Below are positions 1 through 64,000 of a stretch of DNA of 64,000 nucleotides, piece after piece. Source of the DNA: Thiomicrospira aerophila AL3 (lineage in GTDB: Bacteria > Pseudomonadota > Gammaproteobacteria > Thiomicrospirales > Thiomicrospiraceae); assembly GCF_000227665.2 (NCBI RefSeq), contig NZ_CP007030.1:1116001-1180000 (forward strand). Direction: 5' to 3'. Both the position numbers and the translations under genes were made by a program. Positions within the stretch are counted from its first letter, which is position 1. Every line of letters starts with the position of its first letter. The notes beneath the pieces are model-generated. The model did no database searches and had not been told where the DNA came from. It saw nothing but the letters and a program-made list of their open reading frames with translations.

Positions 1-135
1 TTTTATTGGTCAATAAATTATTTTTTAGTTTATTTTTGATTTTTTTTGTCACATAAGGCTAGAATAAAACTGCAACCCTTGTAATTTTAACGCGATATTT
101 TCTTTTTCCTTAACCATGCAACACCGGAGGATTTT

Positions 136-426
136 ATGAATCGTGCTCTAACACTATTAAGCGCTAGTCTTTTACTAGCAAGTGCAACACATGTCAATGC
201 ACAAAGTGGTGATCCGCGGGCAGGAGAATCTTTACATAAAGATGCTAATTGCCTAAGTTGTCATGCTGCTAACCCCTACAGCACAGCAAAAACACCCAGC
301 TTTGAACGACTTATCGCAGCAGTTAACTTTTGTAATGTTAACTTAAACACGGGATGGTTTGAAGACGAGGTATTAGATGTGGCTACCTATCTTAATGAGA
401 AATATTACAAGTATGTAATTGAATAA
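136..426 (+). CDS. Small periplasmic mono-haem c-type cytochrome
   Basis: A 96-residue protein with an N-terminal signal peptide (about residues 1-22, ending VNA) and one CLSCH haem-binding motif at residues 39-43. The C-terminal part (GWFEDEVLDVATYLNEKYY) resembles the final helix of small class I cytochromes. An exported electron carrier is inferred; its redox partner cannot be told from the sequence. The AT-rich upstream 135 bases hold no gene, and GGAGG lies about 7 bases before the ATG. Its last 35 bases overlap the 3' end of the convergent Cys-cluster gene. No obvious sixth haem ligand methionine is seen after the CXXCH, which is unusual for the class. Confidence 0.8.
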   Translation: MNRALTLLSASLLLASATHVNAQSGDPRAGESLHKDANCLSCHAANPYSTAKTPSFERLIAAVNFCNVNLNTGWFEDEVLDVATYLNEKYYKYVIE

Positions 427-838
427 CATAGTCTTCTGGTGCAATTCCCGGTGCAGACAAGACCACCGGGATACTTTGCAAACCATGATATTTAACTTGT
501 TCTCTATTTCCCGTGTTTAGTGGGTGCCAAGCTGGTAAAGGCAAACCATGATATCTTAATCGATATGCACAGGTTTCAGGCAACCAGTCAAACTCAGCAA
601 CTTTACTAATATCTAATTGAACACATTCTGGTACGTATTTTTTTCGTTGACTATAGTTACTACAGAGGCCTGTTTTAATGTCCATTAGCTGACATGCAAC
701 TCGAGTATGTGCTAACTCACCCGTATCTTCATCAACTAACTTAATTAAACAACATAACCCACACCCATCACATAGGTTTTCCCACTGCTCATGATTTAAA
801 TATCTTAGTGGTAAATCTTGCCAATATTTAAGCGTCAT
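392..838 (-). CDS. YcgN-family cysteine-cluster protein
   Basis: A 148-residue protein with a cysteine cluster near the N-terminus (CDGCGLCC, residues 24-31) followed by C49 (VACQ), C59 (GLCSNY) and C72 (PECVQ). This is the pattern of the UPF0260/YcgN family, proposed to bind a metal or iron-sulfur cluster; the exact function is unknown. It starts 18 bases after the pseudouridine synthase stop, so the two are likely co-transcribed. Its 3' end overlaps the convergent cytochrome gene by 35 bases, so both C-termini are encoded on opposite strands of the same DNA. Confidence 0.85.
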   Translation of the reverse strand: MTLKYWQDLPLRYLNHEQWENLCDGCGLCCLIKLVDEDTGELAHTRVACQLMDIKTGLCSNYSQRKKYVPECVQLDISKVAEFDWLPETCAYRLRYHGLPLPAWHPLNTGNREQVKYHGLQSIPVVLSAPGIAPEDYVIQLHTCNISH

Positions 839-856
839 TGAAATCCATCCCGATTA

Positions 857-1528
857 TCAAAAATGCATCCATGGTTCAGCCCAACGCTGCGCGGTCAAAA
901 AGGTTGAATTCGCCAAAAAACGCTGACCAGAACTAGGGGCAAGAACAAACTCAAACTGATGGTTATTTAAACTAAAGCGCAAAGCAAAAGCATGCAAATA
1001 ACCCCGCTCCTCCTGCATAGCATCGGCCACCAACTGATATCGAATGTCGCCGGCAATTGGCGCGCCTAAACTTTTTAAAGCGACCCGAATCTGATGTGTT
1101 TTACCCGTATGGGGTTTAACCAAGAAAAAGCGTTCACCAGGTTGACTTGCAAGACTTATAAATTGGGTTATAGCAGGATTCATCATACCAACGCTCAAAC
1201 GCCAGCTTCCTCGGCGACTTGCAACCATATCCCCTTTTACCCAACCCTGCTTTTTTTTGGGTTTATGGGTCGATATTGCTAAGTAATATTTTTCGATCAA
1301 CCTTTGCTCAAACATTTGTTGAAATTGGCGAGCCACTTGATCTGTTTTAGCCATTATCACTAAACCGGATGTCATCTTATCTAGACGATGTACCGGATAG
1401 AGAGTTTGATTAAGTTGACGCTCGGCCAATACAACCAGGCCTGGTTGTTGCTCAGAGTGAAAACTAAGCCCATCGGGTTTATCCAACACAACAAATTCAT
1501 TTGATTCAAAAACTACGGGAAGTGTCAT
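857..1528 (-). CDS. RluA-family RNA pseudouridine synthase
   Basis: A 223-residue enzyme predicted to isomerise uridine to pseudouridine in RNA. The catalytic motif HRLDKMTSG (about residues 47-55) contains the family aspartate, and the later KTHQIRVALKSLG segment is the conserved RNA-binding/active-site strand. There is no N-terminal S4 domain, so it belongs with the short RluA-like enzymes rather than RluC/RluD. The target nucleotide cannot be assigned from sequence. It is the first gene of a probable two-gene operon with the YcgN-like protein. One CCAGGCCTGG palindrome (1435-1444) lies within it. Confidence 0.85.
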   Translation of the reverse strand: MTLPVVFESNEFVVLDKPDGLSFHSEQQPGLVVLAERQLNQTLYPVHRLDKMTSGLVIMAKTDQVARQFQQMFEQRLIEKYYLAISTHKPKKKQGWVKGDMVASRRGSWRLSVGMMNPAITQFISLASQPGERFFLVKPHTGKTHQIRVALKSLGAPIAGDIRYQLVADAMQEERGYLHAFALRFSLNNHQFEFVLAPSSGQRFLANSTFLTAQRWAEPWMHF

Positions 1529-1622
1529 TTAGTGGCCAATAAATTTATCAGTCGTATTTTGTTTTCACTTAGGCTATGCTTAACATTGTTTAATAACATC
1601 AAAATCTTCTAGAAGGGTTTCT

Positions 1623-2069
1623 ATGTCTGAATTAAGTCCACAAGAAAAAATCCAAACTTGCTTAGATTATCTTGACAAACGTCTCGAGGAAACCTCACTT
1701 CAAACCATTCAAATAGCCGAGACAATTTTAGCCGATATCCGCGAACTCAACCTAGACTATTCTGAAGCAGCTAAAAATAATCAGTTAGCCGAATACTTAA
1801 CTAGGTTACGAGATACACAGGTGAACTGGATGCACCAACTTCAAGACATCATTCTTGAACAAACAAATAGAGATCTTAGCGGGCAAGTTATTCAGGTGCT
1901 TAACAACTTCACCAATAAACTCAATGAAGTACACCTTAAACATTTAGATTTTGATTTACCCAGTGCAGTGGCATCCAAACAGGCTAATGCTTTTGAATAT
2001 CTGAGCCAAGAAGAAATAGATTTACTTTTTTCAGATCAAAACATGCCAAGTGAAAACAAAGACTTATAA
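1623..2069 (+). CDS. Short CheZ-like protein phosphatase
   Basis: A 148-residue, mostly helical protein. The segment TNRDLSGQVIQVL matches the catalytic helix of CheZ, with the key pair D84 and Q88 in DLSGQ (D143/Q147 in E. coli CheZ). The C-terminus YLSQEEIDLLF resembles the CheZ tail that binds CheY. Dephosphorylation of a CheY-like response regulator is therefore likely. It is shorter than classical CheZ (about 210 residues), with the long hairpin trimmed. No flagellar or chemotaxis gene adjoins it, so the substrate may be a different receiver protein. It has its own upstream space and is convergent with lpd. Confidence 0.65.
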   Translation: MSELSPQEKIQTCLDYLDKRLEETSLQTIQIAETILADIRELNLDYSEAAKNNQLAEYLTRLRDTQVNWMHQLQDIILEQTNRDLSGQVIQVLNNFTNKLNEVHLKHLDFDLPSAVASKQANAFEYLSQEEIDLLFSDQNMPSENKDL

Positions 2070-2110
2070 CCTCATCTATCACAGACTTGGTGTACCTTGT
2101 AATCAAATGT

Positions 2111-2137
2111 GTGTCCCATAAATCAATTATGGGACAC
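2111..2137. terminator. Hairpin between convergent cheZ-like gene and lpd
   Basis: A perfect 11-bp inverted repeat, GTGTCCCATAA and TTATGGGACAC, with a 5-base loop, sits between two converging genes. There is no clear T-run on either side, so it may act as a bidirectional terminator or as an mRNA 3' stabiliser. Confidence 0.55.
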
Positions 2138-2152
2138 TAGCCAAACTAAAGA

Positions 2153-3922
2153 TTATTTTTTCTTTTTAGGCGCTATCAAATCCGTGATCGTGCCTTCAGC
2201 CATTTCAGCGGCAAAACCAAGTGTCTCACTCAAGGTAGGATGAGGATGAATGGTTAAGCCAATATCCTGCATATCAGCACCCATCTCAATCGCTAACATG
2301 GCCTCAGCAATCAACTCACCCGCATTCGTACCGACAATGCCCGCACCCAACAAGCGATGAGTTTTGGCACAGAACAAGGCTTTAGTTAAGCCTTCATCGC
2401 GCCCGATACTTAAGCTGCGACCTGATGCTGCCCAAGGGAAGGCCCCTTTTTCATATTCAACCCCTTCGGCTTTGAGCTGGTCTTCAGTCTTACCCGCCCA
2501 GGCTACTTCTGGATCAGTATAGGCGACCGAAGGAATCCCCATCGGCGTAAAGGCACTGGGTAAACCACAAATTACTTCGGCAGCCACTTTACCTTCATGC
2601 ACCGCTTTATGTGCCAACATCGGTTGCCCGACAATATCACCAATAGCATAGATGTGAGGTACGTTCGTTTGTTGACGCTCATCGACTTCGATAAAGCCCC
2701 AATCGTTAACCGCTACACCAGCAAGCTCAGCGTCGATCAATTTACCATTAGGGGTTCGACCAACCGCGACTAATACGCGATCAAAGGTGTCTTGGGTAGG
2801 ACAATCCTTGCCCTCAAACGACACCACTAAACCGCCTTCTGACGCTTCAACATGCGTGACCTTAGATTTTAAAAACACATTTTCATAGCGCGATTTAATC
2901 CGTTTTAACAACGGGCGACTAATGTCCTTATCCGCACCGGGAATAATGGTGTCGCCCAACTCAACAATCGTCACTTTTGATCCCAAAGAATCGTAAACCT
3001 GAGCCATTTCTAAGCCAATAATGCCACCACCAATCACTAATAAACGTTTTGGAATCTCGGCCAATTCAAGTGCATCGGTAGAGTCCATTACACGAGGGTC
3101 ATCATGAGGAATAAATGGCAACTTGATCACGCGAGAGCCAGCGGCAATAATCGCTTTTTCAAACGAGATGGTTTGTGTTGAACCGTCTTCCGCTGTCACA
3201 CTAATTGTATTAGCCGAGCTAAACTTACCATAACCGGTCACCACTTCAACTTTTCGTTGTTTCGCCAAAGCAGCCAAACCACCGGTCAGTTTAGTGATCA
3301 CGCTATTTTTGTATGCACGCATTTTATCAAGATCAATGCTGGGTTCGGCAAAACTAATACCATGCGCCGCCATATCTTTAGTCTCATTCAGAATCACCGA
3401 CATGTGTAACAGCGCTTTAGACGGAATACAGCCTACATTTAAACATACGCCGCCAATGACCGGATAACGCTCTATTAGAATAACTTTTTTGCCAAGGTCA
3501 GCCGCACGGAAAGCAGCGGTATAACCACCGGGTCCACCGCCTAATACCACCACTTCAGCTGTTTTATCAGCAGCAGGTAAGTTTTGATTTGAACGTGCTT
3601 GCGACGACACAGTAGCTGACTGAACTTGTGCTGGTGCAGACTCGGCTGCAGCTGTTTCAGCTAGTTGAGCAGGTCGCTCATCAGCAATTTCCATCTGACC
3701 AATAACACTGCCTGCACGAACCTTATCGCCCACTTTTACGGTCACAGCCACCACTTTACCCGCAAAAGGTGAAGGCACTTCCATCGTTGCTTTATCTGAT
3801 TCAAGCGTCAATAATGAATCATCTTGAACGACTTCATCACCGACATTCACCAGTACTTCAATAATATCGACGTCCGCAAAATCGCCAATATCAGGAACCC
3901 GTATTTCAACAACTTGACTCAT
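2153..3922 (-). CDS. lpdA: Dihydrolipoamide dehydrogenase (E3) with N-terminal lipoyl domain
   Basis: The FAD enzyme that reoxidises dihydrolipoamide in the pyruvate dehydrogenase complex with NAD+. Residues 1-80 form a biotinyl/lipoyl domain whose modified lysine lies in ESDKATME. After an Ala/Gln-rich linker comes the flavoprotein: GGGPGGYTAA for FAD, the redox disulfide CLNVGCIPSK, GGGIIGLE for NAD and the C-terminal HPHPTLSE with the catalytic His-Glu. At 589 residues it is about 115 longer than E. coli Lpd because of the lipoyl arm. It lies 15 bases after aceF and ends the aceE-aceF-lpd operon. Confidence 0.95.
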   Translation of the reverse strand: MSQVVEIRVPDIGDFADVDIIEVLVNVGDEVVQDDSLLTLESDKATMEVPSPFAGKVVAVTVKVGDKVRAGSVIGQMEIADERPAQLAETAAAESAPAQVQSATVSSQARSNQNLPAADKTAEVVVLGGGPGGYTAAFRAADLGKKVILIERYPVIGGVCLNVGCIPSKALLHMSVILNETKDMAAHGISFAEPSIDLDKMRAYKNSVITKLTGGLAALAKQRKVEVVTGYGKFSSANTISVTAEDGSTQTISFEKAIIAAGSRVIKLPFIPHDDPRVMDSTDALELAEIPKRLLVIGGGIIGLEMAQVYDSLGSKVTIVELGDTIIPGADKDISRPLLKRIKSRYENVFLKSKVTHVEASEGGLVVSFEGKDCPTQDTFDRVLVAVGRTPNGKLIDAELAGVAVNDWGFIEVDERQQTNVPHIYAIGDIVGQPMLAHKAVHEGKVAAEVICGLPSAFTPMGIPSVAYTDPEVAWAGKTEDQLKAEGVEYEKGAFPWAASGRSLSIGRDEGLTKALFCAKTHRLLGAGIVGTNAGELIAEAMLAIEMGADMQDIGLTIHPHPTLSETLGFAAEMAEGTITDLIAPKKKK

Positions 3923-3937
3923 ACTTGCTCCTATCTA

Positions 3938-5269
3938 TTAAAGCAATAACTGGCGAATATCCGCCAAATGCTGACCAACAAACTGGGTGAAACGCACCCC
4001 TTCGGCACCATCAATCACGCGATGATCATAAGAAACACTAAAGGGCATGATCAAGCGAGGTTGAAAAGCAGCACCATCCCATACGGGCTGCATAGCGGCT
4101 TTCGACACACCCATAATCGCCACTTCAGGTGCATTCACAATCGGTGTAAATTGTGTGCCGCCAATGCCACCCAAACTTGAAATACTAAAGCATCCACCAG
4201 AGAGATCTTTAGGTGACAACTTACCGTCGCGTGCTTTGGCACTCAACTCCATTAAATCGCGCGATAGTTCAAAGATAGATTTTTGATCCACATCACGCAC
4301 GACTGGCACTACTAAACCATTGGGCGTATCGACGGCAATACCAATATTGAAATAGCTTTTACGGATTAATTTTTGTCCATCAGGCGACAAAGACGCATTG
4401 AAATTAGGGAAGGCTTTTAATCCAGCGACCACCGCTTTCATAATAAACACCAACGGGGTGAGTTTAACGCCGGCCTTTTCAGCCTGTGTCTTCATGTCCT
4501 TACGGAACTGTTCAAGATCGGTAATATCGCACTCATCAAACTGGGTAACATGCGGAATATTGAGCCAAGCTGTGGCAAGGTGTTTGCCAGAAATCTTTTT
4601 AATCCGGCTCAGCTCAATTTCTTCAATTGCCCCAAACTGGGCAAAATCAATGATAGGCACAGCTGGGATACCGCTACCGCCGGTCACCGCAGCCGTACTA
4701 CCGGACTGCATAACCGATTTTACAAAGGCTTCAATATCTGACTTTAGAATACGCCCTTTGCTACCCGTACCCGCAACCTTGGTCAACTCAACTCCAAGTA
4801 CTCTTGCAAACGCACGTACCGCCGGCGTAGCATGATGCACGGCACCACTGCTTTGACGATTAACTGGCTTAGGGGTGTTGGCCACAGAACTCGCAATGGG
4901 TAATCCCACATTAGATGCGTGAGTTTGCTCATGTAGCTTGGGTGTTACCTCAGCCTCTACTGATGTAGTATCTTGCTTAGGCGCTTGTGCGACCGCTTTT
5001 TCGATAACTGGCGTGGCGGCTTCGCTGGCTTCTGCAACCTCAAGATCACAGATATAGGTGCCTTTTGCCACCTTATCACCTACCTTAACCTGCAAATTCG
5101 ATACCTTACCGGCATAAGTTGCAGGCACTTCCATCGTTGCCTTGTCTGATTCCAAGGTCAACACAGAGTCATCAAGCTGAATCTGATCACCTTCTTGAAT
5201 CAATACTTCAATCACATCAACGCTATCAAAATCGCCGATGTCAGGGACTAATAACTGTATTTTTGCCAT
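3938..5269 (-). CDS. aceF: Dihydrolipoyllysine acetyltransferase (E2 of pyruvate dehydrogenase)
   Basis: The core subunit that transfers the acetyl group from lipoyl to CoA. The 443-residue protein has one lipoyl domain (residues 1-80, lysine in ESDKATME), a long Ala/Pro/Thr/Gln linker, a peripheral-subunit-binding domain (about 145-182, containing GTGSKGRILKSDI) and the acyltransferase domain ending with DHRVIDGAEG, which holds the catalytic His and Asp. E. coli AceF has three lipoyl domains; this one has a single one. It lies 27 bases after aceE and 15 before lpd. Confidence 0.95.
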   Translation of the reverse strand: MAKIQLLVPDIGDFDSVDVIEVLIQEGDQIQLDDSVLTLESDKATMEVPATYAGKVSNLQVKVGDKVAKGTYICDLEVAEASEAATPVIEKAVAQAPKQDTTSVEAEVTPKLHEQTHASNVGLPIASSVANTPKPVNRQSSGAVHHATPAVRAFARVLGVELTKVAGTGSKGRILKSDIEAFVKSVMQSGSTAAVTGGSGIPAVPIIDFAQFGAIEEIELSRIKKISGKHLATAWLNIPHVTQFDECDITDLEQFRKDMKTQAEKAGVKLTPLVFIMKAVVAGLKAFPNFNASLSPDGQKLIRKSYFNIGIAVDTPNGLVVPVVRDVDQKSIFELSRDLMELSAKARDGKLSPKDLSGGCFSISSLGGIGGTQFTPIVNAPEVAIMGVSKAAMQPVWDGAAFQPRLIMPFSVSYDHRVIDGAEGVRFTQFVGQHLADIRQLLL

Positions 5270-5296
5270 CTTAATATCCTTAACTATCAGCGTTAA

Positions 5297-7957
5297 TTAT
5301 GCGTGAATCGGGAAAGGCTTTTCCGCATCCAAACCATACTGAGCGATGGCTTTTTCAAGCACCTCCGCTTTAATCTTGCCTTGAGCTTTTAACGCTTTTA
5401 ACGCCTCAAGTACAATATAGTATCGATTCACTTCAAAAAACTTACGCAATTGTTCACGGGTATCAGAGCGGCCAAAGCCATCTGTTCCTAATACGTGATA
5501 GTCACCTGGCACATATTCACGAATGCGATTTGCATAATCACGAATATAATCCGTTGCGGCAATAAAGGGCCCTTCAGCGTCAGCCAATACTTGAGTAACA
5601 TAAGGCACCTTAGGCTCAGCAGCAGGATGCAGGGTATTCCAGCGCGTCACTTCCATCCCATCACGACGCAATAGGTTGAAGCTTGGCACACCCCAAATAT
5701 CTGCAGCTACATCCCACTCAGTTTCTAACAGCTCTGCCGCTGCAATCACTTCACGGAAAATAGTACCTGAACCCATCAATTGCACACGATGTTTGGCTTT
5801 AGCAGTTGATTGTTTAAATGGATAAATCCCTTTTAGAATGCCCTCTTCAACACCTTCAGGCATACCTGGATGGCTATAGTTCTCATTCATTGCAGTAATG
5901 TAGTAGAACACGTCTTCTTTATCAGTCAACATTCGACGCAAACCATCTTGAATAATTACCGCCATCTCATAACCAAATGTTGGGTCATAGCTAAGGCAAT
6001 TTGGAATCGCATCGAACATCACCAAGTTGTGACCATCCTGATGCTGTAAACCTTCACCTTCCAAGGTTGTGCGTCCTGCCGTACCCCCAATTAAGAAACC
6101 GCGTGCCCGTGAATCACCTGCAGCCCAGGCCAAATCACCAATACGTTGGAAGCCAAACATCGAATAGTAGATATAAAATGGAATCATCGCCACACCATAG
6201 TTGGCATAGGCGGTTGCAGCAGAAATCCATGAAGACATGGCGCCCGCTTCATTAATGCCTTCTTCCAACACTTGGCCGTTTGACGACTCTTTGTACCACA
6301 TCAATTGATCATGATCGACCGGCTCATACAACTGACCTGCTGGGTCATAAATACCAATTTGTCTAAACAAACCTTCCATACCGAAGGTACGAGCTTCATC
6401 GGGAATAATAGGTACGATTCGCTTGCCTAACTCTTTATCACGCAAAATAATAGATAGAATTCGCACAAATGCCATGGTTGAAGACATTTCACGGTCAGCT
6501 GTACCGTCTAGCAACATTTTAAAAGCCGCTAAATCAGGCACCGACAAACTTTCTGCTTTATCCTGTCTACAAGGCAAAGCACCTCCCAGTTCCTGACGAC
6601 GAGCGCGAACATACTCCATAATCGGACTATCGTCTGCCGGACGATAAAAAGGCACGCTGGTTTCTAGCTGCTCATCAGAAATCGGTACTGAGAAACGGTC
6701 ACGAAAATACTTCAAGCCATCAAAATCAAGCTTTTTCTGTTGATGGGCACTATTGGCAGCCTCACCAAACTCGCCCATACCATAACCCTTAACTGTTTTA
6801 GCCAAAATAACCGATGGCATATTTTTAGTTTCAGTCGCGCGCTTGTAGGCATTGTAGATTTTGCGCGGTGAATGGCCACCACGGGTTAGACGGAAGATTT
6901 CATCATCAGTCATATCCTTAACCAAGGCAGCTGTTTCTGGGTACTTACCAAAAAAATGTTCACGCACATAGGCACCGCTTTTCGCTTTGTAAGCCTGGTA
7001 CTCGCCATCCACAACCTCGCCCATACGTTCAATCAACTTACCCGTGACGTCTTTAGCTAACAAAGTATCCCAGCCGGTACCCCACAATACTTTGATCACG
7101 TTCCAGCCCGCACCGCGGAACATGCCTTCTAATTCCTGGATAATTTTGCCATTGCCACGCACAGGGCCATCAAGACGCTGCAAGTTACAGTTAACTACAA
7201 AAATTAAATTATCCAAATGCTCACGCTGGGCTAATTGAATCGCGCCACGTGATTCCGGTTCATCCATCTCGCCATCGCCTAAAAAGGCCCAAACTTTTCT
7301 ACCTTCAGTTTTGACTAAACCACGTTTTTCCATATATTTCATAAAACGTGCTTGGTAAATAGCCATTAATGGACCTAGTCCCATCGATACCGTAGGGAAT
7401 TGCCAAAAATCCGGCATCAGCCATGGGTGAGGATAAGAAGATAGACCGTTACCGTCTACTTCTTGGCGGAAGTTGTTTAATTGATCTTCACTGAGGCGTC
7501 CTTCCATAAAGGCACGCGCATACATACCTGGCGCAGTATGACCTTGAAAAAACACCATATCACCGCCAACTGGGTGATCAGGCCCCTTAAAGAAATGATT
7601 CATGCCAACTTCATACAGGGTACAACTAGAGGCATAAGAGGCAATATGCCCGCCCACACTCGTAGCCTTATTCGCTTTGACGACCATCGCCATGGCATTC
7701 CAACGAAGAATTGAGCGCACACGACGTTCAATGCTCAAATCACCTGGGTAATTGGCTTGTTCTTCTTGGGCGATGGTGTTGATGTAGGGGGTATTTGCAG
7801 AATAAGGTATATCGATGCCGTGAACACGGGCTTTTTCAATCAGAGTTGCAATCAAATGCTGGGCTTTTTCAGCGCCTTCAAATTCAACAACAGCTTCTAA
7901 AGCATCGAGCCACTCTTGCGTTTCTTGCGGATCTTGATCAATGAATTGATCACTCAT
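5297..7957 (-). CDS. aceE: Pyruvate dehydrogenase E1, homodimeric type
   Basis: The thiamine-diphosphate enzyme that decarboxylates pyruvate and acetylates the lipoyl group of E2. The 886-residue length and sequence (FLGDGEMDEPES with the GDG...N type ThDP-binding region, and the AceE-type C-terminus GLDAEKPFPIHA) match the homodimeric family. I place the start at the internal ATG of MSDQFIDQDPQ because AGAGGTG lies 6 bases ahead; an upstream in-frame start would only add 12 unconserved residues. First gene of the aceE-aceF-lpd operon, preceded by a leader with alternative hairpins. Confidence 0.95.
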   Translation of the reverse strand: MSDQFIDQDPQETQEWLDALEAVVEFEGAEKAQHLIATLIEKARVHGIDIPYSANTPYINTIAQEEQANYPGDLSIERRVRSILRWNAMAMVVKANKATSVGGHIASYASSCTLYEVGMNHFFKGPDHPVGGDMVFFQGHTAPGMYARAFMEGRLSEDQLNNFRQEVDGNGLSSYPHPWLMPDFWQFPTVSMGLGPLMAIYQARFMKYMEKRGLVKTEGRKVWAFLGDGEMDEPESRGAIQLAQREHLDNLIFVVNCNLQRLDGPVRGNGKIIQELEGMFRGAGWNVIKVLWGTGWDTLLAKDVTGKLIERMGEVVDGEYQAYKAKSGAYVREHFFGKYPETAALVKDMTDDEIFRLTRGGHSPRKIYNAYKRATETKNMPSVILAKTVKGYGMGEFGEAANSAHQQKKLDFDGLKYFRDRFSVPISDEQLETSVPFYRPADDSPIMEYVRARRQELGGALPCRQDKAESLSVPDLAAFKMLLDGTADREMSSTMAFVRILSIILRDKELGKRIVPIIPDEARTFGMEGLFRQIGIYDPAGQLYEPVDHDQLMWYKESSNGQVLEEGINEAGAMSSWISAATAYANYGVAMIPFYIYYSMFGFQRIGDLAWAAGDSRARGFLIGGTAGRTTLEGEGLQHQDGHNLVMFDAIPNCLSYDPTFGYEMAVIIQDGLRRMLTDKEDVFYYITAMNENYSHPGMPEGVEEGILKGIYPFKQSTAKAKHRVQLMGSGTIFREVIAAAELLETEWDVAADIWGVPSFNLLRRDGMEVTRWNTLHPAAEPKVPYVTQVLADAEGPFIAATDYIRDYANRIREYVPGDYHVLGTDGFGRSDTREQLRKFFEVNRYYIVLEALKALKAQGKIKAEVLEKAIAQYGLDAEKPFPIHA

Positions 7958-8021
7958 AGTTATCACCTCTTGGGTTAAGCAACCACGTACCATGGGTTAC
8001 AATTTGGTACGCGAAATAAAC

Positions 8022-8077
8022 AGAGGACTTTTCAGGTAATCGTTTTTGCATTACCCTTCAAGCCTCTAACCTGAAAA
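8022..8077 (-). promoter_or_regulatory. aceE leader with mutually exclusive inverted repeats
   Basis: In the 5' leader of aceE, TTTTCAGGT (8029-8037) can pair with ACCTGAAAA (8069-8077), while GGTAAT (8035-8040) can pair with ATTACC (8050-8055). The two stems share bases and cannot coexist. This could be an attenuator-like switch or a protein operator; I recognise no known riboswitch motif. Confidence 0.35.
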
Positions 8078-8174
8078 TTTTATGGCGGCAATCATACCAT
8101 TTTTTTGCACTAAAAAGATAGCCAGGCTCAGACCCAGCTATAAGAGAAGCCATTAAGCTATTGATTTTTATGAT

Positions 8175-8663
8175 CTAACGGGTAATCCAAAAGGCATTTA
8201 ATGCCGGCTCTAGCTCGGAAAGTGCTTGCTGATAGACGGATTGTTTAAAGCTAACAACCTGTTGAACAGGCAACCAATAATCGACCCACACCCAATCTTC
8301 AAACTCAGGTGATGGATGAACACTCAAATCAATGGCCGTTTCTTCGGCTTCCAGTCCGAGTAAAAACCAGATTTGTTTTTGACCAATGCAGACTGGATGA
8401 CTATTTTGTCGAATCAGGTGTCGAGGTAAGTCATAGTGGAGCCAGTCCTGGGTTTTAGCTAGGACTCTAACATCTGATGGATTGAGACCCACTTCTTCTT
8501 TTAATTCTCGAAATGCAGCTTGTTGGGGCGTTTCATAGTCACGAATCCCGCCTTGAGGAAATTGCCAAGCATCCTGCTGAATGCGCTTACCCCAAAATAG
8601 TTTTCCATGCTTGTTTACGATTATAATACCAACATTAGGTCGGTACCCATTGGAATCTATCAC
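8175..8663 (-). CDS. rppH: RNA pyrophosphohydrolase (Nudix)
   Basis: Removes pyrophosphate from the 5' end of triphosphorylated mRNA, which starts decay. The Nudix box begins at GGIRDYETPQQAA and continues FRELKEEVGL, and the N-terminus IDSNGYRPNVGII is typical of RppH. I choose a GTG start (VIDSNGYRP) because AAGGA lies 7 bases upstream and family members start just before this point; a TTG seven codons earlier is the alternative. The resulting 162 residues fit the family. It is a single gene, divergent from the HAD phosphatase. Confidence 0.9.
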   Translation of the reverse strand: MIDSNGYRPNVGIIIVNKHGKLFWGKRIQQDAWQFPQGGIRDYETPQQAAFRELKEEVGLNPSDVRVLAKTQDWLHYDLPRHLIRQNSHPVCIGQKQIWFLLGLEAEETAIDLSVHPSPEFEDWVWVDYWLPVQQVVSFKQSVYQQALSELEPALNAFWITR

Positions 8664-8805
8664 CAGATCGTCCTTCAACCGCAACCTGTGCGTCTGTGTA
8701 ATTATAATTTTTTAATGATGACCAACTTTAGGCATTTTTTCAATCGCCAAGCAGGTTTTATTTCACGCTATTAACTATTTAATACGAATTTAAAAGGACA
8801 TTATT

Positions 8806-9465
8806 TTGAGCAATCTGACTATTTTTGATCTCGACAACACGTTGATTGGCGGAGACAGTGACTATCTGTGGGGCGAGTTTTTAATTGCTCAGGGCTTGGT
8901 GGACGCAGCCGAACACAAAGCGAAAAACGATGCGTTTTATCAACAATATCAGCAAGGAAATTTAGATATATTTGCCTATCAACGCTTTGTACTCCAACCC
9001 TTAATGGCGTTTACACAAGACGAACTGGCACAACTACACCAAAACTTCATGGCTGAGTTTATTGAGCCAATTCTTTTACCCAAAGCCATAGATTTAGTGG
9101 CCAAGCATCGTGATCAAGGCGATACCCTACTCATTATCACTGCGACTAATGAATTTATCACCCGCCCGATTGGACAGCGCTTAGGGATTGAGAATTTAAT
9201 TGGCACCCAACCGGAGATAGTTAAAGGACGCTTTACTGGGGAGGTGGCAGGCATTCCTTCTTTTCAAGAAGGCAAAATTTTGCGTCTTAAACACTGGTTA
9301 AAAACCCAATCGCCCGATTTGACCTTGAGCCACTTTTATTCTGACTCGCACAATGACTTACCCTTACTTAAACGCGTACCCTATCCTGTTGCAGTCGATC
9401 CAGACAACAGATTACGCAGCCACGCGGAAACACATGGCTGGCCTATTTTGAGTCTGCGCGATTAA
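8806..9465 (+). CDS. HAD-superfamily IB phosphatase
   Basis: A 219-residue HAD hydrolase. Motif I is FDLDNTLIGGDSD (nucleophile Asp, about residues 6-18), motif II is ITATNEF and motif IV is the FYSDSHNDLPLL Asp pair. It matches the HAD-IB family often annotated as phosphoserine-phosphatase-like; small phosphate monoesters are the likely substrates but the true one is unknown. Translation starts at TTG with AAAGGA about 8 bases ahead. Convergent with fldA, 9 bases apart. Confidence 0.85.
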   Translation: MSNLTIFDLDNTLIGGDSDYLWGEFLIAQGLVDAAEHKAKNDAFYQQYQQGNLDIFAYQRFVLQPLMAFTQDELAQLHQNFMAEFIEPILLPKAIDLVAKHRDQGDTLLIITATNEFITRPIGQRLGIENLIGTQPEIVKGRFTGEVAGIPSFQEGKILRLKHWLKTQSPDLTLSHFYSDSHNDLPLLKRVPYPVAVDPDNRLRSHAETHGWPILSLRD

Positions 9466-9474
9466 CAATTGGCG

Positions 9475-9990
9475 TTAAAGTTCCATTTCTTCTTTAATCT
9501 GAGCAACCCAGTCTTTGACCCGTTGCTCAGTTAACTCTGCTTGCTGGTCTTCGTCTATGGCCAAACCGACAAAAAACTCCCCATCCTCAGTGGCTGCCTT
9601 CGACTCGTCATATTCATACCCCTCAGTTGACCAATAACCAGCAGGGGTACCGCCGTTCTGTAACACCACATCATGCATCATGCCGACGGCATCGATAAAG
9701 TATTCCGCATAATCAGCCTGGTCACCTAGCCCAAAACAGGCAACTGTTTTACCACTAAAATCGATAGCACAAAAATCTTCCCAAAAATCATCCCAGCTAC
9801 TTTGACGCTCGCCATAGTACCAAGTAGGCTGACCCAAAATAATCTTAGTGTAAGCATCAAAATCACTGGCTTTAGCGCTGGCAATATCATGGACCTCGAC
9901 ACGGTCGGCACCTAGCTCATTTTTTATCATGTCTGCAACGCGCTCAGTATTTCCCGTATCCGTACCATAAAAAAGACCAATTTTTTCCAT
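9475..9990 (-). CDS. fldA: Flavodoxin, long-chain type
   Basis: An FMN electron carrier of 171 residues. The phosphate-binding loop is FYGTDTGNTERVA (residues 7-19); the FMN-stacking regions are PTWYYGERQSSWDD and FGLGDQADYAEYF. The extra loop EGYEYDESKAATEDGEFF places it in the long-chain class. It probably replaces ferredoxin under iron limitation or serves biosynthetic radical enzymes. The upstream region is very AT-rich, but I do not recognise a convincing Fur box. It appears to be a single gene. Confidence 0.92.
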   Translation of the reverse strand: MEKIGLFYGTDTGNTERVADMIKNELGADRVEVHDIASAKASDFDAYTKIILGQPTWYYGERQSSWDDFWEDFCAIDFSGKTVACFGLGDQADYAEYFIDAVGMMHDVVLQNGGTPAGYWSTEGYEYDESKAATEDGEFFVGLAIDEDQQAELTEQRVKDWVAQIKEEMEL

Positions 9991-10119
9991 TTGCAGAACC
10001 CTTATTCAAACGTGATTAAAACTGTTAAGATAATATAAAAAATATAAAAGCAGGCAAACCTAATGGGATGCATGATAGCACAGCCTACCCAAGGCGCCAA
10101 TTGAGTGTGTTTATCCTAA

Positions 10120-10362
10120 ATGATGAAAAAAATTGATTATCAAATTGACTGTTATGCCTGCCAACATTTTGAAATTACCTGGCAAGCCACCCACCCACGT
10201 GCCTGCAATGCCTATGGCTTTAAAACACGCAGCCTACCCAGCCAAGTTGTGTTGGCCACTTCGGGCCAACCCTGTTTGAAGTTTTCACCCAAGCGTCCCC
10301 TCGATACCGAAACCGCAGCGACGCAAGCCTCTTCCTCAAGCTCAATTAACATTAAAGTTTAG
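10120..10362 (+). CDS. Conserved small Cys-rich protein, function unknown
   Basis: An 80-residue protein with a CYACQHF motif near the N-terminus, a further cysteine in RACNAYGFKTR and a fourth in GQPCLKF, suggesting a bound metal. Similar short proteins occur in many proteobacteria and are sometimes mislabelled as uracil-DNA glycosylases; I see no glycosylase motif. The last about 20 residues are Ser/Thr/Ala-rich and look unstructured. Its stop overlaps the convergent ampD stop by four bases. Confidence 0.7.
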   Translation: MMKKIDYQIDCYACQHFEITWQATHPRACNAYGFKTRSLPSQVVLATSGQPCLKFSPKRPLDTETAATQASSSSSINIKV

Positions 10363-10967
10363 GCATTTAAATTTAACGTCCTATTGGTTAACCTTGCCAA
10401 GCTAGCCCAGTTAAAAAAAGGGCCAGGATCGGTTTTACGTCCTGGCGCAATATGCTGATGGCCCAAAATCTCAAGTGGTTTATTTATCCCATGTTGATTC
10501 AATAGCGCTTCTAAATCTTGAATCAAGTCGGCCAAGACTTGATATTGAATGGCGGTGTACGTCTGATCATCAGACCCCTCCAACTCCACCCCAATTGAAA
10601 AATGATTGCACTGGGCCTCCCCGTGATACATCGACACCCCCGCATGCCAGGCCTGGTCAAAAACATTAACAAACTGATCTAATTGACCATTGCGCTGAAT
10701 AAGAAAGTGCGCGGACACCTTAAGCTCAGCTAAGTCATGCATGCCTGCTGCTTCCAAGGGGGCAGCTTGACCCAAAAAAAGCGCATGAATAAGGCCGGTA
10801 TTAAACTGGTTGCGCGGCAAGCTGATGCCATGCACCACTAATAGTCTTATATCCTTAGGATTTGGGCGAGGCGTGTAAAAAGGACTTGGATAATGGCTAG
10901 CTCCCGCTAACCAACCCAATTGTGGCTGCTGTTGATTTAATGGCATCTCAGTCACTGTCATTTTCAT
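10359..10967 (-). CDS. ampD: 1,6-anhydro-N-acetylmuramyl-L-alanine amidase
   Basis: A cytoplasmic zinc amidase of peptidoglycan recycling that removes the peptide from anhydromuropeptides. The 202-residue sequence has the zinc ligands in LVVHGISLP, the central GVELEGSD with catalytic Glu, and the final GHQHIAPGRKTDPGPFF holding His and Asp. In some bacteria AmpD loss induces AmpC; no ampR or ampC is in view. Divergent from nadC with about 50 bases between the starts. A CCAGGCCTGG copy (10647-10656) encodes part of DQAWHAG. Confidence 0.93.
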   Translation of the reverse strand: MKMTVTEMPLNQQQPQLGWLAGASHYPSPFYTPRPNPKDIRLLVVHGISLPRNQFNTGLIHALFLGQAAPLEAAGMHDLAELKVSAHFLIQRNGQLDQFVNVFDQAWHAGVSMYHGEAQCNHFSIGVELEGSDDQTYTAIQYQVLADLIQDLEALLNQHGINKPLEILGHQHIAPGRKTDPGPFFNWASLARLTNRTLNLNA

Positions 10968-10980
10968 GGTTTGTTATAAT
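10952..10980 (+). promoter_or_regulatory. Candidate sigma-70 promoter of nadC
   Basis: A perfect TATAAT (10975-10980) lies 37 bases before the nadC ATG, inside the start of the divergent ampD gene. The -35 region is poor, so only the -10 is well supported. Confidence 0.4.
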
Positions 10981-11017
10981 ACCCCGTTTAAACTATGCTG
11001 CTAGCATACCAAGAGTA

Positions 11018-11881
11018 ATGGCCAAGATGAAAAAATTAGATTACCATTATGACCTCGTCAATACAGTTCGTAACGCCTTGCATGAAGACATGGGCAGTGG
11101 CGATTTGACCGCGGATTTAATCGCTGCAGACACACAACTCAATGCCCACATTGTTTGTCGAGAGCCGGCCATCCTCTGTGGCCAGGCCTGGTTCAATGAA
11201 GTCTTTCATCAACTCGATCCAAGTATTCAAATTGCTTGGCTGGCTCAGGATGGTGATCAGATTGAGACGGATCAAGTTCTGTGCAGGTTGCAGGGCCCCG
11301 CTCGTGCTTTGTTATCAGGAGAGCGCACTGCACTCAATTTTCTACAAACCCTGTCAGCTACGGCAAGCATCACCGCAAGGTATGTGACCGCAATGGGTCA
11401 AACAACCACTCAATTGCTTGATACACGCAAAACATTACCAGGCCTGCGGTTAGCCCAAAAGTATGCGGTCGTATGTGGTGGCGGAAGCAACCATCGTCAA
11501 GGGCTGTATGATGCTATTTTAATCAAAGAAAACCATATTCATGCCTGTGGTGGCATCACACCTGCTGTCACCCGTGCCAAAGCACAGCATCCGGACACGC
11601 TTGTTGAAGTTGAAACCGAAAACCTCACCGAGGTTGCTGAAGCCTTGCAAGCCGGTGCCGATATCATTATGCTCGATAATTTTAATCGTGAAGACACGTT
11701 ACAAGCTGTGGCGCTTAATCAAGGCCAGGCCAAATTGGAAATTTCTGGCAATGTGGAGCTTGAGCAACTAGCAGAACTAGCCCAACTAGGTGTTGATTAC
11801 ATCTCAACTGGCGCCATTACCAAACATCTTCGCGCTATTGACTTGTCGATGCGCTTTACGGCTCCAACAGCAACAACTTAA
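11018..11881 (+). CDS. nadC: Nicotinate-nucleotide pyrophosphorylase (carboxylating)
   Basis: Converts quinolinate and PRPP to nicotinate mononucleotide in NAD synthesis. Family motifs: ALHEDMGSGDLTADLI near the N-terminus, GERTALNFLQTLS, LLDTRKTLPGLR, GGGSNHRQGLYDAILIKENH and the C-terminal EISGNV followed by DYISTGAITKH. I place the start at MAKMKKLDYHY, about 287 residues as usual for NadC, because the longer frame runs into the promoter and ampD. A second ATG three codons later is possible. It shares four 3' bases with pgeF on the other strand. Confidence 0.95.
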   Translation: MAKMKKLDYHYDLVNTVRNALHEDMGSGDLTADLIAADTQLNAHIVCREPAILCGQAWFNEVFHQLDPSIQIAWLAQDGDQIETDQVLCRLQGPARALLSGERTALNFLQTLSATASITARYVTAMGQTTTQLLDTRKTLPGLRLAQKYAVVCGGGSNHRQGLYDAILIKENHIHACGGITPAVTRAKAQHPDTLVEVETENLTEVAEALQAGADIIMLDNFNREDTLQAVALNQGQAKLEISGNVELEQLAELAQLGVDYISTGAITKHLRAIDLSMRFTAPTATT

Positions 11882-12657
11882 TAAGGATTAATCCAAATAC
11901 AACTAACCATCCGACCGGTGGTCGCCTGGCGACGATAGGAATAAAAGTCTTGTTGATGTTGATAAGTACACACACCACTTTGATACACCGCTTGCACACC
12001 GCCGGTTCGTAAGACTGACTCAGCCATAGCCGGTAAATCGGCTAACCAATGGGTCGGGTTGGTGGCATTCACTTTAAAAAAAGGCTGCCAACGGGGCTCA
12101 CGCGTAATAAAATCGGCGCGAAAATCTTCACTCACCTCAAAACTTGCCTGCAAAATGGATGGACCTATCCATACTAAATAATCTTTCGGTTCGCCTGGTA
12201 GCGTTTGCAATGTCTGCTCCAAAATACCATCTAACAAGCCCTTCCAGCCAGCATGCACGGCTGCCACAACAGGTTGACGGAAATGACAAAATAAAACCGG
12301 CATACAATCGGCGGTTAAAGTGGTCATCACCAGGCCTGGTTGGGTAGTCCACATACCATCCGCAATTGGCATCACCGCTGCAAAATCCTGTGGCGCTTCC
12401 AATACTGTGGTCGTATGCTGCTGTGCCATCCAAAACCATTGCATATCGGGGGCCACAGCATTGCGAAGTGCCAATCTGTTTTGCGTAACCGCTGCCTGCT
12501 CATCACCCACATGATCGGCCATATTAAGACTCGCGTAAGCCCCCGTGCTCACCCCACCATGACGCAGGGTGGTTAACGCCCCTACCCAGGCAGGCGCGGG
12601 CCAATCAGGACGTAAAAAAGACATCTTGCTTTTATTCATCAAGCTCGCTTGATTCAT
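11878..12657 (-). CDS. pgeF: PgeF/YfiH-family multicopper-type purine nucleoside phosphorylase
   Basis: A 259-residue protein of the DUF152 family (peptidoglycan editing factor PgeF; relatives act on purine nucleosides and were once called laccases). Metal-site motifs are TADCMPVLF with the conserved Cys, VAAVHAGWKGLLDG, and the C-terminal CTYQHQQDFYSYRRQATTGR. GGGAGAGG precedes the ATG. It follows rluD by 34 bases, the order seen in many gammaproteobacteria, so co-transcription is likely. Confidence 0.92.
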   Translation of the reverse strand: MNQASLMNKSKMSFLRPDWPAPAWVGALTTLRHGGVSTGAYASLNMADHVGDEQAAVTQNRLALRNAVAPDMQWFWMAQQHTTTVLEAPQDFAAVMPIADGMWTTQPGLVMTTLTADCMPVLFCHFRQPVVAAVHAGWKGLLDGILEQTLQTLPGEPKDYLVWIGPSILQASFEVSEDFRADFITREPRWQPFFKVNATNPTHWLADLPAMAESVLRTGGVQAVYQSGVCTYQHQQDFYSYRRQATTGRMVSCIWINPY

Positions 12658-12691
12658 TATCCGCCTCTCCCAATTTCACCAGGCATAACGA

Positions 12692-13765
12692 CTAATACTC
12701 CTCTGGAATATCCGCGTCCGTGACCCACTCCACTTCAACATCATAGTCATAATCGATTTCATCATAGGCATTATTGCGGTTGGCAATAAAATCAACCTGA
12801 TCATCACGTAAAATATCAATTAACAAACCCATATCATCCGGCATAGCGGCTTTCCACTTCATGGTTTTACCGCTAACCGGATGGGTTAGACTTAATACGC
12901 CCGCATGGAGCGCCTGACGTTTAAAGCCTTTTAAAATCTCAATAAACTCCGGCATCATTTGCTTAGGAATGCGCAATTTAGAGCCATACAAGGGATCACC
13001 CAGTAATGGAAAACCCAAATGAGACATATGTACTCTGATTTGATGGGTGCGGCCAGTTTCAAGACTGACTTTAACATGCGTATGGGCGCGAAACTTCTCC
13101 GCGACACGATAATGACTGACCGCAGCTTTACCACCTGCCACACGAACAGCCATTTTCTTGCGATCAGTTACATGTCGGCCAATCGGTTTATTCACCGTGC
13201 CACCTGAAATCATATTGCCAACCACAATCGCATCGTATACCCGTTCAACATCATGACGTTGCAACTGGTCAACTAGGTGATGCTGTGCTTGTAAAGTTTT
13301 AGCGACTACCATCAGACCCGTGGTATCTTTGTCAAGCCGATGAACAATGCCCGCTCTAGGCACTTGGCGCAACGCAGGCGCATAAGCCAGTAAACCATTC
13401 AATAAAGTTCCATCAGGATTGCCGGCACCTGGATGCACCACCAAGCCTGCTGTTTTATTAATGACTAAAATCGCTGCGTCCTCATAAACAATATCTAATT
13501 CCATCGATTGAGCGACTTGCTGCGTTTCATCCTCTTCTAAAGGCATCACACTGACCAATTCACCGCCCAACAAGGTATGACGGGGTTTAGTAATTACGAC
13601 ACCATCCACAGTCACTCGCCCGTCTTTTAACCAGGCCTGCAAACGGCTGCGCGAATAATCAGTGAAGGCTTTTGCAATCGTCGCATCAAGACGCGCCCCC
13701 ATATCTTGGTGGCTAACGCGAAAACTAAGCGGTGATTCAGATTCAGAGGTCAACGGGTTATTCAA
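12692..13765 (-). CDS. rluD: 23S rRNA pseudouridine(1911/1915/1917) synthase
   Basis: Modifies helix 69 of 23S rRNA. The protein has an N-terminal S4 RNA-binding domain (about residues 18-75, SRLQAWLKDGRVTVDG), the catalytic motif GIVHRLDKDTTGL (Asp nucleophile, about 146) and TGRTHQIRVHMSHLG. The roughly 30-residue acidic tail (YDEIDYDYDVEVEW) is longer than usual and of unknown role. It heads the rluD-pgeF pair and is divergent from bamD with a 71-base gap, as in other gammaproteobacteria. Confidence 0.94.
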   Translation of the reverse strand: MNNPLTSESESPLSFRVSHQDMGARLDATIAKAFTDYSRSRLQAWLKDGRVTVDGVVITKPRHTLLGGELVSVMPLEEDETQQVAQSMELDIVYEDAAILVINKTAGLVVHPGAGNPDGTLLNGLLAYAPALRQVPRAGIVHRLDKDTTGLMVVAKTLQAQHHLVDQLQRHDVERVYDAIVVGNMISGGTVNKPIGRHVTDRKKMAVRVAGGKAAVSHYRVAEKFRAHTHVKVSLETGRTHQIRVHMSHLGFPLLGDPLYGSKLRIPKQMMPEFIEILKGFKRQALHAGVLSLTHPVSGKTMKWKAAMPDDMGLLIDILRDDQVDFIANRNNAYDEIDYDYDVEVEWVTDADIPEEY

Positions 13766-13836
13766 AACAGATCCTTAAGACTAAATTGTTTGTGATAAAA
13801 TCGAAAATATTTACTGACTATTCTAACCGAGAAATT

Positions 13837-14565
13837 ATGTTAAAAACTTTTCGCTTACTTGTTATTCTTTTCGGCATGGTTGCTGTAACCGGTTGCTCCA
13901 ACTTGATTCAAAAGCCAGAATCTCAATGGACTGTGGAAGAGTTCTACGATCGCGCTAAATCAGAGTTTGATAATGGTCAGTGGAAATCCGCTATCGAGTT
14001 TTATGAAAAACTTAAAGCTAATTTCCCCTATGGTGATTATGCAGAACAAGCCTATCTTGAACTTGCTTATGCCTATTATCGTTACGATGAACCCTTATCC
14101 GCTATTCGCGAGCTAGATGAATTCATTCGTTTGTACCCGCGCCATCCGCAATTGGCTTACGCCTATTTTTTAAAAGCCCTTGCCGCTGATTCAATTAACC
14201 GTAGCTGGTTAGATCGCTTCATTACTGATCCAGCCAATCGGGATATTCAATCAACTCAGCAAGCGTTACGCGCATATCAAGAAGTAATTCAACGCTTCCC
14301 TAACACAGATTATGCAATTGCAGCCAAACAACGTATTGTGATTATTACCAACCGCCTTGCTCGACGTGATTTGCAGGTCGCACAATTTTACTATGACCGC
14401 CAAGCTTACTTAGCGGCGGCTAATCGCGCACAACGTATTATTGAAGAATACCCTAATTCTCAAAGTAGCCGCAAAGCACTTGTTATGTTGCGCAAAGCCC
14501 ATCAAAAAATGGGCTTAGATCAAACAGCGGCTGACATTCAGCAGGTTATTGAGCTGAATCGTTAA
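13837..14565 (+). CDS. bamD: Outer membrane protein assembly factor BamD
   Basis: A lipoprotein of the BAM complex that inserts beta-barrel proteins. The start at MLKTFRLLVILFG gives a signal peptide with lipobox VTGC (Cys about residue 20). TPR-like helices follow: EEFYDRAKSEFDNGQWKSA, QAYLELAYAYYRYDEP and YAYFLKALAA, with the tail SSRKALVMLRKAHQKMGL. The 242-residue length is normal. A longer in-frame extension runs into rluD and lacks a signal, so I reject it. Its 3' end overlaps the convergent M23 peptidase gene by 20 bases. Confidence 0.94.
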   Translation: MLKTFRLLVILFGMVAVTGCSNLIQKPESQWTVEEFYDRAKSEFDNGQWKSAIEFYEKLKANFPYGDYAEQAYLELAYAYYRYDEPLSAIRELDEFIRLYPRHPQLAYAYFLKALAADSINRSWLDRFITDPANRDIQSTQQALRAYQEVIQRFPNTDYAIAAKQRIVIITNRLARRDLQVAQFYYDRQAYLAAANRAQRIIEEYPNSQSSRKALVMLRKAHQKMGLDQTAADIQQVIELNR

Positions 14566-15475
14566 ACTCTACCCTATTGTTGATAATTTGATCGCCGCGT
14601 TGCAAACGACGCGGCAAATCAAACGCCTCTTCTGGATCCACTCGAATATCCATCCAACTCATACCCCAATGTAAATGCGGACCCGTTGCTCGCCCCGTAG
14701 CACCCATCGTAGCAATCACTTGCCCCTGCTCAACTTGATCACCAACCTGAACAAAGATTTCTTCAAGGTGCAGAAAATCTGAGCGCAGACCGTAACCATG
14801 ATCGACAAACACTGTACCACCACTTAATTCCATATCTGATACCAGCGTGACTTCCCCTGCTGCCGGTGCTAAAATCGGCGTGCCGGTTGCATTGGCAATA
14901 TCAACACCAAAGTGCGGGCGTCTTGGCTCACCATTCAAAATACGCTGACTACCCCACACGCCAGTAATGGTGCCTTCGGCAGGCCAAATAAACGGCACCA
15001 TAAAATCAGTCCGATCTAACATTAAGTCTCGTGCGGCCTTTGCTAAGGCGGCATCACGTCGAATACGCGCTTGTGCTTCTGGATCAGGGGTCACGAAACG
15101 TTGTGGCAAACCATCAATACGCTGAATTAAATAATCTTTCTTGGTTAAATCGATTTGAATATCAAAGCGAGGATGATCCGGTGGCGTAATCCGCACACTC
15201 ACTGGCAAGGCCTGATCACGGCTAAATCCTATTAAGGCACGCCCTTGGGCATCAGCTTGCCATTTTCTTTGCCCCCATTCCAGTTGACTCATGGGTGGAA
15301 CATGAATCAGTGCCCAGCCGCCCTGAATCAATCGCCCCTCAACAGATAATTGTTCACTCGCCGCTGTTGTAGCAGCCGCATAAACCTTTTGTGAACTCGC
15401 TATGCTGATTAAACCTGTTCCAACGATCAACGCACCACAGAGTGCAAGGGTTATTTTTTTTCTAAAGGCTATCAT
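14546..15475 (-). CDS. M23-family metallopeptidase, exported
   Basis: A 309-residue protein with an N-terminal signal/anchor (about residues 8-33) and a C-terminal LytM domain. The zinc-site motifs are RPHFGVDIAN (HxxxD) and GPHLHWGMSW (HxH); in between lie ILAPAAGEVTLV and DHGYGLRSDFLHL. It probably cleaves peptidoglycan peptide cross-links or acts as an envelope regulator. The first third (EGRLIQGGWALIHV...) resembles the beta domains found before LytM modules. It ends inside the 3' end of bamD and starts 4 bases before the rnhA stop codon region. Confidence 0.88.
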   Translation of the reverse strand: MIAFRKKITLALCGALIVGTGLISIASSQKVYAAATTAASEQLSVEGRLIQGGWALIHVPPMSQLEWGQRKWQADAQGRALIGFSRDQALPVSVRITPPDHPRFDIQIDLTKKDYLIQRIDGLPQRFVTPDPEAQARIRRDAALAKAARDLMLDRTDFMVPFIWPAEGTITGVWGSQRILNGEPRRPHFGVDIANATGTPILAPAAGEVTLVSDMELSGGTVFVDHGYGLRSDFLHLEEIFVQVGDQVEQGQVIATMGATGRATGPHLHWGMSWMDIRVDPEEAFDLPRRLQRGDQIINNRVEFNDSAQ

Positions 15476-15478
15476 TGT

Positions 15479-15922
15479 TTATCCTAATAATTCCGCTATC
15501 GCTTGATTGGCTAATTGATCCACTCGCTCATTTTCTGGGTGACCACTATGGCCTTTCACCCAGCACCATTCCACTTGATGTGCGGCTAAGGCTGAATCCA
15601 ACCTTTGCCAAAGATCTTGATTCTTTACTGGCTTGTTGGCCGCTGTTTTCCAGCCCTTTAACTTCCAACCCGCTAACCACTGAGTCACGCCATTCTTAAC
15701 ATACTGAGAATCTGTGGTAATTTTAACCTGACATGGGCGGCTCAAGGCCTCAAACGCCATAATCGCCGCCATCAATTCCATACGATTATTAGTGGTGTTC
15801 GCATCATGACCATACAACTCTTTTTCTTTATCGCCATAACGAAGTAACACCCCCCATCCTCCTGGCCCTGGATTACCTTTACAACCACCATCTGTAAAGG
15901 CCTCTACTTGATTTGATGCCAC
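15479..15922 (-). CDS. rnhA: Ribonuclease HI
   Basis: Degrades the RNA strand of RNA-DNA hybrids. The 147-residue protein has the standard carboxylates: Asp in [14 protein letters not shown], Glu in NRMELMAA, Asp in TTDSQYV, and the final His/Asp region [18 protein letters not shown]. Its neighbours are a YafS-like methyltransferase upstream and gloB divergent from that, which is the conserved yafS-rnhA-gloB neighbourhood. Confidence 0.96.
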
Positions 15923-15945
15923 AAATTACCCTCTTTTTATAAAAT

Positions 15946-16746
15946 TTAACGCGATGACGCTTTTGTATGACGAGATTGCGCAACCACTGGCTTACTGCCG
16001 CTCACCCATTCACTTAGCTGACTCGCTTTGTGCGGGCGCAGTGGCACCCATTGCTGTTTTTTTGCCACCACAATATAGCTTTGTGACATGGACAATCCAA
16101 GCTTAGTTAGCGGTTGACCCATTCGCGACACATAACGCATAATAGGCTGAAACTTTTGATTTACTTTACTTTCAAAACAACGACTTAAAGAATACTCTTT
16201 AACCAAAACATCATATCCAAGCAAGCGTAACCAATCCACGAGGCGTTCCATTTTAATAATGTGTGCCGCCCGCCATTGAGCTTTATCTTGACCCATTCGT
16301 TGTCGTAATACTAAACAACTCAGTGGATTAAACCCAGTAATCACTAGATGGCCATCAGCTCGAATAAGTTCATCAACATAACGAATAAAACGATAAGGAT
16401 CGAGTGTCGATTCCAGAGTATGAGGCAACAAAATTAAATCGATGCTGCTGGCAGCAAAGGGTTGGGCCATCAAGTTAGCCAACACTAAACGCTCTGCGAC
16501 TTGATCAGCAGAGGTTAAGGTTTCATCAACTAAAATATGATTTTTAATCCGTGACGTTGCCAATAAGCTCGTTTCACTCACCCGCCCCATTTGCACCAGA
16601 TAGTAGCCAAATAAGTGATTAAGGTGCTGATCAATCAAGGTGCGTTCAAACTCCAACGCATATTGGCCAATCGGCGTTTTAAACCAATTTAGTAAATAAC
16701 GTTGAAAACCAATATGAGAGTCGATAGCATCCTGTTGTTGCGTCAT
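15946..16746 (-). CDS. YafS-like SAM-dependent methyltransferase
   Basis: A 266-residue class I methyltransferase-like protein located between rnhA and gloB, exactly where yafS lies in E. coli. The C-terminal half of a Rossmann fold is visible (SIDLILLPHTLEST, YVDELIRADGHLVITGFNP, then LLGYDVLVKEYSLS), but the N-terminal glycine-rich SAM loop is weak, so activity is uncertain. The substrate is unknown. The last 30 residues are basic and Ser-rich. It lies 23 bases before rnhA and is probably co-transcribed. Confidence 0.75.
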   Translation of the reverse strand: MTQQQDAIDSHIGFQRYLLNWFKTPIGQYALEFERTLIDQHLNHLFGYYLVQMGRVSETSLLATSRIKNHILVDETLTSADQVAERLVLANLMAQPFAASSIDLILLPHTLESTLDPYRFIRYVDELIRADGHLVITGFNPLSCLVLRQRMGQDKAQWRAAHIIKMERLVDWLRLLGYDVLVKEYSLSRCFESKVNQKFQPIMRYVSRMGQPLTKLGLSMSQSYIVVAKKQQWVPLRPHKASQLSEWVSGSKPVVAQSRHTKASSR

Positions 16747-16855
16747 ACCCCACCCTTGATATTTTATTTTTCACAATACAATGAATAGACTCTATGCATA
16801 CCCAACTTCACCTAACGCGAGTATAATCGGGCTATAACTTTTAAGGAGCCGCCTG

Positions 16856-17650
16856 ATGATTGTGCACAGCCTAACTGCGTTTAATGATAACTATATCTGG
16901 CTTATTGAACAACCACAGCATATTTGGGTGGTTGACCCAGGCGAGGCAAAACCCGTAATTGAATGGTTAGCACATCATCAACGCAGCTTAAGTGGCATCC
17001 TCATTACCCATCATCATGCTGATCACATAGGCGGTGTGGAAACACTGCTTGCTCATTACCCAGCTGCACGGGTTTTTGCACCAGCAACACTTCATAAAAT
17101 ACCCGTTACAGATCGCCTTAAAGAGGGCGATCAATTAGCGCTAGGTAATGCACATCTTAAAGTATTAGCAACACCAGGTCACACCCTCGACCATCTGTGC
17201 TTTATAGGGCAAGATGTGCTATTTTGTGGCGATACCCTATTTACCGGTGGCTGTGGACGCGTATTTGAGGGCACAACGGATCAAATGGCTGAGTCACTCG
17301 CCAAGATTAAAGCCTTACCTGCACACTTAAAAGTCTATTGTGGTCATGAGTATAGCTTGGCCAATTTAAATTTTGCAATCAGGGTCGAGCCAAACAACAA
17401 AAAACTGATTGAAAGGCGTAAATCCGTGAATCAGGCTTACATAGACCACCAAGCCATTGCGCCAACAAGCCTGCAAGTTGAACTCGATACCAATCCCTTC
17501 CTACGCACTGACGCAGCGGATGTAGCAACTGTTATTAGCCAAAGACTAAACAAAACAAAGCAACCCACCACAATTGGCCAACAATTTGCTTGTCTTCGAG
17601 CCTGGAAGGATGAATTAGATACGACTGGAATATTAGAAAAGACGTTTTAA
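16856..17650 (+). CDS. gloB: Hydroxyacylglutathione hydrolase (glyoxalase II)
   Basis: Hydrolyses S-lactoylglutathione in methylglyoxal detoxification. It is a metallo-beta-lactamase fold protein with the binuclear metal motif THHHADHIGG (about residues 50-59), further ligands in PGHTLDHLC, FCGDTLFTGGCGR and CGHEYSLANL, and the C-terminal glutathione-binding helices ending RAWKDELDTTG. The 264 residues and the AAGGAG just upstream of ATG fit. TATAAT at 16822-16827 is a candidate -10. Divergent from the methyltransferase gene. Confidence 0.94.
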   Translation: MIVHSLTAFNDNYIWLIEQPQHIWVVDPGEAKPVIEWLAHHQRSLSGILITHHHADHIGGVETLLAHYPAARVFAPATLHKIPVTDRLKEGDQLALGNAHLKVLATPGHTLDHLCFIGQDVLFCGDTLFTGGCGRVFEGTTDQMAESLAKIKALPAHLKVYCGHEYSLANLNFAIRVEPNNKKLIERRKSVNQAYIDHQAIAPTSLQVELDTNPFLRTDAADVATVISQRLNKTKQPTTIGQQFACLRAWKDELDTTGILEKTF

Positions 17651-17740
17651 AAATACATCTTAAAAATAGCTCACAAATACTTAGCCATGACTAAAAAATT
17701 ATCTTACAATATGAAAAAATTTTAACTTGATGAATTCTCT

Positions 17741-19543
17741 ATGTTTAAACCAAAAATTACGCTCCTGAGCTTTAGCATTGCCCTGCTCTTGTCAGGCTGT
17801 CAAACGATTAAAACGACTGGTGATGATTCGACCGGGGTATCTAGCGAAACTGCAACAGCCAGTACTAGTTCTCGTTCAAGCAATCAGCAACGCAGAATAT
17901 CGAGCACTGAACCACGTTTTGATGCGGTACTTCGGGAAAGGTCGCGCCCATTCGATTTAAACGGCAATCGTCCTGACTTACCACTCGATAATCTATGGGA
18001 TCAAATTGCCGTTAGTTTCGAGCTTATTTATGAACATCAGCCACACTATCAAGATTATTTAAACTTCTACCTCAATAATCCAAGACACTTTGAACGCGTA
18101 TCTGAACGGGCTCAGCCCTACCTTTATCTTATCTACGATGCGATAAACGAACGCGATATGCCAATGGAATTAGCGCTATTACCCGTTATTGAAAGTGCAT
18201 TTATCCCCTATGCTCGTTCAAGTATGAGCGCCGTCGGTTTATGGCAATTCATTCCCAGTACCGGACGCAATAATAATCTCGAACAAAATACTTGGTTCGA
18301 TGGAAGGCAAGATATTTATCTCAGTACGCAAGCAGCACTAAACTATTTGGAACGTTTATATAATCTAAATGATCAGGACTGGTTACTAGCACTTGCGTCT
18401 TATAACGCTGGATACGGCCGGATCGTTCAAGCCAAAGCAAGGTTAGAAAAAGAACGCCCAGGTACACCTGCAACCTACTGGAATATTCGACCTTATTTGC
18501 CGCCAGAGACTCGAAATTATGTACCACAGTTATTAGCGGTTAGTTATTTGCATAAATACCACCGTGATTACGAATTACCCATTATCCCCGTTGCTAACGA
18601 ACCTTTTTTAACCAGGATTGAACTTAATCAGCAATTTAGTTTGTACCAAGCAGCTGAACTGGCCGGGGTGGATATTGAATTACTCAACCACCTTAATCCT
18701 GGCTATTTAAAACATATTTCACCGCCAAACGGCCCACATACTTTACTGCTACCTATTGAAAATGCGCAACGCTTCCAATTGGCTTTAGCACAACCCCATA
18801 ATCTTTACGATATTCGTTGGCACAATCATCGCGTTGTGGCGGGCGATACACTGGGACACATCGCTCAACGCTATGGCACATCGGTGGCGGAAATTCAGCG
18901 ATTAAATAACTTATCTAATAACACCATACGCGTTGGTCGCACCTTAACCATTCCTATTCCAGCAGACTCTACAACACAACTTGCTGCCAATACAAACCAG
19001 CCAGCGTCAACCTCTCAGGTTGTTAATACCGCTAGCTCACGTGCTGAACAGCCGGCACAAACCCATCAAGTACGTGCGGGCCAATCACTATGGACTATTG
19101 CTCGCGACTATCGTGTATCAGTCAATGATTTAGCAGCATGGAATGATTTAGATCCACAGCGACCCCTCCAAGTGGGGCAAACCTTGGCTATTGCTAGCCC
19201 AGCAACCGTGGCAACAGCATCTAGCTCATCTCAACGACAAGTTCAGCATCAAGTGCAAGCTGGGGAAAGCTTATGGATTATTGCCCAACGTTATAATGTC
19301 AGTATCACCGAATTGCGCCGCTGGAATCAGCTAGGCCAAAATGCGGTCTTACAGCCAGGGCAAACACTTAACTTACACCTTCCTAATACCACCACTGAAT
19401 ATGTGGTCAAACGTGGCGATACACTTTGGGATATTGCCCGAGCATTTAATGTCAACACCAGTGATATTTTGCGTCAGAATGGTTTAAGTCCTCGTGGCAT
19501 TCTTCGCCCAGGCCAGGTTTTAATGATTTCACCGGGCACCTAA
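17741..19543 (+). CDS. mltD: Membrane-bound lytic murein transglycosylase D with four LysM repeats
   Basis: A lipoprotein (lipobox LSGC, Cys at 20) followed by a Ser/Thr-rich linker and a GH23 transglycosylase domain. The catalytic Glu is E151 in PVIESAFIPYA, followed by SAVGLWQFIPSTGR and LASYNAGYGRI. Four C-terminal LysM modules begin at HRVVAGDTLGHIA, HQVRAGQSLWTIA, HQVQAGESLWIIA and YVVKRGDTLWDIA; E. coli MltD has two, so this is an expanded cell-wall-binding region. It cleaves glycan strands. The next gene, another transglycosylase, starts one base after its stop. Confidence 0.93.
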   Translation: MFKPKITLLSFSIALLLSGCQTIKTTGDDSTGVSSETATASTSSRSSNQQRRISSTEPRFDAVLRERSRPFDLNGNRPDLPLDNLWDQIAVSFELIYEHQPHYQDYLNFYLNNPRHFERVSERAQPYLYLIYDAINERDMPMELALLPVIESAFIPYARSSMSAVGLWQFIPSTGRNNNLEQNTWFDGRQDIYLSTQAALNYLERLYNLNDQDWLLALASYNAGYGRIVQAKARLEKERPGTPATYWNIRPYLPPETRNYVPQLLAVSYLHKYHRDYELPIIPVANEPFLTRIELNQQFSLYQAAELAGVDIELLNHLNPGYLKHISPPNGPHTLLLPIENAQRFQLALAQPHNLYDIRWHNHRVVAGDTLGHIAQRYGTSVAEIQRLNNLSNNTIRVGRTLTIPIPADSTTQLAANTNQPASTSQVVNTASSRAEQPAQTHQVRAGQSLWTIARDYRVSVNDLAAWNDLDPQRPLQVGQTLAIASPATVATASSSSQRQVQHQVQAGESLWIIAQRYNVSITELRRWNQLGQNAVLQPGQTLNLHLPNTTTEYVVKRGDTLWDIARAFNVNTSDILRQNGLSPRGILRPGQVLMISPGT

Positions 19544-19544
19544 G

Positions 19545-21599
19545 TTGCAAAAATCGACCTCATGGCGTATTTTAGGTTTTTTCCTAGTCAGTTTAACCTG
19601 GTCACTTCCGCTGTCTGCCACGACGAGTGAAGCCATTTTTCAACCTAACTCAGTTGATGTAGCGTTAAAAAATGACTTCGAAGCTTGGTGGGCAGCAGCT
19701 AAAAAAAATGATGCCGCACAGGTGGCTAAATTTGAGCAACAATTTGCAAACCACCCGCTTTTCCCAATGGGTCGCTACCTATTTTTACTAGAAAACCTTA
19801 ATACTACACAACAACAAACCATTGTTGATTTTATCAACACATACCCGCAACTTGGATTAAGTGTTAGGCTGCAACAACGCTATCTTGACACCTTGGCCAA
19901 CAACCAGGCCTGGTCACACATTTTAACCAGCCAACTTACGCCCAGCAATCAGCAACAACAATGCCTAGCAAAACGAGCCTTAATGGCTAATCAACCCAAT
20001 CAACTGCCACTTAATGACTGGCAAAATTTTTGGCTGACTAACCTCAACCTGCATACTAGTTGTCGAGAAATTGAACGCCACCTACACCGCCAAGGTCTAT
20101 TAGACTCAGATGCCCTCCTCGCTCGATTAAAGTTGTTATTTGAACAACAACGCCACGCCCAGGTACCTAGCATTATTGCCATGTTACCACCACAAGAGAA
20201 AGGCTGGAGCCAGGCCTGGTTAAATTTGGTTCAACAACCTCACCGCGTGAATGAGTTTAATTTTGAAAGCCTACCTGCACATATCAGACCACAGGTTGCC
20301 TACACGAGTTTAGTGGCGCTGAGCCGAACAGACCCAGAACAAGTACTACTACTAAGACAACAGGCACCATTTAAAAGTCTACTCACACCAGAACAGCAGA
20401 TTCAGCTCCAACGAGAGGCCGGATTACGTTTAACCTATCGATTTGACGAACAAGGTTGGCAAACACTCAATCAACTGAATGATTACGCTGCCGAAGAAGC
20501 CACCTTAATTTGGCAAGCACGTTTTGCTATTCGCTATAGCAAATGGGCTGATTTAGCGCGTATAACAAGTGATATGCCTGAATCTTTAGCCACGCAAGCA
20601 CAATGGCGCTACTGGCGTGCTCGCGCCTTGACTGAAATGGGCGACCAACAAGCCTTGGCACTGTTTGAACAACTAGCCACTGAGCGCAACTACTATGGGT
20701 TTTTAGCCGCCGACCGTTTAGGGAAACCCTACGCCATTCATCGCACAGCGGATTATGCAATTACAATCAGCCAAGAGCGTGCTTCGGCACTCATTCAAAG
20801 CTATCCGAGCTTACACCTGATTGCTGCCTTAGTCGATATAGATTGGCGTATTAATGCTCACCGTGAGTGGCATCATTTACTTAATATCGCCAAGACAGAA
20901 GATTTTTATGACCTCGCGGCTTTGGCTCACGCATGGGGCCTGCATCATTTAGCAATTACCACACTGGGACAAATCCAGGCCTGGGATGCACTCGATAAAC
21001 GTTTTCCCGCGCCATTCAATCAGACGGTCATACGTCAAGCCGAAAGCCAACAGTTAGCATCAAGTTTAATTTACAGCATCATGCGACGAGAAAGTGCTTT
21101 CTATCCGCAAGCGCGCTCACCTGCTGGTGCCGAGGGCTTAATGCAACTGATGCCCAATACAGCGCGAGAAGTCGCCCAAAAACAAGGGCTAAGATCATTT
21201 AATCCACGAGATATATTCGATGCCGACATCAATATTCAACTTGGTAGCGCCTATTTAGCTGAATTGCTAGCTCGATATAATCATCCTGTATTAGCTATAG
21301 CGGCCTATAATGCAGGACCGTCACGTGTTAATCAGTGGTTGGTAGACTTAAATGGTGCAAATAGTATCGAAGCAGACCAATGGATTGACACCCTGCCTTT
21401 TTTTGAAACACGTCGTTATGTGCGCCAAGTGCTTGAACATAAGCTGGTCTATGATTTTATTCTAGCTAATCCACACGCAACGCCTATAACCACTTATGTT
21501 AGTAGCCAATTGAATACTATTGAGCAAAACACTGATGCCAACGACTGGATTCCGCCGCAGCGCCTTTCTTCTCTAATGACGCCTGTCACACTTCGTTAA
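19545..21599 (+). CDS. slt: Soluble lytic murein transglycosylase (Slt70 type)
   Basis: A 684-residue periplasmic enzyme. The signal peptide spans about residues 1-26, followed by a large all-helical superhelix (residues 35-480) and a C-terminal GH23 domain with catalytic Glu in IMRRESAFYPQ, then GAEGLMQLMPNTA, YNAGPSRVNQWL and FETRRYVRQVL. The proposed start is TTG immediately after the mltD stop, which suggests coupled translation. Three CCAGGCCTGG copies (19904, 20210, 20975) fall within it, all encoding AW-containing peptides. Confidence 0.92.
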   Translation: MQKSTSWRILGFFLVSLTWSLPLSATTSEAIFQPNSVDVALKNDFEAWWAAAKKNDAAQVAKFEQQFANHPLFPMGRYLFLLENLNTTQQQTIVDFINTYPQLGLSVRLQQRYLDTLANNQAWSHILTSQLTPSNQQQQCLAKRALMANQPNQLPLNDWQNFWLTNLNLHTSCREIERHLHRQGLLDSDALLARLKLLFEQQRHAQVPSIIAMLPPQEKGWSQAWLNLVQQPHRVNEFNFESLPAHIRPQVAYTSLVALSRTDPEQVLLLRQQAPFKSLLTPEQQIQLQREAGLRLTYRFDEQGWQTLNQLNDYAAEEATLIWQARFAIRYSKWADLARITSDMPESLATQAQWRYWRARALTEMGDQQALALFEQLATERNYYGFLAADRLGKPYAIHRTADYAITISQERASALIQSYPSLHLIAALVDIDWRINAHREWHHLLNIAKTEDFYDLAALAHAWGLHHLAITTLGQIQAWDALDKRFPAPFNQTVIRQAESQQLASSLIYSIMRRESAFYPQARSPAGAEGLMQLMPNTAREVAQKQGLRSFNPRDIFDADINIQLGSAYLAELLARYNHPVLAIAAYNAGPSRVNQWLVDLNGANSIEADQWIDTLPFFETRRYVRQVLEHKLVYDFILANPHATPITTYVSSQLNTIEQNTDANDWIPPQRLSSLMTPVTLR

Positions 21600-21634
21600 G
21601 TTGATCTTTTCTGGTTAAATTTTGGGTAAAAAAA

Positions 21635-21655
21635 AGCCAAGCTCGAGGCTTGGCT
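21635..21655 (-). terminator. Rho-independent terminator downstream of cysS
   Basis: Perfect stem AGCCAAGC/GCTTGGCT with a 5-base loop. On the minus strand it is followed by a run of Ts (complement of the A-run before 21635). It ends the glnS-cysS transcription unit and may also limit slt read-through. Confidence 0.75.
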
Positions 21656-21691
21656 AAAAAATTATCAAAAGATAACTAAAGGAGGATACTC

Positions 21692-21709
21692 ATGAAGAAA
21701 CATGAATAG
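21692..21709 (+). other. Five-codon mini-ORF with a strong ribosome-binding site
   Basis: AAAGGAGG (21678-21685) is followed 6 bases later by ATG AAG AAA CAT GAA TAG, encoding MKKHE. The Shine-Dalgarno is stronger than that of most real genes here, but the frame closes at once. It may be a leader peptide without an obvious downstream gene, the remnant of a deleted gene, or part of a small RNA. The surrounding 213 bases between slt and cysS hold nothing else besides the terminator. Confidence 0.35.
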
Positions 21710-21812
21710 CCTTCATTTTAATAAAAGCTTATGGCGCTGTCAATTTTTTTTATACCAATATAAGGCTAATCTATATAAGCAAATTTGTAGCACGGCATAG
21801 ATTAAGTAAGAC

Positions 21813-23183
21813 TTAACTACGCCGCCAGCTTGTCCCTTCCTTGCCATCGAGCAACTCTACCCCTTTAGCCAACAATTCATCACGAATTTCATCCGATCGC
21901 GCCCAGTTTTTATCGGCACGTGCTTGAGTGCGTTCAACAATTAAGGCTTCAATCGCATCATCGGTTAAACCATCCGTTTGACCAACCTGGCTTTTAAAAA
22001 AGCTTTGCGGTGTTTCAGTTAACAATCCCAAGCGGTTTGCCAGGCTTTGTAGCAAGGCCACCAGGCCTGGTTGTTGAGTTTTATTGACTTCTTTGACCAA
22101 TTCAAACAACACCGCCATGGCTTGCGGGGTGTTGAAATCATCGTCCATTGCTTCGTTAAACTTGGCTTCAAAGTCGGTGTTTTCTGCTACCAGGCCTGGT
22201 TCTGCGGCTTGCAACGCGGTATATAAACGCGCCAAGTTGGTTTTAGCAATATCCAGGTTTTCAATCGTATAGTTCAACGGACTGCGATAATGGCTCGATA
22301 ACAAGAAATAACGAATCACTTCCGGATGATAATCTTTTAACACTTCACGAATCGTAAAGAAGTTATTCAGTGACTTGGACATTTTTTCGTTGTCCACGCG
22401 CACAAAACCGACATGCATCCAGGTATTCACATAATGTTCGCCGTGGGCACATTCCGACTGGGCGATTTCGTTTTCATGATGAGGGAACTGCAAATCCATA
22501 CCACCGCCATGAATATCCAGACGCTCACCAATACAAGAGCCTGACATCGCTGAACATTCAATATGCCAACCAGGCCTGCCCTGTCCCCAGGCCGAATCCC
22601 AAGCCGGTTCATTTTCTTTAGACGCTTTCCAGAGCACAAAATCCATTGGGTCTTGCTTGTTCGGGTTAATCTCGACTCGCGCGCCCGCTTCAAGGTCTTC
22701 TTGTTTTTTACCGGATAAACGGCCATAAGATTCAAAAGACTTCACTTTAAAATACACATCGCCATTTGGAGCGGCATAGGCATGACCCTTTTCAATCAAG
22801 GTGTTGACTAGCTGCTGAATCTCCGGGATAAAATCGGTCGCCTTGGGTTCGATATCCGGGCGCAAAATATTCAACGCCGTTTCATCTTCATGCATCGCTT
22901 TAATGAAGCGCTCGGTCAGGCTTTGTACCGACTCTTGATTTTCAAACGCCCGATTAATGATTTTGTCGTCAATGTCGGTGATGTTACGCACATACTTAAC
23001 TTCAAGCCCGCGCGCGCGCATATGGCGCACCACCGTATCGAACACCACCATCACCCGCGCATGACCGATATGGCAATAGTCATAGACCGTCACCCCGCAA
23101 ACATAGATGCCGACTTTACCGGGCACAATCGGTTTAAAGGTTTCTTTTTGACGGGTTTCGGTATTATAAATCTGTAAACTCAT
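21813..23183 (-). CDS. cysS: Cysteinyl-tRNA synthetase
   Basis: Charges tRNA-Cys. Class I signatures: [17 protein letters not shown] (zinc Cys plus HIGH), WHIECSAMS with a second zinc Cys, [14 protein letters not shown], and [14 protein letters not shown]. The 456-residue length and C-terminal GTSWRRS are normal. It follows glnS by 30 bases in the same direction, an unusual pairing that would co-express two synthetases. Two exact CCAGGCCTGG palindromes (22061, 22190) encode QPGL/EPGLV within the less conserved C-terminal half, and a one-base variant lies at 22570. Confidence 0.97.
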
Positions 23184-23213
23184 ACATTTCTCTCAAGCTC
23201 GAATTAGGGTTAG

Positions 23214-24881
23214 TTAAGCGTTTTCGCTCCAGGTGTCGCGTAGGCCAACGGTGCGGTTAAACACCAGGCCTGGGTGTTGATTGTCGCGACAGAAATAACC
23301 TTCACGTTCAAACTGATACGCCAATTCAGCTTGTGCATCGACCAGGCCTGGTTCAACAAAGCCTTTTTTAATCACCAATGAATCGGGGTTTAAAACCGCT
23401 TCAAAATCCTCAGCCTTGCCGGGATTAGGCACGCTAAACAAACGGTCATATAAATGGAATTCTGCCGGCACCGCTTTGCTGGCTTCAACCCAATGAATCA
23501 CGCCCTTGACCTTGCGACCATCGGCTGGGTTTTTGCCCAAGGTATCGGGGTCATAAGAACAATAAATAGTTTTTAGCTCGCCGTTTTCATCGTTTTCAAA
23601 GCGTTCCGCTTTAATAATATAGGCATTACGCAAACGCACCTCTTTACCCAGCACCAAACGTTTAAAGTGTTTATTAGCTTCTTCGCGGAAATCATCGCGG
23701 TCGATATAGACCTCACGGCTAAAGAAAATCTCACGTTTGCCCATCGCCTCGTTTTGTGGATGCACCGGAGCATGAATCGATTCGACCTGCCCCTCAGGAT
23801 AGTTTTCAATGATGACCTTAACCGGATTTAATACCGCCATCGAACGCGGCGCATTGACATTCAAATCATCACGCACCGCCGCCTCAAGAATCGACATTTC
23901 GGTAAAGCTATCCACCTTGCTGATGCCAATGCGCTCGGCAAAGTCACGCAAAGACGCAGGGGTATAACCGCGACGACGCAAACCGGAAATGGTCGGCATC
24001 CGCGGGTCATCCCAGCCGGACACCAGTTTATCGTCCACCAATTGATGCAGCTTACGCTTTGACATCACGGTATATTCAAGATTTAAACGCGAAAACTCAT
24101 ACTGACGCGGACGCGTCGCGTTCGGCAAGGTAATATTGTCCAAAATCCAATCATACAAACGACGGTTATCCTGAAACTCCAAGGTGCATAATGAATGGGT
24201 CACGCCCTCAATCGCATCGGAAATGCAATGCGCAAAGTCATACATTGGATAGATACACCAAGCATCACCGGTTTGGTGGTGATGTTGGAAGCGTACTCGG
24301 TATAAAATCGGGTCGCGCATACACATAATCGGCGAGCTCATATCGATTTTGGCGCGTAGCACACATTCGCCTTCTTTAAAGCCGCCATTGCGCATTTTTT
24401 CCAGCAATTGGCGGTTTTCTGCCGCAGGCGTGTCGCGATAGGGACTCGGTTTACCGACTTCAGTCAGCGTGCCGCGATATTCGCGCTGTTGTTCCATGTT
24501 TAAAAAGCAAACATAAGCCAAGCCCTTATCCACCAACTCCATCGCATACTGATAAAACTGCTCGAAATAGTTGGAACTGTAACGCACCTCACCCGACCAT
24601 TCAAAGCCCAACCACTGCACATCGCGCTGAATCGACTCAACATACTCCATATCCTCTTTCGCCGGATTGGTATCGTCAAATCGCAAGTTACACTGACCTT
24701 GATAATCCAACGCCAAGCCAAAATTTAAGCAAATAGATTTGGCATGACCGATATGCAAATAGCCATTTGGCTCTGGTGGAAAACGGGTTTGAATGCTTTG
24801 ATGCAGCCCAGACGCTAAATCTTCGTCAATAATCGTACGAATAAAATGAGTGGCGCGTTCTGGGGTGGTATGGTCTGTCAT
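23214..24881 (-). CDS. glnS: Glutaminyl-tRNA synthetase
   Basis: Charges tRNA-Gln. The class I motif is [15 protein letters not shown] (residues 35-49), the KMSKS equivalent is [11 protein letters not shown], and the beta-barrel anticodon-binding domain ends with GLRDTW. At 555 residues it matches the E. coli enzyme. Divergent from the periplasmic cyclophilin; TATAAT on the minus strand (complement of 24932-24937) is a possible -10. Two palindromes (23264, 23342) lie in its 3' end, encoding HPGLVFN and EPGLVDA. Confidence 0.97.
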
Positions 24882-25021
24882 CCGCTCGGGCTCCTAAAGA
24901 AGGGTTCGCTTAACTATAAATTAAACCAGCTATTATACACAGAGTTAAAATAGGCTACAGGCGGTTACGCACTTTTGCTTTCAATGCTAAAATAAAATTT
25001 AATTAAAATTAAACAAAGGTT

Positions 25022-25600
25022 ATGCCCATGCTTCGACGTTCATTTATTACCGCCGCACTTGCCGCCACATTATTGTTTAGCGCGACAGCCAAAGCTGATA
25101 ATCCAAGAGTGTTAATAGAAACTAATCTTGGCAGCATGATCATTGAACTTTATCCCAACGAAGCGCCACTGACTGTCGCTAACTTTTTAGAGTATGTGAA
25201 TTCAGGTTTTTATGATGGCACAATATTCCATCGTGTCATTGGTAACTTTATGATTCAAGGCGGCGGCATTGATGAACAAATGCGTCGCAAACCGACCCGC
25301 GACCCGATTCAAAACGAAGCCGATAACGGCTTGCAAAACCGAATTGGTACCATTGCGATGGCACGCACCAATGATCCGCATTCAGCGACTTCACAATTTT
25401 TTATTAACGTCGCCAATAATAGCTCTTTAGATTTTCGTGAAAAAACCCCTCGTGCCTGGGGTTATACCGTGTTTGGTCGTGTTGTCGATGGTATGAGAAC
25501 CGTCAACCAAATTCGCACGCAACCGACCACCTCACGCAATGGCTATCAAGATGTACCCATCAATCCTGTTGTGATTGAAAGAATTCGTCAGATTCAGTGA
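25022..25600 (+). CDS. Periplasmic peptidyl-prolyl cis-trans isomerase (cyclophilin)
   Basis: A 192-residue PpiA-like foldase. The signal peptide is about residues 1-25 (ending AKA), followed by a single cyclophilin domain with FHRVIGNFMIQGGG, the catalytic Arg in FHRV, SATSQFFINVANN and the WGYTVFGRVVDGM strand. A start at the second ATG (MLRRS) is equally possible. It is followed 92 bases later by a cytoplasmic paralogue, a tandem pair split by compartment. Confidence 0.92.
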   Translation: MPMLRRSFITAALAATLLFSATAKADNPRVLIETNLGSMIIELYPNEAPLTVANFLEYVNSGFYDGTIFHRVIGNFMIQGGGIDEQMRRKPTRDPIQNEADNGLQNRIGTIAMARTNDPHSATSQFFINVANNSSLDFREKTPRAWGYTVFGRVVDGMRTVNQIRTQPTTSRNGYQDVPINPVVIERIRQIQ

Positions 25601-25692
25601 TTTATTATAAAAACCATGCAGAATACCCACTAATCCAGTAGTATAAGCAGCCCAAAATAACCTTCAAATAACGACGCGTAGGATAGATAAAG

Positions 25693-26199
25693 ATGATGAA
25701 CCTTGTAACCTTTGAAACCACTCTGGGCCAGATTAAAATAAAAGTTGATCACGAGCTCGCACCGATTTCTGCACAGAACTTTATTGACTATGCTGAATCC
25801 GGTTTTTATAACGGTACAATATTCCATCGCATCATTCCTGACTTCGTGGTTCAAGGCGGTGGCTTAGATGCCGAAATGAATCAGAAAAAAACCCAGCCTG
25901 CCATTGAAAACGAAGCAGACAACGGTCTTAAAAATAAGCGTGGCACCTTATCTATGGCACGCACGCAAGCCCCTCATTCAGCGACCTCGCAGTTCTTTAT
26001 CAACTTAAAGGATAACGACTTCCTAGATCACCGTTCGCCCGACCTCCATGGTTGGGGATATGCTGTATTTGCTGAGGTCATTGAGGGCATGGATATTGTA
26101 GATAAAATGGCTGCTGTGAAAACAGGTAACCGGATGGGGCACAGTGATGTGCCTGTTGACGATATCTACATTGAAAACACCCTTGTTTCGGAAGCCTAA
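25693..26199 (+). CDS. ppiB: Cytoplasmic peptidyl-prolyl cis-trans isomerase B
   Basis: A 168-residue cyclophilin without a signal peptide. It has FHRIIPDFVVQGGG, ENEADNGLKNKRGTLSMAR, SATSQFFINLKDN and GWGYAVFAEVIEGMD, the standard active-site series including the Arg of FHR. It catalyses proline isomerisation in cytosolic proteins. The stop codon is in the same frame as lpxH, which follows closely, so translational coupling is plausible. Confidence 0.94.
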   Translation: MMNLVTFETTLGQIKIKVDHELAPISAQNFIDYAESGFYNGTIFHRIIPDFVVQGGGLDAEMNQKKTQPAIENEADNGLKNKRGTLSMARTQAPHSATSQFFINLKDNDFLDHRSPDLHGWGYAVFAEVIEGMDIVDKMAAVKTGNRMGHSDVPVDDIYIENTLVSEA

Positions 26200-26256
26200 G
26201 TTCTGAGCCTATCTGCAAGTATCAACACAATTGATATAACTGGCCATCGCACTTTA

Positions 26257-26997
26257 GTGGTGGCCGACATCCATCTTATGCCGAACTTAGCTCAAGATAC
26301 CACCGCCCCACTTCACGCAATTAATCAGACTTTTTTAGCCTTTTTAACTGGCCCTGCATTGCACGCAGATCAACTCATCATAATGGGCGACTTATTTGAA
26401 GCCTGGCTTGGTGATGATGTCAGCATGGCGTTTTATAGCCGTGAAATTGCGGCACTGGCTAACTTGAGTCGCCAGGGTACACAGCTTTATATCGGACTAG
26501 GTAATCGTGATTTCTTGATAGGCCAGGATCTACTCAAAGCCTGTCAAGCCAAGGGGGTATTTGCGGATCTAATTGAACTATACCAAAACCATCATCCAGC
26601 GATACTGCTCATGCATGGAGATAGCCTATGCACTGATGATAAAGCCTATCAACGGCTGCGTTTTTTTACCAAGCAGGCCTGGTTTAAACGATTTTTACGC
26701 CAATTACCCCTATCCTGGCGTTTAAAACTGGCGCATAAATTACGTGCAAAATCGCAAGCCGCCAATCAATATAAATCAGCGGCCATCATGGATGTCAGCT
26801 CAGCTAGCCTAGCTAAACTATGGCTAGACTATCCTAAAGCACAGCATCTGATCCATGGACACACCCATAAACCGGGACATCATCATTTTGAGTCAGGAAA
26901 ACAACGTTGGGTGGTGGGTGACTGGCATGAACAAGGTGCAACCTATGTAGCCATTGAACAGGGCCAACCTAGCCTTAAGCAATTTAATTACCCCTGA
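26257..26997 (+). CDS. lpxH: UDP-2,3-diacylglucosamine diphosphatase
   Basis: Makes lipid X in lipid A synthesis. Calcineurin-fold motifs: VADIHL, MGDLFEAWLGDD, GNRDFLIG, MHGDSLCTDD and HGHTHKPG. The start is unclear. The listed GTG begins at VVADIHL and would clip the first beta-strand. The same frame stays open back to the ppiB stop (26199), with THRTLV-like residues upstream but no ATG, GTG or TTG. CTG at 26203, with GGAAG 8 bases ahead, or an ATA/ATT codon may be the true start. It abuts the convergent symporter gene with no gap. Confidence 0.9.
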   Translation: MVADIHLMPNLAQDTTAPLHAINQTFLAFLTGPALHADQLIIMGDLFEAWLGDDVSMAFYSREIAALANLSRQGTQLYIGLGNRDFLIGQDLLKACQAKGVFADLIELYQNHHPAILLMHGDSLCTDDKAYQRLRFFTKQAWFKRFLRQLPLSWRLKLAHKLRAKSQAANQYKSAAIMDVSSASLAKLWLDYPKAQHLIHGHTHKPGHHHFESGKQRWVVGDWHEQGATYVAIEQGQPSLKQFNYP

Positions 26998-28254
26998 TTA
27001 ATTACCACTAATCGGATAGGTTACCTTTTCACCGTCAAGACGGGCTAGAACAACCGCCCCAACAGAATCACTAAATATATTTACCGAAGTTCGCATCATA
27101 TCGAGTAAACGATCAACTACCAGCAACAAGCCTAGCGCCTCTAGAGGCAAGCCTACAGCTAATAAAATCACACTAATGGCAACTAAACTCGCAGAAGGGA
27201 TACCGGCCACACCTATCGAGGTCGCAAGTGCCAAAAACACCACCAACACCTGCTGCCCGAACGTTAGCTCCACGCCAAATAATTGCGCTATGAACAATAC
27301 CGCTACACATTCAAACAAGGCTGTGCCATTCATATTTACTGTTGCGCCCAAAGGCAGCACAAAGCTGCTGATACGATTAGAAACACCGGCGCGTTGCTCG
27401 ACATTCGCAAGGGTTACAGGCAAAGTGGATGCTGATGAACTGGTTGAAAAAGCAGTTAAGAGTGCAGGCGCCATAGCTCGGTAATGCTGCCAAGGGGATT
27501 TAATGCCGCCCACATAACGAAGGATTAAAGACATCACAACAACAAAGTGGAAAGCTAAAGCCAAAACCACGGTGATAAAAAACCAAGCCAAGGAGCCAAA
27601 CTGATCAAAACCACTGCGTGCAACCGAAGCAGCTACCAAACCAAACACACCATAAGGCGCAAACTTCATCACCCATTGTGTAATCAACATCATGACATCA
27701 AACAAGCCCTGCCAGAAGTTTTGCATGGTTTCCCTTGCCGGACCCTTGACCTTGGTTAGGAAAAAACCAAACAGAATACTAAAGAAAATCAAGCCGAGCA
27801 TTTGCATTTCTACGGCGGCCACAAAAATATTCTCAGGCACCATTCGAAGAAAAATCTCGACAATATCGCCGGCACCGCGCCCTTCTACCGCCATAGTAAT
27901 TTGTGGATTGGCCTCTAATTGAGGTGGTGGGTTATCACTTACCCCTGGTTTAATCAAATTTACCAAAGATAAGCCGATAACAACGGCAATTAAGCCTGTC
28001 GCAATATAATAGCTGAGCGTACGAACACCTAAGCGACCAAAACCACCTTGACCACCAATATTACTGACCCCCAAGATGATAGCCGATACCACTAACGGGA
28101 TCACAATCATCTTCAGTGCGTTTAAAAACAAGGTGCCAATAAAATCAAAAATAGCTAAGGCTGGTACACCCAAAACTTGACCTGTTGTACCCGCTAAACT
28201 CCCTGCTATAGCAGCAAGCGCGAGCGCAATAAGAATTTGGATAGGTAGTGCCAT
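26998..28254 (-). CDS. Dicarboxylate/amino acid:cation symporter (DAACS family)
   Basis: A 418-residue inner-membrane transporter with about eight helices and two re-entrant loops, similar to GltP/DctA. Family motifs: the serine-rich FSTSSSASTLPVT loop, NMNGTALFE (the NMDGT-type motif) and VAGIPSASLVAI. It should import glutamate, aspartate or C4-dicarboxylates with H+ or Na+; the precise substrate is unknown. I take MALPIQILIA as the start because AAGGAG lies 7 bases before it. Confidence 0.9.
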   Translation of the reverse strand: MALPIQILIALALAAIAGSLAGTTGQVLGVPALAIFDFIGTLFLNALKMIVIPLVVSAIILGVSNIGGQGGFGRLGVRTLSYYIATGLIAVVIGLSLVNLIKPGVSDNPPPQLEANPQITMAVEGRGAGDIVEIFLRMVPENIFVAAVEMQMLGLIFFSILFGFFLTKVKGPARETMQNFWQGLFDVMMLITQWVMKFAPYGVFGLVAASVARSGFDQFGSLAWFFITVVLALAFHFVVVMSLILRYVGGIKSPWQHYRAMAPALLTAFSTSSSASTLPVTLANVEQRAGVSNRISSFVLPLGATVNMNGTALFECVAVLFIAQLFGVELTFGQQVLVVFLALATSIGVAGIPSASLVAISVILLAVGLPLEALGLLLVVDRLLDMMRTSVNIFSDSVGAVVLARLDGEKVTYPISGN

Positions 28255-28327
28255 AGTGTCTCCTTGACTGCCCAAGTGGACAAAGTGGTTTTTATAGCAT
28301 TTATCTAATCAATCTGAAGGCTGTCAA

Positions 28328-28621
28328 TCAGCCTGCACATTGATTCCAGGCCATAAATGAGCCTAGATTAAACACCTTTTTAAATCCATTATCTTTTAAA
28401 TATTGGGTTGCCATTTGCGAACGCGCACCTGAATGACAAAACAAAATCACCGGTAAATCGGGGTTGAGTTCTTTTAAGGAGCGTTCAGCAAACTCATACA
28501 ACGGCATATTCACCGCTTCAGCGATGGCATTCATCCGCAATTCATTAGGTTCACGAACATCCACTAATTGTCCCTGCTCTTCTTTAACGAGACGCTTAGC
28601 GTCCATACATGTAATAAACAT
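28328..28621 (-). CDS. Single-domain rhodanese-like sulfurtransferase
   Basis: A 97-residue rhodanese homology domain with the active-site Cys in the loop CHSGARS and the conserved VDVREPNEL. Such proteins carry persulfide sulfur between enzymes; GlpE and PspE are examples. I take MFITCMDAKRL as the start, which places the ATG just after the pgpA stop and suggests coupling. The partner and physiological donor are unknown. Confidence 0.85.
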   Translation of the reverse strand: MFITCMDAKRLVKEEQGQLVDVREPNELRMNAIAEAVNMPLYEFAERSLKELNPDLPVILFCHSGARSQMATQYLKDNGFKKVFNLGSFMAWNQCAG

Positions 28622-28623
28622 TT

Positions 28624-29118
28624 TTAACTTACCATGAAAAAAATTAACCAAATTGATGCAATAGCCATAACAGCCGCCACCACATCATCAAGCATAATGC
28701 CAAAACCGCCGGAAACATGGCGATCTAACCAACCAATCGGCCAGGGTTTGATAATATCAAACAGCCGAAATAACCCAAACGCTAATAGCCACCATAACCA
28801 GGCCTGGTCTGGCAAAAGCAAGACGACTAACCAAATGCCAACAAACTCGTCCCATACAATCCCACCATGATCATGCACACCCACTAACTCGGCAGCTCGA
28901 CCACAAATCCAGCTACCGGCCACCAGCCCTAAGCCAAATAATAGCCAGGCAACTACGGGCGCATAAACTACCAGTGGGATAAATAACAGCCAACCAAGCA
29001 ACGTTCCCCAGGTTCCCGGGGCTTTGCGAGCTAAACCTGAACCGAAACCAAAACCCAGCATTAATGCCGGGTGTTGACGTAATTCAGTCCAACTTGGCCA
29101 GTGAGTTGGATTCGACAT
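28624..29118 (-). CDS. pgpA: Phosphatidylglycerophosphatase A
   Basis: Dephosphorylates phosphatidylglycerol phosphate to phosphatidylglycerol in the inner membrane. The 164-residue protein has several hydrophobic helices and the conserved GSGLARKAPGTWGTL near residues 25-40, VHDHGGIVWDEFVGIW with its metal-binding acidic residues, and FRLFDIIKPWPIGWLD. A normal length for the family. It lies 11 bases downstream of argG on the same strand and is followed immediately by the rhodanese. Confidence 0.93.
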   Translation of the reverse strand: MSNPTHWPSWTELRQHPALMLGFGFGSGLARKAPGTWGTLLGWLLFIPLVVYAPVVAWLLFGLGLVAGSWICGRAAELVGVHDHGGIVWDEFVGIWLVVLLLPDQAWLWWLLAFGLFRLFDIIKPWPIGWLDRHVSGGFGIMLDDVVAAVMAIASIWLIFFMVS

Positions 29119-29129
29119 CTTGACAAAAA

Positions 29130-30347
29130 TTACTTAGCTTGACGCTTACGCGCTGCAATACGCAAACGCAAGGCATTCAGTTTAATAAAGCCTTCAGCAT
29201 CTTTCTGGTTGTAGGCGCCTTTATCGTCTTCAAAGGTCGCAATCGACTCGTCAAACAAACTATCTGACTCAGACTTGCGACCGACAACAATCACATTACC
29301 TTTATACAACTTTAAACGCACCACACCGTTCACCACTTTTTGTGAATGGTCAATCGCCGCTTGCAGCATTTCACGCTCCGGGCTAAACCAGAAACCGTTA
29401 TAAACCAATTTGGCATAACGTGGCATCAACTCGTCTTTAAGGTGCGCCGCTTCGCGGTCTAAGGTAATCGACTCAATTGCACGATGGGCTTTCAACATAA
29501 TGGTACCGGCCGGTGTTTCATAACAACCGCGCGACTTCATACCCACAAAACGGTTTTCAACCAAATCATCACGACCAATGCCATTCGCGCCACCGATTTT
29601 ATTTAATTCTGCCATAATCGTCGCCGGAGACATGGCTTGACCATTCAACGCCACGATATCGCCTTTTTCATAGGTCAACTCAATATAAGTCGGCTCGCTC
29701 GGCGCATTTTCAGGTGCAACCGACCAACGCCACATGCTCTCTTCTGGTTCAGCCCAAGGATCTTCCAATACCCCGCCTTCATAAGAAATATGTAGCAGAT
29801 TCGCGTCCATTGAATAAGGTGACTTTTTTCCCTTCTTATTTTCAATCGCTATATTGTGCTGTTCAGCATAGGCCATCAATTTTTCACGCGAATTCAAATC
29901 CCACTCACGCCACGGCGCAATCACCTGCACATCCGGCATCAACGCATAGGCGCCCAATTCAAAGCGAACCTGGTCATTGCCTTTACCGGTTGCACCATGC
30001 GAAATCGCATCCGCCTGCACATCCTTCGCAATCTCAACCAAACGCTTGGCAATCAACGGACGCGCAATCGAGGTGCCTAATAAGTATTCACCTTCATAAA
30101 TCGCATTGGCGCGGAACATTGGAAACACAAAATCACGTGCAAACTCTTCACGCAAATCTTCGATAAAAATTTCTTTAATGCCCATCGCTTGGGCTTTCGC
30201 ACGCGCCGGCTCTACTTCTTCACCCTGACCGATATCGGCCGTGAAGGTTACCACTTCACACTGATATTCATCTTGTAACCACTTGGCAATAATGGAGGTA
30301 TCCAAACCACCTGAATAGGCCAACACTACTTTTTTTATTTCTGACAT
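29130..30347 (-). CDS. argG: Argininosuccinate synthase
   Basis: Joins citrulline and aspartate using ATP in arginine synthesis. The ATP pyrophosphatase loop is [10 protein letters not shown] (residues 9-18); other motifs are [36 protein letters not shown] and GCYETPAG. The 405-residue length fits the type I enzyme. It heads a probable argG-pgpA-rhodanese unit; the arginine link to the other two is not functional as far as I can see. Confidence 0.97.
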
Positions 30348-30495
30348 GCTATTTCCTTTTAAAAATAAAAGCTGCTTTAATGCCCTATCAAACGATAAGT
30401 CGTTTAAAGCAAACCCAACCCTATAAATTTGTGAGATTATACCTTAAAATTAATGTCTTATTGAGTCGAACCCCATGCTTATCAGGAATTACATC

Positions 30496-31759
<1,264 letters not shown>

Positions 31760-31771
31760 AGCGCTGTTGTA

Positions 31772-31808
31772 CTGATTTTTGGGCTCACTTAATTAACCCA
31801 AAAATCAG
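31772..31808. terminator. Bidirectional hairpin between glnB and ntrC
   Basis: A perfect 12-bp inverted repeat, CTGATTTTTGGG and CCCAAAAATCAG, with a 13-base loop, sits between the two converging stop codons. The stems contain the T-run, so termination in both directions is plausible. Confidence 0.6.
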
Positions 31809-31810
31809 CG

Positions 31811-33259
31811 TTACTCCAACCCCAAGGCTTGGCTTTTACGTGTGAGCGTATTACGCCCCCAGCCTAGCAGCTTCGCAGCATTTTGACGATGAAACTGACT
31901 GGCTTGCAACGCCGCTTCAATCAGTACTCGCTCAAACATTGGCTCAGCTTGAGTATGCAAGCCCTCTTGCCCTGATGCCAAAAACTGATCAGCCCACTGG
32001 CGTAATAATATCGGCCAATCCTCGTTATCGTCCCCCGATACCACCTGAGTCGGTCCTTGCCGAAACTCCAAAGGCAAATCTTCCATCCTTACCAACTTAT
32101 CCGGTGCCATGATGGTTAACCAAGTACACAGGCTACGCAACTGCCTAACATTACCCGGCCATGGTAATCTAGATAGAAACACTTCCACGTCTTTATCAAA
32201 GTGCTTTTCTTCTAAACCTAGTGACTTGGCTTCTTTAGACATATAAAACTTTAATAACAAGGGAATATCGTCAGCCCGTTCGCGCAATGCCGGAATTTTG
32301 ATACGAATAATGTTAAGACGATACAGCAAGTCTTCACGAAAGCGCCCCTCACGAACTAACTGTTCCATATTTTGGTGGGTCGCGGCGACAATGCGTACTT
32401 TAGCATGAATAGGATTACGCCCACCGACGCGATAAAAACTGCCATCATTTAACACCCGTAGCAAACGCGTTTGCAGATCGACCGGCATGTCACCAATTTC
32501 ATCAAGAAACAACGTGCCGCCATTCGCTTGTTCAAAACGACCGATACGTTGCGAGTGCGCACCGGTAAAGGCGCCTTTTTCGTGGCCGAATAATTCTGAC
32601 TCTAATAGCTCACGAGGAATCGCGGCGGTATTTAAGGCCACAAAAGGTTGATCAGCACGAGGGCTTAACTCATGCAAAGCCTGCGCGATCAGCTCTTTAC
32701 CGGTACCCGTTTCACCATTAATCAGCACCGTTACATCTAATTGCGACACCCTTCCAATAATCCGAAACACTTCTTGCATAGCCGGAGCACCGCCAATGAT
32801 ATTAAGCGGTTGTTTACTCGATGCAGTAGCACGATGTTTAACCACACGCCCACCCGATAATTGACGCTTAATCGCCCGCTCAATTAAACTTATGGCTTCA
32901 TCAATATCAAAAGGCTTGGGTAGATATTCAAATGCTTTACTTTGGTAAGAGCGTACCGCGGTATTTAAATCAGCATGGGCGGTCATAATAATCACTGGAA
33001 TTTTCGCATCAACCTCATGAACCGCTTCCATAAAGGTCATCCCATCCATATCAGGCATGCGAATATCAGTGACTATCACGGTCGGCGGCGCACTAGACAA
33101 ATGTTTAAGTGCTAAAGTCGGCGAGTCAAACAACTTAACGCGATAAGGCTTATCTTCAAGTGCGGCCTCTAACACCCAACGAATGGACGCATCATCATCA
33201 ACAATCCATACGACCGCTTGATCATGGGTGCTTGCTGGTTGTTGGGTTATTTCAGTCAT
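31811..33259 (-). CDS. ntrC: Nitrogen regulation response regulator NtrC
   Basis: A sigma-54 activator of 482 residues: receiver domain (residues 15-130, phosphorylated D65 in VTDIRMPDMDG), AAA+ domain with Walker A GETGTGKE, the sigma-54 contact loop GAFTGA, and LFLDEIGDMP, then a Fis-type helix-turn-helix at the C-terminus (NAAKLLGWGRNTLTRK). It should turn on nitrogen-assimilation genes when phosphorylated by NtrB. The start codon overlaps the ntrB stop by four bases. Confidence 0.95.
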   Translation of the reverse strand: MTEITQQPASTHDQAVVWIVDDDASIRWVLEAALEDKPYRVKLFDSPTLALKHLSSAPPTVIVTDIRMPDMDGMTFMEAVHEVDAKIPVIIMTAHADLNTAVRSYQSKAFEYLPKPFDIDEAISLIERAIKRQLSGGRVVKHRATASSKQPLNIIGGAPAMQEVFRIIGRVSQLDVTVLINGETGTGKELIAQALHELSPRADQPFVALNTAAIPRELLESELFGHEKGAFTGAHSQRIGRFEQANGGTLFLDEIGDMPVDLQTRLLRVLNDGSFYRVGGRNPIHAKVRIVAATHQNMEQLVREGRFREDLLYRLNIIRIKIPALRERADDIPLLLKFYMSKEAKSLGLEEKHFDKDVEVFLSRLPWPGNVRQLRSLCTWLTIMAPDKLVRMEDLPLEFRQGPTQVVSGDDNEDWPILLRQWADQFLASGQEGLHTQAEPMFERVLIEAALQASQFHRQNAAKLLGWGRNTLTRKSQALGLE

Positions 33260-34317
33260 TCCTGCCCTCTCTCAAACGGTAAATAAACATGGAACACCGT
33301 GTGGCCCGGTTCACTTTCAGCCACAATCAAGCCACCATGTTTTCTAACTATATTTTGTGCAACTGGCAAGCCTAAACCTGTCCCTTCTTTTTTACTGCTC
33401 ACCATCGGGTAAAAAATCGAATCAAATACCTCTTTAGGAATGCCGCTACCCTCGTCATGAATACTGATAACCGCTACTATAGGATAGGTTTGCGTACCTA
33501 AGGTAAATTTTCGTTCCACACGTGTGCGTATCGTGATTAAACCTTGCAACCCATCCATAGCTTGCACCGCATTGCGCAACAAATTCATAAACGCCTGTAC
33601 CATGGCCTCACTGTCCATCAAAATCTCTGGAATAGAAGGGTCATAATCAAGCATTAACTCGACACCCGCTGGAAACTCCGGCTTTATAACGGTAATAACA
33701 TGGCGAATAATCTCGTGAATATTCTCAGGCGTTTTAATGGCTGACTGTTTTGGACCAAGCATAGAATCAACCAAATTTCTTAAGCGAATCACCTCCTTAG
33801 CAATAACATCTAAGAAGGTTTGTGAGCGGGTATCCTGCTGTAAACGCTTTTGTAACAACTGGGTCGCACCATAGATGCCAGCCAAGGGATTTTTCACTTC
33901 ATGGGCGAGCGTCTTAACCAACAAATTACCCGCTTCATATTGGTGCCAGCGCTCATCTTCTTCAACAATTCGATGATGGCGTTCCGTATTAAACAATTCA
34001 ATTAACCAGCCCTGCTGCCCAACCAATTCATAGTTTGACAAAGTAGCACTAACTCGCACGCGGGTTAAATCAGGCAATTGTAGCTGGTATTCATGTACGG
34101 TTAAGCGCTGTTCACCAAAATTAGTTAAATCATCTAGCAGGCCTGGTAACAATACTTGCCAGGGAGACCCGACTATTCTGCGAGTACTCACCTGCAATAG
34201 TTCGCCGGCAGACATATTGATGTATCCAACTTTCTGAGATGCATCCACCCAGATAACCGATGTAGCTAAACCATCAAGCAATTCTTGCCAGTAGAACGGC
34301 GCACTATGATCCGTCAT
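33256..34317 (-). CDS. ntrB: Nitrogen regulation sensor kinase NtrB
   Basis: A cytosolic histidine kinase of 353 residues. An N-terminal PAS domain (about 10-115) is followed by the phosphorylated His in TLAHEVKNPLAGI (H139), the N-box NLLRNAVQAMD, and the G-boxes DEGSGIP and KKEGTGLGLPVAQNI. PII controls its kinase/phosphatase balance. It precedes ntrC with a four-base overlap and overlaps the end of the MntR-like gene by 14 bases, so transcription of metal and nitrogen regulators may be linked. Confidence 0.94.
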   Translation of the reverse strand: MTDHSAPFYWQELLDGLATSVIWVDASQKVGYINMSAGELLQVSTRRIVGSPWQVLLPGLLDDLTNFGEQRLTVHEYQLQLPDLTRVRVSATLSNYELVGQQGWLIELFNTERHHRIVEEDERWHQYEAGNLLVKTLAHEVKNPLAGIYGATQLLQKRLQQDTRSQTFLDVIAKEVIRLRNLVDSMLGPKQSAIKTPENIHEIIRHVITVIKPEFPAGVELMLDYDPSIPEILMDSEAMVQAFMNLLRNAVQAMDGLQGLITIRTRVERKFTLGTQTYPIVAVISIHDEGSGIPKEVFDSIFYPMVSSKKEGTGLGLPVAQNIVRKHGGLIVAESEPGHTVFHVYLPFERGQE

Positions 34318-34981
34318 AATTCAATTCAACCATCAAGGCTTGGGCAATTCGATAATCCAGCGCATGGAGTTGATCGCCAATTTGCAACATAATCGGCCCT
34401 TTGAAGGGCGCTTTCGACTTCACTAATAAGGTTTCCCCCATCGCTAAGCCAATACTGGTTAAATAACGCAACTCCTCTGGCGAACGGTTTTTAATTCGAG
34501 CTAATTTAACCTGCTCACCCTCTGCCACATCGATTAAAGCTTTTACTGCCTGTTCACTCATCACACCATCTTGATCTGGAATTGGCGAGCCATGTGGATC
34601 ATGGGTCGGACGCCCCAAGGCTTCCCACATGGAATCGACCAACTTATCGGAAACGGCATGTTCTAGGACTTCAGCCTCTTCGTCAACTTCATCCCAGGCA
34701 TAATTCAAACGCTCGACTAAATACTGCTCAATAACGCGATGACGCCGAATCATTTGCAATGCCACTTGGCGACCAGACTCTGTCAGTGCAACACCGTAAT
34801 AAGGCTCATAACTCACAAATCCTTGATCGGATAGTTTTTTTATCATATTGGATACAGACGCTTGCGCAACATTTAAGCGTGCAGCAATGGCAGAGGTATG
34901 CACCCCTTTGTCTGTTTGAGTGGGGTCCTCTAACTTATAGATACACTTTAAATAATCTTCAATGGCCTTTGATGCCGACAT
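34304..34981 (-). CDS. DtxR/MntR-family metal-dependent repressor
   Basis: A 225-residue regulator with an N-terminal winged helix (about 1-70, TSAIAARLNVAQASVSNMIKKL), a dimerisation and metal-binding region (MIRRHRVIEQYLVE and EEAEVLEHAVSD) and a C-terminal FeoA/SH3-like domain (about 150-225). The helix-1 sequence EDYLKCIY has Asp9 where Mn-specific MntR has Asp8 and iron-type DtxR has Met, favouring manganese; but Lys12 replaces the MntR Glu11. Divergent from a metal ABC importer it probably represses. A TTG seven codons upstream is an alternative start. Confidence 0.85.
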   Translation of the reverse strand: MSASKAIEDYLKCIYKLEDPTQTDKGVHTSAIAARLNVAQASVSNMIKKLSDQGFVSYEPYYGVALTESGRQVALQMIRRHRVIEQYLVERLNYAWDEVDEEAEVLEHAVSDKLVDSMWEALGRPTHDPHGSPIPDQDGVMSEQAVKALIDVAEGEQVKLARIKNRSPEELRYLTSIGLAMGETLLVKSKAPFKGPIMLQIGDQLHALDYRIAQALMVELNYDGS

Positions 34982-35045
34982 AACTGTTTTCTCTATTGAC
35001 AAACACAGCCTTATTTTGCCCTATTTTGACGCAAAAATCCCCAGA

Positions 35046-35103
35046 TTAGACGATATATTTTTAACAAAATCAGCTAGACCCTAAAAAGAACTTAGGCTAG
35101 ACT
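35046..35103. promoter_or_regulatory. Candidate metal-repressor operator region
   Basis: The short space between the repressor and the transporter contains TTAGAC (35046), CTAGAC (about 35072) and TTAGGCTAGACTAA (about 35092-35105). The last is an imperfect TTAG-N6-CTAA dyad, similar in style to DtxR/MntR boxes. It ends just before the transporter start, where binding would block it. Confidence 0.4.
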
Positions 35104-35110
35104 AATCTTT

Positions 35111-36058
35111 ATGGAAAGCTTTTCACAAACAACGACTTCTGTCATCCGTAACTTCAGCAAATGGCCCACACTCATTTTAAGTGTCATGCTTTTTGTTTTT
35201 GTTTCTTTTACATCGGCACAAGCTGCTCACTCTAAACCCCTCGTGGTGAGTAGCACCACCATGATTACGGATCTCGTTAACCAAATTGGCGCCGACCTAA
35301 TTGAATCCAAAGGTTTAATGGGGCCTGGAATAGACCCACATTACTACCGAGCCACCTTTAATGATATGCGCCTATTACGCCGTGCCGACTTGGTTTTTTA
35401 TAATGGCTTAGGTTTAGAAGGCCGAATGGCACAGGTTTTTTACAATCTAAGTGCACTCAAACCCACTGTTGCGTTAGGTGAACAACTTGATCCCCAACAA
35501 CTCTTAGTTATCAACGGGGTGGTTGATCCACATATTTGGCTCAGCGTGCCCCTTTGGCATAAGGTAGCTGAAGAGGTCAAAACCCAACTGATTGCACACT
35601 TTCCTGAACATCAATTTACCTTTGAACAAAATTTCGCCAAGCTTGCGGGTGAATTAAATGAACTGCATGACTGGGTGTTAAATGAAGTAGCTCAATTACC
35701 TGATGAGCGGCGCAAATTAGTAACGGCACATGATGCATTCGGTTATTATGGACAAACCTATGATCTAGAAGTGATTGCTATTCAAGGACTCAATACCGAA
35801 GTTGAGTTTGGTTTGGCTGCATTACAACGAGTTAAGCAAATTGTCACTGAATATCACATACCCGCGGTATTTGCTGAAAGCACCTTACCCACTCGCTCAG
35901 TTAACGCACTGATCAATGGCCTTGCCGCTGAAGGCTATCAACTTAAACTGGGGGGTGAGTTATTGTCCGATGCGCTAGCTGTGGCTGGCCAACCTGGCGA
36001 TACCTACCAATCGATGATTAGATACAATACCCTCACCATTATTGATGCATTAAGATGA
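35111..36058 (+). CDS. Mn/Zn-type ABC importer, substrate-binding protein (TroA/ZnuA family)
   Basis: A 315-residue periplasmic protein with a signal peptide (about 1-38, AQA). The four metal ligands line up as H77 (GIDPHYY), H141 (VDPHIW), H207 (TAHDAFGYY) and D287 (LLSDAL), the His-His-His-Asp set of TroA rather than the His-His-Glu-Asp set of PsaA/MntC. There is no His-rich loop of the ZnuA type. Manganese is favoured by the adjacent MntR-like repressor, but zinc cannot be excluded. First gene of a four-gene operon with overlapping stops and starts. Confidence 0.9.
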   Translation: MESFSQTTTSVIRNFSKWPTLILSVMLFVFVSFTSAQAAHSKPLVVSSTTMITDLVNQIGADLIESKGLMGPGIDPHYYRATFNDMRLLRRADLVFYNGLGLEGRMAQVFYNLSALKPTVALGEQLDPQQLLVINGVVDPHIWLSVPLWHKVAEEVKTQLIAHFPEHQFTFEQNFAKLAGELNELHDWVLNEVAQLPDERRKLVTAHDAFGYYGQTYDLEVIAIQGLNTEVEFGLAALQRVKQIVTEYHIPAVFAESTLPTRSVNALINGLAAEGYQLKLGGELLSDALAVAGQPGDTYQSMIRYNTLTIIDALR

Positions 36059-36816
36059 ATACTGATAAAGCAGCAGTCCTGCTAAATTTACAAAACTATA
36101 GCGTTAGGCTGAATCAAAAAACTATCTTAGCCCCCATGTCCTTGAGCCTACCTGGGCAACAAAAAATCGCGGTTATTGGTCCAAATGGTGCCGGTAAATC
36201 AACACTCTTAAAGGCTTTGATGGGATTGATTCCTAGCCAAGGGCAAGCGCTGTTTTGGGGGCAACCTTTAGCCAAAATCCAACCACGAATCGCTTACGTA
36301 CCTCAACGCGAAGAAGTGGATTGGAATTTTCCAATTAATGCTTATGATCTCGTCTTAATGGGGCGCCAAGGCCAGCTCAAGTTCTGGCAACGTCCGACAC
36401 CCCATGACCACCAGCTAGTCGCCGAAAACATTGAGCGCGTTGGCCTATCCCACTTGATAAAAGAACCGATCAGTCATTTATCCGGCGGTCAAAAACAGCG
36501 CTTATTCGTTGCGCGCGCATTATGCCAACAAGCCGACCTCCTCCTGATGGATGAGCCTTTTGCCGGTGTCGATCAAGTCAGTGAAAATATTATCTTTGCC
36601 TTGTTTGATGAACTGATCGCACAGGGTAAAACGATTATCTGTGTACACCATGACCTGGCTCGCATCCCTAGTCACTTTGACTGGGTCGTGCAACTTAATC
36701 AGGGATTGGTTGCGTCAGGCTCGGTGAGTGAAAGTTTTAACCCAACCAATCTTGCCAAAACCTTTCCGCACTTTTGGCCAGACTTTAACGCCACAACACA
36801 GCCAGCCGCAAGATGA
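36055..36816 (+). CDS. Metal ABC importer, ATPase
   Basis: A 253-residue ABC protein with Walker A GPNGAGKST, signature LSGGQKQR, Walker B LLLMDEPFAGVD and the switch His in ICVHHDLARI. YVPQREEVDWNFPI is typical of the Mn/Zn subgroup. It energises the import of the metal with the two permeases that follow. The start overlaps the binding-protein stop by four bases (ATGA). Confidence 0.95.
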   Translation: MNTDKAAVLLNLQNYSVRLNQKTILAPMSLSLPGQQKIAVIGPNGAGKSTLLKALMGLIPSQGQALFWGQPLAKIQPRIAYVPQREEVDWNFPINAYDLVLMGRQGQLKFWQRPTPHDHQLVAENIERVGLSHLIKEPISHLSGGQKQRLFVARALCQQADLLLMDEPFAGVDQVSENIIFALFDELIAQGKTIICVHHDLARIPSHFDWVVQLNQGLVASGSVSESFNPTNLAKTFPHFWPDFNATTQPAAR

Positions 36817-37673
36817 CCAGTCTAGTGCTCAACGCCAATTTACTCTGGGTCATGTTCGGCACGCTGTTACTTGGTGTCACCGCCGCTGCGATTGGCGGCC
36901 TTGCGGTATTGCGCGCACGCGCGTTAATTGGTGATGTATTAGCCCATGCCGCCATCCCAGGCGTGATGATGGGCGTTATACTGATGGGCAGTTTGTCACC
37001 ACTACTATTGGTGGTGTTTGCACTATTTACCGGTATGCTAGCCTATCACCTGATTCACACCCTTACCCAACACACAAAATTACGCTCAGATACCGCGATG
37101 GCCATCATCCTTGCCACCTTCTTTGCACTGGGGATGTTATTACTCTCCTACATTCAAGCGCAACACTGGCCCAATACCGCTGGACTTGATCGTATTTTAT
37201 TTGGTCAGGCGGCGGCGATTACCCGTGCAGAATTGCTCCAACTCCTTGCACTTTCATTGTTTACCCTGCTCTATCTGGTGATTTTTTTCCCACGTCTCAA
37301 GTTAATTTTATTCAATCCGAATTATGCCAAAAGTCTTGGCATGCCCGTGGCACGTGAAGAGTTTTTATTCGCCCTAGTATTGGTGATGGTGGTCGTGGTA
37401 GGTATGCACATTGTCGGCGCGATTCTGATGGCAGGCGCACTGCTGATTCCGATTACCATTATGCGCTTATGGCCACTTGGACTCGGACTGATGCTCAGCC
37501 TAGCGGCCATGCTAGCCGCCATCGCTGCGGTCAGCAGTAGTCTTCTCTCGCTCTGGGTAGAGCAAAGTCCAACAGGCCCTTGGATGATTGTGATACTCGG
37601 TGTTTTTTTTATCCTATCTTGGCTGAGTTATCAGGCTTATCAGCGTCTCGCCCGGAGCGCTAACCATGTATGA
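36813..37673 (+). CDS. Metal ABC importer, permease 1 (ABC-3 family)
   Basis: A 286-residue membrane protein with about nine hydrophobic helices. ABC-3 family features include ALIGDVLAHAAIPGVMMG near the N-terminus and MHIVGAILMAGALLIP. Four-base overlap with the ATPase gene upstream and eight-base overlap with the second permease, so it forms a heterodimeric channel with the next product. Confidence 0.93.
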   Translation: MTSLVLNANLLWVMFGTLLLGVTAAAIGGLAVLRARALIGDVLAHAAIPGVMMGVILMGSLSPLLLVVFALFTGMLAYHLIHTLTQHTKLRSDTAMAIILATFFALGMLLLSYIQAQHWPNTAGLDRILFGQAAAITRAELLQLLALSLFTLLYLVIFFPRLKLILFNPNYAKSLGMPVAREEFLFALVLVMVVVVGMHIVGAILMAGALLIPITIMRLWPLGLGLMLSLAAMLAAIAAVSSSLLSLWVEQSPTGPWMIVILGVFFILSWLSYQAYQRLARSANHV

Positions 37674-38589
37674 GCTATGGATTGTCATTACCGCGGCTTT
37701 GACCGCCGTGAGTTGTGCGCTAGTAGGTAGCTTACTCATACTTCGTCGCATGGCGATGCTTGGCGATGCCATCAGCCATTCAGTACTATTAGGTATTGTC
37801 ATCAGTTACCTCCTATTTGATACCCTAGCGCTGCCTGCATTACTATTAGGGGCATTATTCGCAGGCCTGCTGACCGCCTGGTTGAGTACAGCAATCAGTC
37901 AACGGTCGATCATCCAGCCCGATGCCAGCTTGGGCTTGGTGTTTATTTGGATGTTTGCGCTGGCCCTGGTCTTAATCGCCCTGTTTGCTGATCGAGTCCA
38001 CCTTGATCACCACCATGTCGTTTTTGGTGAAATGGCCTTTTTACCTTTTGAACGCTGGCGCTGGTTAGACTACGACTTAGGTCCTCGCGCATTTTGGATT
38101 GCACTGGCACTATTTGGATTAAATCTGAGCCTACTGATACTCGCATTTGATCGCTTGCAACTGACCAGTTTTGCGCCCGGTTTTGCGATAAGCCTTGGCG
38201 TGAGCGTTGGGTTTTGGCACTACTTATTGGTCAGTTTAGTATCGGTGACGGCAGTGGCGGCATTTGATTTAATGGGATCAATTCTGGTGGTCGCATTTTT
38301 AGTTATTCCAGGCGCAACAGCTTATTTGATTAGTCAACGACTCAAACCACTGCTATGGCTGGCCAGTGTCTATGCCATTGCCGCGGTTATCTTAGGATTT
38401 GGTTTAGCCTGGTGGCTAGACACCGCTCTATCGGCGGCCATGGCCTTTATGAGCGGTTTATTATTCGTATTGACCCTGCTTATCCAACGCATTCGGCAGG
38501 TACAACAATCCAAACTACCGCATCATTTTAGCTTGAATCAACTCGATGCTGGGGAAGCTAAACACATACATCACCGCAAACACGACTAA
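37666..38589 (+). CDS. Metal ABC importer, permease 2 (ABC-3 family)
   Basis: A 307-residue ABC-3 permease paralogous to the preceding gene: MLGDAISHSVLLGIVISY and FDLMGSILVVAFLVIPGATAYL are its versions of the family motifs. The cytosolic tail (HHFSLNQ then HIHHRKHD) is His-rich, a possible metal-sensing or storage tail. The last 75 bases overlap a small membrane-protein gene on the other strand. Confidence 0.93.
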   Translation: MYELWIVITAALTAVSCALVGSLLILRRMAMLGDAISHSVLLGIVISYLLFDTLALPALLLGALFAGLLTAWLSTAISQRSIIQPDASLGLVFIWMFALALVLIALFADRVHLDHHHVVFGEMAFLPFERWRWLDYDLGPRAFWIALALFGLNLSLLILAFDRLQLTSFAPGFAISLGVSVGFWHYLLVSLVSVTAVAAFDLMGSILVVAFLVIPGATAYLISQRLKPLLWLASVYAIAAVILGFGLAWWLDTALSAAMAFMSGLLFVLTLLIQRIRQVQQSKLPHHFSLNQLDAGEAKHIHHRKHD

Positions 38590-38769
38590 AAACACCAAGC
38601 GTAACGCTCCGGTTAAGCGCAATACAGGGTGACTCACAATAATAAACGCAACGGCGCTCACTAGCGCACTCCAAGCCAACAAAGTGAGGGCGACTAAACC
38701 GGCAAAGGCACCCAAGCCCATCATGTAATAATGCCAGGTAAATTTTGGTTTTGGCGTATGGCTCGACAT
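38515..38769 (-). CDS. Small two- or three-helix membrane protein, function unknown
   Basis: An 84-residue protein with two or three hydrophobic stretches (about residues 14-45 and 53-72) and a basic C-terminus. GGGAG lies 5 bases before the ATG, supporting real translation. I do not recognise a family. Its 3' end lies inside the permease gene on the opposite strand for 75 bases, so one of the two reading frames is constrained by the other. Confidence 0.6.
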   Translation of the reverse strand: MSSHTPKPKFTWHYYMMGLGAFAGLVALTLLAWSALVSAVAFIIVSHPVLRLTGALRLVFLVVFAVMYVFSFPSIELIQAKMMR

Positions 38770-38833
38770 TGTAACTCCCTGTCTAGATGTTTAAACTAGC
38801 GCCTATTGTAAAACATTCATTAAGGAACCAGCG

Positions 38834-39610
38834 ATGAATCAACTTAACCTTCAAGATATTATTGTTATTGGCTTAGGTGAACTCGGCAGTGTTTTTGCGC
38901 GCGGTGCACTCAAACTAGGTTATCGTGTTACCCCGGTACTACGCCATAGCAATCTTACAGACATCGCAGAATCAACACTGCCCGTAGCGGTGATTGTATG
39001 CGTCGGAGAACAAGATCTATCTAGCACCCTAACAAACTTGCCCACAGCATGGCATGACAAATTAGTGCTCATCCAAAACGAACTCTTACCAAAAGACTTC
39101 CAGAAGGTCACACCCGATGCGACGGTCATTTCCGTCTGGTTTGAAAAGAAAAAGGGCATGGATTCAAAAGTAGTGCAAAGCTCACCGGTGTATGGCAAAC
39201 AGGCGCAGTTAATTACTGAATTGCTCGCTAGCCTAGACCTACCCGCCTATGCCTTAGCCAGTGCAGATGAATTAGAATATCAATTGGCGCTCAAAAACGT
39301 CTATATCCTTAGTACCAATATAGCAGGCCTGGTTGTTGGCGGCGACGTTAACGAATTGGCTCAAACTCACCGCGATTTACTCTCAGCCGTGGTGACCGAT
39401 GTGATGGCACTGCAACAAGCCCAAATTGTTCAGACACTTGATGCAGATAAGGTGATGAACGATTTACTGCTAGCCTTTAAAGGCGACCCAGCACACAAGT
39501 GCATGGGGCGTTCAGCACCGGCACGTTTAGCCCGCGCCTTAACACAAGGACAAGCCTTAGGCTTGGAGCTACCTACCCTCAACAAGATTGCATCGCAAAC
39601 GCAAGCTTAA
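38834..39610 (+). CDS. Ketopantoate-reductase-like NAD(P)-binding protein
   Basis: A 258-residue protein with an N-terminal Rossmann loop GLGELGSVFARGALKLGY (residues 13-30) and a helical C-terminal half (DELEYQLALKNVYILSTNI, GDPAHKCMGRSAPARLARAL) of the 6-phosphogluconate dehydrogenase type. The sequence is not close enough to PanE for a firm call, and the catalytic Lys/Glu pair is only tentative (K in ALKNVY). The substrate is unknown. It is preceded by AAGGAACCAGCG and followed by a terminator. Confidence 0.55.
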   Translation: MNQLNLQDIIVIGLGELGSVFARGALKLGYRVTPVLRHSNLTDIAESTLPVAVIVCVGEQDLSSTLTNLPTAWHDKLVLIQNELLPKDFQKVTPDATVISVWFEKKKGMDSKVVQSSPVYGKQAQLITELLASLDLPAYALASADELEYQLALKNVYILSTNIAGLVVGGDVNELAQTHRDLLSAVVTDVMALQQAQIVQTLDADKVMNDLLLAFKGDPAHKCMGRSAPARLARALTQGQALGLELPTLNKIASQTQA

Positions 39611-39636
39611 TTCTAAAACCACGCAGCATAAAAAAA

Positions 39637-39663
39637 ACCCCGACACAGTCACTATGCCGGGGT
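39637..39663. terminator. Rho-independent terminator, bidirectional
   Basis: Stem AACCCCG(A)CA / TG(C)CGGGGTT flanked by an A-run on the left and T-rich sequence on the right, between the reductase-like gene and the convergent acnB. It can stop transcripts from both sides. Confidence 0.75.
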
Positions 39664-39717
39664 TGTTTGGTTTGGTTGCTTGTTTTGGGTGCTAACTGGG
39701 TCGTTAAATGACTAAAA

Positions 39718-42291
39718 CTACGCCACAGCGACCGCAATATCCGCTAGTTTTTCAGGCGACTTAATTTCATAATCCGCCATTTCATCAAACTGCAAATAAC
39801 GATACACATCATCCGCCATCGTATCCAACTTGCCAACCTGAGCAAGATACTCCTCGACGGTTGGGATTTTGCCGGTCGCGGCAATCACGGCAGCCAGTTC
39901 CGCTGAACCTAAATAAACATTGGCACCATTACCTAATCTATTTGGGAAGTTACGGGTTGAGGTTGAAAACACCGTTGCGCCATCTTCGACACGGGCTTGG
40001 TTACCCATGCATAATGAACAACCTGGCATTTCAGTTCGCGCCCCTGTGCGGCCAAAAATACTGTAATACCCCTCTTCAATCAACTGACGCTCGTCCATTT
40101 TAGTGGGCGGTGCAATCCATAACTTTGTGGGCACGGCGCCTTTTAGGGTTTCTAAAACCTTACCAGCGGCACGATAATGGCCAATATTAGTCATACAAGA
40201 ACCAATAAAGACTTCGTCAATTTTATCACCGGCAACCGCTGATAATAATTTCACATCATCTGGGTCATTCGGGCAGGCCACAATTGGCTCTAAAATTTTG
40301 TCTAAGTCAATTTCAATGATTTCGGCATACTCTGCATCGGCATCCGCTTCAAGTAATACAGGGTTATCAATCCAAGCTTGCATTTCATCACGACGACGCA
40401 ACAAAGTGCGCGCATCCTTATAACCGTTTTCAACCATCCACTCTATCAAACGAATATTCGATTTTAAGAACTCAATAATCGGCTCTTGACCCAACTTGAC
40501 CACGCAGCCATTAGCCGAACGCTCAGCTGAAGCATCGGATAATTCAAAGGCCTGTTCAACTTTCAAATTTGGCAAGCCTTCGATTTCCAAAACGCGACCA
40601 TTAAAGACGTTTTTCTTACCTTTTTTCTCAACGGTTAGCAAGCCTTGCTGAATCGCTTGATAAGGGATGGCATTAACTAAGTCGCGAAGAGTAATGCCCG
40701 GTTGCATTTCACCTTTAAAGCGTACCAACACCGACTCCGGCATATTCAAAGGCATGACCCCCAGGGTCGCGCCGAATGCCACTAAGCCTGACCCCGCTGG
40801 AAACGAAATACCTATTGGAAAACGTGTATGTGAATCGCCGCCCGTACCAACGGTATCAGGCAATAGCATACGGTTAAGCCAAGAGTGAATAACGCCATCA
40901 CCCGGGCGTAAAGACACACCACCACGACTCGTCATAAAATCAGGCAAACTGTGCTGTAGTTTAATATCAACTGGTTTAGGGTAAGCAGCTGTATGACAGA
41001 AAGATTGCAACACGAAATCAGCACTAAAACCTAAACACGCCAATTCTTTCATTTCATCGCGGGTCATTGCACCCGTAGTATCTTGTGAACCAACGGTAGT
41101 CATATGCGGTTCACAATAGGTACCAGGACGTACACCTTGCACACCACAGGCCTGACCAACCATTTTCTGCGCTAGGGTATAGCCTTTGGTAGACGTGTCT
41201 TCGTCTGTCGGGCGGATAAATAAATCACTCGGTGACAAGCCCATCGCTCGACGTGACTTATCAGTTAGTCCGCGACCAATGATGAGGGGCACTCGCCCGC
41301 CGGCACGCACTTCATCAGGCATGGTAATCGGCTCAAGTTTGAACTCACTAATCACCTCACCCGCTTCATTGGTGATTTTGCCCGCATAAGGATGAATAGT
41401 TATCACATCACCCATGCTCATCTTAGTGACATCACATTCAATCGGTAACGAGCCTGAATCTTCGGCCGTGTTAAAGAAAATTGGCGCAATTTTGCCACCC
41501 AAGACCACGCCACCTTGACGCTTATTGGGTACATAAGGAATATCATCCCCAAACCACCACATCACCGAATTCATAGCAGACTTACGTGATGATCCGGTAC
41601 CCACTACATCACCTACATAAGCAACTGGATGCCCTTTTGCTTTTAACTGATCAATTAAAGCAGGCACATCATCCATGCGCGCGGCCAACATCTCTTTGGC
41701 GTGAAGTGGAATGTCGGGGCGTGACCAGGCCGCCGTCGCCGGTGATAAATCATCGGTATTGGTTTCACCATCAACCTTAAACACCGTCACGGTAATTTGT
41801 TCCGGCATCTTAGGTTTGGCGGTAAACCATTCACCGGCACACCAGGCATCTACTACTTTTTTAGCATTAGCATTATTGTCAGCTTTCGCAATCACATCAT
41901 GATAGGCATCATAAACCAATAGCGTTTTAGACAGGGCTGCCACCGCATTTTCAGCTACATCAGCTAAAGGACTGTCTAACAATTCAATCAGCGGCTGAAC
42001 ATTGTATCCACCCAGCATGGTGCCCAATAAAAAAGTTGCATGAGCTGGCGAAATCACCGGCACGGTTACGCGCTGCTGCGCCACATCAGCTAAGAAACTT
42101 GCTTTAACATAGGCCGCCTCATCTACACCTGGCGGAACACGATGCGTTAACAATTCAAGTAGCGCATCCACATCACCCGAATTAGTCTTAATCAGTTCAA
42201 TCAGTTCCGCAGTTTGTTTAGCATCCAGTGGTAAGGGGGGTACGCCCTCAGCAGCGCGCTCTTGAACATGGTGTTGGTAAGCTTCTAACAT
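39718..42291 (-). CDS. acnB: Aconitate hydratase B
   Basis: Interconverts citrate and isocitrate in the TCA cycle using a [4Fe-4S] cluster. The start at [16 protein letters not shown] (GGAGAG ahead) gives 857 residues, normal for AcnB. An N-terminal HEAT-like domain is followed by the swivelling domain ([17 protein letters not shown]) and the catalytic domains. Cluster cysteines lie in GSCMTNIGH and PGCSLCMGN. Iron loss would make it an RNA-binding regulator in known relatives. It is divergent from purB. Confidence 0.96.
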
Positions 42292-42401
42292 GATTTCTCT
42301 CCAAATAGGCGACCAGCGCGTCCAAAACAGACAAAGACCTGCTTGGATACGGCTTAGCCAAGTCACGATAAATAAATTTAATATATAATATCACGATTTA
42401 G

Positions 42402-43859
<1,458 letters not shown>

Positions 43860-43860
43860 G

Positions 43861-45102
43861 ATGATTCATTTTGGCAGCATTGACCAGGCCTGCTTTTTAC
43901 GGGAATATTGGCAAAAAAAACCTCTACTGATAAAACAAGCCTTACCCCATTTTATCAGCCCGATTGCCCCTGAAGAGTTAGCAGGCCTGGCGCTAGAAGA
44001 AGGGATTGAAAGTCGCCTAGTGATTCAACAAGGCGCACAAGATTATCAATTACGCCATGGTCCGTTTACCGAGCAGGACTTTATGCAACTGCCGGAACAA
44101 AATTGGACGCTATTGGTTCAAGGGATGGATAAGCTTATTCCTGAGATTCATCAACTACTGACTGAATTTGATTTTATTCCGCGTTGGCGACTCGATGACG
44201 TGATGATCAGCTATGCGAGCAAAGGCGGCAATGTCGGGCCTCACTATGATCACTATGATGTGTTTTTGTTACAGGCTGCCGGCACTCGTCGCTGGCAGAT
44301 CACCTCGCAAGACTGTCATCCAGAGAACTATTTAAGTGATGTAGCCTTGCGCTTAATGCAAGAATTTAAGGTTGAAGATGAATGGGTTTTAGAGCCGGGA
44401 GATATGCTATACCTTCCGCCTAAATGGGGGCATCATGGTGTTGCGTTAGATAGTGAATGCATGACCTTTTCTGTCGGTTATCGGAGTTATAAAGCGCAAG
44501 AGTTGTGGGATAGCTTTGGTGATTACCTAGCAGAGCAAACCCAAGACTCGACCAAGAGTTTGACTAACAACCTTGCACAGGCCATTTATCAAGATCCCAA
44601 CTGGCAAAATACCAAGCCTGGAGAAGTGCCTGATAGCGCATGGCAACATGCACAACAACAACTTCTTGCCTTAGCACAAGATGATCGCGCTATGCAGGCC
44701 TGGTTTGGTCGCTTTGCCACACAACTTGATGAGCAATCTCATCAACAACTACCTGACCCACTCACGCCAGAAGAGCAGGCCGACATTAATCAATTTCAAC
44801 AAGCCTTAACACAAGCTGAGCGTCTTGAACGTGATCCTGTCTGCCGTTTTGCTTATAGTCGTCATCCTGAAACGGGACAGGTCACGCTGTTTATCAATGG
44901 CAGTGCATGGCCTGTAGGTGACGATATGGGTGCTGGCGTACTCATGGAACTGGCCAATCAACCCTTCTACACTAGCGAACAATTAATTCGTTGGGCCAAG
45001 CAACGCCCAGTTACTCAATTACTCTATGAGCTTTGGTGTTTACAATATGTCGTTTTTCCAGACCAGGAAGAACAAGCAGAGTGTTATGAGGGTGAGGCTT
45101 AA
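43861..45102 (+). CDS. roxA: Ribosomal protein L16 arginine hydroxylase (JmjC-like cupin)
   Basis: A 413-residue 2-oxoglutarate/Fe(II) oxygenase of the YcfD family. The iron ligands are HYDHYDVF (HxD) and the later His in KWGHHGVALD. The N-terminus EYWQKKPLLIKQA is characteristic, and a C-terminal winged-helix-like dimerisation region follows. E. coli YcfD hydroxylates Arg81 of ribosomal protein L16. Location directly after purB is a conserved arrangement. Its stop overlaps the convergent PAS/zinc-ribbon gene by four bases. Confidence 0.92.
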   Translation: MIHFGSIDQACFLREYWQKKPLLIKQALPHFISPIAPEELAGLALEEGIESRLVIQQGAQDYQLRHGPFTEQDFMQLPEQNWTLLVQGMDKLIPEIHQLLTEFDFIPRWRLDDVMISYASKGGNVGPHYDHYDVFLLQAAGTRRWQITSQDCHPENYLSDVALRLMQEFKVEDEWVLEPGDMLYLPPKWGHHGVALDSECMTFSVGYRSYKAQELWDSFGDYLAEQTQDSTKSLTNNLAQAIYQDPNWQNTKPGEVPDSAWQHAQQQLLALAQDDRAMQAWFGRFATQLDEQSHQQLPDPLTPEEQADINQFQQALTQAERLERDPVCRFAYSRHPETGQVTLFINGSAWPVGDDMGAGVLMELANQPFYTSEQLIRWAKQRPVTQLLYELWCLQYVVFPDQEEQAECYEGEA

Positions 45103-45653
45103 GACTTATGGGTCCAGTTTGCTTGAGTACAAGCTGGACAGACACTATGAATGACAGCAATATTCTGTGCAGTGTGACTAACTAATCTTTCTGGTTCAAA
45201 CCATTCTTTTTCTCCAACACGCCGCAACTTATTACAAAAACTACAGCGAACAAGTCCAGAGTGCTTTTTTGGTCGATTATCTACTCGCTCAACGATATCT
45301 AGACGATTGACAAACGCTTCCACTTTTAACAGTAAGTGATTCATTAATACTGAACCATTTTGCAGAGGTACTAGTTCAAGTTCCATAAATCGCTTATGGG
45401 TTGGTGAATCACAACGATAGGGCCTCGTAATGACTTTTTTAGACACCCGACATAGTTGAATACAGCTTTCCACATACATTTTTGTAGAGTCATTACGAAT
45501 AAATATACTCAAGGGTTGACCAATTAAATGACTAGAATCAAGCGCTTTTTTAGTGACCTCATCTAAATTATCAAGCCAATTTGACGATAAACTTTCAATC
45601 AGACCATTACGATTTACAACTATGGATAACGAGGAAGAACTCTCATTACTCAT
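45099..45653 (-). CDS. PAS-like protein with C-terminal zinc-ribbon cysteines
   Basis: A 184-residue protein. Residues about 1-110 (SIVVNRNGLIESLSSNW, GQPLSIFIRND, ELELVPLQNGS) look like a PAS sensor. The C-terminus holds two cysteine pairs, CSFCNKL and CPACTQ, suggesting a zinc ribbon. I do not recognise a named family. The ATG overlaps the stop of the GGDEF-EAL gene in ATGA, so it is translationally coupled and belongs to the same signalling operon. The longer upstream frame would lie inside the preceding gene and is rejected. Confidence 0.6.
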   Translation of the reverse strand: MSNESSSSLSIVVNRNGLIESLSSNWLDNLDEVTKKALDSSHLIGQPLSIFIRNDSTKMYVESCIQLCRVSKKVITRPYRCDSPTHKRFMELELVPLQNGSVLMNHLLLKVEAFVNRLDIVERVDNRPKKHSGLVRCSFCNKLRRVGEKEWFEPERLVSHTAQNIAVIHSVCPACTQANWTHKS

Positions 45654-47872
45654 GCAAAACCTATATCGGGTCGCCCCAGTAAATAACCCTGAATATAGTT
45701 TACACCTTGATCCTTCAACCAATCAAATTGCTCTTGCGTCTCAACCCCTTCCGCCACAACCTGTAGGTTAAAAGCACGAGCCATAGCAAGCATCGCCGAA
45801 ATAAGCAATTGACTTGAAACATGCTTGCCGATATCCATCACAAAACTGCGATCAATTTTTAACACATCAATAGGTAAATCTCGTAACATCGACAAAGAAG
45901 CATAGCCTGTACCAAAGTCATCCAACATAATTTTGGCTCCCATAGACTGCAACTGTATCAAATGACGTCTAACTTGTTCTAGGTTCTGCATAGTAGCCGT
46001 TTCAGTCACTTCAAAATAAAAACGATCTAAATTTAAACCATGCTCTGCTGCGATAGACTGCAACTTATCACACAGTTTGAGATCAAAAAACTGAATAACT
46101 GATAAATTGACGGTAACTTTAATTTGAGACCGTCGAGCTTCAGAGAGCCTACTAATATCACGACATATTAATCGAAATATAATCAGACCTAACTCACTTA
46201 TCAGACCATGCTGCTCAGCTAGTTCAATGAAGTGTGACACATAAATATCACCATTTTTGGGTCTTAGCAGGGCTTCATAATGGGCAGCCGTCTGTTGATC
46301 GTGAATAGAAAAAATGGGTTGATACGCCATATTTAAATGTTCTTGAGGCGAAGCTAAGGCGTGTCTAACATAGTTTAAAGTTATATTCGATTTCAACATA
46401 CTCGCTTCATGTTCAAAACTAAAAAACTTAAACTTGTTTCTACCTTCATGTTTTGCACTATACATCGCAGCATCAGCCCGCCGCATCAAATCTTCAACGT
46501 TATCACCATGTAGGGGTGCGAAAGCAACCCCTAATGAGGCTGAAAGATGATGTCTAGATTTATTTGTTATGAAAGGCTGTTCTAAAACACGCAAAAGATC
46601 TTTTGCTAAAACCATTACTGAGTCCCGTGACGCATTTTCTTTGATCAGCAACACAAACTCATCGCCACCAATTCTCGAGGCCATATCACTATCACTGATC
46701 AGTGATATGATGCGCTGAGCGGCCTCTTTTAATACTCTATCACCCTCGGCATGGCCAAAAGTATCGTTAATATTTTTAAACTTATCTAAATCTATAAATA
46801 TAAGTGCTATCTGGTACTCTGGTGTAGCTTGCATGTAATGCAAGCAGGCTTCTAAACTCTGATTTAATAATTGTCTGTTTGGAAGACTGGTGAGCGCATC
46901 ATAAAATGCAAGTCGATCCAATTGTGTTTGATGTGCTTTTCTTTCCGTAATATCAGAAAACAATGCCACATAAAAAAACTTACCAGTAAATTTATCGTGG
47001 ATACGGCTAATCTGCAGCCACTCTGGAAAAATCTCACCTGACTTGCGTTTATTCCATACTTCACCAGCCCACCAACCATGATGTTCTATTTCACGCCACA
47101 TCCGGTCATAAAATGCTGGTGAGTGTCTTCCGGAGTGCAATATTTTAGGCGTTGCATTTAGCACATCATCGTGGTTGAAGCCGGTAATTTCAATAAAAGC
47201 TTGATTAACCTTAACAATTCGCCCTTCATGATCAGTAACCATTAAGCCTTCATGCATTTGTTCAATAATTGCATTAGAAAGTTGCAATGAATTTTTAGAC
47301 AAAGACACAAAGTCAACTAAGTTAATTAGCATCAAGTAATGGATTGTACTGTCATTAATCTCACCTGCAACAGGCTTAATTAAAAAAGTAAAACTCGTAC
47401 CCGAAGTAAAGTGTAATACCTCATTATTTGCGAGCTTATTAATACTTGATCCTAATTTCTTTATAAATTTTATAAAATCATATCTACTAACTTTATTTAG
47501 AAAGGATCTAAAGTTTTTATTTACCGGGTCATGACTTACTTCAGAGACTAAGTTTAAAAAAGAGTCATTACAATCCATAATAATTGCATGATTATCAATA
47601 ATAAGCATTGGACTAGGTGAGTCTTTGTAGCAAAGATCCCAATCAGACTGATTCGTTAAACTATTACTCGACTCATCAAACTCAATCTCATAATTGATCA
47701 ATTCAATTTCGGCTTCTAGTTCATTTACACGATGACCAAGCTCGGAAGATATTTTGGTCAGTTTTTGTAATTCATGCTGTAACAACTGGTTTTCGTTTTT
47801 GAACGCATCTAAATCTTGCAACAGTTCCGATGAAGAAGTTGATTCAGAAACTAAATATCTAGTATTCATCAT
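45650..47872 (-). CDS. PAS-PAS-GGDEF-EAL cyclic-di-GMP signalling protein
   Basis: A 740-residue cytosolic protein: N-terminal coiled coil (about 10-65), a degenerate PAS (80-195), a clear PAS (200-315, ITGFNHDDVL and WWAGEVWNKRKSGE), GGDEF (325-485) with intact RIGGDEFVLL, and EAL (500-740) with YEALLRPKNG, DDFGTGYASL and VVAEGVETQEQ. Both catalytic domains keep their key residues, so it could make or degrade c-di-GMP, with PAS inputs deciding which. There is no membrane segment. It overlaps the CheBR fusion gene by 14 bases. Confidence 0.92.
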   Translation of the reverse strand: MMNTRYLVSESTSSSELLQDLDAFKNENQLLQHELQKLTKISSELGHRVNELEAEIELINYEIEFDESSNSLTNQSDWDLCYKDSPSPMLIIDNHAIIMDCNDSFLNLVSEVSHDPVNKNFRSFLNKVSRYDFIKFIKKLGSSINKLANNEVLHFTSGTSFTFLIKPVAGEINDSTIHYLMLINLVDFVSLSKNSLQLSNAIIEQMHEGLMVTDHEGRIVKVNQAFIEITGFNHDDVLNATPKILHSGRHSPAFYDRMWREIEHHGWWAGEVWNKRKSGEIFPEWLQISRIHDKFTGKFFYVALFSDITERKAHQTQLDRLAFYDALTSLPNRQLLNQSLEACLHYMQATPEYQIALIFIDLDKFKNINDTFGHAEGDRVLKEAAQRIISLISDSDMASRIGGDEFVLLIKENASRDSVMVLAKDLLRVLEQPFITNKSRHHLSASLGVAFAPLHGDNVEDLMRRADAAMYSAKHEGRNKFKFFSFEHEASMLKSNITLNYVRHALASPQEHLNMAYQPIFSIHDQQTAAHYEALLRPKNGDIYVSHFIELAEQHGLISELGLIIFRLICRDISRLSEARRSQIKVTVNLSVIQFFDLKLCDKLQSIAAEHGLNLDRFYFEVTETATMQNLEQVRRHLIQLQSMGAKIMLDDFGTGYASLSMLRDLPIDVLKIDRSFVMDIGKHVSSQLLISAMLAMARAFNLQVVAEGVETQEQFDWLKDQGVNYIQGYLLGRPDIGFA

Positions 47873-50747
47873 CTCGCTCCAACCTTTTAATGTAACCTAG
47901 AAAGTGTTTTTGGGCATTAATCCATGTCTCCTCAACTCTCAAACTGAGTAACACTCTTTCACCGGATTTCGCTAAGCCAGACACTTCTCGCCATGACCCA
48001 ATTAACCCGCTAGTTCTGCCAGATAAATACTCGCGTAAATAACCGTCATGATGACTTGCATAGGGATCAGGCATAATCATCTTAATATTCTGATGCATTA
48101 TGTCAGCTGGCTCATACCCCAAAATTTTGCTAATTTGATTATTCGCAAATGTAACTATACCCAATTCGTCAATCACGATTAAGGCAAAAGGTAAATAGTC
48201 TCCAAGATGGACAAGCACACTATGGGAATCTATAGCAGGGTCATGTTTAGCCGTATGATTCTCCTGCTCAAAAAACATCATCACACCAACACTTTTATCG
48301 TCATTTTCTTTATAAGCAACCAGTCGTACAAAATAAACTAACGCACCCCTTCTGACCTTAATACTGACCTCGGTTTCCAACTCAATAACATTCAACAATT
48401 CCTGCCTTAAATTGGGAATATCCATCTTTAAGTTAATAGTTGTTAAGGCCTGACCAATATCATCAAATCGCAATCCTAGAACTTGACCAGCCAGTTTGGT
48501 GTAACGTTGTAGCCTGAGTCTGTTATCAATTAAAACTACAACTTCATTAATATTTTCCAACATCGATTGCAGGTCATTATTCACCTGCTCAAGCTCATAT
48601 GACTTTACTTCAAGTTCTTGGTTAACAGTAGACAACTCTTCGTTAGTGGATTGCAACTCTTCATTAGCTGTTTGCAATTCTTCATTGGCCGACTGTAACT
48701 CTTCATTGGCCGACTGTAATTCCTCGTTGGTTGATTGCAACTCTTCGTTTGTTGTCTCCAACTCCTCAATAGAGGTTTGTAGCCTTGCCTTGAAAACTGT
48801 TATCTCATTGGACAAGCTATTAGTATTTTTTAAGAATTCGTCGGGATTAGCCTGATCACTCAGAAACGCATCTTTTAAATCAACTTCTGTAAAGCTGATT
48901 AGAAAAAAAGGTTGATTATCATCTTCAACTCCATCCACCCGTTTTATCTTAATAAACAAAGCATGATTGACTTGAGCCTCTTGAAAAAATAGTGACTGAC
49001 TAGAAGCGATACCTTGCCTTTTTGCTTTTTGAAGTAAAGCACGAATATCCATTTTTAAATCATCGCGGATTAAGGTAAATAAATTGGTATCAATTCGACC
49101 CTGAGGAAAAACTAGATATGACGACATATCTCCACGCATATGAAGTATTTGACCAGATTCATCCGTTGCTATCACTGAAGGCAACATTTCATTGAGCAAT
49201 AGGCTTTCAATTTTCGCCAAATAGTTATGCTTCGCAACAAACATAGTTGGCTTAGTATTTATCTTCTTGTTCGAATAGCTAGACTTTGCTGTCTGGACAG
49301 GGCTTTTTACACGAGTATGTTTGCGCACAAATAATTGTGATTTTGGGACTAAAACATCAAACAAATCCGGTGAAGTGGCAGTCGCAGACTCTGACTTGCC
49401 AAGAAATAATACACCTTTGGTCTTTAACGAGAAATGAAATGCACTCAATACCTGTTTTTGTAAATCATTAGAAAAATATATCAACAGGTTACGACAACTA
49501 ATCAAATCTAGCTTTGAAAAAGGAGGGTCCATAACTAGATTTTGGCGTGCAAAGACCATGGGCTCTCTGATGAACTTTTGAATAAAAAAGAGACCATCTC
49601 TTTCAACAAAATATTGCTTAATCTGTTCCTGAGACAGGTTTTTAATTTGTCCAAGAGTAAATTGCCCTTTACGGGCAAAGCTTAAACTAGTTTCATCAAT
49701 ATCGGTTGCAAAAATCTGATAATTGACATTTTTCCCCAATCTAAGTTTTGCTTCATGAAACAGTATCGAAATCGAATAAGCTTCTTCTCCTCCAGCACAA
49801 CCTGGAACCCAAACGCGAATATGATCACCAATCTGGTGATCTGATACCATCTTATCAATCACTGTCTTTAAATCAGCAAATGCTTCAGCATCCCTAAAAA
49901 AATCGGTTACTGATATTAATAGATCTTTATAGAAACTCTCCACTTCGCTACCAGAGCCGGCAAGAAGGGTTATATAATCATCTAAGGTCAATAATTTATG
50001 TACAGCCATCCGTCTTGCAATACGACGCTGAATAGTTTTAAGCTTATAGCCGCTAAAATCATAGCCTGTTTGATCTAAAACCCGCTGAAAAATTTTCTGC
50101 AATGACGTTTTTGCTTTTGAATGGCTTACCTTTAATAAAGTCTGCCCTGCTGACTCTAGATACCCAGCAATTTCTTTTGGCATCAAAGCAGGCTCTAGGA
50201 TGTAATCCACAAAACCTGTTTCAATGGCGGCATTTGGCATACCAGAATATTTAGCAGACAGTTCAGATTGAGCAATAACCATACCTCCCGCTGCTTTTAC
50301 CGCTGCGACACCTTGTGCACCGTCGCTACCTGTTCCGGAAAGTATAACTGCAACGACTTTATCAGCCAGATCCTCAGCCGCACTATGTAATAACAAATTA
50401 ACTGATGGCTTAGGACCAATTTCTGCAGCTGGGAACAAACAAATATAGCCGTCTTGAATAACGGCATTATGGCCTGGCGAGACAACGTAAATACAATTGA
50501 CGACAGGCTTAATATCTTCTGTAACTAATTTGACGGGTAAATCGGTAACCCTAGACAATATGTCACAGAGTATAGTGGGGTGTTTAGGATCTAGGTGTTG
50601 AGCAATAAGATATATAGAACTGGTATCCACCACGATATTTGATAAAAAATCTTTTAAGGCATCTAGTCCACCCGCTGACGCGCCAACAATAATCCAGGGA
50701 ATCTTATTATCAAGCGATACATCCGGCCTTAATTGTTGAGTTGACAT
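47859..50747 (-). CDS. CheB-CheR-PAS fusion signalling protein
   Basis: A 962-residue fusion. Residues 15-195 are a CheB methylesterase with triad S25 (GASAGG), H51 (AQHLDP) and D142 (SGTGSDGAQG), lacking the CheB receiver domain. Residues about 215-480 are a CheR methyltransferase (VTDFFRD, WVPGCAGGEEAYS, SCRNLLIYF). Then come a PAS-like region, a coiled coil of seven NEELQS-type heptads, and two PAS domains. This class pairs receptor-style methylation enzymes with PAS sensing; no chemoreceptor is nearby, so the target is unknown. First gene of the operon. Confidence 0.9.
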   Translation of the reverse strand: MSTQQLRPDVSLDNKIPWIIVGASAGGLDALKDFLSNIVVDTSSIYLIAQHLDPKHPTILCDILSRVTDLPVKLVTEDIKPVVNCIYVVSPGHNAVIQDGYICLFPAAEIGPKPSVNLLLHSAAEDLADKVVAVILSGTGSDGAQGVAAVKAAGGMVIAQSELSAKYSGMPNAAIETGFVDYILEPALMPKEIAGYLESAGQTLLKVSHSKAKTSLQKIFQRVLDQTGYDFSGYKLKTIQRRIARRMAVHKLLTLDDYITLLAGSGSEVESFYKDLLISVTDFFRDAEAFADLKTVIDKMVSDHQIGDHIRVWVPGCAGGEEAYSISILFHEAKLRLGKNVNYQIFATDIDETSLSFARKGQFTLGQIKNLSQEQIKQYFVERDGLFFIQKFIREPMVFARQNLVMDPPFSKLDLISCRNLLIYFSNDLQKQVLSAFHFSLKTKGVLFLGKSESATATSPDLFDVLVPKSQLFVRKHTRVKSPVQTAKSSYSNKKINTKPTMFVAKHNYLAKIESLLLNEMLPSVIATDESGQILHMRGDMSSYLVFPQGRIDTNLFTLIRDDLKMDIRALLQKAKRQGIASSQSLFFQEAQVNHALFIKIKRVDGVEDDNQPFFLISFTEVDLKDAFLSDQANPDEFLKNTNSLSNEITVFKARLQTSIEELETTNEELQSTNEELQSANEELQSANEELQTANEELQSTNEELSTVNQELEVKSYELEQVNNDLQSMLENINEVVVLIDNRLRLQRYTKLAGQVLGLRFDDIGQALTTINLKMDIPNLRQELLNVIELETEVSIKVRRGALVYFVRLVAYKENDDKSVGVMMFFEQENHTAKHDPAIDSHSVLVHLGDYLPFALIVIDELGIVTFANNQISKILGYEPADIMHQNIKMIMPDPYASHHDGYLREYLSGRTSGLIGSWREVSGLAKSGERVLLSLRVEETWINAQKHFLGYIKRLERDDEY
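48632..48778 (-). repeat. 21-bp tandem repeat coding for coiled-coil heptads
   Basis: About seven copies of a 21-bp unit, each encoding a NEELQSA/T heptad, occur inside the CheB-CheR fusion gene. They form a long parallel coiled coil between the sensor and enzyme parts. Tandem identity makes copy-number change by slippage possible without breaking the frame. Confidence 0.85.
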
Positions 50748-50852
50748 GTTTTATTACCCTATAGATTTTATTAACTATGTTAACAAAACAACTTAGATTA
50801 TTTTTGAAATTTTAGACCTAGTCTATGAATTTTCTAAGTTTAAGGCAAAAAA

Positions 50853-50882
50853 AACGCGCTGGTCATAAAGACGCAGCGCGTT
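50853..50882 (-). terminator. Terminator after first tRNA-Asp
   Basis: Stem AACGCGCT/AGCGCGTT with a 14-base loop followed, on the minus strand, by a run of Ts. It ends the tRNA transcript. Confidence 0.8.
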
Positions 50883-50889
50883 AAAAATA

Positions 50890-50966
50890 TGGCGGAGCGG
50901 ACGGGGCTCGAACCCGCGACCCCCGGCGTGACAGGCCGGTATTCTAACCAACTGAACTACCGCTCC
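50890..50966 (-). tRNA. tRNA-Asp (GTC), copy 1
   Basis: A 77-base cloverleaf read on the minus strand: acceptor GGAGCGG, anticodon stem-loop with CCTGTCACG (anticodon GTC), T-arm GGTTCGAGC and encoded CCA. Identical in sequence to the copy at 51150. Confidence 0.97.
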
Positions 50967-50973
50967 AATTTTT

Positions 50974-51049
50974 TGGTGGGTGCTGAGGGGTTCGAACCCC
51001 CGACCCTCGCCTTGTAAGGGCGATGCTCTCCCAGCTGAGCTAAGCACCC
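50974..51049 (-). tRNA. tRNA-Val (TAC), copy 1
   Basis: A 76-base tRNA on the minus strand: acceptor GGGTGCT, anticodon loop CTTACAA (anticodon TAC), T-arm GGTTCGAAC and encoded CCA. It lies seven bases from tRNA-Asp and is processed from the same transcript. Confidence 0.97.
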
Positions 51050-51120
51050 GAATTTTTACTTGAGCGTACACTCAAATTTATAACTGACAGCATTATTAAA
51101 ACTTGTCATCGTTTCAATAA

Positions 51121-51143
51121 AAAAGCTAGCATTGCTAGCTTTT
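51121..51143 (-). terminator. Internal terminator between the two tRNA pairs
   Basis: Perfect 10-bp stem AAAAGCTAGC/GCTAGCTTTT with a three-base loop, followed on the minus strand by further Ts. It should reduce read-through from the upstream tRNA pair into the second. Confidence 0.75.
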
Positions 51144-51149
51144 AAAATA

Positions 51150-51226
51150 TGGCGGAGCGGACGGGGCTCGAACCCGCGACCCCCGGCGTGACAGGCCGGT
51201 ATTCTAACCAACTGAACTACCGCTCC
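51150..51226 (-). tRNA. tRNA-Asp (GTC), copy 2
   Basis: The second copy of the 77-base tRNA-Asp, identical to the one at 50890, offset by 260 bases. Anticodon GTC and 3' CCA encoded. Confidence 0.97.
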
Positions 51227-51232
51227 AATTTT

Positions 51233-51308
51233 TGGTGGGTGCTGAGGGGTTCGAACCCCCGACCCTCGCCTTGTAAGGGCGATGCTCTCCCAGCTGAGCT
51301 AAGCACCC
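51233..51308 (-). tRNA. tRNA-Val (TAC), copy 2
   Basis: The second copy of tRNA-Val, anticodon TAC, nearest the promoter. With copy 1 and the two tRNA-Asp genes it forms a tandem duplication of a Val-Asp unit. Confidence 0.97.
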
Positions 51309-51345
51309 GTTTTCCGCGTGGTTAGTCGCGTTAAACAATGCGCGT

Positions 51346-51373
51346 ATTATAAGGCGCTCATAGGGATTGTCAA
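51346..51373 (-). promoter_or_regulatory. Consensus sigma-70 promoter of the tRNA cluster
   Basis: On the minus strand TTGACA (51368-51373) and TATAAT (51346-51351) are both perfect, with a 16-bp spacer and a GC-rich discriminator (ACGCGCA) typical of stringently controlled stable-RNA promoters. Confidence 0.85.
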
Positions 51374-51412
51374 CCAATATAAAACTAAATTTAGTAAATT
51401 TTTAACCCAGTG

Positions 51413-53821
51413 TTAATGATGACTTGTTTTTACCGTACCATCAACCGTTTCATTAGCGACCACTGCGTCTGCGGCCGCCACTAAGGCATCATCTAAAGGT
51501 GTAGGTGCATAAGCCAAAGCCTCAGCCACCACCTCTTCAATCCACTGTACCGGCTTAATACTCAACGCATCGGTGATGTCTGCTGGAATCTCATCCAAGT
51601 CTCGCACGTTATCAATTGGAATCAACACGCGCTTAATTCCACCTCTTAACGCAGCCAAGAGCTTTTCTTTTAAGCCACCGATAGGTAACACCTCTCCACG
51701 CAGAGTAATTTCCCCTGTCATCGCAATATCAGCGCGCACGGGAATCTGCGTGAGGGCTGAAATAATCGCAGTACACACGGCAATACCGGCACTCGGTCCG
51801 TCTTTTTTAATCGCCCCTTCCGGAAAGTGCAAATGCAAATCCTGGGTTTCATAAAAATTCGCCGCCAAACCATAGTCTTTATAACGTGACCGAATCACAC
51901 TCATCGCTGCACGCACCGACTCCGTCATCACACTTCCTAACTGACCAGTTGTTTCCAACTTGCCTTTACCGGTCATCGCAGTGGCTTCAATACGCAACAA
52001 ATCACCACCTACACGCGTCCAAGCTAAACCGGTTACTTGACCAATACGATCTTGTTCTGACGCAAGGCCAAAGCGATACTTGGCAACACCCAAATAATCG
52101 GCTAAGTTGGCTTTTTCAACGACAATATGCGCTAACTTTTCAGTTAAGATGGCCTTAACTGCCTTACGACAGATTTTGGCAATCGCACGATCTAACGAGC
52201 GCACTCCTGCTTCACGGGTATAAGTCTGAATAATCGCGACCACCGCGTCTTCACTGATGGTTAATTCAGTCGCCTTCAAACCATGGTCTTTAAGCTGACG
52301 CGGGATAAGGTGATCAATCGCAATACGGATTTTTTCAAGCTCGGTATAACCGGCTAGATTAATCACCTCCATACGGTCCATTAAGGCTTCAGGAATATCC
52401 ATCGAGTTTGAGGTGGCCACAAACATGACCTCTGACAAGTCATAATCCACCTCTAAATAATGGTCACTAAAATGACTATTCTGCTCTGGATCCAGCACTT
52501 CTAGTAATGCGCTAGCAGGATCACCGCGCATATCACGGCTCATTTTATCGACTTCATCCAATAGAAATAGAGGGTTTTTGGTTTTAACACTTGCCATTTT
52601 TTGAATGATTTTGCCCGGCAAGGCACCGATATAGGTGCGGCGATGTCCGCGAATTTCGGCCTCATCACGCACGCCGCCCAGTGCAACTCGCACATATTCA
52701 CGATTCGTTGCTTGTGCAATCGAGCGCGCAAGCGTAGTTTTACCCACACCAGGTGGTCCAACCAAACACAAAATAGGCCCTTTCAGTTTTTTAACCCGCT
52801 GCTGTACCGCCAGGTATTCAATAATGCGTTCTTTAACACGCTCTAAACCAAAATGCTGAGCATCAAGTATAGCTTGGGATTTAACCAAATCTTTAGACAC
52901 GCGGCTGCGTTTTGACCAAGGCAAACTCACCAACCAATCAAGATAGTTGCGAATAACATTCGCCTCGGCTGACTGGGCTTGCATTTGGCGCAGTTTTTTA
53001 AACTCTGATTGCGCTCGCTTAGCGACCACTTCGGGCATATTAGCGGCTTCAATTCTAGCTAGCAGGCCTGTTTGTGGATCTTCATCATCTTGATTCAATT
53101 CTTTATGGATCGCCTTGAGTTTTTCATTTAAGTAATACTCACGCTGGGTACGATCCATTTGCTTCTTAACCCGCATATTGATACGTTTTTCAGACTCAAT
53201 GATATCGATATCTTCTTCAATGAAACCCAACAAGGCTTCGAGACGGTCGTTAATGGATACGTGACCTAATAGTTGCTGTTTTTTAGCAATACTCAGACTT
53301 AAGCTCACCGCGATTAAATCAACCAACTTGGCCGCATCTTTCGCTTTTTCAATACTTTCGCGCACTTCTGCAGGCAGTTTTTTCTTAATTTCCGCTAAAT
53401 GAAAGAAACGCTCGACCAGCACAGATCTGAGTGGATGCGTCTCGGCATCAGGCCCAAGATCAGCCGGCAACGCACAAATATCCGCTTCTAAAAACTCACC
53501 TTCATTATGCAATTGCTCAAGGCTATAACGCTGCACCCCCTCAACCAGTACTTTGACAGTACCATCAGGTAACTTAAGCGTTTGAAGAATCGTGGCCAAG
53601 GTCCCTACTTCGTATAAATCACTTCGTGCGGGCTGGTCCTGTTCTGGATTTTTTTGCGCAATCAAAAACAACAAACGATCGCGCTTAAGTGCTTCATAAA
53701 CCGCATTGATCGATTTTTCGCGGCCAACAAACAAGGGCATCACTGAACCCGGAAAAACCACTACATCGCGCAATGGCATAATCAGAACCCGCTTCGATTC
53801 CTTTGGTGCTAAGTGTTCCAT
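51413..53821 (-). CDS. lon: ATP-dependent protease Lon
   Basis: An 802-residue cytosolic AAA+ protease that removes damaged and regulatory proteins. N-terminal substrate-binding domain (LMPLRDVVVFPG), AAA+ domain with Walker A GPPGVGKT and LLDEVDKM, and C-terminal protease domain with catalytic Ser in KDGPSAGIA and the Lys about 40 residues later. The last 25 residues are Ala/Val-rich and poorly conserved. It follows clpX by 14 bases in the classic tig-clpP-clpX-lon order. Confidence 0.97.
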   Translation of the reverse strand: MEHLAPKESKRVLIMPLRDVVVFPGSVMPLFVGREKSINAVYEALKRDRLLFLIAQKNPEQDQPARSDLYEVGTLATILQTLKLPDGTVKVLVEGVQRYSLEQLHNEGEFLEADICALPADLGPDAETHPLRSVLVERFFHLAEIKKKLPAEVRESIEKAKDAAKLVDLIAVSLSLSIAKKQQLLGHVSINDRLEALLGFIEEDIDIIESEKRINMRVKKQMDRTQREYYLNEKLKAIHKELNQDDEDPQTGLLARIEAANMPEVVAKRAQSEFKKLRQMQAQSAEANVIRNYLDWLVSLPWSKRSRVSKDLVKSQAILDAQHFGLERVKERIIEYLAVQQRVKKLKGPILCLVGPPGVGKTTLARSIAQATNREYVRVALGGVRDEAEIRGHRRTYIGALPGKIIQKMASVKTKNPLFLLDEVDKMSRDMRGDPASALLEVLDPEQNSHFSDHYLEVDYDLSEVMFVATSNSMDIPEALMDRMEVINLAGYTELEKIRIAIDHLIPRQLKDHGLKATELTISEDAVVAIIQTYTREAGVRSLDRAIAKICRKAVKAILTEKLAHIVVEKANLADYLGVAKYRFGLASEQDRIGQVTGLAWTRVGGDLLRIEATAMTGKGKLETTGQLGSVMTESVRAAMSVIRSRYKDYGLAANFYETQDLHLHFPEGAIKKDGPSAGIAVCTAIISALTQIPVRADIAMTGEITLRGEVLPIGGLKEKLLAALRGGIKRVLIPIDNVRDLDEIPADITDALSIKPVQWIEEVVAEALAYAPTPLDDALVAAADAVVANETVDGTVKTSHH

Positions 53822-53835
53822 GTTCGCCCCCTTTA

Positions 53836-55086
53836 TTATTTATTCACAGTTTTAACCGCATCTTCATAAACGAGAATAGGTGGCTTTTTACCCTGAACAA
53901 CCGCTTTATTAATCACCACTTTCTGCACATCACTCATGCCTGGCAACTCATACATGGTATCGAGCAAAATCTTTTCCATAATAGAGCGTAAACCACGTGC
54001 GCCGGTTTTACGAGTAATAGCAAGATTAGCAATTTCTTGCAGCGCATCCTTACGAATTTCTAACTCAACACCCTCAAGCGCAAACATCTTTTGGAACTGT
54101 TTAACTAACGCATTTTTAGGTTCAGTCAGAATTTGAATCAAGGCTTTTTCATCTAGTTCGGTTAATGAAGCAATGACCGGTAAACGCCCTACAAATTCGG
54201 GGATCAACCCATAACGATTAAGATCTTGCGGTTCAATGTTTTCAAACAACTTACTAATGGCAGCTTTTTTCGATGGATCCTTCACCTCGGCTGAAAAACC
54301 AATACCGGTATTTTGTTGCATCCGTTGCTCAATGACACGATCAAGCCCTTCAAACGCGCCGCCGACAATAAATAATATTTTCGAGGTATCGACATAAATC
54401 ATTTCTTGGTTCGGATGTTTACGACCGCCTTGAGGTGGCACAGCCGCTTGAGTTCCTTCGATCAGTTTTAATAAGGCTTGCTGTACGCCCTCACCCGACA
54501 CATCCCGCGTAATGGAAGGGTTTTCTGATTTACGGGTAATCTTATCAATTTCATCAATATAGATAATACCGCGCTCCGCCTTTTGCGGATCATTATCACA
54601 ACGCTGCAAGAGCTTAAGTACAATCGACTCAACGTCTTCACCCACATAGCCCGCTTCAGTTAAGGTCGTGGCATCAGCAATGGCAAAAGGTACATCTAAC
54701 AAACGTGCTAAAGTTTGCGCCAATAAAGTTTTCCCCGAACCCGTTGGACCAATTAACAAAATATTACTTTTTGATAATTCAACTTCGTCTTGGGCATGAC
54801 CATGCTGTAAACGCTTATAGTGGTTATAAACGGCCACTGACAATACTTTTTTAGCGTGCTGCTGCCCAATAACATAGTCATCTAAAATACCGCTGATCTC
54901 ACGTGGCGTAGGCAGTTTCTCAAGATCAAAGGTAGCCGCAGCCGGCTCACCAAACTCTTCATGCAAAATATCGTTACATAACTCCACGCATTCATCACAA
55001 ATATAGACAGATGGGCCAGCAATTAACTTTTTAACTTCATCTTGGCTTTTGCCACAAAAAGAGCAATACAAGGTTTTTTCAGACAT
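53836..55086 (-). CDS. clpX: ClpX, ATPase subunit of ClpXP protease
   Basis: An AAA+ unfoldase that feeds tagged proteins to ClpP. The N-terminal zinc domain CSFCGKS...CDECVELC is intact; Walker A is GPTGSGKT and Walker [10 protein letters not shown]. The IGF loop that docks ClpP is present as TGIGFSAEV. The start at [12 protein letters not shown] follows GGGAG by 7 bases; six further residues upstream are not conserved. It lies 17 bases after clpP. Confidence 0.97.
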
Positions 55087-55103
55087 AAATACTCCCTTTG
55101 GCA

Positions 55104-55709
55104 TTAACCGCGCTTAGCTAGCACTTGGTCAATCAAGCCATATTCTTTTGCTTTTTCAGCACTCATAAAATTATCGCGATCCGTATCTCGCTCAATGACC
55201 TCAAGCGGCTGACCGGTATTTTCACTCAGTGCTTTATTAAGCTTATCTTTTATAAATAAAATTTCACGCGCATGTATTTCAAAATCACTTGCTTGTCCCT
55301 GAAAACCGCCCAGAGGCTGATGAATCATCACCCTTGAATTAGGTAACGCAAAACGTTTACCCTTCGCGCCTGCCGCCAATAAAAACGAGCCCATGCTGGC
55401 TGCCTGGCCTAAACACATGGTGGATACATCTGGCTTAATAAAGCGCATCGTGTCATAGATAGCCATACCGGCCGTTACACTCCCACCAGGGGAATTGATA
55501 TAAAGGTGAATATCTTTTTCTGGATTCTCAGACTCTAAAAATAACATTTGAGCCACAATCAAATTTGCCATGTGATCTTCAACAGGTCCTACCAAAAAAA
55601 TAACCCGCTCTTTTAATAAACGTGAATAAATATCAAATGCACGCTCACCACGGCTTGTTTGCTCCACTACCATCGGCACCAAAGCATTCATAATATTAGA
55701 GTGATCCAT
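55104..55709 (-). CDS. clpP: ClpP, proteolytic subunit
   Basis: A 201-residue serine peptidase that forms the tetradecameric chamber. The catalytic triad is S105 (GQAASMGSF), H130 (VMIHQPLGG) and D179 (RDTDRDN). Residues about 1-14 are the propeptide. Second gene of the tig-clpP-clpX-lon series; a terminator between tig and clpP means it may also have its own promoter. Confidence 0.97.
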
Positions 55710-55801
55710 TTACCTTCCTTCAACAAACTTAAAATAGCCGACATTCATCAGCTCTATTTAATATCGTAATCTATATTAGCCGCTACAGCCCATAAAAAAA
55801 A

Positions 55802-55840
55802 CAGCCCCGGAGTCTTTTGCGCAAAAGAATCACGGGGCTG
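55802..55840 (-). terminator. Terminator between tig and clpP
   Basis: Stem CAGCCCCG/CGGGGCTG enclosing an inner palindrome TCTTTTGCGCAAAAGA, followed on the minus strand by eight Ts. It separates tig from clpP, so clpP-clpX-lon relies on read-through or a separate promoter. Confidence 0.8.
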
Positions 55841-55881
55841 AGTACATTTAGACCCCTCCAATCAAAGGAGGGCTATGTTAT

Positions 55882-57195
55882 TTACGCTTTTTGACTCACA
55901 ATTTCGTCAAATGCTTTAGACACCTTGGTCACTTTAGCTTGCGCTAGGATATGCTTAGCCGCATTCGACTCAACAATAATCGCCTTCACTTCGCTTAAGC
56001 GCTCTGGGTTTTGATCATACCACTCTCTAATTTCAGCCGGGTCTTCATATGCTGAAGCCTGGTCCGCAATAAACTCATCCAACTGCTCAGGTGAAGCTTC
56101 AATGTTGTTTGCTTTTACTAAATCAGCAATGACCAAACCTAACTTAACACGACGTTCTGCATCAGGGCTAAACATGTCTGCAGTTAAACCAGGCATTTGA
56201 TTTTTTGGCATGCCTTGTTGCTCTAAACGTTGCATGTATTGATCAAGCATCGACTGGGCTTCTTGAGCAACTAACGCTTTTGGAATAGATAACTCGGTCG
56301 CTTGTTCTAACGCGTCAAAAGCAGCCTGACGGTTTTTAACATCCAATGTACGCTTAAGCTCGCGCTCCATATTGTCACGCACTTCTGCGCGCAAAGCTTC
56401 TTCAGTACCCGCTTCCACGCCAAATGACTTGATGAACTCTTCATCAAGCTCAGGCATTTGTTTGGTCTGCACTGAATGTACAGTAATATCAAACTGAGCA
56501 GTTTTGCCTTTTAAATGCTCTGCTGGATATTGCTCAGGAAAGGTCACATCAATCGTTTTCTGCTCACCTTTTTTCATTCCAAGAATGCCATCTTCGAAAC
56601 CTGGAATCATACGACCGCTACCAAGTTCTAGAGGTACGTTTTCTGCTTTACCGCCATCGAATTCAACACCGTCGATTTTACCAACGAAATCGATAATAAC
56701 TTGCTCACCCTTATTGGCTTTTTTAGCCGCACCGGCTGGCTTCCATGCCGAACGCTGTGCTTGCAAACGACCAATCATGGCATCAACATCGGCGTCAGTC
56801 ACTTCACTACTTACTTCTTCAAGTTCAAGGGCAGCAAGATCAGGTAAAGCCACTTCTGGGAACACTTCAAACTTAGCCGTAAACTCAATTTTGCCTTCGT
56901 TAATGTCAACTTTTTCAAATTCAGGGTAACCAGCAACATTTACGGCTTGCTCGTCTGCGGCTTTAAAAAACGCATCATAAAGTGCTTCCCCAAGCATCTC
57001 TTGACGAACTTGGCCTGAGTAACGCTTTTTCACCATCGCTAAAGGCACCTTACCAGGACGGAAGCCATCCATTTTTACCGTGCGGCGCACTTCGGCAAGA
57101 CGTTTTTCAACCTTGGCATCGAACTCATCCGATGGAAAGGTCACGGTCATTTTGTGTTCAAGGCCTTGTTCAGGTTTTTCGACAGATACTTGCAT
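55882..57195 (-). CDS. tig: Trigger factor
   Basis: A ribosome-bound chaperone and prolyl isomerase. N-terminal ribosome-binding domain with the signature GFRPGKVP, FKBP-type domain (about 150-245, KGEQVIIDFVGKIDGVEFDGG) and long helical C-terminal arms. I take MQVSVEKPEQGLEHK as the start, matching family N-termini, which gives 437 residues. First gene of the tig-clpP-clpX-lon series. Confidence 0.96.
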   Translation of the reverse strand: MQVSVEKPEQGLEHKMTVTFPSDEFDAKVEKRLAEVRRTVKMDGFRPGKVPLAMVKKRYSGQVRQEMLGEALYDAFFKAADEQAVNVAGYPEFEKVDINEGKIEFTAKFEVFPEVALPDLAALELEEVSSEVTDADVDAMIGRLQAQRSAWKPAGAAKKANKGEQVIIDFVGKIDGVEFDGGKAENVPLELGSGRMIPGFEDGILGMKKGEQKTIDVTFPEQYPAEHLKGKTAQFDITVHSVQTKQMPELDEEFIKSFGVEAGTEEALRAEVRDNMERELKRTLDVKNRQAAFDALEQATELSIPKALVAQEAQSMLDQYMQRLEQQGMPKNQMPGLTADMFSPDAERRVKLGLVIADLVKANNIEASPEQLDEFIADQASAYEDPAEIREWYDQNPERLSEVKAIIVESNAAKHILAQAKVTKVSKAFDEIVSQKA

Positions 57196-57254
57196 ACTCA
57201 CTACCAATTGTTAATTCGAGGTTAAATAAAAATACTTAAAACTTAAGCGCTAAA

Positions 57255-57282
57255 ATTATACAGACACCTTTAAAAACAACAA
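57255..57282 (-). promoter_or_regulatory. Candidate promoter of tig
   Basis: On the minus strand TTGTTG (57277-57282) and a perfect TATAAT (57255-57260) are separated by 16 bp, about 60 bases before the tig start. Confidence 0.5.
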
Positions 57283-57289
57283 GCAAAAA

Positions 57290-57676
57290 TTAATATTTGA
57301 AGCGAAACCAGGCCTGGTAAGCCAATAGTGTCCACGCCACCAACCAGACTAGACCGCCTAATGGCGTTAAAAACACCAGCCATTTGATCTCGGTAAGCGC
57401 CCAAAGATAAAGACTGCCTGAAAATAGTAAAATGCCTAATAAGAGCATCATAACAATCCAGGGGAGTACTCGCCCTGCTTGATCTTGCCAGCGCCAGGCC
57501 AACAAGCTCAAAACCAGGCCTGCTAAAGCATGAATAAAATGATAATCCACCGCCGTTTGCCAATTAGCTAAGGCTTTAGCAGATAAAACATTGGCCAACC
57601 CATGCGCACCAAAGGCCCCTAGACCTACGGCCAAAGCCATTAAGAAGGCACTCATGGTCACTAAAAAACGAATCAT
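57290..57676 (-). CDS. DUF423 (YgdD-type) small membrane protein
   Basis: A 128-residue inner-membrane protein with four predicted helices. The N-terminal GLGAFGAHGL and the following YHFIHALAGLVLSLL are the DUF423 signature. Function unknown. It lies upstream of tig, separated from it by the tig promoter. Contains CCAGGCCTGG at 57308 and a one-base variant at 57514. Confidence 0.85.
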   Translation of the reverse strand: MIRFLVTMSAFLMALAVGLGAFGAHGLANVLSAKALANWQTAVDYHFIHALAGLVLSLLAWRWQDQAGRVLPWIVMMLLLGILLFSGSLYLWALTEIKWLVFLTPLGGLVWLVAWTLLAYQAWFRFKY

Positions 57677-57742
57677 AAAAAAACCTGTTGTGCTGCCGCA
57701 TTAGTTTAAACCAAGTATTTTAACTAATTTCGAAGGGAGTTG

Positions 57743-57771
57743 TTGACAAGGCTAAGCCGCGTCCATATAAT
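57743..57771 (+). promoter_or_regulatory. Consensus sigma-70 promoter of tRNA-Leu/tRNA-Val
   Basis: TTGACA (57743-57748), a 17-bp spacer and TATAAT (57766-57771), both perfect, lie 18 bases before tRNA-Leu. Confidence 0.85.
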
Positions 57772-57789
57772 TCGCCACACAAAACACAT

Positions 57790-57876
57790 GCCAGTGTGGT
57801 GAAATTGGTAGACACGCCGGATTCAAAATCCGGTGCCCTTAAAAGCGTGGCGGTTCGAGTCCGCCCACTGGTACCA
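57790..57876 (+). tRNA. tRNA-Leu (CAA)
   Basis: An 87-base class II tRNA with a long variable arm. Acceptor GCCAGTG pairs with CACTGGT and CCA is encoded. The anticodon loop TTCAAAA gives anticodon CAA, which reads UUG. Confidence 0.96.
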
Positions 57877-57905
57877 AATACAAGTTTCGTATAACTTCCA
57901 AATAT

Positions 57906-57982
57906 ACGACCGTAGCTCAGTTGGTTAGAGCACCACCTTGACATGGTGGGGGTCGGTGGTTCGAATCCACTCGGTCGTACCA
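57906..57982 (+). tRNA. tRNA-Val (GAC)
   Basis: A 77-base tRNA with acceptor ACGACCG/CGGTCGT, anticodon loop TTGACAT (anticodon GAC) and encoded CCA. It is the last host gene before the integrated element, so its 3' end may have served as the attachment site. Confidence 0.96.
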
Positions 57983-58270
57983 AATAACCGTTATAAATCA
58001 AGCACTTACCAACCTAGATCAATCTTCAATTTTGCCTAAAATATTTCTAGGGTCAAAATAGGGTCACAAAAAATAGCTTAGAAAGCTAACTTTTAAAACG
58101 CCCCAACTTAATCAAATGAAGACACGTTAGTTTTATCTAACTCCATCTCAATGGCTTTGGTCTTTTTGGGTAGAAGACATGGCACTGTGGCGGACTACTT
58201 TTTTTCCTGCTATAAATTTTACCCATCAGGGTTTGTGATAAAAAAAGCCGGTAATAATTCCGGCTCTTTA
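57983..58270. other. Non-coding junction between tRNA-Val and the mobile element
   Basis: I see no gene in these 288 bases. TAGGGTCA occurs twice (58048-58055 and 58059-58066) as a close direct repeat, and TAGCTTAGAAAGCTA is an imperfect dyad (about 58074-58090). Such repeats next to a tRNA could be arm-type integrase sites. The partner attachment site would be outside the window, so boundaries cannot be fixed. Confidence 0.35.
58246..58265 (-). terminator. Terminator at the end of the mobile-element operon
   Basis: Stem AGCCGG/CCGGCT with an eight-base loop, followed on the minus strand by seven Ts, directly after the stop of the last element gene. Confidence 0.75.
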
Positions 58271-58513
58271 TTATTGTTCGCCAATCCCGGCACGGTGCAA
58301 TTCGGCAATTTTGGCTTGATCTTGTTTAATCCAAATTGACAGCGTCATTAACCTGGCGCCGATATGTCGCAACTGATCGGCCGCCTCTACCGCCTCGGGC
58401 CGGTATGGCGTGCCGTCGCGGTAGTTCCATTTTATTGATCGTCGGGCGGCTCTTAGGTTTTCTTCAAGCTGTTTAAGTTCGTCGAATGTGCGTTCAGCGT
58501 CATAACTAAGCAT
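58271..58513 (-). CDS. Small coiled-coil protein of the mobile element
   Basis: An 80-residue, highly charged helical protein (DELKQLEENLRAARRS, then ADQLRHIGARLMTLS). I do not recognise a family. Its start overlaps the stop of the TerS-like gene by eight bases, so translation is probably coupled and the products may act together. It is the last gene of the element on this side. Confidence 0.6.
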   Translation of the reverse strand: MLSYDAERTFDELKQLEENLRAARRSIKWNYRDGTPYRPEAVEAADQLRHIGARLMTLSIWIKQDQAKIAELHRAGIGEQ

Positions 58514-58916
58514 TTTCGCGGCCTCCCGTCACATAGCGCGAGGTTTTACCTAAAGCAGCGGCGGCGATCATAAGTAAGCCCGTTACGCCTCCGGGTGTCA
58601 CGCCCCAGCGCGCGGCGGCTTCGGTGAATGCGTCGATGTCATCTTGATAAAGCTTGTCGGGATCAATCGCAATCATTGCCGCCAGCCAACCAATTGCCAC
58701 GAGTTGCAAGGGTGTAAATTGGCGCGCACGGTGTTGATTAAGGGCTCGTTTGCCGGCCTGCCAATGCACGGCCCAGGTTACATCATAAAGGCCTCGTTTG
58801 TTGCGCGGTATTTCGTTTTGTTCGTGCAATTGCCTGATCCGGCGATCAGTTACATTCAAAATTTCGCCCAATTGCGCGGCGTCAATTTCCCAAATTTCTC
58901 TTTTGTTAGTTTCCAT
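58506..58916 (-). CDS. Nu1/terminase-small-subunit-like DNA-binding protein
   Basis: A 136-residue protein. Residues about 10-50 form a winged helix-turn-helix (DAAQLGEILNVTDRRIRQL then EIPRNKRGLYDVTWAV) of the kind used by phage packaging protein Nu1 to recognise cos DNA. The C-terminal part is hydrophobic and helical (LVAIGWLAAMIAI, GLLMIAAAALG), not a typical terminase tail. A role in choosing DNA for packaging is inferred; a plain transcription regulator is the alternative. It overlaps the 34-residue peptide gene upstream and the coiled-coil gene downstream. Confidence 0.45.
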   Translation of the reverse strand: METNKREIWEIDAAQLGEILNVTDRRIRQLHEQNEIPRNKRGLYDVTWAVHWQAGKRALNQHRARQFTPLQLVAIGWLAAMIAIDPDKLYQDDIDAFTEAAARWGVTPGGVTGLLMIAAAALGKTSRYVTGGRENA

Positions 58917-59010
58917 AAGTCACCTGCAAGCCTTTGCGTTTGTTGCGGTTAGCGATCCGGCGGGCCGGGTTTGTTTTGTTGTTTGGTTTAAATTTGCGTT
59001 TGGTTTTCAT
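58906..59010 (-). CDS. 34-residue highly basic peptide
   Basis: Starts with MKTKRKFKPNN and has 11 Lys/Arg residues in 34. GGAG lies 10 bases before the ATG, and its stop overlaps the next gene by 11 bases, both supporting translation. It may bind nucleic acid. I do not recognise a family. Confidence 0.4.
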   Translation of the reverse strand: MKTKRKFKPNNKTNPARRIANRNKRKGLQVTYGN

Positions 59011-59039
59011 GCTGTCGCGCTCCAGTTTGGATAAAAAAA

Positions 59040-59086
59040 GCCCCGGCGCGGTTTCAGGCTTCCGGCCTTTACAACTGGTTCGGGGC
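59040..59086 (-). terminator. Terminator ahead of the basic-peptide gene
   Basis: Stem GCCCCG/CGGGGC, with an inner AGGC/GCCT hairpin, followed on the minus strand by seven Ts. It divides the late part of the element into two transcription segments. Confidence 0.6.
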
Positions 59087-59151
59087 AAGGGTGGCCTTAC
59101 GGCCGCCGATCAGAGGAGATTTCATTTCATTTCTGAAATGACTGCAAAACG

Positions 59152-59179
59152 CCCCAGCAAGACACAAAAAATGCTGGGG
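59152..59179 (-). terminator. Hairpin after the ribbon-helix-helix gene
   Basis: Stem CCCCAGC/GCTGGGG with a 14-base loop directly downstream of the RHH stop codon. The following T-run is weak. Confidence 0.5.
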
Positions 59180-59190
59180 TTTATGCTCGG

Positions 59191-59367
59191 TTAAGAGGCC
59201 TGGTTTTGTAGGCCTCGGTTAATTAATAGCGCGGCTGTTTGGCTCATGCTTACGCTTAGGCCGCCTTGTTCAAGTCGCTGTTTGTGCTGTTTCAAAGCTT
59301 CCGCGGTTTTATCATCTAAATGAACAGCCACGCGGTGCGATCGTTTCTGGTTGTCTGGTTTGTTCAT
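59191..59367 (-). CDS. 58-residue ribbon-helix-helix DNA-binding protein
   Basis: Reading the minus strand gives MNKPDNQKRSHRVAVHLDD followed by a helix (KTAEALKQHKQRLEQGG) and a second one (SMSQTAALLINRGL). The beta-strand RVAVHLD and the two helices match the MetJ/Arc ribbon-helix-helix fold. A strong AGGA lies about 10 bases before the ATG, and the gene starts 12 bases after the 109-residue gene ends. It is probably a repressor or a partition/relaxosome-type DNA binder. Shorter than 60 residues, so easily missed. Confidence 0.7.
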   Translation of the reverse strand: MNKPDNQKRSHRVAVHLDDKTAEALKQHKQRLEQGGLSVSMSQTAALLINRGLQNQAS

Positions 59368-59379
59368 GTTAAAACGTCC

Positions 59380-59709
59380 TCAATATCCGTCAAATACCCA
59401 GCTAGGCCTGGCCTCTCGCTTAAAATCGCCCCGGTTGCGTTGGGCTACACGGCTTGCCAGTAGCAAGGCGGCGCGTTTAGCCTGGTTTGGTGCCAGTTCC
59501 GGCCATGCTTTGCTTATGCGGGCGGCCGCCTCGTTGATACCATCAAAAACGAATGCTCCCAGGCCTGGCGCTGTCACAATGGCGCGGCTTTCGCCGTCCT
59601 CGGCTCCAGGTCTAAAAACGATCGTAGCGGAATCAATCGTGGCGGTTAAGTCAGCCGGTAAGCCTTTTGGGGCTTGTGGCTGGCTCGATTTAAATAGCCA
59701 GCCAAACAT
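59380..59709 (-). CDS. Hypothetical protein coupled to the capsid-like gene
   Basis: A 109-residue protein beginning MFGWLFKSSQPQ; the middle (ATIDSATIVFRPGAE, AIVTAPGLGAFVFDG) is beta-rich and the C-terminal half is helical and basic. I do not recognise a family. Its ATG shares one base with the stop of the capsid-like gene (TAATG), a strong sign of coupled synthesis, so it may be a head-completion, decoration or assembly partner. CCAGGCCTGG at 59559 encodes part of APGLGA. Confidence 0.55.
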   Translation of the reverse strand: MFGWLFKSSQPQAPKGLPADLTATIDSATIVFRPGAEDGESRAIVTAPGLGAFVFDGINEAAARISKAWPELAPNQAKRAALLLASRVAQRNRGDFKREARPSWVFDGY

Positions 59710-60638
59710 TACGCCACGTTCCAGAATTTGCCAGGCTCTGGCAATAGCGCTTGCACATCAAACCAACATGAAACAACCAGATTACCGGCTGCGTCTGTAC
59801 GCTCTGCAAGGAATAGGATTTCATCACCCAAAGCAATCGCCGCGCGGCTATACGCCCCTATGATTGTTGCAGTCGTGGCGGCGCTGAATTCACCCTTTAT
59901 GCCAGCCGCGTATAGCCCGCCCTCGATCATTTGCGCCCCGGCGCCGGTCGTGCCAACAATGGCGCGTAATTCATTATGTTTAATGCCAGCAGTGGCGGCA
60001 TTCGCCAGGCTAAAGGCGGCGGGGGTTGTCGCTACAATCGCGGCCAACAATTCAGCATCAACCGCGCGGCCAATGCCTAAAGCTATAGCTGTCATCAGTT
60101 CGGCCGATAGTTGCCCATCACCCAATGCCTTTTGTGTAGCGCGGTTAATTGTGAAGCGGGCTGCGCGCTGGGTGAATGCGTCGCGGTTAATAATCGCCTC
60201 ATTCGACGGCATAGCGCCGGCGGTAATTTCGCCCTCACCGGTTAGCGGATCAAGTGCAACCGCTTGGAAGTTTGCCGGCTCGATTGTTACAAAACGGCCC
60301 GGCTCTTGACGGAAGCCAACCACGCCGCCGGATTCAATCGCCGTCATTTTTTCCGGCATTAAAATCAAGTTTGCGCCGGCTTCAATTACGCGGCTATTTT
60401 CCGCAAGTTTGCGCTCTAGTGTGGTTTGTTGGCCGGCCGGGGCTGTAATGCCAGGCGCATAAATGCGGCTTTCAACGTCCAGGAATACCGGCATAAGATC
60501 GCGGCCCAAACTCATTGCACCATTAACGCCGGCTAGGTTGCGGCGGTTTTTATCGACGATAAAAGTATCGTTACGCTCAATGCCTGGTCGTGCGACGGCG
60601 CGTTTTCCGTGTTCCAAAAGTTTTGCAAGTGTTGCCAT
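59709..60638 (-). CDS. Putative phage major-capsid-like protein
   Basis: A 309-residue protein starting MATLAKLLEHGKRAV. The centre (FVTIEPANFQAVALDP, RFTINRATQKALGDGQLSAEL, RAVDAELLAAI) and the C-terminus (LVVSCWFDVQALL) have the layout of an HK97-fold capsid: a strand-rich E-loop region, then a long spine helix and an A-domain. Ala/Gly content is high and there are almost no cysteines. The call rests on architecture and context; I cannot run a profile search. No portal or scaffold gene is next to it. Confidence 0.5.
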   Translation of the reverse strand: MATLAKLLEHGKRAVARPGIERNDTFIVDKNRRNLAGVNGAMSLGRDLMPVFLDVESRIYAPGITAPAGQQTTLERKLAENSRVIEAGANLILMPEKMTAIESGGVVGFRQEPGRFVTIEPANFQAVALDPLTGEGEITAGAMPSNEAIINRDAFTQRAARFTINRATQKALGDGQLSAELMTAIALGIGRAVDAELLAAIVATTPAAFSLANAATAGIKHNELRAIVGTTGAGAQMIEGGLYAAGIKGEFSAATTATIIGAYSRAAIALGDEILFLAERTDAAGNLVVSCWFDVQALLPEPGKFWNVA

Positions 60639-60710
60639 GTTTAAATTCTCGTACTTGGTTTCAAATGGCCCGTTAGTGGGCTGTTGTGTGTCATTTTGTG
60701 CCAACCCCAC

Positions 60711-61030
60711 ACAAAAAGCCTCTGGCGAAATTTCCTAAATCGCAAAAAAACTGAATTTTTTTTCATGCCGCTAAAACGCATTTAAAAGCCCGTCATGCGG
60801 TTTTGTGGTTTTGCGGTGCTTTGGTGTGGGTTGCGCTGCGCTTGTGGCGTGGTGGCGGCTCGGTTTGGCTGAAACGGAAGCGTTAAAAAAATGCCACGCA
60901 CAAGTTAAGAAACGCGAGTCCGTTCACCCGCAAGGGCCGTACCCGCCTCAGGAGTACCTTTTGCTTTTAGGGATCAATCAACCGCCAGGCGGCGGCTCGA
61001 ATGGATAAGGGAAGCGGGACTAAGTTAAAA
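60711..61030. other. Non-coding stretch upstream of the capsid-like gene
   Basis: No convincing gene. The open frames here lack ribosome-binding sites and family features. The AT-rich part at 60735-60785 with A- and T-runs could hold the promoter for the capsid-like gene. Confidence 0.4.
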
Positions 61031-61032
61031 GA

Positions 61033-61308
61033 GGTGCGGGGTTATTTGGCACCCCTCACCCATGCCAAACCCAGTAATCAAGGGGCTTGCAGCCATTTTA
61101 AGGGGTGCGGGGGTGCGGGGGGTGTAGGCATTTCCATATAGAATGACGACCTATCATGTGTAACCCGTTCAATAACCCTTATATTTGTTTCAATAAAATA
61201 CCCCTGCACCTTGCACCCCTTTATAGATAAAATCCCGGTATTTAAAGGGTTTGCAATGGGTGCGGGGTATGGGTGCGGGGTATGGGTGCGGGGGGGTAGC
61301 CTGCACCC
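61033..61308. repeat. GGTGCGGGG iteron-like cluster, possible replication origin
   Basis: GGTGCGGGG or close variants occur at 61033, 61104, 61112, 61259, 61272 and 61285, and the complementary GCACC(CC) at 61048, 61205, 61213 and 61302. The copies at 61258-61296 form three tandem 13-bp units. The block lies directly downstream of a primase-helicase gene and includes an AT-rich stretch (61160-61200). That is the expected make-up of an iteron origin. Confidence 0.5.
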
Positions 61309-61324
61309 TTTAAGCAAATAAAAA

Positions 61325-61341
61325 ACCCGCATGAAGCGGGC
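61325..61341 (-). terminator. Terminator after the primase-helicase gene
   Basis: Stem GCCCGC/GCGGGT with loop TTCAT, followed on the minus strand by six Ts, 11 bases after the stop codon. It separates replication genes from the origin-like block. Confidence 0.8.
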
Positions 61342-61351
61342 TTATTAGGAG

Positions 61352-63433
61352 TTAGTATGGTTGCTCGTCAGAATATGCCGGCGGTTGATCCTGCCAGGGT
61401 TTGGGCACCTCGTAAAAGGTTCGGCCTTTAACCCTGCGCGGCTGCCCAAAAACGGCCTTTAGAATCGTTGCGGCCTTTTGCGCCTGTGCATTGGTTGGCC
61501 GGTCATAACCGATTTTAATTAAAACATCGGTGGCCGTTAGCTTCATAGTGCGCGGTGCTTCAATATCAAACGCGGTCAAAATAAGGTCCTCGATTGGATC
61601 GGCTTGCTTGTGATCGCCGTTAGACTGTTCAAGCAAGTTTTCTTCTTCACGATCCAACCACCAGCGTTCACCCGCTTTAAACCATTCGTAAACCTCGGCC
61701 CAAAGCTGTTGCATATCTATGCGGTGCTCATAGTTCACGCTGATAACCGGTATTGTCCACCAGCGGCTATTGCCCGTGTCATCAACTAGAAAATCATTAG
61801 GGTTCACGCTTGCACAAAATACCGTCTTACGCGGGTATTTTTCCTCGGTGCGTCCGTATGGGCGGCGGAATTGGTCATAATCGGCCGATATAAAACCTTT
61901 TAGGCGCGCTATGTCAGATTTACGAAACGTGCCCTCTAGCTCACCTAGTTCAACAATCCAGCTTGAAACGGCGCTTATGACCGAGTCTTTAATGTAAGGG
62001 TCTATAATCGCGTCAATTTTTACCAGTTCGCGCTTTTGCGCTGGGACCAATGCAGTAAACCAGGCTGTTTTGCCGGCGGATTGTGGACCCTGCAAAGTCA
62101 AAACGCCTTTAGACCTAAAACCATGCGGCATAGCAGCGGCGGCCACGGCTGAAATAAGCCAACGGCGCAAAAGTAGGCGCAAAAGGTTGCGATCATAACC
62201 AGGCCTGGTTGTTAGCGTTCCGGCCAATTCATCAAGCCGGCTGATGCCGTCCCAAGGATTTGACGTGATCCACTCCATGACCGAGTTAATTGGGTGTTGA
62301 TCGCCAATACTCAAAAGGAATTCGGCCGCCTCGGTTTTTGGTAATCCGTTAAGCGCGCATAAACTCAAAACGGTATTGATCGCCGCCGCGCGGCTGTTAT
62401 CAACCAGACCGGATTGGCCGGGGTAGGTTACTTTTAAATCTTTACCAATCACGTCATAACGCACATTAAAACCATAGTGCCTAAGCATATAATTTAGGTT
62501 TGGTATCGTGTTAAGTGGTTTACCTTTTTCGCTCATGTGCGGCCATGTTCCGGGTGGCACCGGTGGCATAGTATGCACGTCGGTTAGGTTGTCATTGGCC
62601 GCCGGCGTGGGTAGTTGCGCGGCCTCGAACATCGGCGCGGCCTTTACCAATTCAAGCATTTTTTCACGGGTACCGCCGGCGGCTATCCAGTCGGAAACGT
62701 CGCCTTTGTTCGCCAGGCCTGGCAAATCAACCAGTTTTATTTTTTCAACGCCGGCGGCGCTAAGACTCAAAGCAATGGCTCGGCTATGGTCACGCCCGGC
62801 CGCGTCATTATCGGCCAAAATTACCACGTCACGGCCAGCAAAATAGCGGTTAAGCGATGGTGGCCAGCCTTTACCGTTTTTCTTAGCGCCGCCGCTGTTT
62901 GTGGTGGTCAAAAATCCAAGCGCGGCCAAGTTGTCTGCGTCCTTTTCACCCTCGCAAATAAAAACGGTCACACCAGGATTTGAGGCCATTTCTTGCAAGC
63001 GATAAGGCAAAGGCTCGACGCCTTTAACGGACCAATTCCAACCGGTGGGCTTTGTCGGATCGGGGCGGCGTTGTCTGAAGTCTTTCGGCTCAAATCTAAC
63101 GACTTGGTAAACTAACTCGCCTACCTCGTTGCAATAGTCATAAAATGCGATGGCTCGCCCGGTGCCTTGTTTGTTCGTGTTTACCGGCTCCGGCGCTTTA
63201 AAACCTTGGTTTGTTAGCCATTCATTAGGATTGGCGCCGGTTTCACGTTTAATCAATTCAAGGACGCCATAACCCTCGCCGTTTTCATGGTCATAAAATG
63301 CGCCCTTTTGTCTATTTAGTGCAAGGCTTCCTCGCGCACCCCAACGCAATTCAGTAGCGTTTGAAAGGTTGTGATTAGGTTCACCTAGCAAGGCTGTTGC
63401 TACAGGCTCGGCGATGTTTGCAAAATTAATCAT
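61352..63433 (-). CDS. TOPRIM primase-VapE/VirE-type helicase
   Basis: A 693-residue replication protein. A small N-terminal domain is followed by a TOPRIM fold (about 155-245) with FICEGEKDAD (catalytic Glu) and LADNDAAGRDH (Asp pair), then a VirE/VapE P-loop NTPase (about 385-620) with Walker A GPQSAGKT at 449-456, ELGELEGTFRKSD and SADYDQFRRPYGR. Such proteins initiate replication of phages and satellites such as PICIs and P4. Its ATG overlaps the preceding stop in ATGA. CCAGGCCTGG occurs at 62199 and 62713. Confidence 0.9.
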   Translation of the reverse strand: MINFANIAEPVATALLGEPNHNLSNATELRWGARGSLALNRQKGAFYDHENGEGYGVLELIKRETGANPNEWLTNQGFKAPEPVNTNKQGTGRAIAFYDYCNEVGELVYQVVRFEPKDFRQRRPDPTKPTGWNWSVKGVEPLPYRLQEMASNPGVTVFICEGEKDADNLAALGFLTTTNSGGAKKNGKGWPPSLNRYFAGRDVVILADNDAAGRDHSRAIALSLSAAGVEKIKLVDLPGLANKGDVSDWIAAGGTREKMLELVKAAPMFEAAQLPTPAANDNLTDVHTMPPVPPGTWPHMSEKGKPLNTIPNLNYMLRHYGFNVRYDVIGKDLKVTYPGQSGLVDNSRAAAINTVLSLCALNGLPKTEAAEFLLSIGDQHPINSVMEWITSNPWDGISRLDELAGTLTTRPGYDRNLLRLLLRRWLISAVAAAAMPHGFRSKGVLTLQGPQSAGKTAWFTALVPAQKRELVKIDAIIDPYIKDSVISAVSSWIVELGELEGTFRKSDIARLKGFISADYDQFRRPYGRTEEKYPRKTVFCASVNPNDFLVDDTGNSRWWTIPVISVNYEHRIDMQQLWAEVYEWFKAGERWWLDREEENLLEQSNGDHKQADPIEDLILTAFDIEAPRTMKLTATDVLIKIGYDRPTNAQAQKAATILKAVFGQPRRVKGRTFYEVPKPWQDQPPAYSDEQPY

Positions 63434-63714
63434 GCTCGCACCTCCCTAGCCGCGTATCTCATAGATTCAAGTGCAATCATGTGTGCATCTAGTAAATGCA
63501 GCGTTTGGCGTTCACAATGGGCCACAAGTGCAACGGCTCTAAAAACATCATTATATTCGTAGCCTAGCAATAAACCTTGTTTAGCAATATTGAAACAACG
63601 CGCCCATAAAATGGCAAAGGAATTATTACCGTTAATTGAAATAGGTGTGTTATTATTAATATGCAAACTTTTAAAACTAGGCCCGCATAATACCGGGTCT
63701 TTTTTATTTTCCAT
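63430..63714 (-). CDS. Hypothetical protein of the mobile element
   Basis: A 94-residue protein with a mixed polar N-terminus and a helical C-terminal half (NDVFRAVALVAHCERQTLH then LLDAHMIALESMRYAAREVRA). I do not recognise a family. AAGGGG precedes the ATG and the stop overlaps the primase start (ATGA), so it is translated together with the primase and may be a replication accessory. A weak terminator-like sequence on the plus strand lies within its start. Confidence 0.55.
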   Translation of the reverse strand: MENKKDPVLCGPSFKSLHINNNTPISINGNNSFAILWARCFNIAKQGLLLGYEYNDVFRAVALVAHCERQTLHLLDAHMIALESMRYAAREVRA

Positions 63715-63723
63715 TTCAGCCCC

Positions 63724-63996
63724 TTAGCAAAATGCGCTATCAGCGGTTGAAATTTGTTTAGTGGTATTGTTTTTAATCCACAACTCTAAATCTTCAAGTT
63801 CATAAAAGACTCTCGATCCAATTTTAATGAAATGAGGAGCGGTTACGCCCCAAAGCTTACCGGTTGTTCGGCTTATGCGAATGGTTGAGGGTGTGGTATT
63901 GATAAAGGCCGCTGCTTGAATATCTGTCAAGCGTTCAGGCCATTTGCCGTTTTGTGGAATGTGTGGTTCAGGATTGAATAAAGACTTCTTAGCCAT
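63724..63996 (-). CDS. AlpA-like excisionase/transcription regulator
   Basis: A 90-residue protein with a MerR/AlpA-type winged helix: RLTDIQAAAFINTTPSTIRI (helix-turn-helix) then PHFIKIGSRVFYELEDLELWI (wing and final helix). AlpA-like proteins open satellite and prophage operons and control integrase and excision. It is the first minus-strand gene seen in the element; the ribosome-binding site and promoter are cut off by the window edge. The integrase is expected immediately to its right. Confidence 0.75.
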   Translation of the reverse strand: MAKKSLFNPEPHIPQNGKWPERLTDIQAAAFINTTPSTIRISRTTGKLWGVTAPHFIKIGSRVFYELEDLELWIKNNTTKQISTADSAFC

Positions 63997-64000
63997 AATA

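Follow-up and report, generated by a model that had tools for sequence, protein, structure and literature searches.

The window analysed here, a 64-kb stretch of the complete, 2.16-Mb genome of Thiomicrospira aerophila AL3 (bases 1116001-1180000), reaches at its right end into a bounded, complete satellite-type island of 7,734 bp, both att repeats counted. We favour, with moderate confidence, the reading that this island is a satellite of the PICI type that parasitises an Iiscvirinae-like phage and is packaged at cos, and in which a capsid homologue would be used as SaPIbov5 uses Ccm. The phages Bas97 (HeidiAbel) and Arya, with which the island and its relatives are compared below, are Jilinvirus members of the Iiscvirinae, myophages of 41-44 kb, and PMC11990801 terms the lifestyle of this subfamily enigmatic. 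All genes assigned to the island lie on the minus strand; its features, with positions in the window unless stated otherwise, are the following.

57934 to 57983, plus strand: attL, the 3' end of tRNA-Val(gac), a 50-bp exact copy of attR
58271 to 58513, minus strand: 80-aa protein, putative coiled coil of the earlier reading, no convincing Pfam or PHROG family match
58506 to 58916, minus strand: 136-aa protein with an HTH, matched in residues 6-65 by PHROG_57 ('terminase small subunit', E 1.8e-6) and a TerS-like candidate for the small terminase
58906 to 59088, minus strand: 60-aa basic peptide, no convincing Pfam or PHROG family match
59191 to 59367, minus strand: 58-aa ribbon-helix-helix (RHH) protein, Pfam RHH_1 E 0.011
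59380 to 59709, minus strand: 109-aa capsid partner protein, conserved neighbour of the capsid-like gene in relatives
59709 to 60638, minus strand: 309-aa capsid-like protein whose family profile matches the major head protein of Iiscvirinae, probably a homologue of HK97-type major capsid proteins
60894 to 60968, minus strand: cos-like packaging site in front of the capsid-like gene, similar to the DNA around the cohesive ends of Bas97 and ep3
61030 to 61294, plus strand: iterons GGGTGCGGGG between the capsid-like and primase genes, candidate replication origin
61352 to 63433, minus strand: 693-aa TOPRIM/VapE primase-helicase, Pfam VapE E 3e-51
63430 to 63714, minus strand: 94-aa protein, at the position taken in the relative L018 by a 93-aa gene
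63724 to 63996, minus strand: 90-aa AlpA-like HTH regulator, PHROG_66 E 7.8e-5
genome 1180161 to 1181459, minus strand: 432-aa tyrosine integrase just inside attR, Pfam Phage_integrase E 9.5e-21
genome 1181618 to 1181667: attR, an exact 50-bp copy of attL, outside the window and 1.6 kb past its end

Boundaries and gene content of the island

A sequence-only reading of the window had proposed a candidate phage satellite beginning right after tRNA-Val and devoid of portal, large terminase, protease and tail genes, and had named an ordinary prophage, with its head and tail genes just outside the window, as the finding that would speak against it. The tRNA gene is indeed located at 57906-57982 with the element directly 3' of it, and the open reading frames of that reading are present on the minus strand at the coordinates given above, as are the start/stop overlaps it described, which join the capsid-like to the 109-aa gene, the 60-aa to the TerS-like gene, the TerS-like to the 80-aa gene and the 94-aa gene to the primase. 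The sequence to the right, where an integrase and a second attachment repeat had been expected, contains both, and the integrase is the only open reading frame of at least 60 aa between the window end and attR. A full set of head and tail genes was not found between the att sites, no such set came to light just outside the window, and the ten element proteins searched against Pfam and PHROGs included no recognisable portal, large terminase, protease or tail protein. The proposed satellite is thus a complete, att-bounded island in which none of these genes was found. From attR inwards, the order is integrase, AlpA-like regulator, 94-aa protein, TOPRIM/VapE primase, a 0.7-kb gap with the iterons, the 309-aa and 109-aa proteins, RHH protein, 60-aa peptide, TerS-like HTH protein and 80-aa protein, and the cos-like site sits between the iterons and the 309-aa gene. 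The GC content of the element is 0.478, compared to 0.445 for window positions 1-57900. Five sister genomes (G053, G054, G056, G058 and G059) have the tRNA-Leu/tRNA-Val pair and a single copy of the att core in the stretch retrieved, which for G058 comprises 3.4 kb only and which in G054 contains, 1.4 kb beyond the tRNA, an integrase-like match.

The assignments made earlier to the replication and regulation genes stand to different degrees. The AlpA gene is upheld by its PHROG_66 match, beside which Pfam HTH_17 reaches only E 0.01. For the primase, the VapE part is clear, whereas the Toprim part is weak (Pfam E 0.0011, below the curated cut-off). The match of the RHH protein is likewise weak, and the corresponding gene follows the homologue of the 109-aa gene in the relatives L018, L070, L084, L085 and L014. 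The clustering of the iterons is confirmed: GGGTGCGGGG, allowing up to one mismatch, has nine matches in the 64-kb window, seven of which (five exact) are located within 61032-61293, and none of 100 shuffles of the window reached nine matches.

The 309-aa protein and its family

The protein encoded at 59709-60638 had been proposed as a candidate capsid, and no significant match to it was obtained in Pfam, PHROG, NCBIfam or PDB. Bas97 has 59 annotated proteins; profiles of 43 of them, most of the 16 omitted being short, were set against a profile of the eight-member family of the 309-aa protein, and the major head protein came out on top with a score of 52.1 (P 6.3e-6, probability 85%), followed by a CI-like repressor (31.9, P 5.6e-4). 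The 300 column shuffles given below refer to a mixed head-protein set and not to the score of 52.1. The Bas97 head-protein alignment has five rows and most decoys shown have one to three; the terminase (seven rows) and the primase (five rows) scored about 17. Similarly, among 232 stop-to-stop open reading frames of phage PPpW-3 the head protein ranked first (34.1, P 0.0019, probability 15%) before the tape measure protein (30.0), and none of 200 column shuffles reached that score. Against a mixed set of ten head-protein sequences, for which four of the 12 loci tried yielded no head protein, the family profile scored 30.2 (P 0.0035, probability 9%; 0 of 300 column shuffles), and reversed sequences as well as terminase, portal, integrase and primase profiles remained at or below 20.6. 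Parts of the family matched the PPpW-3 head profile poorly (the window protein by itself P 0.2, the window protein together with L070, L084 and L085 P 0.2, the enterobacterial rows P 0.027), indicating that the signal needs the whole family. A smaller comparison of five versus two sequences had been unsuccessful, and it was the eight-sequence profile that gave the head-protein match.

In the Bas97 comparison, columns 72-304 of the capsid-like family align with columns 452-705 of the head-protein alignment. The match, which lies beyond roughly column 450, takes in the shell domain of the head protein alone, and the S78 protease fused to the head protein has no counterpart in the 309-aa protein. 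Taken together, the profile comparisons make it quite probable that the 309-aa protein is a distant homologue of HK97-type major capsid proteins. Of the profile searches proposed earlier, those with the capsid candidate were positive at the level of the family profile and negative in the curated families, and those with 58506-58916 were positive for the HTH part only. Structure prediction adds no more than a hint. Two AlphaFold models are of low confidence (mean pLDDT 34 and 41); Foldseek with the second returned nothing at E 0.001, and in a comparison of this same low-confidence model with 432 chains three reached Z 2, the top two being chains from structures of phage heads, at Z 3.9 and 3.3. 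It might be argued that the protein is another satellite factor, such as an inhibitor of helper assembly or packaging, as curated families do not recognise it and the low-confidence model gives no significant fold match. However, the first rank of the major head protein in two phages and the phage head structures at the top of the structural comparison argue against such a role, which we consider unlikely.

The family is rare. Direct comparison of the 309-aa protein with 50,697 phage records gave no match (E limit 0.1), and the same was true for the capsid-like relatives of L018, pMP1 and L070 (E limits 0.1, 0.1 and 1). Among 72,556 plasmid records there were six matches, to the 7.6-kb plasmid pMP1 of Vibrio vulnificus and to circular elements of about 9 kb from E. 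coli, Salmonella and Proteus; one E. coli plasmid record of 17.4 kb is a head-to-tail double by annotation. Three contigs were recovered in IMG/VR, repeat scans returning the same three or none, and pattern-limited scans of genome contigs yielded no relatives. At the DNA level, 65 of 5,426 E. coli genomes have a match to L014, one of the E. coli plasmid forms, and all but one of these 65 places are chromosomal; no match exceeds 80% of the length of L014, and coverage is 32-69% among the 60 matches listed. Profile searches revealed three further islands in one other family of the host class (taken as Gammaproteobacteria), L070 and L084 near tRNA-Ser and L085 near tRNA-Lys. Family members occur in one of 62 genomes of the order, one of 369 of the class and three of 275 of the G721 family, and a scan of the phylum at E 0.05 found six of 398 genomes, two with strong matches (T. 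aerophila itself and G721) and four with weak ones. Island L031 of G055, which shares the TOPRIM part of the primase, was set aside.

A search for the same gene order in related genomes had been proposed by the earlier reading, and L018 shows this order: it has an integrase of 409 aa, an AlpA-like protein of 91 aa, a 93-aa protein, the primase, a repeat-rich gap, the capsid-like protein, a 107-aa protein, RHH and TerS. Its identity to the window proteins is 55% over 471 columns for the primase, 33% over 253 for the capsid-like and 31% over 89 for the 107-aa protein, and no match between the 94-aa and 93-aa proteins was listed at E 1. L070, L084 and L085 share integrase, AlpA, capsid-like, partner and RHH genes together with a gene related to a phage late activator (PHROG_836 for L070); in none of the three was a match to the VapE primase seen, and no TerS was seen in L084 and L085. 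The enterobacterial forms examined and pMP1 encode a tape measure protein that is absent from the window, and no integrase match was obtained for L010-L015 and L017.

The capsid-like and 109-aa genes are adjacent in the window, L018, L070, L084, L085 and the aligned enterobacterial plasmid forms, and also in pMP1, judged by position and 19-20% identity; to its enterobacterial and L070 relatives the 109-aa protein is 27-31% identical. A profile of the 109-aa family (L085 left out) found no homologue among the 43 Bas97 proteins, and the RHH profile matched weakly to 14 columns of a hypothetical Bas97 protein (P 4.6e-4). Pairwise dN/dS of the enterobacterial capsid-like gene ranges from 0.08 to 0.32 (21 pairs, seven sequences), which points to purifying selection. 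The recurrence of the gene set in other hosts and this apparent constraint on the enterobacterial copies are difficult to reconcile with a decayed prophage from which deletions have removed most head and tail genes. Phage-type genes beside a tRNA and a host genome in which no helper was found would fit such a remnant. However, the frames are open, the operon is overlapping, the att repeats are exact over 50 bp and both a cos-like site and iterons are present, and we regard decay as highly improbable.

Candidate packaging site and probable helper phages

The relatives L014 and L020 carry, upstream of their capsid-like gene, a segment of 73 columns with 94.5% and 95.9% identity, respectively, to Bas97 DNA located 42-113 bp before TerS. 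Within this motif lie the end of the Arya record and a 13-base terminal redundancy of the PPpW-3 record, as would be expected of cohesive ends. The motif upstream of the TerS gene of Mica matches that of Bas97 as well (score 61, 0 of 300 shuffles), and the cos feature predicted in the Mica record is located elsewhere, at 8123-8135 and not at TerS. In the window, positions 60894-60968, in the same place and on the same strand as in the relatives, score 52 against Bas97, the best of 500 shuffles reaching 32. This site was first spotted by eye, once the E. coli match was known, and is in that sense a post hoc finding, for which the shuffles and a tiling of the whole 64-kb window served as controls; in the tiling it was the best place, and the next best scored 32. 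With the window site as query, ep3 was matched at 52 (0 of 300 shuffles), and there was no clear match to Arya (6 of 300), PPpW-3 (4 of 300) or Mica (257 of 300). Among the other elements, scores above all 500 shuffles were obtained for L010 (72), L084 (47) and L018 (37); the site of L085 is marginal (3 of 500) and falls below the shuffles when the whole element is considered, and no cos-like site was found in L070 and pMP1. Thus, 60894-60968 looks like a diverged cos packaging site of the helper type.

The primase and terminase genes point in the same direction. The window primase is 52% identical to that of Arya over 427 columns, and the L018 primase is 57% identical to that of Arya and 54% to that of Bas97. 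L018 further shares 60% identity with Bas97 in the tape measure protein and 55% in residues 58-143 of TerS; the N-terminal part of this TerS is much less similar to phage, although the alignment with Arya spans it at 41% overall. The TerS of L070 is 51% identical to that of Bas97 over 166 aa. On the basis of these similarities, Iiscvirinae-like phages are the probable helper class. Two packaging routes can be distinguished within the family, a near copy of the helper cos region without a detected TerS, or a TerS that is close to the helper protein in its C-terminal part and much less similar to it in the DNA-binding part. The window protein at 58506-58916, read earlier as TerS-like, shares 17-25% identity with its relatives in an alignment, and the Bas97 TerS is not within the best four matches of its profile. 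Only its HTH region is matched, the remainder being without a match, and its designation as TerS is accordingly tentative.

No helper was found in the host genome, where searches detected neither a PF05065 capsid (0 of 1) nor a Bas97-type large terminase. Such a terminase is present in five of the 62 genomes of the order; no clear cos match was found upstream of these five genes (best 6 of 300 shuffles), and a 26-mer of the window site is absent from the 61 other genomes of the order.

Proposed mechanism and comparison with known satellites

Following infection by a helper, AlpA might switch the element on, as in EcCICFT073, and the primase would replicate it from the iterons. The helper terminase may then cut at the cos-like site, and the capsid homologue, perhaps together with its 109-aa partner, would join the shell and redirect assembly to a small head, the particle being finished by portal, protease and tail of the helper. 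Otherwise, a 7.7-kb unit would have to be packaged as a concatemer into the head of a 41-44-kb phage. A different division of labour is conceivable, in which the capsid-like protein builds the entire shell, the 109-aa protein acts as a scaffold or sets the size, and the helper gives portal, terminase, protease and tail. The constant pairing of both genes from the window to pMP1 and a divergence such that none of the 50,697 phage records matches four members would fit such an arrangement. However, the profile match extends over the shell domain of the helper's head protein only, the protease part having no counterpart, and SaPIbov5 Ccm by itself makes no shells according to PMC8569155; we therefore regard complete shells of this protein as rather doubtful. 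It might similarly be speculated, with little confidence, that a head module belonging to the satellite itself, made up of the capsid-like, 109-aa and RHH genes, evolved in satellites of Iiscvirinae-type phages, replaces the helper shell and borrows portal, terminase and tail. If so, and with the tape measure protein added in the enterobacterial satellites, the parasite would set the dimensions of both head and tail. The lineage is found in at least four bacterial groups and in no phage searched, and the helper protease is fused to the helper's own capsid protein.

The incorporation of the capsid homologue into a helper shell, which we favour, has a precedent in cos-type SaPIs. In PMC8569155, Ccm is described as a capsid homologue that forms pentamers, as the sole SaPI protein needed to redirect head size and as the only satellite protein found in the SaPIbov5 head. 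Packaging by cos, for which the island has a cos-like sequence, and a homologue of the capsid protein, a probable one in the island, would be common to both elements; SaPIbov5 is staphylococcal, and its Ccm, which contains a delta domain, shows a recognisable relationship to the helper capsid, whereas the probable homologue in the window is distant and has a 109-aa partner gene. The earlier reading had considered one capsid-like gene without other head genes an unfamiliar layout. This view does not hold, as such genes are published for SaPIbov5 and for PICIs (PMC10111431, PMC6092414). According to these two papers, a major capsid gene is present in 21 of 29 reference Gram-negative PICIs (PMC10111431), EcCICFT073 has a head decoration gene besides a putative capsid, PmCI172 has a capsid homologue and small heads, and induction by the helper through AlpA was shown for EcCICFT073 (PMC6092414). 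Single capsid genes in PICIs being published, the layout alone is not new.

With Gram-negative PICIs, as described there, the att-bounded island shares its own integrase, an AlpA-type regulator and a primase followed by an origin (a candidate origin here), as well as the frequent single capsid gene and a size near 10 kb. Packaging in that group uses the helper cos site or an own TerS, and the window has a cos-like site by sequence and a TerS-like HTH protein. In contrast to those PICIs, the element resides in a tRNA gene of a 2.16-Mb host genome, its capsid family is without a phage relative by direct comparison, and its packaging site resembles that of Iiscvirinae myophages and not that of lambda. 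Two further satellite groups are distinguished by their structural genes. P4-like satellites carry genes of the Psu, Delta or Sid type, and no match to these families was found among nine window proteins in Pfam and PHROGs. The cf-PICIs carry their own portal, large terminase and protease genes, none of which was seen among the ten proteins scanned; an own capsid gene, a probable one in the island, is what they share with it, and the summary in PMC10803314 states that they make their own capsids.

What appears to be new is the family itself, with its far-diverged capsid/109-aa/RHH module, an Iiscvirinae-type packaging site and helper class, and members that carry a tape measure gene. None of the titles and abstract beginnings listed in searches of open-licence papers names the family, and no open-licence paper was found that pairs a Jilinvirus-type name with 'satellite'. 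Scattered islands and plasmids of E. coli, Salmonella, Proteus, Vibrio and others, largely annotated as 'hypothetical', would thereby be joined into one satellite family for which a probable helper class, the Iiscvirinae, and a packaging site can be named. HeidiAbel (Bas97) belongs to a laboratory collection that is propagated on E. coli K-12, which makes the prediction directly testable.

PICMIs share integrase, AlpA, primase and a very small size with the island; as described in PMC10803314, they are located beside fis, lack a capsid-remodelling or TerS gene and are packaged as concatemers into full-size heads, whereas the element studied here is located at tRNA-Val and has a capsid-like gene. 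One E. coli relative that was examined on the chromosome lies between yhdJ and fis and adjoins fis, as PICMIs do.

The tRNA-Val site and the flank beyond attR

The tRNA-Val site occupied by the window element is also used by an island in a second genome of the host's genus:

L058:978-9085, island of 8.1 kb (G055), at the same tRNA-Val site

Its integrase is 47% identical to that of the window element over 417 columns, and it encodes a small terminase (PHROG_51, E 3.6e-21). Apart from the integrase, no match was found to the remaining satellite proteins of the window or of L018, the relative sharing the window's gene order. The tRNA-Val site is thus an integration hotspot.

Directly beyond the attR of the window element lies a further unit:

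L009:3702-4302, two-gene unit like a RelE/HTH toxin-antitoxin pair

This resemblance is read from the translations only. The same flank also follows an island in another genome of the genus (93% identity, 559 bp):

L059:1307-10708, island of 9.4 kb (G060), after tRNA-Leu

The latter encodes a recognizable major head protein (PHROG_10, E 2e-68) alongside an integrase, a primase and a large terminase (PHROG_2, E 2.4e-23); none of its six scanned proteins matched a portal or tail family. It is a further capsid-carrying element, though of a different kind from the window element.

Plasmid-like members of the family

Other members of the capsid-like family (L010-L015 and L017) are satellite records 7.6-9.5 kb long, mostly circular plasmids; one of them, L013, is a 17.4-kb double according to its annotation. 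No integrase gene was detected in these records, which are plasmid-like satellites.

Tape measure genes and relatives of a late-activator gene

Members of the family encode tape measure proteins, each a tail gene within an element lacking further recognized tail genes:

L018:7123-9408, tape measure protein, 761 aa
L012:912-3203, tape measure protein, 763 aa
L011:3281-5071, tape measure protein, 596 aa

That of L018 is 60% identical to its counterpart in Bas97, an Iiscvirinae phage of the probable helper class.

Islands of another family of the class carry a different phage-related gene:

L070:7642-8115, related to the activator of late transcription in phages (PHROG_836, E 2.3e-7)

Relatives of this gene are also present in L084 and L085, and it might allow a satellite to turn on alongside the late genes of its helper.
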